From: Umbelopsis ramanniana AG
Lineage: Eukaryota; Mucoromycota; Umbelopsidomycetes; Umbelopsidales; Umbelopsidaceae
Assembly: GCF_025399195.1 (NCBI RefSeq)
Contig: NW_026252122.1
Span: 1 to 64,000, forward strand
Direction: 5' to 3'
DNA: 64,000 nt
The position numbers were made by a program, and so were the translations under genes. The notes below the pieces were generated by a model, which saw only the letters and a program-made list of their open reading frames with translations, was not told the origin of the DNA and made no database searches. Shown piece by piece: positions 1 through 64,000 of this stretch (positions are counted from its first letter, which is position 1; every line of letters starts with the position of its first letter).

Positions 1-103
1 CTTATTATTTATGAGTTGAAAGAGAACTGTCTTTTATTGAATGGAAACAAACGGAATCTATGGTTGATCAGTCATGTGACTGTCGGACATGACAGACTAC
101 AGC

Positions 104-109
104 CACGTG
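104..109. promoter_or_regulatory. CACGTG E-box upstream of the P2 gene
   Basis: A perfect CACGTG hexamer lies about 92 bp before the ribosomal P2 start codon. It is the binding site of bHLH factors in many fungi. Its position in a short promoter is suggestive, but function is inference from one hexamer. Confidence 0.3.
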
Positions 110-200
110 CAGTGGCTTATCCTCAGCCAAACAATTTTTTTTCATAAGGAAAAAAACCTTTTGCAAGTAGTAGCTCCTCCTCTTTCAGTTACCAATCGAC

Positions 201-680
201 ATGAAGTACCTCGCTGCTTATCTTTTGCTCCGCGCTGGTGGCAATGCTGCCCCCGCTGCCGATGATGTCAAGTCCCTTTTGGAATCCGTCGGTGCCGAAG
301 CCGATTCTGACCGTCTTTCCTCTTTGATCTCTGCCCTTGAGGGTAAGGATGTCGATGAGGTACTTGTGTTTTCTTTTTTCTCGTCCAATGCAATATGTCG
401 ACTCACCAAACTAACACCCAATCATTGTGATATAGATCATTGCTGAGGGTAAGGCCAAGCTTTCCTCTGTTCCCTCCGGTGGTGCCGCCTCTGCTGGTGC
501 TGCTGGTGCCTCTGCTGGTGCCGCTGCTGAGGAAGTTAAGGAAGAGAAGGAGGAAGAGAAGGAGGAGTCCGATGAGGTGCGTTTTACTGAAATCATTGTG
601 TGTGTGTTTGCAACGTAGGAAGCTAACTGATTCTTTTTTCATCATCTTTACAGGACATGGGCTTCGGTCTTTTCGACTAA
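201..680 (+). CDS. RPP2: 60S acidic ribosomal protein P2
   Basis: P2 is a stalk protein of the large ribosomal subunit that recruits elongation factors. Three exons are read at 201-359, 436-576 and 654-680, giving 108 residues. The N-terminus [10 protein letters not shown] and the segment [11 protein letters not shown] are the P2 dimerisation region. An Ala/Gly hinge follows, then a Glu/Lys-rich stretch, and the last exon supplies the diagnostic tail DMGFGLFD. Both introns have GT-AG ends and join in frame. The coding exons use a strongly biased, C/T-ending codon set, as expected for a very highly expressed gene. The gene converges on the neurofibromin gene, with about 200 bp between stop codons. 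Identification is secure because the C-terminal [11 protein letters not shown] signature is restricted to P-proteins. Confidence 0.96.
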
Positions 681-881
681 ATATGTCGCAATCCTCTTTT
701 AATCAAAAGCCACCACTCTGCAATAAAAGTAGCGCCTTTGTTTGAAGGATTCATTATCAAACATAAATATTATCAAATTTTTAAAGAATACTGTGCTATG
801 TAGAAGGGAAGAAAAAGTTTAGGGGGGGACAACCAGTTATATAGGCCAAAAACAATGTAGTATTATCTAAAAGTACAGAAT

Positions 882-3800
882 CTAGCTTATAATGCTTTCA
901 ACCAAAGCACTCGCCAGTTTGGCGGCTTTGACGGGTTCAAGCTTGTTGGCTCCAAGAGTGGTATCTGCCAGGGCTGCAAATTGAAGTTCGCCGAGCAATG
1001 ACTTTTGTGAAGGTTGCATACGCGCTTGCTGTATGGCAGATTCGGAGCACGCAGCAAGCATGATTTTATGGATGGATTCCAGCAACGTTGTATCTTGACT
1101 GACCAACAACAGTTGGTTCATTTTGGGTAGCAAAGAGTCGTAGCTAAGAAGAATGCGTTAATCTATAAAGCATCATGACGGTAACGTTATTCACCAGTAA
1201 CTTACACGACACCAAAAACGCTAGGGATAGCTAAGGCAGCCTCAGCTAACAAGCTGTAAATAAATGTTCTATCGACATCCTTGTCTGGCAAGCTTAGCAT
1301 ATTGACCAACAACGAAATCATTAGCAGACCAGTAGTGTTGTCCGGGATATCTGTCTTCTCAAAGATACTCTCATCATCTAGTTCGTGTGAGTCAAATCCA
1401 GCCAGTCGAAGAGCGTCAGGAAGTGCATCATCTCTAGATGCAAGAGGGAGTAATGCGACCAGGTAGCCAAGCATTTCGGTATTGACGATTCTTTGATCAA
1501 TGTTGTACTTTCTTTCAATTTCTAAAAACTTGCACAAAGCCATTCGAATAGCATCTCGGGTGTTATCGTGCTTCATACCCTTCAATAAGATGGCAACCAT
1601 GGCGAATTGGAAATGTGAGTTAAAGTTGACTTCGCATTCAACGTCCAGCTCCATGGCAGCTTCTTCAAATGGCTCTCTTGCGTTGAGCAAGGCTTCGATG
1701 ATAGATTCATCTTCATACAGTAGACGGTGATGATCCAGGATTTCTATGATAGTTGTCAATAGCTCAGTGGAGGCCGAGAAGATAGCTGGATCATTGATCT
1801 CCACAAGTGCCACAGCAATCCAGAATAGTGGCAACAGATATCGTGAGGTAGGTGGCATGTTTTGAGCAATGTTCTTGAGACACATCAAAATGCTAATGAG
1901 AAGGTTGGATTCGGTGTTGCTATGGAACTGCAATGCCCCACGTAAAGCTACCAAGATTTGGTACACCAGATCGTCGTCCACTTCGTCTTGAGCCAAACAG
2001 CCAATGACAATGAATGCTCGGGGTTGGATGGCGGGATTGAATTGGAACGCTGTACTGGTCACTAATCCCATCCATCGAGCACGCCAAGTGTTCGAGATAT
2101 CTAAATTGACAACAATGGTTATTTCTTTGTTCCAAGGTTGGCTCATGTAACTAAAGTATCATACCTATGGACGGTGCTCCCAAACTCATAGCTTCAATCA
2201 ATGTCTTGACGATAGTCTCCAATGATTGCAAGCTAAGATTCTCATGATTTCCGACCAAGGTCTCCCGGGAGATCGTGAAAGCATTGATATTTTCTTCTGT
2301 AATACCAAAAAGTACACGATTGCTGGATTCCGAAATGTCGTTGGCAAGGAAATGAAGCTTCTTAATGTGACCTTCCCGCAAAGGCGTTTCAGTTGAGAGC
2401 AACTGTAAGATATTGACCACCATGCCATGGATAGACGTCCTTATCAAAAGTGGGCCAGTTGCCACCAGAAGAGTTACGATGTACATTAATTCGGCCAAAT
2501 AAGGCTTAATTGGACTGGTACTGTGGAAAGAAAGCATGAGCGTAAATCGAACGAGTGTAGCGATTTCTATCCAAGCTGGATGTTCGGTCAAGGTCCTGCT
2601 GTATTGGAGGGAGGTTTTTTGAATGACCTTGAGTACAAGAATATGAGTAAGAATCATTATATTAACAAAGGAGACCACAGTTGGGAATCAACTTACCTTG
2701 CGAAGGCGAGCGATGATCTTGCCCTTGACAGCCACATTCGACAACGTAACAAGTGTATCAGCCATCGTTTCAGCTTGTGGCGAGCCAATCCCATGCTCTA
2801 CAGAAAATTGTACAAATGTGTCTAGCACAAGGTTGATGACATCGTCCACTTGACTAATGGTCTTCCATATTTTATCTTGAACAAGTCGGTAAATCTGATA
2901 GCATGGAAAGTAATGGTTAGTAAGACCGTGATTGAATCGGTAATTGTCAAGGTTACTGCTTCACTTACATCGACTCTGGTTACGGTCAAGTCAATCAATA
3001 GCCGGATAACCTCTTTGGTCTTAATGACGTTGTCGTTCTTTCCATCAGGACTATTTCTTGCGAAAATGCTTAGGTTTTGCAGCCAAGGAGCCATGTATTC
3101 AAGACACAACTGTCGTAAGGGTTCACTCGACTTATTGAAACCGACAAAGCATTCATTAAGGAATTCCAGAGTGAGATGCGGCTCTGTAACTGCAAGGTTC
3201 TCACTAATACCAACAATGAAGCTCGTGCTATTAGCCGGGATACAATGGTCCTTGGAGTTCAACAGGCGATTACTAATGTCAAATCGGAAGCTAAGACTGA
3301 GCGAATAGAGCAAGTTGTACGCTGCCAATCGCAGATCAGGATCGTCGCTTCCAATGTTCAACAACGCCATGTTCAGTAGTCTTCCTGGAACGTCTTCTGG
3401 GCGGATGATACGCTCGGTGACAGTGTTTGGTGTGGTCTGCTTAAAGCGTTTCTTATTATGATTCAGGAGCTGCAAGTCCCAAAAAAAAAGGATTGATCAG
3501 AAAAAGGCGATATCAAGCTATAATACTGCTAAAAGCTTACCGAAATCAATGCTTCTTTTCTAGGGGTAACAAAAGCCATGGAAGCCTTCAAAGTATCAAT
3601 TTTCAGCGTAAATTCGTTGGACTCATCGAATCTTGGATTAATGGTGGATGTCACATCGATATCCGAAATGTGGAAGACGTCGTTGATGATACTGGAATAG
3701 CCAGGTACAAGCTCTTGTTTACGAGTCTATCAAAAACATATTGAAGTTAGAAAACGTCCCGGCAAGCATCGCCCATTATTGAGTAATAACTGACCGTCAT

Positions 3801-6800
3801 AATCTGAACATGAGTGGTTCCGACCTTCACGGTAACAGCAGTGGAAGTATTGCTGGTGGATAGACGGTTGACAGGGTAAAACACGACACTAGCTTGGGCA
3901 TCAAGCTCAACTTTGAAATCATACAAATAGTTAAGCACATTGCATCATAGCATAAAGCTTCCTCCACATAGGATAACTCCTTACCTGTGGTTTGAGGCAA
4001 TCGTATTTTCGATGCTGGTATATGCTCTTGAAGCTCTGCTAGCGTAGATATAGACACAGTCTTTTTCGCTAATTTCGAGATCAAATTTCGATTGAACTTT
4101 CTAAAGTAAGAGCGGCTGTATGTACATGGGTTGTAAATATACAAGCAGGTAATCTTGTCAACCACATCATGTAGCATCATTCCAAACACTTGGTTTAGCC
4201 ACTGGCCGGGGAATTCATGCTTTGGACTGATCTGAGTATTGTCAAAGACGATTTCAAACGGTCTTGATGGCGTTCGGGTCATTTGCTGTTCAACAATCAA
4301 ACAACGTTAATTACTTGCTGTTTTCCGTGGACAGATGCTAAAACCATGGAAACCGGACTCACCTTCATCATATAGTAAAGAAGTAATTCGTAATCAACGT
4401 TTTCTCCCTCCATGCGTCTAATGATGAAATAAAACACTGGTCTTCCTGCCTTGGAGGCGCCACCTTCATAAAATATGTTTTTGGCAAGTAGGGCTTCCAA
4501 ACTGCGGTTTTCATTTCGTCTGATCAAATCTGAATAGACGTGTTCATTGGGCCGAGGCGAATGGTGTCTGAATGCCGGCGAGTCTTCTCTGGGCAGCTCA
4601 GCTGGCTTGTCAAACTGGAATAGCAGGTTTGATAGCGAATCAAACGTCTTCTTGAGCTGAAATACATCTCCTGATCCAGAATCGTTACGGACTGATTGCG
4701 TTGCAACATATCGAGACATACGTTCCAAATTATTAAACAGAAGTCTATGCAACTTGATATGTATGGTTTTGTCAACCTTTCCTGTTGAAACAATATTCGT
4801 GGGCTGCAGTTCAGATTGAGATGGAGACGTTGAGATATCTCGAAGGAAATTGGTAACCCGGTAAATGTTGGTAGTCAAGTAATCATTGAGGACGATCATG
4901 TGTGTTTCTTTAGCACCGAACAAGACATTGTTCGCCAAATTCTGAATGACTTTGGTTGCTTGAACCAGAAGCTTTCGGATTTCCTTGGTTTTAGGAGAAC
5001 ATCGTTTGGGCATACCAAGGCCTTCAGGCGTGAGAATAGCAGGACAGAAGAATCGCAAAAAGACAATACCACCAGCGGCAGTGTATTTGGCTTCAGGGAA
5101 TCGCTTTTGAACTGCCTTAACGACGAGAGAGAGAACTTCACGGAAGATGCTGAAGAGAAAAACAGGTGTTAAAATTTGAGAAACGCTTATAGTGAGCCCA
5201 TAACTAAACTTACTTTGGAGCTTTCTTAACCGAGTCACAAATTGGCTTGAGAAGCATTTCCGTTGCTTTTATGACATTCTCTCTGTTCTTAGCTATATCT
5301 TCATCTGGTCCAACCTTCTCAGGATCTAGCTCCCACGACGTGCACTCTGGCGGAATCTCATTGAACGCTTCAAGGGCAGGTTGCAATGTCATATGCAGAT
5401 AATCAGTGCATGAATTCTGTGTGAACAACGATATCATTCTAGTCGTGATATTGGTGCTTCTGAACAGAGTTGCTTCTTGCTCTGTTGTATGGGGTTAGTT
5501 TCGTTGCAATACCGTTTGTCCACGTATAAATTTCAAAGTACCTGTAGATTCAACTTCTCGAGATATGAGAGTTTTAAGCAGTTCCATATGCTTGTTTCGA
5601 GATTCGAAGCATGCCATAAGAACCTCGGCAACTTCTTCGATCTGCTGAGCAGGACACACTTCACAGAAGGCCAGTGTAATGTTGACATCGGAATCAACAA
5701 GCATCTAAATAACACACTCTCATTATCTTGGTCATTTTCGTTGCGTGTCACTGTCTATTGATGTAACTTACCCTAACCAACCTCTCATTTCTTTCTTCTT
5801 CGAAGTCTTCCGCTAGGGTATCAAACTCCGTACCTTGCTTTAAGATATTGGTCAAGACCTGCATGAACGCGGCTCTGGTACGAGTATCTTCATGATACCC
5901 CATTGTCAGCGAATACTTCAGGCCAGCATCTACGTTAGCACTCAGTAGATTGGACATGGCCAAAATGGTGTAATTTTTCAACGGCTCCAAATCCTTTGGA
6001 TTTTCTATAGTCTAAGTAAGTAAAGGCGGTCGATGTTAGTCCTATATTAATTGGCAAATATTTAGTGCGCATACTTCGCATTTTACTTACTCTATTAGGC
6101 TTCAAGCCATTTGCAGTCTTCGAATCGACAATCGCCCGCGTCTGCTGATGTAAGTACGTTAATGCATGATAACCAATTTCCATGTTCAAATATGTCAATT
6201 TACCTCGATGTTCTTGCATCTATTCAAAAGCTTTAAAAAGAAGGTGAAGTATTTGTAGAAAATACGACTTTTGACTTGTCCTAGTTGACCCTCTTGAGCG
6301 GGCTCCAGTGGTTGTAAAGGTAATTGGTGTAGCAAGGCAACAATGGTTTTCAAACAAGCTTGATCAAGATCATGATAAAGCTTCTCATTCATTGCGGTAT
6401 CCATTGGATTATGGTTGGATTTACTCTCCGGTTTCTGGCATGGAATGAAAACATCGTATGAGCACCTCATCCGGTTGCATGTCTGGTCTTTGCACGGCAT
6501 TCACTTACCAAAGCAAAATCACTAGTCCACTCCACAATGATCTCCAGCAATCGATTTCTCACAAGGTATTCTTGACGGATAGTTACATAATCCTTCTTTT
6601 GCATGAGAGCTTCGCACAAGTTGCACATTCTGATTTTCATTTTGAGCGCAGTTTGGCTACTTCCCAGCTTGTTAAGATACCTTGCAAACTGATGAATCAA
6701 TCCACTGAAGTTGATGGCGAATACGCTCTCAGATGAGGCATTAATTCGGTCAAGAATGAGCTTGAGAATGGTGATAGACTGGTCGATGAGTAAATTGAAA

Positions 6801-9800
6801 CGTGGCGAGCAGACAACATCGCCATCCGCCTCAAAGCATTGAGACAGGGTTTCTTCCATATGTTCCAGCAACATGGCGTGAAGGACAGGAGATAAATCGC
6901 GACCCAAAGCTTCCTTCGCCGTCTCTCGCATGAAAATGTTATCACTGATCAAATGCTCAAAGAGCTCCATGACGAACATTTTGATCATGGCATGATACTC
7001 GGGAGCAGTTCTCGGTTGACGAATTGGTTTTCTACCGGTAAAGAGCCAAATGTCCAGCAGCTTATCGCTTTGCGACGTTGTTAACAAACATCCACCCACA
7101 GCTGCCAAGAAACCAGTGTAGTTCTATTATGGACAGATTCCCGATTTAGCATGCTTCACGAACAAACCGTATTCACATTTTACAACACACCCACCTGCCA
7201 CTGAAAGGCTCGTTCTTCCAGAGTCATGTACTGATACGGCCTTGAGTGGCGGCCAAGGGATGGTGATGCGACCTTCTTGTCTGCACCTCTAGAGAGCCGA
7301 CTGGTTATAGGATCAGAGTTGGACATCAAGCCTTCATAGTCGTCCAGATCATTTTGCGATAGCATCTTCCAGCGCTGCCAAATCTCCTCCCAAGCACCTA
7401 AAATTCCGGGGTTTTGTTGATTCAACAGTCGAAGAGATTCACGAATACGTCGCTGTTGCGCTTTACGACCCAAGAACGATTCATTATTCTTAACGATGGA
7501 CTCGTAGATCGACAGATTTCCCAACATCAATAGGTCAGTATTAGAGTATGCTTCCATCTCCTCCAACATACGGCCACTGGACCCAACAAAAGGAAGACAT
7601 TGGATAGCAAGGGCGCAAATGTCGGTATTCAACGACGAGAACGAGACCAAAAGTGCAGCTTCCATGAACACTGATATTTGAATTGCCTCGATGGTATCTG
7701 CCCCGTCAGCAACGGCTTCCTATTTTTGCAAGTATATTTAGACATCGACCTTTCTGTGGGTAAGTGAGCTGACAAGTGTGTCAACGTACCTGATGTGGTG
7801 TGACGAATTCAACAGCAAGGCGCATCAATCTATAAAAGGTTTCTAATAATTGCTTTGAACAATCTTCGTTTTCTCGGGTTTGGAATATTTGAATGCATAT
7901 ATCTCTAATCACTTGAGTCGAGCCCTTCCAAAAAGTACTGACAATCTTGGAGCTGTTAGCGCACCAGTTACTGATACTCGATGGTTGATAGAACGCTCCG
8001 AGACAAGCTGCTGCCATGGTTTGTATGGTCGACTTTGGCGACGATAGAAGATACGTTGTTTTAAGCAACATACTGGTGTTTTGCGACACTCGTTCATTGT
8101 CATCATCGGACCCCTGCGATCAACAGAACAATGAGTTTTTGGAGGCTACTTCATGATCATTATGAGTTGCAACTTACCAAGAGAGCAATCAATGGGTTTT
8201 TCGAGAACAGTTTCAGTATATTGTGTAAAAGAGTTTGCACTTCAGCTGGGGTTGTTTGAGCGTCCAGTCGCCTTAACGCGATGACGTTGGTTCGATCCGG
8301 TGGTATACCTTCTATGAAAGTGTGCATATGGAGGATTTCAAGATCGGCATAGTCCAGAAATAACTTTCGCATGGGAGCTGCAAGATAACTATGCATGGAC
8401 ATAATCAAAGGATACCATGGAAGTCTCTTCTGCGACTCGGATATTTCAGAGCACGCCTTGATGAGGGCAAGTTTGTAAGAGATGTGAACATGATCTTCAA
8501 GACAACTAGGCACTAGCTTCTCCAGCACACTTCTGGCATCTAATCTGAAAAGGGATAGCATAAAATCGGTGGTGACCTTTTGCTGATCAATGTGCAGGCC
8601 GCTCATGCCGCTATTAATCATGCTGCTAGTTGCCGGCTTAGAGAAATCGAAAACTTTCTCTCTAATTTCGTTCTCGATATCAGCGGCAATGTGTCGAAGA
8701 ACACAGTTTTCGGTGGGCGGAACATACGTCGATGTCTTACAGATGTCGACGTAACAAGCCGTAGCGATTGCTGACGTTTTGGAACTTCGTAAAGCCTTTC
8801 GAAGAGTTTCAAGGAATGCACCCTTTTTTTCCCCAACAGTAACAGTGTATATTAGCGACAGGTACGAGTAGCAAATATCGGGAGTGCCTCACTTACCCGT
8901 CTAGACGCTTGCGAGGGAGCTTCGCTCATGAACGCTTGAATCAAAATGTCTGGGCATAGGACCAACAACATGGTTTGCAAAGGCCACATGACAGATCTTT
9001 TCCTGGTATTGTCAATGACAGCAGCAGCCATGTCAAAAAGAATCTCAGGACCGTTGTCGACACGTTTGGAGTTGACGGATAGGTCTATGAATTCAAGAGT
9101 GTAAAGTTCAATCCAGTTCCAAATGGCGTTTCTCAAATATACAGCAACTCGCAACTGCAAGGAGGTGCCCAAGTGCATGAAACATGTTGTCATTTCTACA
9201 AATCAATGAGGCAGTGAGTCTATGTTGATCAATTCACAAACGGAAAATGAATGTGGCCATACCTCTAATGACTTGTGCCAGACGTTTTGAGTTGAGAGAA
9301 GCACACTCTAAAAGACGAAGATCAGACCACTCCTTTAGCTCTTCTGAAGCAGCAGCAAATATAGCAAGTCGTGCACGAATTCTTGCAAAGAAAGTGGTCC
9401 AATTACTGGCGCTGGTATAGAATAAGATCTTGCGAGCTGTTTGATATATATCCAATACCATTTCGCCAGTATTGTCCAGATTCAGGCTACTCATGCTGTC
9501 CGTACGCTTGGGCAAGGGTGAAGTCGGAACATTGTTGTGCTGGGCGTTGGCTTGATCTTCGTGCATTTGCATTTGATGAAGGAACGGCGAAAGTACAGTA
9601 GAGATGTAATCGGTCAATTCATCATCCAGTGGCGGTGGATCGTACAATGGTCTAGGTACAGAATAGTACTTCTCGTACAAGGTGTGTTCACTGCTTTCTG
9701 ATATATTTGCAACCGAATGATTCTCATCCTCCAGTGTTTCCTCTGTTCGATGGCTGGTCTGCGAGCTTTTGCGTTCTAAGGTTTTGACTCGCTCACAGCA

Positions 9801-10481
9801 TTGTTGGTGATTAAATTGCTGGTGATGCTGCATACATGTTGCCAGGGTCCTCAGCAGAAACAACTGCGATTGTAGTATCTCTGACGGAATCAACGACGCT
9901 GATAATTCCTCCGACGCCTAACGTATGACAAGAGCGGTCAGTCATGACACTGCATATGAAGATATTCTCTTTCATGCATTGCATTAAAAAGATTTTGGAG
10001 TCCATTTCTTTCCTTCCTCTCGTCACTTCTTTCCTTTGACCGTTGGTAAAGTCAAATATTACTTACTTTGCTAAGGTTTTCGATACTACTGGCTAGCATT
10101 TTTGCAATTGACGGTAACCGAAATTCCGATAACTCAGTCAGAGCGGCCACTAATTTTTTTTTTTGATTAGTTAGAAACCCACAAATCCGCCCCCAACATC
10201 AAAGGAAACGTCCGTGGTCCCCCTTGTGATATGATATTTTGCCATGAATGGCCTGAATGAATCAATCAACATGATCACTTACCGGTCTGTTGAACCGTGG
10301 GATCTGTCTCTAAGTCATGCAACTGGTTACCGCTATTTACCGGGAGCTGCAAGATGTGAAGCGATTAGCGTCGAGAACAATCTTATGCAGGGGTTGTTAT
10401 AGCCTCGGGATGTGATATGAAACTTACTCGAGCTGTGAGTCTGTTGACAAGACTCAAGATGAGCTTGGTGTTTCCGTTCAT
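882..10481 (-). CDS. NF1: Neurofibromin-type Ras GTPase-activating protein
   Basis: This large multi-exon gene, roughly 2,600 residues, encodes a negative regulator of Ras. The N-terminus (start at 10481, MNGNTKLILSLVNRLTAR then LPVNSGNQ) aligns with human neurofibromin VSRFDEQLPIKTGQQ. The RasGAP domain occupies about 5.7-4.7 kb: the arginine finger lies in ATLFRSTNIT (Arg codon 5459-5461) and the second signature is FLRFFCPAI. The Sec14-PH region follows (FEIVFDNTQISPKHEF, then YIYNPCTYSRSYFRKF). After it come the armadillo-like segments RPEDVPGRLLNMALLNIGS and EPHLTLEFLNECFVGF. The C-terminal block contains FNPAIQPRAFIVIGCL. All these blocks occur in the same order as in human NF1, so this is a full-length neurofibromin orthologue. 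The start is the first in-frame ATG after an upstream stop, though an untranslated or coding exon further upstream is not excluded. Exon joins inside the gene were only spot-checked. Confidence 0.95.
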
Positions 10482-11697
10482 GGCCAGACTTTGAGAGATC
10501 GTGTGCGATGACACTTGAGGGAACGACAGATTTGGTTGACGACTAAGTAAATGACTGGAAGAGATTCAAGTGATTTCAAAATCGAGGTTGTTGGATTGAA
10601 ATACCACCCGTCAAAGTAGTATTTCAGGGCCGAGCAAGAACTGGAGTTAAGACGGAGGGAAGAGAAATTGAGGCCAAATAGTCAGAGTTCAATTTGGGAA
10701 ATGTGGTTTCGCGGTGTAACAACCACAGACCACTGCAAGGTTATTTGTGACATGCTGAGCGGGCAAACCTTAGCGAGAATTTGTAAGGATTGACCTGAAA
10801 GTAGCTTCTATAAAGTGCATTTGGCGCGCATCATCATTGTGCAGAACTAGTATTAACGACGCTACACAGTGGGTAAACACGCACCTAACATTTTGACCGT
10901 TTTTCATGTACACGTTGCTGTCCACCACTCTTCACATTTGCTAGCGCGTCCCAAAAACGGGTTGTTAAGTAAGCCAGTGTTACGTCCAGAAACAAATGCG
11001 ACGTGGGACTTGACTCAGGTTTAGCAATCGTGTTATATGTTTTTAGATAGATTGAAGACATGTATGGCCTCACGTGTAGTTAAAAGACATTTTTATGTCA
11101 ACGTTTGCCGTCTATACGCCTGTAACAGCAACCACGTTGAAACTGACTACAAGTTAATACATTATGAGACTATTTGGTGTTCGATTTTTGTTACAACATG
11201 AAAAGAGATGAAGACGACATTGATAGAGAGATAACAAGCTGACCATGATGATAATGAAAGGCTGACGGCGATACGTTTGCTGCAAGCAGCTTGTAAGGGG
11301 ATGGACCATTTCAACCCGTATAATGTTTGAAAGAGTCTGCGGGTACAAAATATCTGAGGTTATAGATAAAAACTGCGAATTGATTTCAGCCAGCCGACCG
11401 TATCACATAGGAAGGGCAGAATTGGGAGGTAGAAAAAAAACCTGCAACGCTTCTGTGAGGTAGTGAAGAACAGGTGATATACAGTCGAAACATGGCATAT
11501 TTGACCAGAGACTTTGACAAGGTGATCATCGTGTTAAAATTACCCAAGCTTTGGTTACCAGGCTAAATGCCTTTATAGTTAGCACCAATACTTTGGAACA
11601 TTTCGATTTTGTACGACGGGTTCCTACTACTATGGTTACAGTAAGCATGTGCCTGCCTACGTTTAATAAGCGCACTGAATTTGAAAACATGGGGGAA
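10482..11697. other. Intergenic region between neurofibromin and the Rab3GAP2_N gene
   Basis: About 1.2 kb holding the promoter of the neurofibromin gene and the 3' flank of the next minus-strand gene. Only short open frames with no recognisable protein features are present, for example a 64-codon frame at 11154-11348. I see no repeat or RNA gene. Confidence 0.6.
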
Positions 11698-13877
11698 TCA
11701 TCGTTTATTAACCTCGATTCGCCTAACCTCGCCAGTAGGGCCAATCAACAAGCATTCAGCAAGGCCTTGTTGCGTCGAATCATTAGCAGATGCTGCCGGT
11801 CGCCTACGTTCTATGCCAACCATACTGCTGCCAAGCGGCTCACCACCACAGTTGACTAATCGCCAGCCTACACCGATATGAAAAACACCGATTTGCTTTC
11901 CATGCCTCATTTGAAATATTTTGAGTAATCCACGGCGTGGCGAATACATTACTAGGAATAAAAGTATGTTGCCTCGAGATGGACTGCTGGGATCAGGTAT
12001 CTCGATCCAACCACATACTGCGTCTCGTAATCCTTTCCAAATTCTGGTGATTTCTCCTGTGTCGACATCCAATAGCATAACTCGTCCCAATACATCGCTG
12101 ACAGCAGCAAGGGAGTGCATCGGTGGACTAGATGACGGTGGCGAGTGCCAGATGTGTACAATTCGACGAGCTGGGTCATCCAAAGATAAGATATTTGGTA
12201 GTGTCGTGGCAGGTTCGATTTGAGTGGGTGGAGGGGGCATATCTGGTACAAAAGGTGAAGGAGATGCCGATCGTGAACTTGAAGCCGACCGAGATGAACC
12301 CCACCATGATTTCGCTAATGAAAATACCGGAGTGGCTACGCGTGATACCACGTAACTGGCAAGCGATACGGCGGAGAGTAAAGGTCGGCTGCTATCACTT
12401 GTTCCATAGTAAGCGAGCATTGGTTTGGATCCTACCGCAATATACCTCGCTGTCATATCAACATCTAAGACATCTGTGGAAATCACCCCCGGTAACGATA
12501 TTTGATTATTTCGGCCTCGTTGCAATGATGGTCCTATTCGTAAAAGAGCGGAAAGTATTAATTTGGCAGCATTCACTGAACATAGGGTCCATAGCATCGT
12601 AACACTGACCCAGACTAATTATATCAGATATCCCTTCTTGATACTGAAGATCCCATTTTTTGTATGAAAACGCAGTTTGACCCCGTGAAGTATCTTCAAG
12701 AAGATAAAACATGTTAATCTTTCCTTGGTAAATTCGATATGGCAGCGGTGGAAAACTAGATAAATCATTCTTACCGATGCCACTTTCTCGCTGTCCGTCG
12801 CATACTCTAAGAACCATCCAAAGGCTCTGTCCGTCTATACTAACAACTTGGCCATTATGATACAATATGGTGATTTCTTCATCTTCATCAACCACATTCC
12901 TCGTGTTTGCCTTGATAACGGCTGGAGGAGTCCTCATTTTGATTCGCAAGATACATGCTTGCTCCAGGATTTGTGAGGTCAAGAGAACGCCGTTCTAAAC
13001 GTTACATGTTGAGCGATGTGAACATACGACGATGGATTGAATGACAACACACTCACCTCTGAAAACACCCGGAGCCAACCAGAATTGTATCCTACCATAA
13101 TGAAGAACTGGCTCTTTCGAATGGAAGGTACAAATAAAGGTAGGCAGAGTATTGCCGTAATTTCCTCGCTGAGAAAGATAAGGTATGGCATGAGTTAATG
13201 ATCTCACTATCATGGAGAGGTCCTCGGTTGACATATGTTTTCATTTACCCAGTATATTCGCATCCAGAGCCTTGACCAATAGCGAAATATTCTTCTTCTT
13301 CCAAATGCCGTTTTACAACAACGAATTTCGTTTTATGCGCTAAAGCAATATGTGATCCATCTGCAGATGCTGAGACAAGGTAGGGTTCGATAGTCGGACT
13401 TTGCGGAATAGAAGAGGTTGAGGTTGCAACTGAAGATACTGACGATGGCGACACGCTTGTTAAGTGAAGAGTAGACTTGGGTTCCGAGTGCTTCTTAAAG
13501 ATCCAAAGAGGAGTAGATATTAACGTCAAAGGATCAAAAGCGGCGTTGTGCGTGTAGAACGTCGTCGTGACTGTACCTTAACATCGTCATCGGCCCAGCC
13601 CCAGTCAGTATCCCAGCCGTCACCTACATCAAATGGTGTATACTATCAGTTGGCTTGTTGAAAGATAGAAAAGCAGGCATTAGCGGTGGTTACACGCTCT
13701 ACCTTCATCGTCCCTGCTAGGTTTGGATTCGTCGTCATCCCTAATCTTGGCTTCTTGTGACGGATCTTCACTTATATCTTTGACAACGGTGGAAACTTGA
13801 GGTATGCGACCAAATAAGATAGATAGTACAGGTGTTGGTATTGCACAGGTAGGTTGAAGAGTGCATTTTAAAGTCAT
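11698..13877 (-). CDS. Rab3GAP non-catalytic subunit-like protein (RAB3GAP2_N domain only)
   Basis: The product resembles the N-terminal half of the human RAB3GAP2 regulatory subunit, which with RAB3GAP1 regulates Rab3/Rab18 GTPases in membrane traffic. The clearest blocks are AAVSDVLGRVMLLDVDTGE, RIWKGLRDAVCGWIE and FLVMYSPRRGLLKIF, which match the human order (LAAVTDDFGRVILLDV, MWKGYRDAQIGWI, YAPRRGILEVW). An N-terminal Trp/Asp segment (DGWDTDWGWADDD) lies at about 13.6 kb. The gene has several short introns and starts at MTLKCTLQPT (13877). The protein ends with GEVRRIEVNKR at a clean TGA, so it has about 630 residues against nearly 1,400 in the human protein; the C-terminal half is absent. 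The gene lies only about 175 bp downstream of the NDR kinase stop on the same strand. The domain assignment is firm, the biochemical role inferred. Confidence 0.85.
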
Positions 13878-14052
13878 TAGAGCTGTCTGCCTTGTTCCAA
13901 GACAACGGCGTCAGCGGGTCTGTTCGTCTTTTTGATTTTCAAGTCACAAGCTGCTGCATCACTCTCACTGCGTTAGCTAGCAAAAATGAAAGGGTTTTAT
14001 TTTTTCTCTTTTTATTGCTTTGGATTCAATACAATAAATGGTATCGAAAGGG

Positions 14053-16189
<2,137 letters not shown>

Positions 16190-16366
16190 CCAGAAAATGA
16201 GAGCAAGGTCAAAATGCTGTGGGTGAGTTTGGATTTTGCGGACCATGGTTCGGTGCTAATGCTCACGAAATCTCATTGGCTGGCTGTTTTTGGAAACAAT
16301 ACTTGGTCTTCCCAACTTGACCGTGCTGCAACACCGACAACTTTCTTTTCGTTTCTTCTAACTTTT

Positions 16367-17293
16367 ATGAGTGCTAACAACGTGTTGCTGAAAGCTGAAG
16401 TCATGGTCAGAGACTATATGTCTCGCTTCGACTCCTCCCATGATTTCTTGCACGTAGACCGAGTAAGAAGATCAGGTATGTCTCCAGTCAACCAGCCCTA
16501 CTCCATTGCTTTTTCCCCTTTTTAAAAAAAAAAATTATTTGCACAGCTCTCCATATTGCAAAGGAACATGGAGGTGATCTAGAAGTCGTGGAACTTGCTG
16601 CTCTTTTCCATGACGTAGCCGACGCAAAGTATGCCAAAAATCACGTCCACCATCGAACAGGTAGTGAAATTGTCATTGATTTTCTCATGGACCTGGATTA
16701 CGACGCGACGAAGGCGCAGTTGATTGGGAGAATCGTTGACAATATTGGATTTCGCAAGGAACTTGGCTGGTCTTCCAAGGACGATACAGAATTCATCACC
16801 TGGAGGGAATCATGCCCAGAGCTTCATGCGTAAGTTGCCATCAAATCAGGAAAGCCGTGGGGGTGGGCCACAGTCTCAACGTCTTTATAACTTCTTTCAC
16901 CCTGCAGTGTTCAAGATGCTGACAAATTGGATGCAATCGGAGCCTTTGGCGTCCTTCGATGTGCAGCTTTCAGCGGAGCCCGTAACATATCACTCTTCAA
17001 CCCTGATGATGCTCCAATTGAGGGCATGACCAAGGAACAATATGAGCGGCAGACCGACAATGGAGGTGGTTCTTCTATCAATCATTTCCACGGTAAGATG
17101 ATTCCTTTTTTTTGGATAGGGCGTGTGATGCCCATGATCTAATCTTCTAGCATGTATCGTATCGACAGAGAAATTGTTCTTACTCAAGAATATGATGCGA
17201 ACCCCAACTGGAAAAGAATTGGCGGAAAAGAGAGACCTATTTATGCGCCAATTTGTCCATCAGATACAAGAGGAATTCTTGATGAACGCTTGA
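16367..17293 (+). CDS. HD-domain metal-dependent phosphohydrolase-like protein
   Basis: Four exons (16367-16475, 16547-16829, 16908-17092, 17151-17293) join in frame to give 239 residues. The HD superfamily metal ligands are visible: His in DSSHDFLHVDRV, the HD pair in ALFHDVADAKY, and the distal Asp in VQDADKLDAIGA. The segment SGARNISLFN and the C-terminal helix KELAEKRDLFMRQFV resemble the widespread YedJ/HDDC-type single-domain proteins found in bacteria and fungi, whose substrates are mostly unknown. The start MSANNVLLKAEV was chosen because it gives the extra N-terminal helix before the first His. A longer, different frame (17152-17439) overlaps the last exon, but the spliced frame ending at 17293 carries the family C-terminus. 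Substrate cannot be told from sequence. Confidence 0.88.
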
Positions 17294-17948
17294 ATGCAGC
17301 TCAAGTAGTTTTTCCAAATAACCAGCTTGCTAAACTCAACTTGCAACCCAAGACGTATATACCTCCAGCCATCAGAATGAACGATTATAAAAACTTTTCA
17401 ATGGCAAATCCTTATGTGACCATGAATGCGCCATTGTGATCAACAGCTCAACTTTAGCATGTAAAGAAAAAAATATCACGAATAGAGTGGAAATCAAGAA
17501 TACACAGCTACAGAATAAGCTTCCATTATGCGCTCTAAATAAAACAACATATGAGCTTTACACCAATTGCCCTGTACTAGTTTTATCATTACGAACGACG
17601 TTGGCTATCATTATTTCACGTGAAATGTAGACTGCAAAGCAATTAAATCATTAGTATAAACGTCATTGCAAGGCACTAAAGTTGACTGCGAAAGTATGCC
17701 GCTAAACCATTTGACGGCGATGATAGAGATTTTATTAGATGGGATGGAGACATGATATTCCGTTCTTCAAAGCAGCAACAGCAATTAAAGAAGCCCCTGT
17801 TACAACCTGTTCATTAAATGAAAAAATGAGTCCCTTGCGTTTGAAATTTACGGCGCTTCCCATTTGGGGAAAAAAAAATTGCCAGTCCCTTTGAATCAGT
17901 GGCCGTCTCGTCTCTTGCACTTTTCAAACGCTTTGTCCATTTCCCATA
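17294..17948. other. Intergenic region upstream of the ChAP gene
   Basis: About 650 bp of AT-rich sequence that serves as 3' flank of the HD-domain gene and promoter of the ChAP gene. It contains a 14-bp perfect palindrome around CACGTG (listed separately). No further gene is seen. Confidence 0.55.
17613..17626. promoter_or_regulatory. 14-bp palindrome with CACGTG core
   Basis: The sequence ATTTCACGTGAAAT is a perfect inverted repeat centred on CACGTG, about 320 bp upstream of the ChAP start. bHLH dimers (Cbf1/Pho4/USF types) bind such cores. Binding here is inference. Confidence 0.4.
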
Positions 17949-20900
17949 ATGTCTGAAAATTTAAAAGACATTCCAGAATTCTTTGAGAACTCGCTAGGGG
18001 AATCGCTAGCAACAAGAACAGATCAACTAGGTAGGAAACGGCATCTATGTCAGAACCTCGTGCCCTGTGTACATTTCAAGGCACCGGTGGCCAGCTTAAA
18101 GGGCGGGCCAAGAGGTTTTTTTTCTTTTTCTTTTCCTAACAGTATCTATTATTAGGCGCGTTTCGTGAACTGGGACCACCAGATTTGTGTCATATCACCA
18201 AGACAAACCTCAAACCTGGACAAAAAGAGGTAAGTTCCTTACTTTTATTGGACTCCTTCAGCGGAGTCAAGGCTCTTCCCGCCTCTGTGTTTCCATTCCG
18301 AGTCCATGGGCTAACCTTGCTTTGACCTGCAGATCGGCAGCTATCATTATGTATCAGGAGTCGATGCCTCCTCATCAGCTTCAATAGCTGCTTATCTTAA
18401 CTCATTGACATATTCTGTGGTAAGTTAGAAAGTCAGCCGTTTATGCAGCAAACAATGTCTTACCTGCCTATGAATATCTTGAACGATTCTAGGATGACAA
18501 TGCCGCTTGGTTTGGGAAAGGAGAGTGGAGAATAAGAGGAGCTACATACTGGTATGAAGTCGCCTGTCAAATCAGCCACCCCTTTATAAGACTGACAGGT
18601 ATTTGCATTGTAGCTGCTATAACGCATTTTCAAGACTAGACATCCGGGTGGAGGTTAAAATACCTGGTGGCGTGGAAAGCTATTGCGTTGATACAAATGG
18701 AGAGAGGTATGCTGGTGTTAGTGTTGTAGGAAGAGAGTCCTTATCTGGAAACTTATCATTTTGGATTGGCTAGGCATGAAGCAACCAATGAAATGTGGCA
18801 GGAAGCGTTCCTGTCGGCTTGCGTTCGAGCCATTCTGTTTGCAGACGATGGTAATTATCGTATAGCCGGCTACCGCAAGCTTGATCCTATTCCAAACGTC
18901 GCGTCTGAAGCAAGATTTTTGGAAGCTGCACACAATTTGTTTGACAAAGGTGGGTGACAAATATTCTGAGTAGCTGATGAGGAGATTTGGTATTAACGCT
19001 TCATTTCGTATCAGGATGGTTACTGGGAAGTAACCCAGAGGTACAAACAGCGACCCTGGTCAAGAACCATTTGTCGGATGCTTTGATGAAGTTTTTCTCT
19101 TATAACTTCCAATTTGAGCCACTGCTTGATTTTCTTGAACGATTGTATGGTAAAGACCCAGAGGTTGGCGCTTTATTAGCCAAAGCTTATATTGAGTCAG
19201 GTAAGAACTTGAATGGTCGTCAGCAAGTCAATCAGGCATTCGCCTAACCGTTCCATCCGCGCTTTAATTATCGCATAGATCAAGAAATCAAAGCTGTACA
19301 TCTGCTTTACAAAACGTTACAGATTGCACCTACGAAATACACTGTTTTGCATGCTCAAGTTGATTTCCTCGTTAGCAAGGTAAATAGCAGACATACTCAG
19401 AATGACTTGTAGTGACGAAACTAACACCATCGTAGGGAGCTTTCGACAATGCGCTCAAAATAGCTAAATTCGCAGTCAACTGTATGCCGTCCGAATTTCT
19501 GACCTGGTCGAAGCTGGCTTCTGTGTATATTGAACTTGGGGAATATAAATTGGTGAGATTTTGGGAGTTGACGAGGATGTGTACAACGAACTACTGCTAA
19601 CTCGTCCATACTAGGCTTTGTTAGCTCTGAACTCATGCCCCATGTTTACATACTCTGAGCGCGACCAGCATCGCATGCTACCTCCCGCTAGGACTCATTT
19701 GCCCATTAAGCTCGCTCTTCTAGAATCTGGTTTATTGGAGCATGAAATACGTGATCCAGAGGTATCTTCTTTCGGAATGATGTGCAATACATGATGGATA
19801 ATAACTAACATCCAAGTATTCCAGAGCGATCCAAATTTGTTGAGGCTTCCAGCTGCCGCGCTACATGGTACCTTCCTTCAAGCTTATTCGTTGCTGACGA
19901 AATTAGCATCTAAAATTGGATGGGACGAGCTGTTGCGAGCAAGATCTGATGTTTTCGTTATGGAAGAGGAATATCGAAAGGCTAAGGAAGCGGAGGAGAC
20001 AAAAAGAAAATCGGTCACGATAGAGACCATCAAGCAGGTCCAAGAAAACAGACGTCTGAGTGCGCTGGAAGAAGCAAATCAGACTTTCGATAGCAACCCG
20101 ACGGCATCCGAGCAAAATGGAAGCATGTACCGTCACAGCCAAGTTGAGCAAACCGGCACTTTGTCCAACGGTGACGCTACCAACGTCGACGTACCCGAAA
20201 CTGAATTGCAACAAAAGTCTACAGAAAACGGCCATATTCCTTCTACGGCTGACATGACGGCAGACAAGGACGAGCAGGAAGATAAACCGGAAACCTTGGA
20301 AGACGCAGAGACTGCCACCTTGGATCAGACAGAAACCATTCCAGACCTGCATGAGGAGGAAAAGGATGCTGTGGAAGTCAAAGAGGCTGCCACTATAGAT
20401 CACACTGAAGTTGCCCCAGAACAGGATGAAGTCGATGTCGCAGATGAGGTGGCCCATGTCGACGATAGTGATCATGTGCAAGAGTCAGAATCTAAGGAGA
20501 CCGAATCCAAGAGTGCAGAAACTGACGACAATGATAGCAATCTTCCTTCCGGAGTAATAACACCTTCAAGTGCCCATACTGGTGAGGAGAAGGAACTACA
20601 GAATCCAATGAGCAAAAATGCCAAAAAGAATCAAAAGAAGAAGAACAAGAAGAAGAATAAGAACAAGAAGCTTACCGTATCTCCCGGTGAAGCGAATGCC
20701 AACGCAGATCTTGATGAAGTCCCGTCACCGAGCACCCCAGAGGAAGACGCACCTGAGATGCCTTCCGTTGTTGCACCTACTGAGGATGAAATCACAGCAG
20801 ATGAAAAATTGGACGTTAATTCCGAAGAGTTTGCTGAGATCGATATCAATAGCTCTCAACCAGCTATGGTAGAAGTTCCTGAAGCTGCAGAAAACGAAGA

Positions 20901-21969
20901 GGCTACATCGGAGACGTTAGAAAATGGCGTCCAGGAAGAGCAGCCTTCAGCCCCAGAGTCCGCAACTACAGCTGTGGAAGAGCCCGATCAAACGGTGCCA
21001 GCCGAAGTAACTGATTTGGAACCTGCTGTCGATATTAATACCAATGGAAGTGTCGGAGCCTTGGACTTGCAAGGACTTAAGGTACCCATTGAAAACAGCG
21101 GCAACGGACTGGGCATTCAAAGCTCTGAAGCAGTGCGAGAGCCAGCAGAAGCCTCCAAGCAGGTAGGGAGTGTTAGGAACCTATGAATGAGTATTTGGAT
21201 GACAGGGTAAACTAAACTAAATGGGACATTGTAGGTAAAGACGGAGGAGAGTGAAGACAAAGTAAAGGACAAAAAGGAACCCGGAGCTCTGTTCCTTGAC
21301 CTTCACTTGAAGCATAAGCGCTTATGTGAGCGCTGGCTCGACAATCTTTTTATAGTGTTATACGAAGATTTGCGACAGTACACTGTGTGGCGCACAGAGG
21401 TACAGCACTACAGATCGCAGCAAGTAGAATATCATAAGAACTCTACGGAATGGGAGATCCTTGGCGATTTAGCCACTCGATTATGCCACGAGGTAAGGCA
21501 GGAAACGATGCTTTTTGACATGTACTGTTAGTTCTCACCTATTTATCTATAGCCGGAGGCAAAGGAAGCGTATGAGAATTGCCTCGACCATCGATTCTCT
21601 CCAAGAGCGTGGACACGTCTTTTGGAATTATACGCTGATGAAGGTGATCTACCCAATGCTTTAATGGCCGTAGTGAAACTCACCATATACCACAATAGAT
21701 GGTACAACGAAATGACAGTAAGTGCTGCTCGAAACCAACAAATGCGTTGGTAATAGATTTGCAGCTGATGCAATATTGACGCTGATCACTCGCATTTTTA
21801 GAACCCAACCCATATCTCTATGAACTTGAACAAGGTTATCAGCAGACACGGACTTTCCAAGGTCAGAAACAGCTTGACGGCTATGAACTTGATTGAACCC
21901 ATCTACAGGTTGATTTGCCAGTACTTTGATAACGCCGTTACTTTCAAGGTTGATGGCTATGACTTTTAA
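17949..21969 (+). CDS. ChAPs family (Chs5-Arf1-binding protein) with a large low-complexity insert
   Basis: ChAPs (Chs6, Bch1, Bch2, Bud7 in yeast) form the exomer coat with Chs5 and sort chitin synthase and other cargo from the trans-Golgi to the plasma membrane. The many-exon product reads MSENLKDIPEFFENSLGE, then the conserved block ELGPPDLCHITKTNLKPGQ, SYHYVSGVDASS, EVKIPGGVESYCVD and TPR-like repeats (GALLAKAYIESD, YTVLHAQVDFLVSKGAFDNA, LTWSKLASVYIELGEYKLA). The C-terminal TPR part (KEAYENCLDHRFSPRAW) and the tail DNAVTFKVDGYDF complete the domain. Between them, one exon of about 1.3 kb (about 19825-21161) encodes nearly 370 residues of Glu/Asp/Thr-rich sequence with a Lys/Asn cluster near 20630-20670. 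The total is over 1,000 residues, against about 720-770 in yeast members. An intron (about 21162-21234) rejoins the frame after a TGA that would otherwise end it. Confidence 0.9.
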
Positions 21970-22279
21970 TAGTAGTTCCTTTCCGCCGCCTGAACTGAAA
22001 GAGTCCTTCAACAAAAGAAAATTAGCACACGCTTGGTTCAGCCATTTATATTTACAACGGCGAGCTTATAATAAATGTGCAACTACTTGAATAACATTGG
22101 TTCCCATGCCATGACATGAAAAAAAGGATGCAGTGCGGGGATGAAACAATAGTGTAAACATATGTAGATGGTTATTTGATTCCTGGTTCTAGGGAAAAAA
22201 AACTCCCCCGCCATCCTAAACGATTTATGAAAAGCAAACGTCTCGATACAAATAAAAGTACAAATCCAGCTATGGTTCA
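21970..22279. other. Convergent 3' flank, no gene seen
   Basis: About 310 bp between the stop codons of the ChAP gene and the voltage-sensor-like gene, containing both 3' untranslated regions. Nothing else is recognised. Confidence 0.5.
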
Positions 22280-23421
22280 TTATATAATTCTGCCCTCATC
22301 GTCATCATCACTGTCATCCAAGAAGCCACCCTCTAGACTGACGCCTCGCTCCATAGCACTAAACTCCACTGAGGCATTTCGCGGTTGATTTCTAAGGTCA
22401 TCGAAATCGATCCGTGCCGACCGAGTGCTTAGCGAATGTTGATTTCTAAAGGGAGGAGAAATAAAATAGAGACAAACGTGAGTACATGTGTGAGGGGATT
22501 CATCAGCTCAAGCAGATCGGAAATGTAGACATACTTTCGCATCATCATGAAAAGACGGAAGAATTGCACGCAGTTTCGTATCACAAGTAAAATAGTATCG
22601 AATAATGCCTCGCTTCTTTCGGAAGCAGAACATCCGGATGCGATCACGATAAGTGTAATGGCGCAAAGAATCACGAGAATGGTATCAATGATATTCCAAA
22701 TTGATTTCCAATAAACCTACAATTTCCACGTCAGTTCAAAGCGCTTGAACGGCCACATAGGGAAAATGGACTTACCCTTCGTAGCGCCACCATTCGTATT
22801 GATACTTCGAGAATCATAGCAGCGTTGATGATTGCTTCTAATATAATAAAAAGCAGTGACGGACACGTCTCTGCTAGAGACTGCAATCGTGAATAGTGAG
22901 TAAGGGTGTTGCGCATTTTGGCCGAGGCATAGGAGATATCTCACCAATATGATAGACACCAAGCTCAGCCCCGCCAAGCCAAGGTAGAACATGATGTAGA
23001 AACGGGAATACATGAACCGGTTGGCCATTCCTTGTATTGCCTCAGCTCGTGTTAATCCATGCTGGGTACGAGTCGGTAAATTCTGGCCACTGTAGATGCA
23101 ACGGAATTAGAACATGATTCGGCGCGGTCTGTGCTTTGGCTAAAGATGATTGTCATGGGATTGGCAAGCCCGTCAAATGAAGACAGAAAATCCTCCCGTT
23201 TTAAAATATCCTTGTTGTCCTCATACTTACAGGAAATGCTCTTCGTCGTCGTCGACTCCAAGCATTAGAGCGGCCCTGTCATCGTCGAGGTCTGGCATGA
23301 AGTGAGAGGGGAAAGGACTACCGTGACTGGTTTCCTTCTGCGCAACCTGTTTGAAAGTGTAGGACTGTCTGTGATGCAAGACAGCGCTGCGCTCGACTAC
23401 GGTTGTTACAGCGGAGACCAT
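22280..23421 (-). CDS. Four-helix voltage-sensor-like membrane protein (Ion_trans-type, no pore)
   Basis: Five exons, joined by hand with intact GT-AG introns, encode about 260 residues. An acidic cytosolic N-terminus (DLDDDRAALMLGVDDDEEHF) is followed by four hydrophobic helices. S1 is SRFYIMFYLGLAGLSLVSII. S2 carries acidic residues and ends in Arg (FIILEAIINAAMILEVSIR). S3 begins after WNIID, with the Asp typical of S3. S4 is VIRNCVQFFRLFMMMRK, with three arginines and a lysine. The C-terminus is hydrophilic and ends in an acidic run (FLDDSDDDEGRII). There is no S5, pore loop or S6, so it is a voltage-sensor domain without a channel pore, like Hv1 or TMEM266-type proteins. It lacks the RxxRxxR spacing of Hv1. 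The start at 23421 is the ATG nearest the conserved part; residues upstream are uncertain. Whether it conducts ions is not known from sequence. Confidence 0.75.
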
Positions 23422-23955
23422 GGAAAAACGGTTCCAAAGTGGACACAGGTATTCAGTTGCTATGAACGGATGGAATTCATTCCTAAGGCTATTAAAACTA
23501 ACATACAAACAAATCAATCTTGACCACCACCGGCCCTATTTCGCCATACCCAATGACTTTTCTGGTATGGTTACTTCTAGGGCAAACATTCGTATTCCCG
23601 CAAAAAAAAAAAAAGAGAGCATTGCAAAAATGAATGAGAGTGTTAAAAGGAAAAGGGAGTGCCGATCAACGAACACGGCCCTTAAATGGGATTTTTTTAT
23701 TCTTATTATTCACCTTGAGTTTCAAAAAGAAAGCTGCATAGGTTGAAGAGAATAATAGGCCATTAATGTTTATATAAATATAGATGGGTGTTGCGAAAAG
23801 TGATGTAAATTCATACTGAATGAGAAAAGGAAATGTATAAAGGAGGCAACCATTTCTTTTAGAGATACTTGATTTACATACATAAATATTAGAAACAAGA
23901 TTATCAATACGATACGGTTACATAGGAATGGGGATACAATGGCAGACTATCAATT
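23422..23955. other. Promoter of the voltage-sensor-like gene and PHO84 3' flank
   Basis: About 530 bp, AT-rich, with an A-run near 23600. Short open frames here lack any recognisable feature, so I see no gene. Confidence 0.5.
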
Positions 23956-25869
23956 TTAGGCGAGAGCCTTAGTGCTGTTCTCATATTGGTCAACAGCAGC
24001 AGTGTGGTTGCTGCCAGCGTAGATCTCGTCCATCTCAGCGGAGAGTTCTTCCAAAGACTTGCCCTTGGTCTCAGGGATGAGAAGGGAAGAGAAGATACCA
24101 GTCAACATGAAGAAAGCGAAGATCTCCAAAAGATGGTCAATCCAGGCGTTGGAGCCACCGATATCCTTGAGGAGACCGAAAGCGACTTGGGAAACGATAG
24201 CACCGAGCTTACCAGAAGCAGCGCAGATACCATGAGCAGTGGAACGGTAACGGGTAGGGAAGACTTCACCAGGAACAATGAAGGTGGTAGTGTTAGGACC
24301 CCAGTTGAAGAAGATCTGGGCAAAGGTATAAAGGACAATGAAGGCAGCTTGGGACTTGGCAAGAATGGCGTGGTAACCGAAACCAAGAATGATGAAAAGG
24401 ATGGTCAACATAGTGAAACCCATGATCTGAATGGTCTTACGGCCCATCTTTTCGATGGTGAAGACGGAGATCCAGTAACCAGGAACGGAACCAAGGAGGG
24501 TAATGATGATGTTACCAACAGCGTTGTTGAACATAGCAGTGTAGGCATCGCTACCACCGGAGAAACCAATGTTGTTAAGAATGATAGAGTTGTTAAGACC
24601 AAGACCGTACCAAGCGATATCAAGAGCGAACCAAGAGTATGCGGCACCGAAAAGGACCTTTCCGTTGCGCCAGTTACCGAAGTATCTGCCGAAATCGGAC
24701 CAGGAGGCTCTGGTGGCAACACCTTCAACGCGAGCGACAGCAATGTTATCAGTGTAGTCACCAGCAGCGGCACCACGCTCAATGAAAGCGGAAGCATCAC
24801 GGGCACCCTTTTCGATCTTTTGTTCAACATCCATGGTATAACGGGGGGTTTCGGGAATGGTGAGACGGTAGTAGAGAGCCATGAAACCAGGGATGGCACC
24901 AACACCGATGACGATACGCCAGACATAGTCCAAGTTGGCGGGGTCAGCACGGATGGAGTTTTGGAAAGCAGCAGTGGCAATAAGAGCAACAATACCAGCG
25001 GAGACTTGACCCAAACCTTGCATAGCAAAGACAGCGGCCATCATAGCACCACGACGGCTGGTGGTGGCGAATTCAGCAGTGATAACAGAAGACAAAGGAT
25101 AATCACCACCAATACCAACACCAAGAATGACACGCCAGAAGGTGATGACACCCCAGGTAGAGACAGCCTGACCGTTACCAGCAAGAGCCTGAGCAACGGT
25201 AGCAACAATAATGATCATCAATTCAACACCATACATGCGCTTACGACCAACGCGATCGGCAAGCCAACCGAAGAGAAGCTGACCAACGACGGTACCAACG
25301 GAAGCAGAGACCTTGAGAGCGGTATCGACGTTGTAACTGTAGTGTGGCTTGCATTAGTAAACGTGGATAAGACAACGGTGCGCGGGGGTTAAATGTGAAC
25401 TGGCACTAAATGTCCATATTTGGTAGCGCAGCACGATGGTGGGCTAAAGCACCCAAATATAAACATAAGAGCGCAGGCCAGAGAAAATACTTACGGAGTC
25501 TTATGAGTGGGAGCGTAGTAAATCCATCCGAACATAGAAGAAACCAAACCGATAGCGAAAATATCATAAGAATCGGTGTAGAAACCGACACCGGATACAA
25601 TACAGGCACGAATGTGGAACCAACCGAACTTGGCGTTGTCGATCTAGATAGAAAATAAATTTGTGTGAGTGAATAAAAGCGTCGACATGGCAAGAAATAA
25701 TTAAAAGAGATGGCTCATTTACCTCGGCCAAAGCAGCCTTACGACGAGCGTTCAAGTCAACCATTTCGTTACCGCTGGCGTAGTTGTTGTTCACGTTGTT
25801 GGAGTAGTCGGTGGCATAATCAGTGTTGTTACCACTGATGTAGTTCTCACCCTGCTGATAGTTAGCCAT
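23956..25869 (-). CDS. PHO84: High-affinity inorganic phosphate:H+ symporter, PHO84 type (MFS)
   Basis: A twelve-helix major facilitator that imports phosphate with protons across the plasma membrane. Three exons (about 25869-25723, 25644-25495, 25339-23956) give roughly 560 residues. The signature WRVILGVGIGGDYPLSSVI followed by EFATTSRRGAMMAAVFAMQG is the PHO84/PHS family fingerprint. The loop-2 motif GWLADRVGRKRMYGVELM is also present. Helix 7 contains FALDIAWYGLGLNNSII, and the C-terminal half has VPGEVFPTRYRSTAHGI and LIPETKGKSLEEL. The hydrophilic Asn/Tyr-rich N-terminus starts at MANYQQGENY (25869). Codon use is strongly biased, which implies high expression and creates a long mirror open frame on the other strand. 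In fungi this family is induced by phosphate starvation; no convincing PHO element was found close to the start. Confidence 0.95.
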
Positions 25870-27669
25870 TTTATGAATAGCTTTCTCGAAGGAGGTGACA
25901 AGGAAAGTAACAAAGGAAGGGGATGTACGAGAAGAGACACAGGGGAATAAACAGAATGCAAATGAAAAGGGTGGTTTTATATGTGTGTGCACTTCAATGT
26001 CTATTTTTTTTAGCAACATGCGCAATATAAGGACACCAATGAGGGTTAAGCCAATAATAATGCAAGACGAGACAGCATGGACATGATACCTCTCCGCCAC
26101 CAAAGACTGAGTCTTTTTGCGCATCGGCCACTATGTTACGGCAAGTTGTCTTTGATTTGCTCTGGTTCAGCTGAGATGAAGTGAAAATCCGCCATATGTA
26201 ACAGTGCATTTCAAATCTTATTTGGGATTTCCTTGACAAATTTAGCCAATAGAAACCGTTTCTGTCTACAGGTGGAGCTTTTCCTGCGATTTGACAGGCG
26301 GAGACTCGAATAGGCAATACCGTCAAAACATGGATGCCTTGACTCGTATCATGGCCTTTGGCCAGCCAAGTTGGTTTTTCGCTAATATGATTCGGGAAAG
26401 GCAATCTTATTTATCGTTTGAATTCCCGGGTAGAAACATATTTTGTCTTTATCCAATTTATCTCCCCGCAACGCGACAACATGGTCGTGTCGATCACTAC
26501 AAAGGAGCTCAGGAAAATAACATTACTACTAGCCATGGAGATAATAAAATAATAAATTGCTCGCATAAAGCAATAAAATTTTACCCAGATGAGATCTTTC
26601 ATCAAAGCCTTTCTTTTAAGACGCACTGCGACGTCTTGGGATTCCATGGTGGGATCCCAAAAAAACCGAGTAAAATATTCCAACATTATAATTATCAACG
26701 CCGGAACGGAACCAGATGAACAAACATGCGCCAGTGTTTTGTACGTAGGCAACAATGTGGACACACCAAAACCTGGCTGGCTAGGTAGAAAGAATCTCGA
26801 GAAATCCTGGATCGCAGTACATGAATCAGCCACGGGATGCACCAATATGTTTGGCAATCATCCAGAATAAATTACACATGTTCTGTGTTTATGAGAATCA
26901 TTTTTTTTTTTCAATTTTGTGTGTGTAGGTTCAGTCACCCCAACGACTAAAACACGACAGCCTTGTTCATAGCTTATCTTTTTCTCGCGGAAAGAATATG
27001 ACAGATTGACAAATCTCACATAACACCGAAACGCCTCAGTAGCTGTTGTTACAACTTGTGAAGGGCAGTGGAAGGTGAAGAACAGTCGGCAAAATGGCAG
27101 ACAGGCACGTGTGGCAAATATGCCCTTGGTTGGAGAGTGAGTCTTTTATGGGTCCGCTAACCTCGTTTTCCAAAAGTCACTTTGCAAGTGAGGGATCGCA
27201 AACTCCGAGTGTCAGCATGGTGACATCAGCACTGCCCACCATATCGAGTCTTTCATGGTTCAGCAACTTATCAGAAGGCACTCCTTTTCCAGATAAGATG
27301 ATCCTATTATGCCCCTCTTGTTCATAAACTGATGGGCCAATATGTGTTTTCACGAGGATTTGTATTTTTTATTTATTTTATTCTCTGTGCCTTTTTATTT
27401 TTTTTTACATAGGCATCAGTCTTGGTTTATATTGTTATATCTTACAATTTTTGTTACTGAACGAAGAAGGAGAAAAGAATAGCTGGCGTATTTGGCTGCG
27501 GGTTAGGGCAAAGACGACAAACAAAAGAAAAAAAAGGGGTGAAATTTACAAGTTGGCGTTTTTAAAGGTGTGTACCATTTTTTTTGCTATATACAGAAGT
27601 TCAGCCGTGGTTCGATATAATAAGCTGAGGCGGTGGAAATGAAACGTTTTTTTTTTTGTTGTTCTTTGT
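25870..27669. other. Long promoter region upstream of PHO84
   Basis: A 1.8-kb stretch between two minus-strand genes, one of the largest gaps in the window. It is AT-rich with T-runs at 26900 and 27640. A single CACGTG lies at 27106-27111, some 1.2 kb from the PHO84 start. Short open frames on both strands (for example 26291-26719 and 26411-26857) show no domain, signal peptide or conserved look. I see no gene here. Confidence 0.5.
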
Positions 27670-28475
27670 TTATATTCGTTGAAATTGAGTGAGCCCTTCA
27701 AGAGCTTCGTACTCGTCCTTGGTCAATGAAATACGCTCGTCCAATGGTAGAAACATAGAGTCACTATGGATAGGATGTTCTTCCACAGGATTGCAAAGTT
27801 CAGCCACGGAGAGTCGACGATCACCTTGCTGAAAGGGAAATAAAGGTTCATCGGGGGATTGCACAGAGGAAGGTGATGATGCTGAGTGAACTAAAGAAAC
27901 AGGTGAGTGTTGACTGGTTGGCGGAGAATTGACCGAGTGAGCCCATTGATTGTAAGTCGGCGATACAGGCGAAATAGGTAGTTCGGGAAGTGAATGCCAA
28001 GAACCCACGACCACTTGGTCCATGGACGGCAGTTTTTGATGCGAATGAGGTGGAGTCAACATGGTGGTTTGAAGGGGTGGTGGAGGTAGGGCTCGTCTTT
28101 GCTGTTGCTTGCGACGAGGCGACTTAGTCTCGTCTTCGGTAAATTTTTCTCGGTTCTTTTTGTTACGCTGATGATTGTGCGTTTGCGTGTGCTGCATCAT
28201 ATTATCGAATCGACTAAACATGCGAGCACATCCATCGACGACGCACTTGAAAGGTTTCTAAAGTGTTCTATGTCAGTTGCTGCTTTAGACCCATAAAAAA
28301 TTCCCGAGGGAAAACTTACTTCTCCTGTATGTTTACGAGCATGTCTGGCTAAATGTTCACTGCGCGTGAATACCATTTTGCAGTCGCCAAAGCCAGTACA
28401 TTGGAACAGCTTCTGCTTCGATCGAGTGTGTGAACCGTCGGCACGGTGCTTATTGCGAGTGCTCGTCTTTGGCAT
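27670..28475 (-). CDS. C2H2 zinc-finger transcription factor with two fingers
   Basis: Two exons (28475-28320 and 28257-27670) encode 247 residues. Two adjacent C2H2 fingers lie near the N-terminus at about residues 20-80. The first reads [13 protein letters not shown] then [13 protein letters not shown]. The canonical linker TGEKPFKC spans the intron, and the second finger is [22 protein letters not shown]. This finger pair resembles fungal regulators such as the Rgm1/Usv1 type (SRSEHLARH, FSRxDNLxQH). The rest is a Pro/Ser-rich presumed activation region with basic [11 protein letters not shown] after the fingers, and [11 protein letters not shown] near the end. The linker and finger core strongly support DNA binding in the nucleus. 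The target genes and the orthologue in model fungi cannot be assigned. Confidence 0.88.
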
Positions 28476-28926
28476 GATATAAAATAGAGAAGAAAAGGGA
28501 AGTAAAGAAAGAGAAGAGATTTTCAGGACCTGAAAAACGGCTGTTTCTTTTATTTTCGAAGGAGGGCGGGGCGGGTTCTGTTGGCCTCAACGCCCTTCTT
28601 GGACTGTGCTTTTTAATAGGGACGTCATAAGCATTGCCTTTAACAGCACATGTAGTGGCGCCGATTGAACAGGTTCCCCCCCCCCCCGAAATGTCATACG
28701 GCTTTTTCATACTAAATAGCTCTCTACTCCCCCAAATCTGTTTCTTTATCGGCTTACTTCTTCGATTTGCTTCGGTAGACTATGACCTCCATAACAGACC
28801 GTACCTTTTTAAAAAAATTATTTTTTTATTTTACAATAGAAAGGTACCAAAAAAAAAAGGGTTTCGTCAGCATGGAATCATACAGCGGCTGACTATGATT
28901 AAATGGATATTGCAAAAAATGGACCA
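28476..28926. other. Promoter of the C2H2 factor and Maf1 3' flank
   Basis: About 450 bp between two minus-strand genes, with a ten-base C run near 28680 and several A/T runs. No further gene is seen. Confidence 0.5.
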
Positions 28927-30265
28927 TCACACTTCCATATTGCCCATGACTCTGCAAAAAAAAAGTGAAAAGGGAACACCATCAGTTCATATTTCTCAAA
29001 CGCCCTCTTCCATTCCTTTCTTAGCTCTTCTCTGCCTCCTTTGACAGATGCTGCATCAAACCATAACAAGAAGATAGAAGTGACTTACTCGTTGTCGTCA
29101 TCCTCAAATTCACTTTCATCCTCTTCAGGGGAGTTGATACTAATTTTTCAATCAACGTTGCGTCAGTACACATCATTATGGGAATTGGCTGGACCTTTGA
29201 CGTCTTTTTTCCATCCCCCAAAACTTAAGCTCAGACCACCTAGGTCTTCCCCGATCGTTTCCCGAACCCATGTTCCAGACACTTTGTGACCTGTATTACC
29301 TTTGACTTCGTATAGAGAAGAAAACGATCTTCTTGAGTTTCTTGTTAAAGAAAAAGTGATTTAAAGACCATCTGTGGCATATTTTTCCAAAAAGTAAGCT
29401 TAAGCATATTAAGGGGTCTAACCCACAAAGACAACCGAACCGTTCAGGCACCATTGCATCATGGCAGACTCAACTTACATTGAACCTTCTTCTCCCATAG
29501 GGTCATCATCCATATCTGGATTAAAGCTGTAAACATCACAATCTCCCAGTTCTACAATCATATCCAAGACATCCCATAACCTGGTGGTCGGTAAGGAGGA
29601 TGAATATGGTGCGTCATCGCGTGCCGTTCTGTTCAAAAATATAAAAATAAAAATGTGGACACTTACCGATATCGATTAACAATTACATCATTACCAAGGT
29701 TGAACAATGTCGTATTGACTGAATTTATAACAAGTTGAGTTGAGATTTGCTTTGAGAATTGTTCTGGCCGGACCTCACTAAAGTCGTAGTCTGGAAACGC
29801 CGCATTCAGTGTCGCCAATAAGTAAAACAGCGTTTTTCGCGAAGCTGCTTGATCCAACGGCCCAAATGGCGATACCAAGTTATTGAGTTGTCGATCTTCT
29901 GGTGAAAATGAGCTGTTGGCTATATCAAAGCTATATTTCGATTCCAGTTGCTTAAATAACTTCTTGTCGGCTCCTGCTGATTTACCTATAATGGACGACG
30001 CGAACGGGCGCCAACCAAGCGTTCATTATAAGGTTTTAATAACGCTTATATATCTTGGTTCGTTTTTCCTTATTGGTGGTCACTTACATGAGTATGCTTC
30101 AACTCTGCCTGTGATAACGCATTCAGCTGTCTCCCATGCGAATGCCTGATTAATGACTTCAAGTGTTGGTTCTATAGATGGGATAGCATTAGTTCATGTC
30201 AAAGTACATAGCCATGTGGGCTAGATTGTTCCCGCGTTTTGCTTACCTTCGAGGAACTTGACCAT
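28927..30265 (-). CDS. MAF1: Maf1, repressor of RNA polymerase III
   Basis: Maf1 binds Pol III and Brf1 and shuts down tRNA and 5S transcription when TORC1 or PKA signalling falls. I assembled the exons by hand. The tiny first exon (30265-30247) gives MVKFLE, followed by EPTLEVINQAFAWETAECV and TGRVEAYSCKSAGADKKLFK. Next comes SRKTLFYLLATLNAAFPDYD, the A-box hallmark. Later exons give CDVYSFNPDMDDDPMGEEG, then IWSLNHFFFNKKLKKIVFF, the conserved WSFNYFFYNKRLKRI motif of other Maf1 proteins. An acidic tail (SPEEDESEFEDDD) ends in EVMGNMEV. Each junction preserves the frame with GT-AG ends. Length is close to 250 residues, and the long linker between the A and B boxes seen in yeast is short here. 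Identification is secure. Confidence 0.93.
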
Positions 30266-30496
30266 GGGGAAATGATATAGTGGTCCTGGGTGTGGGTGTT
30301 AAAACTTCAGCTGAAACTCCACTTTGTCCGGTCTAGCAGAAGTCATATGAGACCTCTAACTCCGCACACTGACAGCAGCCCCACCCAATGATTTCACAAA
30401 CGTTCCCCTCCACTGCTTATTTGCTTTATGGTTTATGGCTACTCTATAAATATGAGTTATCTTTTTTAAAATATATACGAAAGATCATTACGCGAA

Positions 30497-31904
30497 TCAC
30501 TCGCTCTGGCTATCTCTCCATTGCTCAAATCGATTCACCATCTCCGTTATCAAGCTAGCCGTGGATATTCCAAGAGCATAGCAGTTGCTGTTGGTCTTTG
30601 GATCAAACATTCCAGTGTGAGCACTGATAGGATCTGAGGCTGATGCTTCGGCCGCTTCAAAGAATTCTTTCTTATCCTCTGGCGGATTAGCAATAAAGGT
30701 TCGCGGACTATCTGGCTTTTCAGGCTTTTGTAGATGAGTGTAAAAACACCGAAACACTAGGTTTGGCACATGTGTTATCTTGTCCATTCTGCATAGAAAC
30801 AGATGATTATGATCATTGTTGAAATATGAAACTTCCTGTGCTCGTATCGATGACTTACCTAGATCGACATTCTGAAAGATTGGCCAAAGCACTGACAAAC
30901 TGCAAATGTTCCAATAAATACGAAACACTGCCACTAACGCGTTCTCTCTGTGTGTAGGCGGCAGCGGCTACTGCTGCTGCCCCAGCAACACCTAGAGCAA
31001 CACCAGCAAATCTACCCCATCCGCCTTTACTAGTGGTTGTGTTTGCTGTTTCTGTAATTCTCTTAGTACCGGCTGCAGCAGTTGCAGAAGCAGCAGTAGC
31101 AGGTAAAAGTGCATTCATGATGTCGTAGCCAGTGCTGACATGTTTGTTGACTTGTTGAAATCGATCCCAAGCCGGAGACGATACCACATTATGGTTAAGC
31201 GAATAAAACGGCGTATCAAATGCAATGAGCCCGACAATGTTGGGTTTGGTTCTTGAGAGTGAATAGGAGCTAGTCTGTGATTCAATGTCCTGTGGTTGAA
31301 ATCGAAGAATCGCCTCGGCCGCTGAAATAAGCTATACATGTGAGTGATGGAGATTGGTCCAACCGGGGAAGTTGCCACTGACTTACAGACAATTCCGCCC
31401 ATGGAGTGTGCCGCTCTGGTATAGTCAAAGGTGAGAATAGATATTGAGAAATCTGTACTCCAATCTTCATCCAACTTACAAAACAACCAGAAGTTGTCCT
31501 TTGCCTCCTAACCGTCTGATATCTGCTTCTCGCGTTTGTGTCTCCTCCAAAAGCCAATCACTTAAACCGTCCACAGCTTGTTTCAGATTTCTGAATATGA
31601 AACGTCATTAATACGATCATAATTCAAAGCTCTAAGCGCCAGCCATCAATATGTACCCTTGTGTCTTATAACTTGGGTAGATGACAGCATCAACATCCAT
31701 CTGCATGCTGTTTGTCAACATTGTCCGCACTCTCTCGGGAAAGTCCTACATAAAGGCCGTCTTAAAAAGCTGGGAACTAGAATGGGCATGGCGTATACTG
31801 CTAAACTTGGCGCTTACTTGAAATGAGGCTTCTGATCCTCTGAAGCCATGCACGAATACCAATAGTATCTGATCACGGTCTTGTAACTCTTTTTTAGATG
31901 CCAT
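30497..31904 (-). CDS. Alpha/beta-hydrolase with lipase-type serine motif (PGAP1/DUF676-like)
   Basis: A multi-exon serine hydrolase of about 390 residues. It begins MASKKELQDRDQILLVFVHGFRGS, where the strand followed by HGF(R)G supplies the oxyanion-hole motif. Splicing then joins LLVVL to AAHSMGGIV, the nucleophile elbow GHSxGG-type motif. A C-terminal block, SAHTGMFDPKTNSNCYALG, probably carries the catalytic His, as in related fungal proteins (TAHTGMF). An internal Gly/Ala-rich hydrophobic segment (GRFAGVALGVAGAAAVAAAA) could be a membrane-associated helix. The family includes GPI-inositol-deacylase-like and DUF676 lipases; the substrate is not known. The gene starts at 31904 and is transcribed in the same direction as Maf1, about 230 bp upstream of it. 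Confidence 0.82.
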
Positions 31905-32199
31905 GGTATTAAGACTTGGCAACAAGTGAATGTGTAGAAGAATGCGTAGTTTTTTTCAGTATCATTTTCGAGGACAAGGCAAAATCAGGCACTGCCGGTC
32001 ACACACCATTGATCGAACATGTGCAATTTCAGGCGGGCTAATCCTCACACCGAGGCCATGAACAATAAACATGCTGCTTTCCTCTTTCTTTCACTGTCAT
32101 CATCTGAAACACATCACAAAAGGCACCGTGTGAGTAGTAATTTAACAGCAACCATATTTATTGAATGAGATTAGGCTGTGTCCAGCTTCCAGCGTTGAA

Positions 32200-33751
32200 T
32201 TACAGTCTGGGTCGTGATTTGAACAAAGGGATGACGACCTTACCCATATTCTTGCCTTGGAGGAGATTTTCCACACCGAATGCAACCTCTTCAAGGCCAC
32301 ACAAACCACCATCGTCGACCTGGACAATAAGTTTGCCTGATGACAAGGCTTGAACCATCTCTTTCATGTGCTGTTGGAAATGGCTGGCATAGGCAGGCAT
32401 GAAGAAACCAGAAATGGTACGAGAAGTGGAAAGAAGTTGCAAGGTGTCAACCTTGTCACCTTGAATACCCTTTTCAGAGTTATAAGTAGAGACGGTACCG
32501 ATGACCAACAAACGACCTTTGGGGGCCAAGCTGCAAATGTCACATTAGTTTGATGAGGGAGGACATGAAGTGACATTATCATAGCCACTACTTACTTGCG
32601 CAGGCATGTCTTGAAGAAGTCTCCACCAACACTTTCAAAAACAATATCAACTCCTCTGGGATATTCCTTTCGCAAGACCTTGGCAAAGTCCTCCTTCTTG
32701 TAGTTGATGACACGATCACATCCCATAGACTAAAAAAGATAGCATCACATTAGTAAACCTGGTTATGATGGATCTCTTCAGCCAGCTCTCCTATAATTTT
32801 TACTCACCTTAAGCATAGCAGCCTTTTCATCACTAGAGCAGGTACCAATGACGTGGTTTCCAGCAAGCTTTGCAAGCTGTACTGCAATCTGACCAGCACC
32901 GCCAGCAGCTGTTTTATAATTGATCAGCCGAAATGCCCAATATGATCTCCGCTCATCTAGCTCATTTTAGGCTAACCTACCTGCTGTCACAAGAACGGTC
33001 TCTCCACTTGTCATTCTACCTGGTTCTCTTAAGCCGATTGAAGCCGTCAATCCCGATGAAATTAATCCAAGATATTCGGGTTTCAAGTCCTAAATAGCAT
33101 ATAGCTCAGTCACGAAGTTCCGAAGTGATGTTAAGATCATGAAAATGTTCGGCTTACAGGTACTGGGATGGCCAATGTGAACTTTGTCAAAGTATATTCA
33201 GAGAAAGCACCGTATTGCCTGAAGTTTATATTATGAGTTTAGAGTTCTGAGAAACTATCCATAAATTAAACTGCAGTGGATTGCTTACATGATTGCGACA
33301 TAGGAGCCAACTTTGCTTTGCGGGACCTTTGATCCAACAGCAATGATTTCACCAAGAGCCTCGAAGCCAACGTCGAATGGACTGTGTATAATGGCAGGAA
33401 GAGAAAAAATGAGTCAGTTACGGCATGCTTCACAATTACTATCGTGCTTCACAGTGCGGGTAACTTACGGCTTGACATCTGGAGTATATTTTCCATTGGT
33501 GAAGTTGACATCGGAGGCATTGATAGCGACATAATGGTTCTTGGTAACGATGCTATCGGGTTGCATCTTTGATAGCAAATCGTCTAGGCTGGCCTCGACG
33601 ATCTCGGTCACGGCTCTGAAGTTGTTACCAAGCTCTTTTGCTTGAATCTTGCGGTAGGTTGACCTTTGCAAAAGAAGTCACGACATTACACCTTGAGTTA
33701 AATGAAGAAAGACAATGTACTGGTAAGTTGCGACACGCTAAAATCTTACAT
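32200..33751 (-). CDS. Zinc-independent MDR oxidoreductase, PTGR3/ZADH2-like
   Basis: A medium-chain dehydrogenase/reductase of about 345 residues that matches human PTGR3 (prostaglandin reductase 3) block by block. Visible are [50 protein letters not shown] for the NADPH-binding Rossmann fold, [27 protein letters not shown], and [10 protein letters not shown]. No structural or catalytic zinc Cys cluster is seen, as expected for quinone oxidoreductase-type members. The likely activity is NADPH-dependent reduction of alkenals/alkenones; the substrate in fungi is inferred only. No in-frame ATG precedes [10 protein letters not shown] in the main exon. Joining the GT donor at 33749 to the AG acceptor at 33664 creates the start codon as AT^G, giving MSTYRKIQ. 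The stated 5' end is based on this join. Confidence 0.87.
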
Positions 33752-35171
33752 GTTGATGAACTATCAAAAGGAAGAAGATGGTTGTATCTGTAATCCAAAT
33801 GTGCTGAACAATAAGTCATGGCATATTTTCTTGGTCAGCACTTTTGCCGCTTCCACACTACCGCCACGAGCCATGGAAGTCCGCACCTTGGATCATATTG
33901 TAAGTTTTTTTTTCGGTACAATCGAAAAAACCACGAAAATTAGTAATTTCTTGTTAGCTGAGCAAAGCAACCTTTTCGCAATTTTTTTCTTCTCGCACTA
34001 AGTCGCGTCAAGTAACTTTCTTAAAGTGCTAAAGCAATTGATGATTTGGCCAGCAATTTATGGCTTCGGCATAATCTCATTTTTTCAACAAAGGAGATGG
34101 CCATTTTTTATTTGGTAGAAAAAGGCGTTTAAATACAGCCCAATATCACGATTGCCTTACGAATGCCGGTAAAAGTCAATTTTGATTCGGGTTTTTTGAA
34201 GAATGAACCGAGATTTTAAACTGTTTTTTTCTGCCTCATAAACATTATTCAATTAGATAGGAAGACACATTTCTTTTCATCTTAATTGTCCACGAATCTA
34301 TAATGGAAAGTTTTATTGCGCCATTTTACTCGGTTTTTTTTATCCTTTATGGTCGTTACATTGAATCTTCACACCGCATGTTATGATTATTAATCGACTA
34401 TTTTAACTTGGCATGTAAAGCTAATGGCTTTAAAAACACATTGTCGACGACTCTCCAGTCGAAGTACAACACGTGTTACTTTATGGTCTACATCATTTCA
34501 GTAGAGCTCTTGGTTGAACACTGCACGCTGATGGTGGCGGTTCATATGCTATCCTTTGTTTTCAGTTGGCATGAGGATGGACGTGAAGCCATTATAAAAT
34601 GTGGTACATGAAGATATTTAGAAAATTATTTTGGGAGTATATGACAATAACAACTTGGACTTGGTTAATGTGGATTTGTTGTTGGACACTCACAATGGAT
34701 CGCTTTTTTAGGACTCTATTCCTGAAAAATGCTTTCTCTGGACGACATTCAACTGGTATGTTTTGGGAGAGTGGTTCACTCTTTTTTCCCTTACTTAAAA
34801 AACTAAATAAAAAATCGTCACTGGAACTCATGTCCTAGCTATTCAATGAAAGAAGAAAAAGTGACGATGACAGCTTCTTGACCCAACTGGGTGAACTGTA
34901 CTCTACAGGTCCTTTCAAGTTAACATTTATTCAACCGTATAATTTTTTAAGTTTTACATTGTAGCCATATGATGTATAGAGCTATCTGACAGCCGGAAAC
35001 CCAGTGGCAAATGCCAAAATATCCTCTAACCGATTATTCACCCATATAACTTACCTTTTTCTTTTCGTATTGCTTCATATGAACTGGGCTAATAGGAATC
35101 GTGGCTGATATTATCCATATAACAAAATGAGTAGAGAATTTTTATATTGGTAACAAACTAAAACCTAAATG
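33752..35171. other. Long AT-rich intergenic region
   Basis: About 1.4 kb upstream of the PTGR3-like gene. It includes the probable 5' leader of that gene (to at least about 33820) and then stop-rich sequence with T-runs. Open frames at 34408-34611 and 34592-34838 look random. No RNA gene or repeat was recognised. Confidence 0.5.
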
Positions 35172-35662
35172 CTAATTTTTATGAAAAGTTGGGCACAATA
35201 CCTTCAGGTGCCTCTTGGTAAAGTTAGGTTCCATATCCTGTTTTGCATGAAACGAAAGAAAGGAGATTGAACGCTGTTGTGGGGCCATTGAGAAGCCAAC
35301 ATCCTCAAAACTCATGGCCATCGCCGTGAACTGAAATACATAATACAACACTTTCGGCAAGCGTTCATCAGCAGGGTAGAGGGTAATAATGCAGGCTTGT
35401 GCGCCGTTGGTGTCTTCGTACTGATGCATTCCATAAAAAGAATGGCTTTCGGTCTCTAAGGACAATACCCCTACGATGAGAACTACAACTTTCATTGGTG
35501 GCAAATGGTAACACCGCTGCAAATCTGCTAATATACTGCGGGGGTTCTGATCGAGATTAGTGCTGCTTAGTTGTACAAAGTTAGCGCGAGAGCAACAGCA
35601 CTAGAACCATACAAATAATGCTGGTTTAAAATTAAATGAACCGATGCAAACATATCAACCAT
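35172..35662 (-). CDS. Doubtful two-exon small membrane or secreted protein
   Basis: Two open stretches can be joined by a 41-nt GT-AG intron (35536-35576) that contains a CTAAT-like branch site. The join keeps the frame and gives about 150 residues from an ATG at 35662. Hydrophobic stretches are YGSSAVALALTFILADL around the junction and MKVVVLIVGVLSL just after it, followed by SFYGMHQYEDTNGAQACI and a hydrophilic end. I do not recognise a family. The open frame continues upstream of the ATG to about 35839 without a stop, so the N-terminus may be longer. If it is that long, it would almost touch the divergent gene at 35934. The intron is shorter than most here. It could be a degraded gene or chance; confidence is low. 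Confidence 0.3.
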
Positions 35663-35933
35663 ATACTTGATGTTACTTCCCTTGGGTAACGAAGTGTCTA
35701 AAGGTAGTATATATTGATTGAGTTTCAAAGCTTTATTCAAACGGGTAAGGAACGGTTTCAAAAAAGTTCCATGTGCAGACAGGGACAAAGATTTTTGGCT
35801 CACCGATCTTGAAAGAACAAAAAAAAAATTCTGGAACACATCTGCAACTGTTCCGTTTTTATTGGACTGACTGAAAAAGCCTCCTCGTCAGTCAGACATT
35901 TCAATCATTTCACTCTCACGTCATCTTTCCTCA

Positions 35934-36762
35934 ATGTACTTCAACTTACCCGTCGACCAGTCCAAAGAACCCCAACGATCCACAGGCGATCCTTGGGATA
36001 GCTCCAACTGGACTGAACAACCCGTCGTTCCTACTCCGAACATGTCCAACATTCGTGATGAGAGTTTCTCCTCCATCCTCGCAAATCTCAACGAACATAA
36101 ATGTACGTCCACTGCTTATGTCTGCTATTTAAGATTCATTGTCTAATACACCTCCACAGTATCTCCACCGCTAGTCACACCCAACACCTTAACACACCTT
36201 CTCAACTTTCATCCTGAACACAGTAGAATACCCAAGCCATCATCATTACGGCCGAAATATGTCGAGTTGATTCAAAATATAAAGAGGTAAGTCATCATGT
36301 TGGATTTGTTCATCGATTGACCAATTATTTATTGATGTGATGCAACAAACAGCTTGGCTGTAGCGCTGCATGACCGAGGAGGTGGCGACGATTTGGTAGA
36401 GGCAATCAATGTGAGACTTCGTTTTCCATTATGGGTTTCATAATCAGTAAGAGTTATACTGATTGGTTCCATTGCATTGACAGAACGACAAGAAAATTAA
36501 TGGCTACTTGGGTCCATATGAATCAACCACATCTGAATCTGAACGAGGACATGAAGTGCTGGACGCTATCAATTCCATCCTATCCGAGTTTGTATCTCCC
36601 CAGTCATCCTCCAAGTTGAATGATTTAGAACAAAGCACGAATGCTGCTTCATCTATAGCGGCACTACTACCGTCATTAAAGCTAGATAACAACGCGCCCA
36701 GCTTGCCTTCATCATGCGACAGTTCACCTAGCCTCGTATCTGCACCTAACACATTTGTATAG
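35934..36762 (+). CDS. Unknown protein, probably lineage-specific
   Basis: Four exons join in frame with GT-AG introns: 35934-36102, from 36160, then a short exon reading LAVALHDRGGGDDLVEAIN, then the last exon ending at 36762. The product has roughly 220 residues. It starts MYFNLPVDQSKEP and contains DPWDSSNWTEQ, a Pro-rich middle part (HPEHSRIPKPSSLRPKYVEL) and a Ser-rich C-terminal half. No catalytic motif, membrane helix or signal peptide is seen. The central segment KYVELIQNIKS-LAVALHDRGG looks like an amphipathic helical unit and may be a small interaction domain. Clean introns and a consistent frame argue that this is a real gene. I do not recognise its family. Confidence 0.7.
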
Positions 36763-37025
36763 CAAACCCCCGTAATGCATAGATATCTATTCGACATCTT
36801 CTTTGGTGTATTACTTTTGTTACCACCAGATACCCCAACACAACCTCACTATAATAAAGAAATGATATTTTCTACCATGTGCGGTAGGCTTGTTCCCATA
36901 TCTGGCCAAACCTTTTCAGATTGAGTTTTCCTAACAACGGACTTTTAAAACTGCTGGGGCAAACGCAGTCCCAAGAGCAAGGGCCTCGCCTCCAGGAACG
37001 TTCCTCATCCATGTGTTGATCCAAC

Positions 37026-39033
37026 ATGAATGGAAGCAGTAATGTGGACCAGCTGCGCTCTCCTCTCACGCCGACCTCGTCGAGAAAGCTCCCTTTCAAT
37101 CGAAGGTCCATCATCACTACCATCACCCTGTGTGCTGTTGCTGTGTCTGTCATTCGCCTAGTTGCCTACATTTATTACTCGGCAAAACTACAAGATCAGC
37201 CAGTCTTGACTTTGCCAGATCAAGCGCTTGATGACCTGCTTTTACCAGCATACTGTTCTGCCATATACTATCTTCTCACTATGGCCGCCATTTCGGCAAC
37301 CTACACTGCTTATACCCAATGGCAACAGCGACAGCTCGAACTGCAGCGAGAACAGACATTTTTACGGTCGACTCCTTTCTCGACATTCAGTACTATGTGT
37401 TACCGATACCTAGAAACATCATTTTCAATACCACTGGTCACCGCGAGAACTACACTGCGATCCGCGCTAGTTGTATTGGCCATCGCTCTATTGAACCTCC
37501 TCTGTACGGTGTATCCCGAATCCCCCAGCCAAGCCCACACCTCGAATCGCACAGGCTATCTCTCCATAGCGAATTTCGCGCTATTAATTCCCCTTTCTAT
37601 CCGGTCTTTGGGCTGGTTACCTTACGATAAAGCCATATCATGGCATAGAGTGTTTGCTGTTCTGGCCTTTATCACCGCCACCCAGCACGGTTGTTATCAT
37701 CTATCAGAGCGACTTGAATCATTGGAACCCATCATCGAGTCATCCAGACATATCACTGGCATAACGAGTCTGTCCATCGTTGGCTTGATGCTGTTGACCG
37801 CACACGAAATCGTACGGGCAAACCAGTACTCCTGGTTTCGAACACTGCATTTGACCTTGTTTTTGAGCTTGACCATTTCGGCAACGTTACATAATGCATC
37901 CTTCTTGACCCTGAATTTTGTTGGCATAGCTGCATGGTTAGGAAGTCGAATTTCACGCAAACTGCAAGCCCCACCCAAGGTTGTCAGCATACATTCAACA
38001 GGAAGAATCACACATGTTACGCTAGAACATTCACTCAAGGACATGACTGCTGGACAGTTTGGCTACCTTGGTGTGAGGGGACCTGGATTTACCAAATATG
38101 GATGGGCAAGGCCGTTTTCTTTCAGTGGCATACACAGCCAGATGGAAGGGATCGCATCGAATGTAGAAGAGAAGGAACCTGGCGAAGCGAAAACAACTAT
38201 ATCCAGGCTCCATCTTCAGCAAGACACCCATCAACGACCTGGATTCCATCACGAATCGTCTTCAGCGCAAGTGCCCGATGAACAGACCGTCAACAGTATT
38301 GAACACGGCAGGGGCGATGAACCGGCTTCCAAAGCCGATCATCCTTCCAACCTGGTCGACCTGCATATACATTCTAGGGGAACGTTTACAACCGCATTAC
38401 TGAAAGCTGCGTCTCAGCAAGATCTTGAAAGCAAAACGCCAAATCAGGTTCACATGGAGCTCGATGGCCCCTACGGTACGCCATGGCTCAGTACGGCCAA
38501 GCATTACTACACTGACTTTGAATTGGCTCTGTTCGTTTGTTCTGGTGTTGGTATTACCCCTTGGCTAGCCGTGATGCAGCACATCGCCACCAAATCAAGA
38601 AGTTCTAGGACTCGGAATGTTCATGTCATATGGTCCATTCACGAACCAGGTATGTGTAAGAAATGCATTGAACAGACGCGTGGTGGACCCCCATAACTCA
38701 TACTACCCTACAGATACGTACGATGTTTTCAATCCGAGAATCTTCTCTTTACTCAAGCAGTCTTCGGTGACCTTCCATATCCATGTATATATTACGGGCC
38801 ATCATTCCACTTTACCCTCTGCCTTCAGCGACGCCATTACCTTTCACTCTGGTCCTCCTAATATCGACCTCTACATGACCGAGTTGAAGGAAAAAAACCC
38901 TGATATTGACGTTGGCGTGGGTGTATGTGCATATGAAATGATGGAGCAAACAGTGGATGAACTAGTACACAGCTCTAGATTTTCTGATGAGAATGCTCGA
39001 TGGTGGATCAAGAAAGAATTGTTTAGAATATGA
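37026..39033 (+). CDS. Ferric-reductase-like transmembrane flavocytochrome (FRE/NOX superfamily)
   Basis: Two exons (37026-38649 and 38714-39033) encode 647 residues. The N-terminal half has about seven hydrophobic helices. Candidate heme-ligand histidines lie in SWHRVFAVLAFITATQHGCYH and in WFRTLHLTLF-ISATLHN. The FAD-binding part contains WARPFSFSGI, the counterpart of HPFTI/S, after GQFGYLGVRGPG. The NAD(P)H domain has LDGPYGTPW and LFVCSGVGITPWLAVMQHI, typical of FRE proteins. Such enzymes reduce extracellular Fe(III) or Cu(II), or oxygen in the NOX branch; I cannot choose between them. Two features are unusual. A long polar insert of about 80 residues (about 38130-38350) separates the FAD and NAD parts, and the C-terminal Cys region reads GVCAYEMM rather than the common CGP. 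Most likely a plasma-membrane or vacuolar metalloreductase. Confidence 0.85.
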
Positions 39034-39277
39034 ATTTGTATAATATTGGTAATAAAACAAGATCTCATGCTTGCAAAGTGGGATTGCAGGCCAGCCATCG
39101 AGCCTGCAGCAACAGGATGCACTTTCTCTGTCTGTACATTGATATATATGAGTAAATGTGTACGGCTTCTCGCAGAAATCGATCAAACAATGGTGACTGC
39201 TGAATTTTCTGTCGTGGTCAATTTTTTTTTTGTTAAACAAGCAACCTTCAAATCACCAAGCATCTCACTTTACAACC

Positions 39278-40633
39278 ATGTCTTTGACTCTTGATTTCCT
39301 TCTCCCCCCTCCTCCCTCCACCTGGGCTGCTGACGCCACTTCCGTCAACCATGCCTCCATCTCTGGTAATTACCGACATGTTTCATCCACTCACGAGACC
39401 CATTAACTAACCACTCTACTACCCGTACTAGCTACCTCTGAGCGCTTGTTGGAGCCTGTTGGTCCCCATTTCCTCGCCTATGCCCGCAGAAAGCGTCACA
39501 ACCGTACCTTCTCTGAAGATGAGCGCCACGTCGCCGAAGAGAAGGCTGCTCAAGTTGTTGAAGAGGAGGAAGTCGTCCTCGAAGAAGAGGAGATTGACCC
39601 AGCCTTGTTCAACATGGACCCCGCAGAATGGAAGAAGCAAGACAACTATGCTGTTCTTGGTTTGACTAAGCTTAGATACAAGGCCTCCGAGGCTCAGATC
39701 AAGAAGGCCCATCGTCGCATGGTCCTCCAGCACCATCCCGATAAGAAGGCCGACAAGGGTGATGATGCTTTCTTCAAGTGCATTTCCAAGGCTTTCGATA
39801 CCTTGATGAACCCCGTCACTCGCCGCCAATACGACTCTGTTGATTTCGGTATGGCCGAGTACGAAGCTCGTGTTCCCAATGCCAAGACCAAGGGTGACTT
39901 CTACAAGCTCTGGCGCCCTGTGTTTGCCCGTGAAGGCCGTTTCTCAGAGAAGCAACCCGTTCCTGGCCTTGGTGACGAGAACTCTTCCAAGGAAGATGTT
40001 GAAGCTTTCTACGATTTCTTCTACAACCTTCAATCATGGAGATCTTTCGAGTGGTTGGATAAGGAAGGTGCCGAAGGTGCCGATAGCCGTGATGACAAGC
40101 GTTACCAAGAAAAGAAGAACCGTGCTCAGCGAGCACAGCTCAAGAAGGACGACAATGCTCGTCTTCGCAAGTTGGTCGATACCGCTTTGGGCTTGGATCC
40201 CCGTATTGCCCAATTCAAGGCTGAAGATAAGAAGCGCCGTAATGCTAAGAAGGATCAAAAGGCTGCTGCTGATAAGGCTGCTGCTGAAGAAGCTGCTCGC
40301 AAGGCCGAAGAAGACCGTATTGCTCAGGAGAAGGCTGAAGCTGATGCTAAGCTTGCTTCCGAATCTGCCAAGAAGGATAAGGAAGCTGTCAAGCGTGCCT
40401 TGAAGAAGGAAAAGAAGACCATCAAGTCCTTGGTCAAGGACAACAACTACGGTTTGCCCGCCGGTGCCCCTGCTGCTGGTCCTACTGAAATTGAGACTCA
40501 ATTGAACAAGTTGGATGACTTGTTGGCCAAGGTCAAGGGTCTTCCCGAACATGAAGCTCTTCGTGCTGCTTTGGAAGCTGCCATCAAGGCTGGTAACCTC
40601 AACGAAGTCTTTGAAGCCGAGGTTGCTAAATAA
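39278..40633 (+). CDS. ZUO1: Zuotin, ribosome-associated J-domain chaperone
   Basis: Zuotin (DNAJC2/MPP11) forms the ribosome-associated complex with the Hsp70 Ssz1 and stimulates Ssb on nascent chains. Two exons (39278-39365 and 39432-40633) give 429 residues. The N-terminus MSLTLDFLLPPPPSTW is the Ssz1-binding LP-rich segment. The J domain runs from QDNYAVLGL, with HPD in VLQHHPDKKADKGDD and KAFDTLMNP, followed by the zuotin homology domain (FYDFFYNLQSWRSFEWL). A highly charged, Ala/Glu/Lys-rich middle domain (about 40250-40400) is the long helix that contacts ribosomal RNA. The C-terminal bundle ends HEALRAALEAAIKAGNLNEVF. The SANT repeats of the animal protein are absent, as in yeast. Codon use is highly biased, consistent with abundance. 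It converges with the next gene. Confidence 0.96.
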
Positions 40634-40731
40634 ACACCATTCCCCCCCCCCCATTTTTCCATCACATACATTACAAATAGTTGGATAATAAAAAAATAAC
40701 AACACTGGCTAACTATATTGTAACTGAGGGT

Positions 40732-41656
40732 TCAGGTGTGACTAATCACTCCTTCGATGATCTCACGAACGAGTTCAGTCATTTTCTGCAAACTCTTTTG
40801 ACCTTTACCGTCGCCCATGGTGGGTACGTGAATGAAAAGCACCGTTGCATGCTTGGTATCTTTTTCTTGACTTTCACGGAGACTGAGATAGAATGTCCAC
40901 TCGCAAAGGTATAATCCAGCATCTGCACAGACACGGACATCCTCGGCGTCCCATTTTTTCTCTTTCTTGCCCCACTCGAGAACTTTTTCCACGTCTACCT
41001 TGGTGTACAGCGTGTCCGGTCCCTTTGTGTAGTTTCCATCGGGTATCTCGTTTCGATTATCTACCTTTTGATAAGGTCCATTGCGAGCTAATGTTTCCAT
41101 TTCTACTGGACCTAAAATGAGGTAGAAAGGGATGTAAGAAAGCTTCACGTTGTAGTATATCGTGCCAAACTCATCTTACCGTCCAATCCTACACCAATAT
41201 GGAAAATATACTTGTACTGGTGTGGTTCTCGATGTAGAGGACTCACAATGTCGACAACTGGTTGATACTCCACTGGTAAGAGTAAAGATGAGATGAGAAC
41301 AGACTGTTTGTCAGTTGTCATGGTGGTGCCTGATAACAATTTCGCGACCTAAGGTGGATGAAGCAGCGGTTACACACTGTAGTAATGAAGGCATTCGATG
41401 ACTTCAACGCCACATACCTCCCATGAAGGATTTATGTTGTGAGGGCCTTTTTGAAAATAGAACAGTTGTTAGTGAGTGGAAGGTGGCAATATCGATTGTT
41501 TGCACAAGGTCCGCGCAGTACGTTACCAAAAGGCTATGAACAAGGCAAGTTAATTAGTGTTCCCATTTCAACTATGCACTCGATCTTCACTGCTCTATGA
41601 CATACCGCAAAGCCTGTTACCAGAGCATTCTCAACTGGCTTTTTCGACTGTGTCAT
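40732..41656 (-). CDS. Pyroglutamyl-peptidase I (peptidase family C15)
   Basis: A cysteine peptidase of about 220 residues that removes N-terminal pyroglutamate. The gene starts MTQSKKPVENALVTGFA (41656-41606). A 7-nt microexon at 41527-41533 adds PFG, and the next exon reads PHNINPSWEVAKLL, together rebuilding the family N-terminus VTGFxPFGxxxxNPSWE. HIGVGLDG occupies the region of the active Glu. DAGLYLCEWTFYLSL carries the nucleophilic Cys (family pattern AGRFLCNYIYY), and LFIHVP gives the catalytic His. All three catalytic elements are therefore present. The enzyme is expected to be cytosolic. Its stop lies 98 bp from the zuotin stop, so the two genes are convergent with short 3' regions. 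Without the microexon, no open join across the PFG motif was found. Confidence 0.9.
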
Positions 41657-42376
41657 TGGTACAATGTTACAAGCGGGAGATCGTTGAGCCCCAGCCTCCC
41701 ACGGTTAAAAACGGCTGCATATCAACTTGTGCTATACCTTATCGTAAGCGTGACCATTGTTTCTGTCGCTTCTTTGACCAAAAGGGCTCACAATGACAAT
41801 TAATAAACTGAACATCACGATTAAAATGGTTTCCCTCAATGTGCTTTGTTATGGTTGATCAGGAAAGTGCTGACGGTCTTTTACAGACCTGCTGCGAATG
41901 CTGGTGAAGACGTAAGGCGGACATTGAGAGGTGCGAGTACAAGAGGACCAGTTGTGCAAAGAAGTTTCTTCTAAGCTGCAGTTATACCGTAGCGAAGCAA
42001 TTGCGAAGTCCTTTTTTCTCTTTCATTTGGTGAAAGCGGGTCAATGAGCAAACTTATGACGATGCTTCGCTTGCCAACGCTATTTTCCTGCTTCAAGCAC
42101 TCATACTACGCATTAGATCGATATAGGAACAAAGAGAATCTAGATACCGGATTATAGACAAGGTATTTGGATGTTTCTTCAGTTTCCATTTGCAATTCAA
42201 AAAGCTCATGGCTTACTGCGAGTGGAGGAGATACAAAAACCATACTTCTTCAAACCTGTCATATATCAAACAGAATCCAACCTAGACTATGAATTAACCA
42301 GTTTTATAAACGAGATATTGCTACTACTGTGAGTTATCAAAAATCACTAGAACGACCTTTGATTAAAAGAGGCATT
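41657..42376. other. Divergent promoter region between peptidase and SCAI genes
   Basis: About 700 bp between two divergently transcribed genes. The SCAI start is not certain, so part of this, or the 170 bp after it, may be leader sequence. No additional gene is seen. Confidence 0.5.
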
Positions 42377-45300
42377 ATGAGAGTGCGATGTCTGTCAAGT
42401 CAAGCGATACAATTTGGTGGACTGCGCAAAGTGTGTAGTGCGCAGTTTCAAAATATAAAGACCCAATATTGCTATAACGAGGTCAAAGCGGCTCAACCTA
42501 TGGAATCCCGTGCAAACAAGTTGAATCAGCCTTCTACAGTACGGAACATGGCAGAAGAACCAGTCAAACAATCTCATGCCCCGGCCATTCAAGTTGAAGG
42601 AGCCGTTGCTAAAGATGAAAGTCAGCCAAAGTCCACGCTACCTCCTCCAATCTCCACATCGTCAGTTATGCAGACGGACGAAACCACATTGAAGAATCAG
42701 AAGCTGGTGGAGGAATTTCAATATTTATTAGAGAAAAGCCAGAGTCTTTTTGCGGGCTTGAGGTAAAGAAATCGTACTGTGCCGCGTATAAAGTTCTATA
42801 TCGTAGGATTTGACACGTTGCAACTTCCGTCAGAGACCTTCCACCTACTGGCAGCAATAGACAATGGAAACCAGTAAGTGGAGATCATGTTCAAGGATAG
42901 CATTAACGATGACTGACGAATTTCCGTTGCTTTCAAATTTCCAAGTACTTTGAAAAGACATTTGAAGTGTACACTAAGGTTGGTTAAACCCGCAGGTTGA
43001 TTGTTCATATGTAGGACGAATCAGTTACTCACCTGGCTTCAACGATTTACAAAAAATCTCAAAAAGCTGTGGAAGTTCCAGCAAATCCATAGGTAGAATT
43101 GGGTGGTGTGATCTGGTTGCTGCGTACGGAAGTCAACAACGGCGCGCCCATATGTTTACACAACTTGCTTTTCAGGGCAATTCTGGAAGATAAGAATTAT
43201 TATGGTTTGAAACGGTGGGAGATTGGCGAGATTGCTAGCAAGATTGGCCAGTTGTACTATCATTACTAGTGAGTAAGACTTTCTATGTTGATGACATCGG
43301 TTAGAAAGATCGTTTTCTAAGAAACTGCCAGCCTTCGAACGAGCGAAACGAACTACTTGAATGAAGCATCTGTATTTTACCAAGCTATCCATGATCGACA
43401 GTACTTTAAGGATATTCTGGATGTTAGGAAGTAAGGCATTCAATATATCCTATCATCGAACGATACAGTCGTTAACGTCATTGTTAGCTCTGCCCTGATG
43501 ATCAAGAAGATGCGCTATTATGCCAGATTCATTGTTGTGTGCCTCTTACTTAACAACAATGACGATATCAGACATTTGATTTCGGAACTTGAGGCACTGG
43601 TCGACGAATATGTAAAAACATTCAAACCCGGGGATGCCAATGAATGGCATATGGTCATTGAGGAGATAACTACATTTATGGACGCAGAGAAAAAACTTAT
43701 TCCTGTTAATGCTGACAAAAAACCTGTTCAAGTTGCACATCGTCTACCGGCTTACGTGAAATCATCGAAAGACAAGCAGACAACTCCCAAGCTTCGTTTG
43801 CAGGAAGCGATTTTGGTTGGCAACTATCAGCATCAGATCAAGTTTTCCGAGCTGACACTGGATATGTATCGAATGCTGCAGTCACTTGGTGTGTACTTTA
43901 GTGCGTTTTGATGTCGATTGTTTCAAACCCACTAACTATCTTACACTGCACCTCAGAGAAAGAACCGACATCTAATCGACCTGGATCTACCATCGTTGCA
44001 ACCCCTGCCAACGATGCTGACGCTGAAAAGAAGGATGCGCCGTCTAATTCTAAGGTTCAGAAGCTGGACGAGCAGAGCACAGTCAAGTCAACGCCAAGTG
44101 CTGCACAAACCACCACTGTGCCCGTCACTGGAGCTACAGCTGGGAACAGTACTACTGCACAAGAACGAATGGCCAAGAGAGTAAATCCTCACAAATACCT
44201 ACTCCACCGGCCCACTCTTAGCCAGCTCATGGTGTATATAAGCACTGCATTCAAGGTAAGCCCCATATTTTAGAGATAGGATCGACCACGCCTTAGCCAC
44301 TAAATTGGATGGATGGCCATCTGTCTGGCTTACAGGATATCAGTGATACATCGGCAATGTTTATATACCTATCGGCCGATGGAATGCCCAAACGAGAGGA
44401 CAATACTAATCCAGGTATGTGGCCTGTACGATAAAGTGGGAGTTATTAGCTCGTATTGTGTACTAATTAAAATCACTCTTCTTGTGTCTCGGATCAGCTG
44501 CAGTAACAGACGGTGAGAAGACGATCAAGCACCTCGGATACAGTGCAGGCATCACCACGAGCCAGAGAAAAACAAACGAAAAAGGCGTGGTGGATGGAGT
44601 CAACTCAACTGGAGTTGCTGGTGGATTGTATCCCGGAGACCTGATCCCATTTACACGCAAACCTATGTTTTTAATTGTTGACAGTAATAACAGTTTGGCA
44701 TTCAAGGTAAGTTGGACTCAAGGAGTTCTATTCAGAAGAGGTGCCATGAGGCTGACCCTCCCTTTTTGAACATAGGATATGGTCAATGTGTTTGATCAAC
44801 CGTTTATGGCCATTCTCTCGCCTACCGAATACCCTTCATCAGTCCAAGGTAAAGCATTGAATACTGGTGGCGCTGTGAGTAAGTAGATGGCAGACCTCCT
44901 TAAACCGTTCCGTTTCAATCCCATAGATAAAAGTGAAATCGGCAGTTTGTTCACTCTCTTCTTGCACGCTCCACTGCTTGGATTCTGCGCTGTATCTGAC
45001 ATTGGCAATTTGGAGCAAACAGTTTGGAATCAATGTGTCGCCCGTGTCAACGACATTGAGGCCAAAATCACCGACTTGTTGTATGCCCATCAGGAAACAG
45101 GTAAAGCATGTTGTTAGCAACGGCCGGCCACCAGTGGTACCCACGACACTCATGACTTTCGATATTTTAGATCCCAGTGTGCTCCGATTCATGCAGGACG
45201 ACTTCCTTCGATCTTTCATCGTCCGCACTGTCCTGTGCACCGTGATCCTCCGTTGCCATTTATCTTTCAAAGAGGAGAAGGTAGAGTCTTTCAGTCATGG

Positions 45301-45518
45301 AGAGGCCATACTACCTGACCCAACTGTCTAACACATGCTTTGCCTGTCAGTCCTATCCAGCCACTCATCCTCCATTACCGCAAGATGTCTTGTTGTCTTC
45401 CGAAGTGATCATGATGTTGAGAGACCTGACGGTGCTCGCAGATGTCACCACGTACTTCTCATTCCCCGCGAGTTACTTGAACACCGCGGTCACTGCCAAC
45501 CCGCCCAGCGAATCATAG
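42377..45518 (+). CDS. SCAI-family protein (suppressor of cancer cell invasion homologue)
   Basis: In animals SCAI is a nuclear cofactor that represses MRTF/SRF transcription and binds 53BP1 in double-strand-break repair. Many exons here join to a product matching human SCAI in order: FEVYTK-LWKFQQIHR, LKRWEIGEIASKIGQLYYHYY with LRTSERNELLE, KKMRYYARFIVVCLLLN, IKFSELTLDMYRMLQSL, NPHKYLLHRPTLSQLMVYIS and FIYLSADGM. These are followed by LYPGDLIPFTRKPMFLIVDS, the family hallmark, and by GSLFTLFLHAPLLGFCAV, RFMQDDFLRSFIVRTVL and HPPLPQDV. The first in-frame ATG at 42377 was taken; ATGs at 42500 or 42548 are equally possible because the first 57 residues are not conserved. No catalytic site is known for the family. 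Its role in a fungus is inferred to be nuclear but is untested here. Confidence 0.9.
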
Positions 45519-46251
45519 GACTGTATCGCAGGCGCATTATTCCCTATGTTTGTTCTAAAAACGTTACGTTATTTTATCTCATGTGCCTATCTTCTTATAT
45601 TGCAGCGTGGTCTTTTTTTTTGGTGGGGGGTTTTTTATATTTTTTATTGGGGGGGGGATTTGTAACAAACTCACAAGTTGCCAAATTGATCGTTTCGTTT
45701 CTGGTTGATGCAAAGGAAAGGAGTGGGAGGGTGGTGTTCTCGAACTCATTTGATGGATTCAACATATTTGTAAAGGAGTGAAGGGTGAGAGACGGGAGGT
45801 CGTAAGAGAAACGAAAGCAAGATTGCACGGTAAGAACAAGGAATCTGCATTCGAGAAATAGAAGCAGTGAGAGCGGATAAAGGCGATCAGAGATCGGAAA
45901 GAAGTCGGTTGAAAGAATAAAGAGAGAAGGGGTTCAGTCCGCCATTAAGAAAATTCCACAAAAGAGTACTATGTACAGCGAAAAGAAGAGGGGGGGGAAG
46001 GCTTTTATCAACAAAATCATAGTGAAGCCCGGTTAGAAAAAAAGAAATAAGGAACGATGGTGATGCTTGTTCAAAAGAGTTCACGCAAGCGCGCGCATCA
46101 ACCGACTGACCAAGCCGTACAGGGCCATGTTAAACAGAAAAACACACATAGAAAAAAGATAATAAAAAGGAACATAAAAGAAAGGACCGATTGCAATGAC
46201 ATACCCGCGTATTCATATATACTTCCATCTGTCGCTCAACATGTTCACGCC
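45519..46251. other. Convergent 3' region rich in purine runs
   Basis: About 730 bp between the SCAI and Dhh1 stop codons. It includes T and G runs near 45608-45660 and a long purine-biased plus strand at about 45780-46060. Open frames across it look random. No gene or RNA is recognised. Confidence 0.5.
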
Positions 46252-48256
46252 TTAAGACACAGTTTTGATGCCTGGGCCACGGGGACCATTTGGCTGTTGC
46301 TTGCCAGCACCACGGCCGGCACCGCCATTAGGCTGATTTGGGCTATATGGTGGCTGTTGAGGCTGCTGCTGTTGTTGCTGTTGTGCTTGCATGTGGGGCG
46401 GCATTGGGTGTTGCTGATAAGGAGGCATGGGCTGACCGTAATAATTCATTTGTGGTTGTGCGTAGCCTGGCATATTCTGGTACTGTGGAAGGTACTGTTG
46501 AGGGTACTGAGGAGCATATTGCTGGGGGTACTGTTGATATGGGGGCATCATTTGTTGCGGGTGTTGCATAGGAGGCATTTGCTGAGGATGCGTCGGTAAT
46601 GGCTGTTGCTGTTGTGGGAGTGCTTGTTGAGGCTGTTGTTGAGGAGGCAACTGTTGTTGTTGTTGTTGTTGCTGTTGTTGTTGTGATTGTTGCTGTTGTT
46701 TCTGCGTTATTAAAGCTTGTTGTCGGTTGGGTTGTTGAATTTGAGCATCATCAAGAGCGCTGGGTGCAACATATAGGCGCTTGTCAATAACCGGAGGAAT
46801 AGATTGAATTTCTGTACCAAGCTCTTGTTCTATCTTGTAAAGGTTAAATCGATCTTCGTAGGTAATCAAATTGATAGCAAGACCAAGATGACCATATCGT
46901 CCACTACGACCAATGCGATGAAGGTATGTCTCGGCGTTCTTTGGGAAATCAAAGTTGATAACGACGTTGACTGCTTGAATATCAATACCACGAGTCAACA
47001 AATCTAAATAGAAAAAGGGACATCAGTACGCAATTCGGGAATCGGTCGGCAAAAAATGGCCACTCACCAGAGCAGACAAGGTTACGGCAAACACCGTTTC
47101 TAAAATCGTGGAAAACTCGGTTTCGGTGGCTCTGCAGCATTCTCGCGTGTGAGTAAAAGCAAGAGTAGCCAAGTTCAGTAATTTTTTTGGCGAGAAGTTC
47201 GACACGGTTGGTGGAGTTACAGAAGATAATGGACTGGTTGATTTGAAGCTTGGAGAAAAGGGTGTTCAGGCAGTGTACCTTTTGCTTTTCTTCAACGAAA
47301 GCGTAATATTGGGTAACACCTCTCAATGTAAGCTCGTCCATCAAGTTGATCTCGTAGGGCTTGACAAGAAATTTGTCCTTGAAAGTCTTTACAATCATTG
47401 GGAAAGTTGCGGAGAAAAGCATTATTTGTCTATCCTTGGGGAAATATGAGATAAGTTGCTCGACAATGGGTGAGAATTCGGGAGATAGCAATTTATCGGC
47501 TTCATCCATGACAAAGGTTGTTGCACTGCTGAAGTCGGCGACTCCTTTAGAAGCCAAATCAAGTATACGACCAGGTGTTCCAACCACGACGTGAACCGTC
47601 TCGCCGAGACGCATGATATCATCCTTGAGAGTGGTACCACCAGTAGTGACCATAACATGGATGCCCATGTGTTTTCCGAGATTCTTACAGACTTGAGCGG
47701 TTTGGAGGGCCAACTCACGTGTAGGGACAAGCAACAGAGCTTGTATATTGGATTTCTTGTTGTTGATCTTTTCGAGGGTAGGGATAACGAAAGCAGCGGT
47801 TTTACCAGTGCCGTTCTTAGCTCTTGCCAATATATCACGACCGGTTAAAGCAATTGGGATAGCTTCTTCTTGAATTGGGGAGGGTCGTTCAAATCCAGCC
47901 TCAAATATACCCATCAATAACTCGCGCTTCAAAAAATAGTCTTCGAATTCATTTCCCTTCGTTGCTGTGACATCCTATAGGCAGAACGTTAGCTGGGTCT
48001 ATAGCAACTTCAATAAGGTTGCTTAGTCCATGACATACTTCGGTTTGTGGACGGTTATCTTTTGCGGGAAGTTGGAGATCTTTCTTCCACCCATCATGTT
48101 CGTGGCTGGTTGCAAGGTGGGAACGAGGCAAAGTAGAAATTAGTCACAAGTCAATTAGCCTGAACGTGCCGGTCCCAAAACATTTCCATGCCACACCATG
48201 GGATCGACAAGCAATGTTGGGTTATGGAACACTCACTTTAGCTGACTCGTTGCCAT
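46252..48256 (-). CDS. DHH1: DEAD-box RNA helicase Dhh1 (DDX6)
   Basis: Dhh1 promotes mRNA decapping and translational repression in P-bodies. A 20-nt first exon (48256-48237) gives MATSQL and joins [23 protein letters not shown]; then [20 protein letters not shown] continues as in yeast Dhh1. The motifs are in order: [16 protein letters not shown] (Q motif), [11 protein letters not shown] (I), VPTRELALQ (Ia), GTPGRILDL (Ib), VMDEADKLL (II), LFSATFP (III), [15 protein letters not shown] (IV), [18 protein letters not shown] (V) and [13 protein letters not shown] (VI). After ALDDAQIQQ comes a Gln/Pro/Tyr-rich tail of over 150 residues with a long poly-Gln run, a probable phase-separation segment. 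It shares a 433-bp divergent promoter with the GTP cyclohydrolase II gene. Identification is secure. Confidence 0.96.
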
Positions 48257-48689
48257 TTTTGACTTTAGTGAGGTTGTACTATGGGTTGAGCGAAAAGCAG
48301 GTAAAAGCTGCAGAAAGCGCTGGCGCTGATGTCACTTGTTGTGCCTTTGTCCAAAACGCAGTCGTGTCACGTGAAGATCCCCGTAACGAAAGAGTGCGGT
48401 TTGAATGCATTGGCTTGGGCAAAGGTATTGTTATGATCTTTTATGTTGGGTTTAGAAAGAATTCTCAATGACGAAGCAAAATATCCTTGTAAAATAGTTA
48501 CATTATGCAAAAAGTTATTCCACCCGACTTGCTGATAAACCGCTTACCCGGAGCTGACACATCTTTGCCCATCAATGTTTCTGACTCAGCTTGAAAATTG
48601 CTATTGGATTAAAAAACCAACCGGCACCGAGAAAAATTAACTTTTATTCAAACTTGAATCCCTTTGCTTTCAACCACAATCTAACCCTC
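48257..48689. promoter_or_regulatory. Shared divergent promoter of Dhh1 and RIB1
   Basis: A 433-bp region separates the start codons of the minus-strand Dhh1 gene and the plus-strand GTP cyclohydrolase II gene. Open frames inside it (for example 48166-48471) overlap the first Dhh1 exon and show no protein features. No specific element was identified. Confidence 0.5.
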
Positions 48690-49851
48690 ATGCGTCCTCA
48701 ATTCACACTGTTCGGCATGAATGTCGTGCACGATGATGGTGGTGCGGACAATAACGAAGACGGTAGCCCAGCTACCTACGCTGACTATATCAAGTTTTTG
48801 AAAAAGCAAGTCCACTCCCCGGCAGCTGTCACACCTCCTCTCCCTGAACCACCAGTTATCCGTATTCAATGTCAAGTGCGAGCTCGAATTCCCACCAATG
48901 AAGGAGGAGAAATGTACCTATACCTGTATAAAAATAACCAAGATGACAAGGAACATATGGCCATTGTTTATGGCGACGATATACGATCCAGGAGTTTAGA
49001 CTGTGCATGGCGAGATGAAACCATCCTGAACAGAATTGTAAGGGGTGCGTACTATGGCCGATTGGAGCAGATTGTTTCAGAAGAGGAGTCAAGAAGCTTG
49101 GTAAATGATGAAGAAGCTTTAATCAAATTGGAGGCTCAACAAGAGATTGCAAAACGAAACTGGAAACCTAGCGATGTCCCGCCCTTGGTTCGAATTCATT
49201 CCGAGTGCTATACAGGAGAGACGGTGCATTCGGCAAGATGTGATTGTGGCGAACAACTTGATGAGGCTATGCGCTTGATGCAAGTGGCAGGTAGAGGAGT
49301 AATTGTATATTTGCGACAAGAAGGACGAGGTATTGGTTTGTTGGAGAAGCTAAAGTAAGTTGATCGAACCGGGAGTATATAGGTTTGTTCCACTCAAAAG
49401 ACAAAACATAACCATTTCCAATAGAGCATACAATTTGCAAGATCTTGGTCACGACACTGTGGCAGCCAATGTGTTGCTGAACCACCCAGCTGACGGTCGC
49501 ACATACGGAATCGCGAACGCTATTTTAGAGGACCTGCAATTGAAGCATGTCCGACTTTTGACCAACAACCCTGACAAGATACAACAAATAGAGTCATACG
49601 GATGTGTTAAGGTTGTTGAGCGACATCCCATGGTGCCACGGTCATGGTCGTCATCACCAGCATTGGATGCCCATATCCATCAAGAGCCTGTCACACCGCT
49701 GAGAGTAGCAGCGATACTGAACAACCTCACGCCCAGTCCATCCACATCCCCTCCACCCCACAAGAGATTGAATGAAATGGACAAATATTTAAAGGTCAAG
49801 GTGGAGAAAATGGGCCACATGCTAGATTTACCCAGTGACTTCTCTTCATAG
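48690..49851 (+). CDS. RIB1: GTP cyclohydrolase II (riboflavin biosynthesis)
   Basis: The enzyme opens the ring of GTP, the first step of riboflavin synthesis, releasing formate and pyrophosphate. Two exons (48690-49354 and 49425-49851) give 363 residues. The zinc site is [19 protein letters not shown], with three Cys ligands. The catalytic block is [20 protein letters not shown], followed by [17 protein letters not shown]. The GTP-contact region is [20 protein letters not shown]. An N-terminal domain of about 170 residues precedes the catalytic core, as in other fungal RIB1 proteins. The start [10 protein letters not shown] is the only ATG before the conserved part in this frame. The protein is cytosolic. 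It lies divergent from Dhh1 and convergent with RCE1. Confidence 0.95.
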
Positions 49852-50002
49852 ATGAAAGAAAATCACCCTACAGGTTGTTTGTACCTTAATTGACCACTTT
49901 CCTACTTCTATTTGATTTCCTTTTGATAAGCATTTCCAACTAGCGAAAACTGATAAAGTGATGTACCAATGAGATTTGTTTTTCAGTCAGACATACACTG
50001 AA

Positions 50003-51330
50003 CTACTGTATAATGATGGGTGAGTCAATGGCTTCATCAGCACGGTAAACATGATTATACCAGAGAAGAATAGACACCATAAAACTGAGAAAGATGACGA
50101 CAGGAGTAAAGAAGACAAAATGGATCATTAGAACACAGGCTTTAAAGTTTTAGGGCATCCATCGTACGACTTACTCTTTTGTGTCACTGGCTTATGGTCT
50201 TTAATGGCATTGACGTCAGGGAATCCCATTATATTGCAAAACGTATGGCAAAGGGTTGGGGCCAATATGCTATCGGTTCGGATGAAGATCCAGCTTACAT
50301 ACCAGCCGAAAACCGTAGTGTACAAAAATTGAAACCCTGAATGATTAAGAAAAATAAAAGAAAAGGTGTTAGTTATGAGACATGTTAAGCCCGCCAGGCT
50401 CAGCATAGATCACTTTACCTGATTGAAGTAAAGCAGTCTTGAGAGCGCGAGCGTTTGCGCCGTAATCATGATACTTTTCCCATGCGTGGTGAAGATGAGC
50501 TATTTGTGAGTAAATTTAGCAAACTTATGCATTGTTTACGCCAAAGCTGAAAATAGCAAGATGGAAGTGGGAGACTGACCAAGGCCAAAATAAAGTGAAG
50601 AGGCAAATACCAGATACATGTTTGAGTATCCAGAGAATTTCAGCAGTGCTATTACACATGCTCTAAATACAAATTCTTCTGTCAACGGACCCTGACAGTA
50701 AAGATTGCGTGTTAGATCCTAAACGACATTTTGCTGCGCAATTCCTTTTGCACCTCCGTTACTTACAATGACAAAGTTACGCACTCCTTCAAGAGACAGG
50801 ATGTTTTGTCGAACATCGCGATGGAATGAAAAATTCGATTGAAAGATCAAAGAATTATCCAGGAACATCAATGATAGAGGACCGAGAAATAGACTTGCCG
50901 TCAGTAGCACGGGCAGACAGATCACATTGACCAAAGCAAACCACGACGATGGTGGTACTACTCCAAGTATCCAAAGCAAAGAATGGATTTGATCCATTAT
51001 AGATGACTATTCCGAGCAAAACCCGCACGAGTTAGTAGTCATGGTACCTATATTGTTTTGTTTATATGTGGACTCCCTTACGCTATCGGGCCATGCGCCA
51101 TAAAGTCTTAGTATAAGCCATACTAAGAATGCTGTGAGGATGGAGGATATGATGACAGCCTTGCACCGAGCCACAATGACCTTGGGTTCATTGCGCGACC
51201 GACCTGTTCCACCTGTTCGAATGTCGACAAAGACGTAGAATCCAGCCAAGTAAACGATGGTGAAGCTCATGCATGCGAGGGTGGCTACTAGCATTGGCAC
51301 TTGCCCAATGCTAGGCAGTGTGGCTGTCAT
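50003..51330 (-). CDS. RCE1: CAAX prenyl protease 2 (RCE1), ER membrane
   Basis: RCE1 removes the last three residues of prenylated CAAX proteins such as Ras in the ER membrane. Exons assembled by hand give about 300 residues with several hydrophobic helices, starting MTATLPSIGQVPMLV (51330). The ABI/CAAX protease motifs are all present: GPLTEEFVFRACV with the paired Glu and Arg, YFGL-AHLHHAWEKY across an intron (FxxxH), and APTLCHTFCN (HxxxN). A last exon, reached by a short intron after KPVTQK, adds the final helix MIHFVFFTPVVIFLSFMVS and ends at a TAG at 50003. Reading through this intron would stop early at 50128 and lose that helix. Ras maturation by this enzyme and Ras inactivation by the neurofibromin in the same window act on the same pathway, but linkage may be chance. 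Confidence 0.92.
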
Positions 51331-51552
51331 GAACGAAGCTGAGTAGCCCGGCCTAAAAAACAAAAACGGGTGTTTTTGGGTGGATTTTTTTTTTTACAGA
51401 AATAGAGATTTTCTTTGAAAAGGCTTCTGTTGTGTGGGGTTAAATTTAGCATCTCGCCACCCTCCCAGTATAAAAGTATCCCTCTTCCATAACGTCACAG
51501 AGCAGCACTTTTGCTTTTTTATATCTCTTTCACACTTCCGTTTCTAACGGAA

Positions 51553-52656
51553 ATGGATGCCCGGCAACCACACGTTCCTAAACATGATCCAAAATACAAA
51601 CCTCATCATAGACAAAGCTTTAGCGGCCATCCTCTATTACAACAATCTGAGGATGGTCTCGTAAGCTTTAGATATCAACCCATCAAGCAACGGCCACGCT
51701 CATTCACCGTGTCCAGCCTCATTACCTCAGAGAACAGCAGTGTACCGTACACCATTGTTGAGCAGGACGAGTTAACGCCGCCTTGCATAGAATTCGATAT
51801 GAAGCAATTGGATAAAGCTTTACAGACAGCCTTTGTCCTGCTTTCGTCATGCGATAGGACGCTAGGTCATCTGCCTGACAAATTGAAACAGTCCATTGTG
51901 CAAAAAGCGCAGGAGGACTCGACAGTGATGTCGAATCATGTGAAGTCCCAAAGAGGCAATGGCAAGGCTCAACTTGGAATCGGCTCCGCGCAGTCGATTA
52001 TCCATCGACTGTATTCGAACAGTCCCGCAGTTGAAGACCAAACGAGTGCAGAAGGTGATGCTACGCACTCGTTGTCAACGGGAGATTTGCAACAAGCCAT
52101 CAAGAACGGTGCGACTCAGGTTCAAACGTATGACAAACGACTTTCCAGTGGTAGCGACGTGACTGACAGCAGCGAGTCATGCTCGTCTGTGACATCTGAA
52201 CCATCCACGCCACGAACACCTTATTACAATCATGCCTTCAGTATTGCAGTGGAAAGCGGTAGTCTTTTAGACTCTTCTCGCATCATACACCAGGGCAGCC
52301 CTACGAGCAAAGACAAGCTCGACGTATGGGCCCTTCCGTTTACAAAAGCATACACATCATCAAAACCTCCATCATTAACCAGGTCGAGGTCGAGTCAAGC
52401 GGATTCCGATGTATTTACCAAACGCTCAACTGGTCTGGGACTAGCTGATCTAGTTCACTCGGTTTTAGGGGATGCCATCAAGCAAGCGGATATAGAGCTG
52501 AGATGGGATGAAAGCGGCGACTGGGAGAGTGAAGATGAGGAAGAACCAGCTATGACTGAACAAGAAATCCGTGACTATGAGTTGGAGCGCAGCTTAGCCA
52601 TGCGAAAAAATCCTATCAATCGATATCTAAGCGATGGGGTCAACGTCCTGTATTGA
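51553..52656 (+). CDS. Unknown single-exon acidic/Ser-rich protein
   Basis: An intronless gene of 367 codons, divergent from RCE1 with about 220 bp between starts. It starts MDARQPHVPKHDPKYKPHH. A potentially folded helical part (FDMKQLDKALQTAFVLLSS followed by CDRTLGHLPDKLKQSIVQ) is flanked by Ser/Thr-rich regions. The C-terminal end contains LGLADLVHSVLGDAIKQAD, an acidic patch (WESEDEEEPAMTEQEI) and LRD-like DYELERSLAMRKNPINRYL. Basic/Pro segments such as KQRPRSFTVSS are possible kinase sites. There is no signal peptide or membrane helix. I do not recognise the family; it may be restricted to Mucoromycota. The long clean open frame with a plausible start supports a real gene. Confidence 0.75.
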   Translation: MDARQPHVPKHDPKYKPHHRQSFSGHPLLQQSEDGLVSFRYQPIKQRPRSFTVSSLITSENSSVPYTIVEQDELTPPCIEFDMKQLDKALQTAFVLLSSCDRTLGHLPDKLKQSIVQKAQEDSTVMSNHVKSQRGNGKAQLGIGSAQSIIHRLYSNSPAVEDQTSAEGDATHSLSTGDLQQAIKNGATQVQTYDKRLSSGSDVTDSSESCSSVTSEPSTPRTPYYNHAFSIAVESGSLLDSSRIIHQGSPTSKDKLDVWALPFTKAYTSSKPPSLTRSRSSQADSDVFTKRSTGLGLADLVHSVLGDAIKQADIELRWDESGDWESEDEEEPAMTEQEIRDYELERSLAMRKNPINRYLSDGVNVLY

Positions 52657-53153
52657 CGAATGTTTTTGTTTTCCTCAGCTTGAATTGGCAAAAAAGATGA
52701 AACTTGGGGGGAGGGAAATTTTTTTGCCACTGTACATTTTTCAAACACGTGTGGGCAGGTCCTCTTCCCATTACTACCTTTCCTTTCCACTTGTATCATA
52801 GGAATTACCAGTGAAGAGCACATAATATCGCTGTAGCCGCACTTTAACATTATTATTCACTAGCTCGTCAAACTATTTTTTTTTTGCCTTCTCTCTAGAA
52901 AGAGATGGATATCTATAACATTATAAATTGCGTCATGCATACCGTGCATTTCATTTTGTGTGAAAATAATCATGTATGAGATGAACGGACACTTCGTTCC
53001 GTTGTAAACTTTTTTTTTTTTATTTCTTTTGAAACTCAAAGTCAAGCAAAAAATGGCAGTGATATAAATACAGATTGATAAAAAGACCTTTCATCGATGA
53101 GCGAACGAGATGGTTGTCTCGGTGGTGGAGGAGGGTATACTTCTTCGTTATGT
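52657..53153. other. Convergent 3' flanks, no gene seen
   Basis: About 500 bp between two convergent unknown genes. It holds T-runs near 52870 and 53010 and only short random frames. Confidence 0.5.
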
Positions 53154-54032
53154 TTAGCAGGCAAGAACCCCTTCAACAGCACCGTAGGATTCAATGGTGG
53201 TGTAGCGTAAAGGTTTAATCATGTCAAAATGTGGGTGACACTGCATCTGAGTAAGTCTCCAACCGCAAGATTCCAATTCACTGTCAAAGTCCGACTGGGT
53301 GGATTGCAGAGACGAAGCGCTGATCTTGTGGAGGAGATTTCGTGAGCCTTTTCTTGATATGGCCTTGACTTGAGTAGGGTACTGATAGTGAGATGGAAGG
53401 GGGCATTGAAAAGTGAATTCGTACGAAGGCTTAGACGCCAAAGCTTTGATATCCAATGTTGACTTGCTCTCATGTATGGACGCGACGGCTGAATCGACAC
53501 GAAAGGAAGGTACGGGCGACGCCGAATCTTCATACTGTGGAGGGCCTGGAAGATAGATCCATTTGGTGTTCTGGAAATCATTGACGGGAACTTTGGCACT
53601 TCCGAGGGTCTCTTTCTTCCAGCCCTTGACGCGTCGTACCGTCCATTTGGCTTGTTGCATTTGATCGTTATCAGTTTCATCTTCTTCCAAGGGTTCGTCC
53701 TTGAGCCAGACTTTGATCATGACATCGGCGCCTTCATGTGTCAAATGTTTACAAAGGTTACGATCGTTACGGATATCCACGCAGGAAATCGTTTGCTTTG
53801 AGCGAACTCTGTCGATTTGTTTAGAGTTGTCACGATCAAGAGGTAACCAGGTTTTGCCGTCATCCCATGACACTTCAATAATGGTTGAAGATGGGCATAA
53901 CAGCCGTCTCAAGCCAGAATAAAATCGGTGAGACAGTGAAATATTGGGTGTATGCAATTCAGGGCAAGCTGGAGCCTGTTGTTCCTGCTCGTGCTGCTGA
54001 CGACCAAACAAAGAATTGAGCAATTGAAACAT
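53154..54032 (-). CDS. Unknown single-exon protein of 292 residues
   Basis: An intronless gene starting MFQLLNSLFGRQQHEQ at 54032. A structured-looking part reads STIIEVSWDDGKTWLPLDR, then QTISCVDIRNDRN, DVMIKVWLKDEPLEED and WIYLPGPPQYED. The alternation of hydrophobic residues suggests a beta-sandwich, and WDDGKTW is reminiscent of carbohydrate-binding or kinase-regulatory modules. This is an impression, not an assignment. A basic linker (AISRKGSRNLLHKIS) lies near the C-terminus. There is no signal peptide or membrane helix. The long frame with a good ATG and the absence of introns support a real gene. I do not recognise the family. Confidence 0.72.
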   Translation of the reverse strand: MFQLLNSLFGRQQHEQEQQAPACPELHTPNISLSHRFYSGLRRLLCPSSTIIEVSWDDGKTWLPLDRDNSKQIDRVRSKQTISCVDIRNDRNLCKHLTHEGADVMIKVWLKDEPLEEDETDNDQMQQAKWTVRRVKGWKKETLGSAKVPVNDFQNTKWIYLPGPPQYEDSASPVPSFRVDSAVASIHESKSTLDIKALASKPSYEFTFQCPLPSHYQYPTQVKAISRKGSRNLLHKISASSLQSTQSDFDSELESCGWRLTQMQCHPHFDMIKPLRYTTIESYGAVEGVLAC

Positions 54033-55021
54033 GAATATTATGTGTGAAAAGGTAAAAGTATGTGAAAGAAAGGAATGTCAACAACAAGGGGTACAAAGTG
54101 AAAAAGGCGGCTTTATAAAGGAGTGTGTGAAAGATAGAGTGTGAATATTTATTTTTCCTTTGTTTTGGTGTAGGTTGGACGAGTATTTATGTTCCTTGTG
54201 TTGAAGAGCGAGGAAACCGTGCTTCTCCCGCACAAGCATTTCACACTTTCCCTGGCTTGAAGGCTCTTGTCTTAGTCAGTGTAACCATGCTTTGATTCAC
54301 GCTGATCGCACAAAGGCAGAGAAAACTTGAACCCATGATTACTCAACTACTCTAATCTAACTTCCGCTGCCATACAGTAACAGCATGCTAGTGAAACCGT
54401 GTGCTATGAATGAAACACCGATATGGACATGACCGCTGGCGCCAAAAAGTCCCTAAGGAAGTGCATAAGGTCGTTAGGACGACCAAATTGGCACCAGAAA
54501 AAAAAAATTCACTATCATAGCTATAGTTATTTTTTCCAGTGCACAGGCGTCAAAATTTCTAAATATGTCACGGTTCGTGCGGACCCCTGGCCTGAGCCCA
54601 TTCAAAGCGAAACCTCTTAGACCCTATCGTGAACTTTCCCAGCAACGGCAGAATAGTCATCAAAGCTTGGCTGTACATGCTGCCGCTAACATCCCTTGTT
54701 TCATATGCTTCACCCATACACAGCACAGCATGATTGGGCATTGCAATTTTTATTATTCAGCTTGTTGATATTGAACAAGTGGGTTTGGTAAGGGAGAAAA
54801 AGAAAATTGATAAGGTATGTCACTGAATGTTGATCATCATTATCAATTTCGTGCCTTGGTTATTTTGGGAGATCATATTTACGAGCGTCAATCCAATCCC
54901 ATGGGAGAAGAAGTGAGCTGGGCTTGTTAGGAGTATTTTACATATATGGTGATTAGGAATGAAAACATGTTTCTGGACTTGAGATGTCGCGCGTGCGTGT
55001 ATACTTCTTTCCAAAACACGT
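54033..55021. other. Intergenic region of about 1 kb
   Basis: This holds the promoter of the 292-residue protein and the 3' flank of the SANTA-domain gene. Plus-strand frames at 54423-54768 lack any feature of a protein. Nothing else is recognised. Confidence 0.5.
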
Positions 55022-57517
55022 CTAGCCAACGCCAAATTTCGTCCCTCCGTCGCCTATTGTACTTCGGCCTTCCTTATCGGTCTCGGGCAAGTTTGCGTGG
55101 CTGGACGAATCAAACACGGTGGGTGTTGCCTCAACAGCGTCAGCTTTGACGGCAGAGTCCTGAGTGGATGGTCCACCCCTCTATTGTGAAAAGAGAAAAA
55201 GATATGCTTTTGGTGAGCTCATGTCTTTCAACGATTGCGTCATAAAATCTCCAAGTCCATACCTCGGAGGCGAAATCATTCATGGCGGTATCAGACCCAG
55301 CTGTATCCCCAGAGACAACGCGTTTTCTTGCTGGCAATTGGAAGAAAACATCGTTCATTTCGTCTTGTCTTCTTTTCAGAGTTTTGTATGTAATCCCCCA
55401 CGGCGTGTGAGGATAGTTGACGGAATTGGCTTGAATGTGATGCACAGAAAACTGCGAAAATGGGCCGCTTTCATCCATATTTCTGGCAGTTTGTGGCACG
55501 AAGGTTTGAACTCCCGCTGAAGTACTTGCCTCACGTTTGCTTCCGTCCGTTTGGTATGTCGTATCACTTACGTTAGAATAGTCTCCTGGGCAGGAATCGG
55601 ATTCACATGCGGCATTCTGCGCCGCTGCAGTCACAAGATTTCTCATGGGTATAGAATGTGGCGACGAAGACAGTGACGATGGATTACGCCAGCTCATGGG
55701 TGAGGTATGTTCGTTTTCAACTTTAGACCGTGCGGCAGTTGAGCTCGTTAGTTCAGCTGGATAATCATAGTCCGTCCCCGTGGAGAGGGTGGCTGACGAC
55801 AGCACAGACGGCGCTGGTGCTTTGCTGGATTTCTGCATAAACGAAGGCAGTTCTGCCGATGCTTGTGGTAAGATATGGGGCAGGATTAACTGTCCCCAGT
55901 TGGCAGGAAACCCATCTTGAAACTGATGGCAAAGCTCCAGCGGAAACTCTGTGGTAGGAAGTTAATATTATCCTTGAATTTCAACAACAGCCAAAACCCA
56001 TGACACCTACCATTTAGAAGCATGCCTTCAATATCGATCTCACCAAATAATCGGTATATTTTCCCACTACTGGAAACCAAAGTCCGTTCATTAATTCGGG
56101 AGACAATTCTGGTGCTGTGCCAAGGCTGTATCGAGACATGCATGGGTAAGTACTGATGGAAAAGCTAACATGAGAAACAACCGCAATGCCCAATTTTACC
56201 TTGTCAAGCGTACAATGAATGCCACCAATGACAATGGCAAGAGCCTAATCACACAAACAATCCTATCAGTACACCATTGACACATTTTGTGGATTGTTAA
56301 AACTCAAATAGATACTACCTCGCCAACCTTGATGCGCTTTAATTTCCAGTTGGACAAATGGACCTCATTCTCATTGTTGTTGTCAGAGGCATCGCTGGTG
56401 TTGCTTCCTGATACCGTAAGGCTGCTATTGGACGAGTAGTGTGACGATACGAATCTGTGTGAGCCTTTGCGAGCTGTGTAATCGGCTCGGAATCGAGCGA
56501 TTCGCTGATTTCGAGCGTGAAGCATGCTTTCATGATGACTTCGTTTTCGGCTGTAATTGGCTCCATCCCTTAAGTCACCCCTCGTGGCAGGTTGACTAGG
56601 TTCACTCGGCAGTGTGGAGGGTGAGCTGGCACGTGCCGCTGATCCGATTTCTGGAATGGATGGGAGAGATCGCGGCTGCGTATATCTTGAACTCATAGCA
56701 AGGTTTTGTTCACTTCGCGTATCGGACGCTATGCTCGATATATTACTTTCGGAAGAATTCAAAACGCTCTGATATGGACTTTCTCGAGTTGACTGAGTAT
56801 GTCTACCGAGATCAGTTGATAAACTCTGTATACTGGATATACTATCAGTTGAATGACTGTTCAAGAGTTCGGGAGCCGGCATTAATGTAGGTCTGGATGT
56901 GTAAGATTTGAATTCATTAGTGATAGGTTGTGGAAAGCTCTCATTTCTCTCTCCCCCCAAAAAGAAATGGATATTTACATTTGGGTTTTGGAGTTTGAGT
57001 GTTGATTGTCTTTCGGAACAATGGTTGTCGTGTCTATTGACGAAGCGGATGCCTGTTGAATGGAGGAGGAAAACTGTGTAAGGCGAAACTCGATAGTGAT
57101 TAAATCGATCTCCTTTTTTTTTACCTGAGGTAATTGTGGAGCGGAGGAGGCTAAACTGGTATTAGCAGACTTTTGTGACTTATCCATCTCTGCACGCAGG
57201 TTGGAAGCCATAGTAGTGTCGCTGGAGTCGCTAACTTCGGTAGAAAAGCAATCTGGAGGTCGAGAGCTGTAGCTATCTTCAGAGGATATTTCCAGCCAGC
57301 GGTGTAAAAGCGAAGGACCAATGTTGTTACAACTTTTCTGCGAGGACTGGCTTCTATTCGAGTTTTGAAGTAAAGTGTTTGGTTTCGAGTGTTCGAGTGG
57401 TAACTTAAAGAAAGACTCTGTACTATTTAAATTGGAGTTGGTTGAGTCGTTTGGTTGATCACCCGATTTGTCTGAGACTTTCTTTTGCTGCTGAGTATCA
57501 GTCGAGGCATGCGACAT
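55022..57517 (-). CDS. SANTA-domain protein, KNL2/Mis18BP1-like
   Basis: A multi-exon gene of roughly 680 residues. The first 400 are low-complexity Ser/Asn/Gln/Thr-rich sequence (start MSHASTDTQQQKK at 57517). Three exons then build a complete SANTA domain: LSNWKLKRIKVGE joined to ALAIVIGGIHCTLDK, then PWHSTRIVSRINERTLVSSS with GKIYRLFGEIDIEGMLLN, then EFPLELCHQFQDGFPANWGQL. The spaced pattern W...V.G...WHS..I..R...L.T/S.SG..Y.L.G.ID...FP..F..GFP..W is the SANTA consensus of plant and animal KNL2/Mis18BP1, which help deposit centromeric CENP-A. The C-terminal part has a conserved-looking HTPWGITYKTLKRRQDEMND and ends at 55022 after a last intron at SE-RGGPSTQD. No SANT/Myb repeat and no CENPC-k motif were seen. 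Two in-frame stretches (near 57054-57125 and 55560) could be introns or retained sequence. Function at centromeres is inference. Confidence 0.8.
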
Positions 57518-58075
57518 GGTCTCAGGGATGCCGGAGTGCAATTTTTATTGTAATCACTGTTAGCTGCTGGAATTACGTAAAGTGAGCTTTGGGTTGGTGT
57601 GGAGAGTGACCATGAGCTACGAAATGGTTCTTGGAACTTTTTTTTCTGAGCTTCAAGGATTACCCATTTCTGCTTAAAAACGTGACGTAATCAAAAGGTT
57701 AGTACCAAAAAAATCCTTCGGCATCCAGGGTTTTCAAGGTCACATTCAAGCTTGCTTCAGTACGCCAACAAACATTCCTTTATACTACAATGATGGGAGA
57801 CTGCATAGCCATCCGGGTTAAACCGGTTTTAAGCTAGGATAGCAAACATGTTGAAGCTTATCGGCAACGGACATTATTGCGTGGTGATCATTGTTGTTAT
57901 TGCAAGAACAAAAAGACCCAATTGCATCTGGCAGGCAAACTAGATTTCAGCCCTAACTATTGCTTCCACATTGAAGATCTTCCACACCACTGGACGCTAT
58001 CCCATTTTTCCACTTCCTGACGACAAACCCTTCCATGAGCTTCGAACACGTGACTGGTTATTTTTTCACAGCAGC
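57518..58075. promoter_or_regulatory. Divergent promoter between SANTA-domain and HemW genes
   Basis: About 560 bp separates the two divergent starts. It contains the palindrome-like AACCGGTTT near 57820. No gene or defined element is recognised. Confidence 0.45.
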
Positions 58076-60429
58076 ATGAATCCAAAAGTTCGCGTTTCTA
58101 GACACTTTTTGAGGTGTTATATGAATTTCAAAAAGGTCAACACCCAATCCGTTCTTTCTGCATTGAGCAATGTAAGAAGGCGACATTTCAGTGATTGTTC
58201 TCAAGGTAATGTGCGTCTGCACGTTGTTGCCTCATCGTCGTGATGAAGCGCCATGTTGTCCCTTAAATGGCTTCCCTTTTGTCACTCAAAGTATATCCGT
58301 GTAACGTCTTATAGCAGCAGGGCAACCATTTTCTATATACATCCACTGGCCGTATTGTGAAAGGTGCATCATCAATAATATATCTCTCCCATATGATTTG
58401 TTTGCCTAATCTCATTGAGATCTCATCATCGTTTTAGCAAGTGTACATACTGTAATTTCAACAAATACATCAATCCAGCTTCTCCTCCGAATGAAAGAAT
58501 GCTATCAGCCATGAAACGTGAGCTGGCTTTTTACATGAGACATCCGAAGTTTGGTCTCCAAGCCCGCAAATTACATAGTATCTATTTTGGTGGGGGAACA
58601 CCAACATTGGCACCGGTAAAGTGCAAATATGTTTTTAAACTGAGTGTCAATGATGCCATGCTGAAACGTTCAATGTCAAAAGGTCTCGACTATTCAATCA
58701 ATTATAGACGAGATAGACAAGACAATGGGAGGATTACACAGTGATATTGAAATTACAATTGAGGTGACTAACCATTCGATGTGTATGCTGTCATTCACAG
58801 TTTGGTAATCGTGTATTGCTTCATCAGGGCAATCCTACAGTAAGTACCCCCCTCGGTCGCATAGAACAATCAGGTTTTAAGAGTGCAATCATGACGTTGA
58901 TGATACTTTGATAAAGTCCAGCGAAATCAGCAAACTTTCATCGTTGCACACGATCGGTGTCAACAGGCTGTCATTGGGTATTCAATCTCTACGCGATGAA
59001 GATCTGCCTATACTAGGTAATTTCATAAATGATACAATCCATGCTCCATGTCATAGGTCTCCTCTAATTCGTAACGATAGGACGTGATCATAATACGAAG
59101 GATGCCATTCACGCTTTGGAGTCAGCTAAGCGAATATTTGGCGATAAGGGCTTTACTTTCGACATGATATTTGGGAGACCAGGCAACTCACTAGATGATT
59201 GGCAAAAAGAATTGAAGGCGAGTACTGTTTATAGACAGTAAAGCTAATCTTCGTCTGTAAGTCGTTTTAATGAAAGAGAGCAGCAAGCATTATCAATCGC
59301 AGGAGATCATATGTCCATATATCAATTGACACTTGAGCGTGGCACTCCGTAAGTCCTCGTTCATTTCATTTTTCCCGCATTGTACTTTGAGCTTATCATT
59401 GCACCATGGCATATTAGTCTGTTCAAAGATGTTATGGCAGGAAAGTTGGCTCCAATTGCTGGTCAAGAAGAGCTTGCGGACATGTACGAGCATGTCATTG
59501 AGGTAAATAACCTCGTAATACACCCCACCTTGGTTGCCTGACCGCGGAGGTACGCTTGGAGATAGTGTATTACATTGAATGCTCAACAGTATGTTTTACG
59601 AATAGGCGACCGCGCAGCATGGATTATTTCATTATGAGGTTTCAAATTATGCGAGAACTACAGCAGCTATGAGCCGCCATAACTTCTCATACTGGCGTGG
59701 CATGGACTACATAGGTATAACATGATGAACAAGAGCACTTGCAACGAGGGTGACACTAATATGTATATTACAAAGGCATTGGCCCTGGAGCTCACGGACG
59801 ACTGACACAACTGAACGGCGAAAGGTTACGTACATTTGGCGAATTCCATCCTGAGCGATGGATGGCTCAATGTGAAGATGAAGGTGACGGGTAAGTATAG
59901 GAAGTAGGTGCTGAGGCCAGATTGCGCATTAACAATTTTCTTAGGATTAGGAAAATGATTCCTATGGAGCATCGCCAGATTCCAGAGGTATGACTACTTT
60001 TACATGTTCAATAAGCACAGCATGACATCTCAGAGAGTATTTACAATAACATTCCCTTCGTCGATCAGGAACTGGTGTTGTTTGGACTTCGAACAAAGCT
60101 CGGTATACCTCGCTCTAGATTTAGTACAATGACAGGCGGGAAAAAGCTGGAAGATGTAGGTGTTCATAGGCTCATCAAGGATTGACTGCTATTATTGACA
60201 TTGTGCTTATTGACAGGCTTTAAGAGGCGATGTAATCAAAAGTTATGTAGAGCATGGATTACTCATTGATGAAGGCAAAACAGAAAATAATGTGCAGACA
60301 TCGGCACCGGAATTCGTTCCAGCCGACTGTGTCAGCGAATTCTACAGCGGGACTATTCGACCGACAGAAAAGGGTCTAGCTGTCATAGACACCATCATTC
60401 CTAATATCCTTAAACCCACTGATAGCTGA
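58076..60429 (+). CDS. HemW/RSAD1 radical-SAM heme chaperone, mitochondrial
   Basis: A radical SAM protein related to coproporphyrinogen III dehydrogenase but belonging to the HemW group, which inserts heme into respiratory proteins. The many-exon product begins MNPKVRVSRHFLRCYMNFKK, rich in Arg/Lys without acidic residues, a likely mitochondrial targeting peptide. Then come FSIYIHWPYCESKCTYCNF with the CxxxCxxC cluster ligands, SIYFGGGTPTLAP, ITIEGNPTSSEI after removal of two introns, VNRLSLGIQSLRDEDLPILG, FDMIFGRPGNSLDDW, HYEVSNYA and YIGIGPGAHG. The C-terminal HemN-like domain has EELVLFGLRTKLGI and ends in RPTEKGLAVIDTI. The typical HemW form has no extra N-terminal Cys/Arg needed for dehydrogenase activity, so heme chaperone is the better call. 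It is convergent with ERO1. Confidence 0.88.
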
Positions 60430-60554
60430 GAGATAGAAACACTTTTGGCCATTTGGAAACTAATTTAATGTTTCTTAAATACATTTGTTATGTTTTATGA
60501 TTGTCTCATTTACGAAATAAATTACAAGAGGTGGTGGTGAATGCAATGCAGGCA

Positions 60555-63008
60555 TTAAAACGTGCTGAATGTCTTGAGGATTTGAGGTACGGGAAGGTCC
60601 AACTTTTCCATGGTATCGGCTGCCCAACGACATGCCACAGATATGCATCGGTTAAAGCTTTCATGAGTGGACGATACCACACGTTTGAACGTATTATTAT
60701 CTGTATCGATAATACCAAATTGCTTTTCGCCATGGACTGGCTCTGGGTTCTGCTTGAAACCAAATATGTGTGAGTTTTGACAGTGTGATACTATACTTAT
60801 GGTATAAATACGTACATTGGGGTGGGTCTTGGCTTGGTACATCTTTCTAAATTTATCCACAGCTCGTAGACTTTCAGAGAAGCGGTTGATGGTGTTGATA
60901 AGGGCAATGATTTCGGACCGTTCAAACAATGCTGGGTTGGTTTTCGCGCTGAGTGCCATAACAGTGGTCAAATTAACTGAATGGGTTATGTTGGATGCAC
61001 TTCAATGTATACCAATAACTTACTTTAAACTCTTGTCCTCGTATGAAAACAAAACTTTCAAGGCAGTTCCTAGACCAGCTGTTTGGATCTTTCCCCACAA
61101 CTTGCATTTCTCACAGCCAACACAATCCATGATCCTAGTCACATTTCGGAAATGCTCCTTGAACTCCTCCTTGAGTGCCTATTTTGAAATAAAGTGTTTC
61201 TTAGTAAGCAGTGGCGCCTGTCCCTCAAAAGCAAGCATATCCATTTACCTGAGCATTTTGACCTTGGAAAAGCTGTCTTTCATCAAAGGTCGAAGGACAT
61301 GCTTTTGTGTTTTCAATCAAGTCCAAAACCAATTGCTATCAAGAAGGCGATTGTTTAAGTTACCGTGAAACTTGCACATGAATATCAAACATCACGATTC
61401 TCGTACCTTTGTCTCTGCTTCTTCTTTAGCATCCCCAGTAAAAAATGTATACTCATGCAGATAATCAGATAGCTTCACCAGGGCTCGCATGAGTAATGTA
61501 TGAGTAAAGTATACGTTATGCAATCTCTCGGGATGAGAACCGATTCGAGAAACGAAACAATCGAGATTGGCGCTCTGTGTTAAATTAATCAGTCAGTCCT
61601 CCACTCACATGACTCTACCAATTGTTCTGAAAGTCCTTACCCATTCACCAGTTGTTTGGTTGAAATACTCATCACAGATATGGATGGAGATAGAAGAATG
61701 AAGACCTGTTGTGACATAAGTGTCAATAGATCATGTCGATCTGTAGATCAAGTTACCAACGAAAGCTTACCTGAGATGACACGGTAGAATACTCGCTTTT
61801 CCAGACAAACTTCCTCATTTTCAGAGTCTGGATCTTCAGCCAAATCATTGAGCAAACGGTCAAGGTCTTTACGGTCATTGGGAACCACTGCAAAGGGATT
61901 CTGGATAGGTTGTGATAAACTGGGAGGAGTGAGAGAGCTTCCAGTAGTGGTCTTTTGCTCTCCAGTGTTCATGATATTGTTGCAAGTCTCACACCCTTCA
62001 GTCATTTTGTGCACAATATTGAAACAGTTCTCCTCATAAATCGACTTCCACACACGTGCAGCAGATACTCCAGCGTAACCCGTAAATCGTTCTGGATTCT
62101 GTTGGAGATCAACATAGACGCCATCTGAAAAAAAAGTGGAATACGTCAGTTGAGAAGAGGGGTAAAATAGGACCAATATTGATCAAGCCAGTTGTTCATG
62201 CATACCTGTGTCAGCCTCATTCTCTACCAGACAAAAATCTTGATCTTTGTATTGGCAGGTATCACTAACTCCAAATAGCTAAGGATAGCAGTGATCAGCA
62301 ACGCTAGACATATCCATAGCCATAATACGGTATAGACTTACATCTGATGAGGAAGAAACGGTATGAACCTTTCCCAAAGCATCTTGTCTCCAAGCAAGTG
62401 GAATGGCGGCCTAACGACATAAGAAAGGATTAGTCAGAGAGTGGAAAAATAGGAGTCATGCTGAAGAGGAATAGGACTGACCTCATCGATAGTTGCTACA
62501 GAACAATCTCTGTTCATGCAGAGACCATCATCCGGCCAAAAGGGACAATCCTTCCACAAGTTGAGCTATAAAAAAAAAACCTCGCATGTTTAATTGACAA
62601 GCACGAAAATGAAACAGTTGTCAAGCAAGCACAAGCCTACTTTATAATACCGAAAGAATCTGGATGATACAAGTTTCTTTAGTATTGGTGTAATGGCTTG
62701 GTTGACCCCTTCTACGGTTTGCACGTCGCAACAGGAGTCTCTAATGGCTCCAGTAGGCTGACAAAGAAAACAATGGTATTAAGCATCCAAATCGAAGTAA
62801 AGATATTGTGACCTCAAGCATACAATTCTCAACTAACGTTGCAATAATCCTGTTGTTCAGTTATGTCTAGAACGTCTTCTACAAATTTCACGCCGGTAGA
62901 ATCTTGAGCAACTGGTGACATCGATGACGGGGGATTGGCGGAGCATTGCAGACTCCACAATAAGCTGATTGCTGAAAGCAATAGAATATATCGCTGCCAC
63001 TTGAACAT
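60555..63008 (-). CDS. ERO1: ERO1 endoplasmic-reticulum thiol oxidase
   Basis: ERO1 is the FAD-dependent oxidase that re-oxidises protein disulfide isomerase in the ER. The product starts with a signal peptide, [20 protein letters not shown], cleaved probably near QCSANP. The shuttle disulfide motif is CMNRDC, in [14 protein letters not shown]. The conserved [20 protein letters not shown] and the C-terminal active site [26 protein letters not shown] (CxxCxxC with FAD-binding residues) follow. Between them are low-complexity Ser/Pro-rich sequence and [18 protein letters not shown]. About 560 residues including a C-terminal part beyond the core. A 63-nt putative intron near the 3' end (60753-60815) contains no stop and a whole number of codons, so retained and spliced forms would both be open. 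Its neighbour upstream is a possible bZIP regulator. Confidence 0.95.
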
Positions 63009-63477
63009 GGTCTATGAAAGAACGAGAAGGGATTGTTGGAGGTCAACAGAATTCGGCAGGTCAAAGCCAATAAAAAGCAAGTAATAATAGGCTCAGACAA
63101 TTGCTTCGTTGAGTACGTGTTGCAACAGCATTGATTCACCGTGACTTGGGATTCGGCTCAAAGATTTGTCATACCAAAATTTTTTTTTTCCATTGATTTG
63201 TAAAGAGGTAGAGAGATAGCTGTATTGCTCGTATAGGAACAGGCATTCTAGCTATCTACAAAGGATTCAAAAATGACATAAAGGGTTCGTATGAAATAAA
63301 AGTACATTGATGGTCATGAAATACATCTCCCAATATCTCCGTTTTCTCAAAAAATGAAGAATAAGTGAGGGGATGATAACATTTAGGATTACAAGGAATA
63401 ACCTATATAATTGGGTTGGGGGGGGGATTTTTTCTTTTGATCGGCATACAGTGCTCAGTACCGTCATGTATTTGCTA
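63009..63477. promoter_or_regulatory. ERO1 promoter region
   Basis: About 470 bp upstream of ERO1 and downstream of the partial gene at the window end, both on the minus strand. It has a T-run at about 63180 and a nine-base G-run near 63418. I see no clear unfolded-protein-response element. Confidence 0.4.
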
Positions 63478-64000
63478 TCAAAAGAGGGTACTTAGTGGTC
63501 CGTATAGCATATCGGTCATATCGTCACCACACACTGCCTTACGTGGGTATTCTGGATATGGGGAAAAGTCGGCGCCCATGAGTGGGGACATGGCGGGATA
63601 ATTTTGCCAATACATGGGATGGAACTCGGTGGTATCTAAAATGGACAGTGTTCCCAAACTCCAATTAGCACAAGGATCGAAGGGTGACAGTGAGTTGAAG
63701 AAACCTACCTGGTAATTGGGGAGGTTGGCAAACAGGCACGGCAAAAGGCATATTGTCACCAGCGGTTTCGGCCATGAAGCGTTCAGCATGCTCGCTCATA
63801 CGACGTGAGTGGCCGACATCGTCAATATCCACTTCGTTGCTCCCAGAAAGCGAGCTCTCGGGTGTGGGTGGAGGTGATTCTTTGGTAATGAATGGTACTT
63901 TACTTGCTTTTATGGCAGCAGCTTGGTCTGACGGATTTTTGAAAGATCGTGCTTCTAGCAGTTGATTTTCACTGGACAGTAACTTTTGCTGTTGCTTGTA
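63478..64000 (-). CDS. C-terminal part of a possible bZIP transcription factor (cut by window end)
   Basis: Only the 3' part of this gene is in the window; it continues past 64000. The visible residues begin QQQKLLSSENQLLEARSF, which looks like the end of a leucine zipper (LLxENxxL). A disordered segment follows (KESPPPTPESSLSGSNEVD, then SRRMSEHAERFM). An intron at about 63640-63703 leads to DTTEFHPMYWQNYPAMSPLM and the end DDMTDMLYGPLSTLF. The zipper-like end plus Pro/Ser-rich tail resembles Hac1/XBP1-type or CREB-type bZIP factors. The basic region needed to prove it lies outside. Its position next to ERO1, a classic unfolded-protein-response target, is suggestive only. Confidence 0.45.

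Follow-up and report, generated by a model that had tools for sequence, protein, structure and literature searches.

A conserved SANTA-domain protein and a CENP-C-type cupin protein in Umbelopsis ramanniana, a fungus of a lineage reported to lack CENP-A

The SANTA gene and its conserved blocks

The stretch of DNA analysed here, hereafter the window, comprises positions 1-64000 of contig C36 (NW_026252122.1) in the 22.8-Mb, 123-contig genome assembly of Umbelopsis ramanniana AG, and contains on its minus strand a gene for a SANTA-domain protein (Table 1). A prior reading made from the sequence alone had placed the start codon at 57517 and the last base of the stop codon at 55022, exactly where they lie, and had ascribed the DNA to a probable early-diverging fungus, in keeping with its taxonomy (Mucoromycota, Mucoromycotina, Umbelopsidales). 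Its count of three exons was too low; there are seven, with the SANTA domain (residues 333-420) spread over exons 3-6. All introns of the spliced minus-strand model are GT/AG and 62-86 bases long. The 681-residue model is identical in every letter to K450DRAFT_245796 (P0001, U. ramanniana AG), a third-party annotation, so that the agreement concerns annotation and not RNA reads. Public databases already name K450DRAFT_245796 SANTA domain-containing; the protein itself is not new.

Table 1. Positions of the SANTA gene, its parts and the CENP-C-type cupin gene. Positions are those of the window unless a contig is named.
Feature	Position	Strand	Basis or remark
SANTA protein gene	55022..57517	(-)	start to stop codon, 7 exons, 681 aa
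Exon 1, residues 1-131	57125..57517	(-)	splice model
Exon 2, residues 132-155	56979..57052	(-)	splice model
Exon 3, residues 156-347	56319..56892	(-)	splice model
Exon 4, residues 348-362, 45 bases, within SANTA domain	56200..56244	(-)	splice model
Exon 5, residues 363-400, SANTA domain core	56011..56125	(-)	splice model
Exon 6, residues 401-629: SANTA end, linker, block C	55263..55948	(-)	splice model
Exon 7, residues 630-681 + stop	55022..55180	(-)	splice model
SANTA domain, residues 333-420	55890..56363 (introns 3-5 included)	(-)	Pfam, PDB 9r6h
Block A, residues 67-113, conserved	57179..57319	(-)	40/47 identical in P0004 and in P0005
Block B, residues 269-303, basic, before SANTA	56451..56555	(-)	32-34/35 identical, four relatives
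K-V/I-E...SPMSWR element after SANTA, residues 476-488 (P0001)	55686..55724	(-)	SPMSWR invariant 5/5
Block C, residues 563-597, holds HTPWGITYKTLKRRQ	55359..55463	(-)	31-35/35 identical, four relatives
CENP-C-type cupin gene, three exons, 276 aa	C4:324706-325672 (L016:3707-4673)	+	PF11699, this analysis's own model

Some annotation details of this gene vary. The 72-base intron 1 can be read through in frame in U. ramanniana and might be retained, and across window positions 56893-57161 the gene annotations differ among species near introns 1 and 2, where that of U. vinacea (P0002) apparently follows another reading frame. In the annotation of U. isabellina (P0005), exon 4 (window 56200-56244) and its 15 residues are missing, probably a missed micro-exon or an annotation slip. 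The surroundings of the gene are gene-rich and ordinary, with neighbours judged by eye to encode a HemN-like radical SAM protein (58100-60000, plus strand) and a DEAD-box helicase (46255-47974, minus strand). Rfam gave zero matches over the 64-kb window at the gathering threshold.

Scanning the spliced protein with hmmscan gave a significant match to PF09133 (SANTA) at 63.1 bits against a cut-off of 21, spanning profile positions 1-91 of 92, with an E-value (3.4e-17) that rules out a chance match. The complete SANTA domain divided among several exons, as read from the letters, was thus confirmed by the profile search. Up to E 1, the protein contained no other Pfam family, and the SANT/Myb domain was absent. 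In KNL2/M18BP1 proteins a SANT/Myb domain is an animal feature, not a plant one. The whole genome, searched in six frames, has this SANTA place only. Among PDB entries, 9r6h (Mis18-binding protein 1) matched at E 2.8e-8 with the SANTA domain and 1.9e-7 with the full protein; the second match of the domain was insignificant (E 1.7). We take 9r6h to be the human M18BP1 SANTA crystal structure of Walstein et al., because a passage of PMC13294675 mentions such a structure, there still unreleased. Full-length structure prediction from the alignment failed, giving a poor model (mean pLDDT 32.1), and the SANTA fold therefore rests on sequence.

SANTA proteins had been taken as known from plants and animals, which is correct as far as it goes; chytrid fungi too have KNL2 proteins (PMC9210943). 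M18BP1 is missing from fission yeast (PMC7618776). Our protein searches returned the U. ramanniana protein itself and four relatives, all from Umbelopsis (5 of 128 candidates at E up to 1e-3, and the same five of 32 in a looser search at E up to 10), a restriction to be read with the fact that these searches need shared 5-residue words, so that relatives in Mucorales, Mortierella or Endogonales could escape them.

Conservation along the protein is uneven. The long N-terminus ahead of the SANTA domain, already remarked upon from the sequence, changes fast except for its conserved blocks. Between P0004 and P0001, 40 of 47 residues are identical in block A, 32 of 35 in block B, 74 of 88 in the SANTA domain and 31 of 35 in block C, compared with 43 of 146 in residues 114-268 and 13 of 45 in the C-tail; block limits were set after viewing the alignment, and columns gapped in the relative were excluded from these counts. 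In P0005, from which exon 4 is missing, 61 of the 73 remaining SANTA residues are identical. The C-terminal block HTPWGITYKTLKRRQ (residues 581-595; 55409-55365, minus strand), singled out by the sequence-only reading as conserved, is indeed the same in all five aligned Umbelopsis proteins. A helix is predicted at residues 269-298 in block B with low confidence; the model is poor overall, and its mean pLDDT across residues 261-300 is 44-61.

That the blocks and the SANTA domain have been held while the linkers diverged favours function and disfavours decay. A pseudogene is ruled out by the open seven-exon gene and the blocks conserved in the aligned proteins. It is likewise very improbable that the gene is a functionless, decaying relic of a lost CENP-A pathway: relatives found in Umbelopsis only would suit such a relic, as would the failure, described below, to find the usual partners CENP-A, Scm3 and Mis18, but the gene is open in all seven exons and five aligned proteins keep the SANTA domain and the blocks.

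CENP-A and other centromere proteins in the genome

CENP-A is a special histone and the usual mark of the centromere. The sequence-only reading had pointed to reports that some Mucorales (Mucor) lack it, and a review gives CENP-A as missing from every member of Mucorales and Umbelopsidales (PMC9089191). The sequence-only reading had proposed looking in the same genome for CENP-A, CENP-C, Mis18 and HJURP/Scm3, and we ran all of these searches. The histone profile PF00125 matched eight places. Two are canonical H3 loci (contigs C11 and C99), and the other six read by eye as four H2A or H2B genes (C11), one gene of H2A type (C88) and one NF-YB. With E up to 10, all four scored candidates of an H3 query and all three of a fission yeast Cnp1 query fell in the two canonical H3 loci. 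No CENP-A was found by the H3, Cnp1 and PF00125 searches, made exon by exon on this one assembly, an approach that could miss a very divergent CENP-A split into short exons. This negative speaks to whether the SANTA protein can act in loading and leaves its KNL2/M18BP1 descent untouched.

We consider it unlikely that a highly divergent or unassembled CENP-A exists in Umbelopsis and is loaded by the SANTA protein in the ordinary KNL2-type manner. The exon-wise search leaves room for this, as just described, and a genome that keeps both a SANTA protein and a CENP-C-type cupin protein resembles those of organisms with CENP-A; against it stand the review cited above and the H3 and Cnp1 results, in which even a 25-residue H3 exon, the smallest piece found with the H3 query, was detected, though at 88% identity.

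The profile Yippee-Mis18 (PF03226) gave three candidates (C27:218210, C27:14343 and C111:4363), all three of which carry the Yippee pattern when read by eye, so that no Mis18 was recognised. Mis18 as a partner of KNL2/M18BP1 is an animal feature. Scm3 (PF10384) had no match in the genome in a search lacking a positive control, the control genomes being silent too. In fungi and animals, loss of CENP-A has been accompanied by loss of Scm3/HJURP, and Scm3 is capable of strong divergence (PMC13001451, a preprint); the latter would help to accommodate a hidden CENP-A.

The CENP-C search was positive. PF11699 (CENP-C_C) matched contig C4 at 49.3 bits, and the 276-residue protein modelled there reaches 59.9 bits with this profile (cut-off 29), covering its positions 4-85 of 85. 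Matches that stay under their own cut-offs are NupH_GANP, at 18.5 bits in the N-terminal part, and a pair of generic cupin families at 13.9 bits each. Its best PDB matches are Cnp3 of fission yeast (1.3e-5) and Mif2 of yeast (1e-4), followed by a third Mif2-like chain (5e-4) and, fourth, a dioxygenase (0.0031); matches to CENP-C entries of vertebrate type are less significant (0.11 and 0.89). Two of 181 candidates are relatives: P0006, 58% identical over 91% and itself carrying PF11699 at 47.4 bits, and P0007, a 191-residue piece without the cupin, 61% identical over 65%. The N-terminus is common to all three proteins, which supports the start codon. None of the three contains a CENP-C motif, the element that binds CENP-A nucleosomes, by a strict or a looser pattern. 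The database search with the cupin protein returned no Umbelopsis-named protein, and the gene may be missing from public sets.

CENP-T, CENP-I and Ndc80 are present as well. Ndc80 matched on C7 at 80.1 bits. CENP-I, on C45, reached 43.7 bits together with a neighbouring match, the two scoring 21.9 and 16.3 bits apart against a cut-off of 23. CENP-T, on C74, consists of three collinear pieces; a single one of them exceeds the cut-off by itself, and it matches CENP-S as well. The other CENP-T_C places were H4 (C11 and C1), the two H3 loci, NF-YB and one TAF9-like place; this last, at C1:196882, is the weakest CENP-T_C match and was rejected as a hidden H3 variant, reading by eye as TAF9.

CENP-C is reported missing in Mucor (PMC7729030, PMC9252888) and, in PMC7729030, from the whole order Mucorales; the passages of these papers do not address Umbelopsidales. 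As one explanation of the SANTA gene, a leftover of the ancestral centromere machinery had been put forward. To this has to be added that a CENP-C-type cupin protein persists in the genome, so that the SANTA gene is not an isolated leftover.

CENPC-type motifs in the SANTA proteins

A strict CENPC pattern, which recovers both control motifs, found nothing in the five Umbelopsis SANTA proteins. A looser pattern gave two matches in P0002 and one in P0003, of which those at 468 (P0002) and 470 (P0003) lie at a corresponding place that is conserved in all five proteins. A still looser pattern, composed after the K-V/I-E...SPMSWR element had been seen, finds one corresponding place in all five. The element, whose coordinates were counted from residue 581, is spelled KVEHVSPMSWR in P0004 and KIENISPMSWR in P0005, with two more residues between in P0001-P0003. 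CENPC-k lies after the SANTA domain, as this element does. Both spellings resemble the way in which the plant CENPC-k motif ends (RVLLVSPLEFW; PMC9210943), with a lysine at the needed arginine and the upstream arginines missing. The sequence-only reading had suggested that HTPWGITYKTLKRRQ might be a partner-binding site in place of CENPC-k; that block is conserved and may bind some partner, but the SPMSWR element is closer to the CENPC-k ending than HTPWGITYKTLKRRQ is.

The element may be an eroded CENPC-k remnant or a chance resemblance, the likeness being weak and post hoc. CENPC-k is not universal in KNL2/M18BP1 proteins, being missing from eutherian mammals and from plant betaKNL2 (PMC9210943). 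If the element is an eroded remnant, it would fit a recent contact with CENP-A nucleosomes, which counts against the reading that we prefer below; as a possible diverged CENPC-k motif, it would also favour a hidden CENP-A, against which the strict pattern finds no CENP-C-type motif in either the SANTA proteins or the cupin protein.

Possible roles after a reported loss of CENP-A

Among known systems, the protein is like Arabidopsis betaKNL2 in having SANTA as its sole known domain, no full CENPC-k and short conserved C-terminal motifs (PMC13294675, PMC9210943). Plants with betaKNL2 differ in having CENH3 and lacking the CENP-C cupin, whereas here no CENP-A was found and the cupin is present. 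The SANTA domain and its match to 9r6h relate the protein to vertebrate M18BP1/KNL2, which in eutherian mammals is likewise without CENPC-k; unlike the vertebrate proteins, it has no SANT/Myb domain, and no Mis18 was recognised and no CENP-A found in its genome. A CENP-A-free lineage with CENP-T present recalls the mosaic kinetochore of Mucor circinelloides, but, in contrast to Mucor and Mucorales, reported to be without CENP-C, the Umbelopsis genome encodes a CENP-C-type cupin protein.

The most likely reading, held with moderate confidence, is that a KNL2/M18BP1-type SANTA protein was kept after Umbelopsidales lost CENP-A and most likely still works at centromeres, where it would serve as a scaffold or licensing factor and would have given up loading CENP-A. 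Its SANTA domain would dock on the inner kinetochore, with the shortened CENP-C cupin protein, CENP-HIKM or both as partner, and basic block B and block C would contact DNA, nucleosomes or another partner. In favour of this reading stand the SANTA and Mis18BP1 matches, the constraint on SANTA and blocks A-C beside fast-changing linkers, the CENP-C-type cupin protein with its PF11699-bearing relative, the presence of CENP-T, CENP-I and Ndc80, and the published absence of CENP-A in Umbelopsidales. We infer the centromere localisation, the docking partners, the scaffold role and the parts assigned to blocks B and C from the M18BP1 and betaKNL2 literature. M18BP1 reaches metaphase centromeres through binding of its SANTA domain to CENP-C (PMC9210943), and its footprints, SANTA included, likely engage CENP-C and CENP-HIKM (PMC12484383). 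Plant betaKNL2, without a CENPC motif, uses SANTA together with its C-terminal part to reach centromeres, and it also binds DNA (PMC13294675). Since plants keep SANTA proteins in the absence of the CENP-C cupin (PMC13294675), the two need not be partners. Other points that count against the preferred reading are the cupin gene, whose splice model is this analysis's own and for which no Umbelopsis-named protein came up, the SANTA fold resting on sequence, and the chance that a very divergent CENP-A in short exons escaped the searches.

It seems rather unlikely that the SANTA protein was repurposed for work off the centromere, such as condensing chromosomes or binding chromatin in general. The condensation role of C. 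elegans KNL-2 is separable from CENP-A loading (PMC8714079), and conserved basic block B could bind DNA, both of which would suit such a change; the retained CENP-C-type cupin protein, on the other hand, points to the centromere, and a condensin II kleisin was not found with CNDH2_N (PF06278), which is a weak argument against repurposing, the control genomes being silent too.

A bolder extension of the preferred centromeric reading is distinctly unlikely: that the SANTA protein, with at most an eroded CENPC-k, and the cupin-only relative of CENP-C, with no CENP-C motif, together became a CENP-A-independent kinetochore anchor once CENP-A was lost and jointly carry the centromere identity formerly carried by CENP-A. 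The SANTA domain would then hold the CCAN, and blocks B and C would read DNA or ordinary H3 nucleosomes.

The review of CENP-A absence (PMC9089191) leaves M18BP1, KNL2 and Mis18 unmentioned, and the main text of a 2017 kinetochore survey (PMC5579357) contains no Mis18, Mucor, KNL2 or M18BP1. We found no earlier description of a SANTA protein and a CENP-C-type cupin protein kept together in a CENP-A-less lineage, in a search that subscription papers mostly lay outside. The usual account of KNL2/M18BP1 and CENP-C runs through CENP-A, the histone to which they bind or whose loading they assist. Where CENP-A is not detectable, as here, the persistence of a conserved SANTA protein together with a CENP-C cupin would be a case of these functions separated in nature. 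The pattern suggests an order of loss in Mucoromycotina, with CENP-A first to go, the cupin and SANTA proteins still present in Umbelopsis, and CENP-C reported missing in Mucorales. Such an order bears on what positions a kinetochore along a chromosome when CENP-A is absent, and Umbelopsis offers a way to ask what role SANTA and CENP-C-type proteins play once the CENP-A histone is gone.
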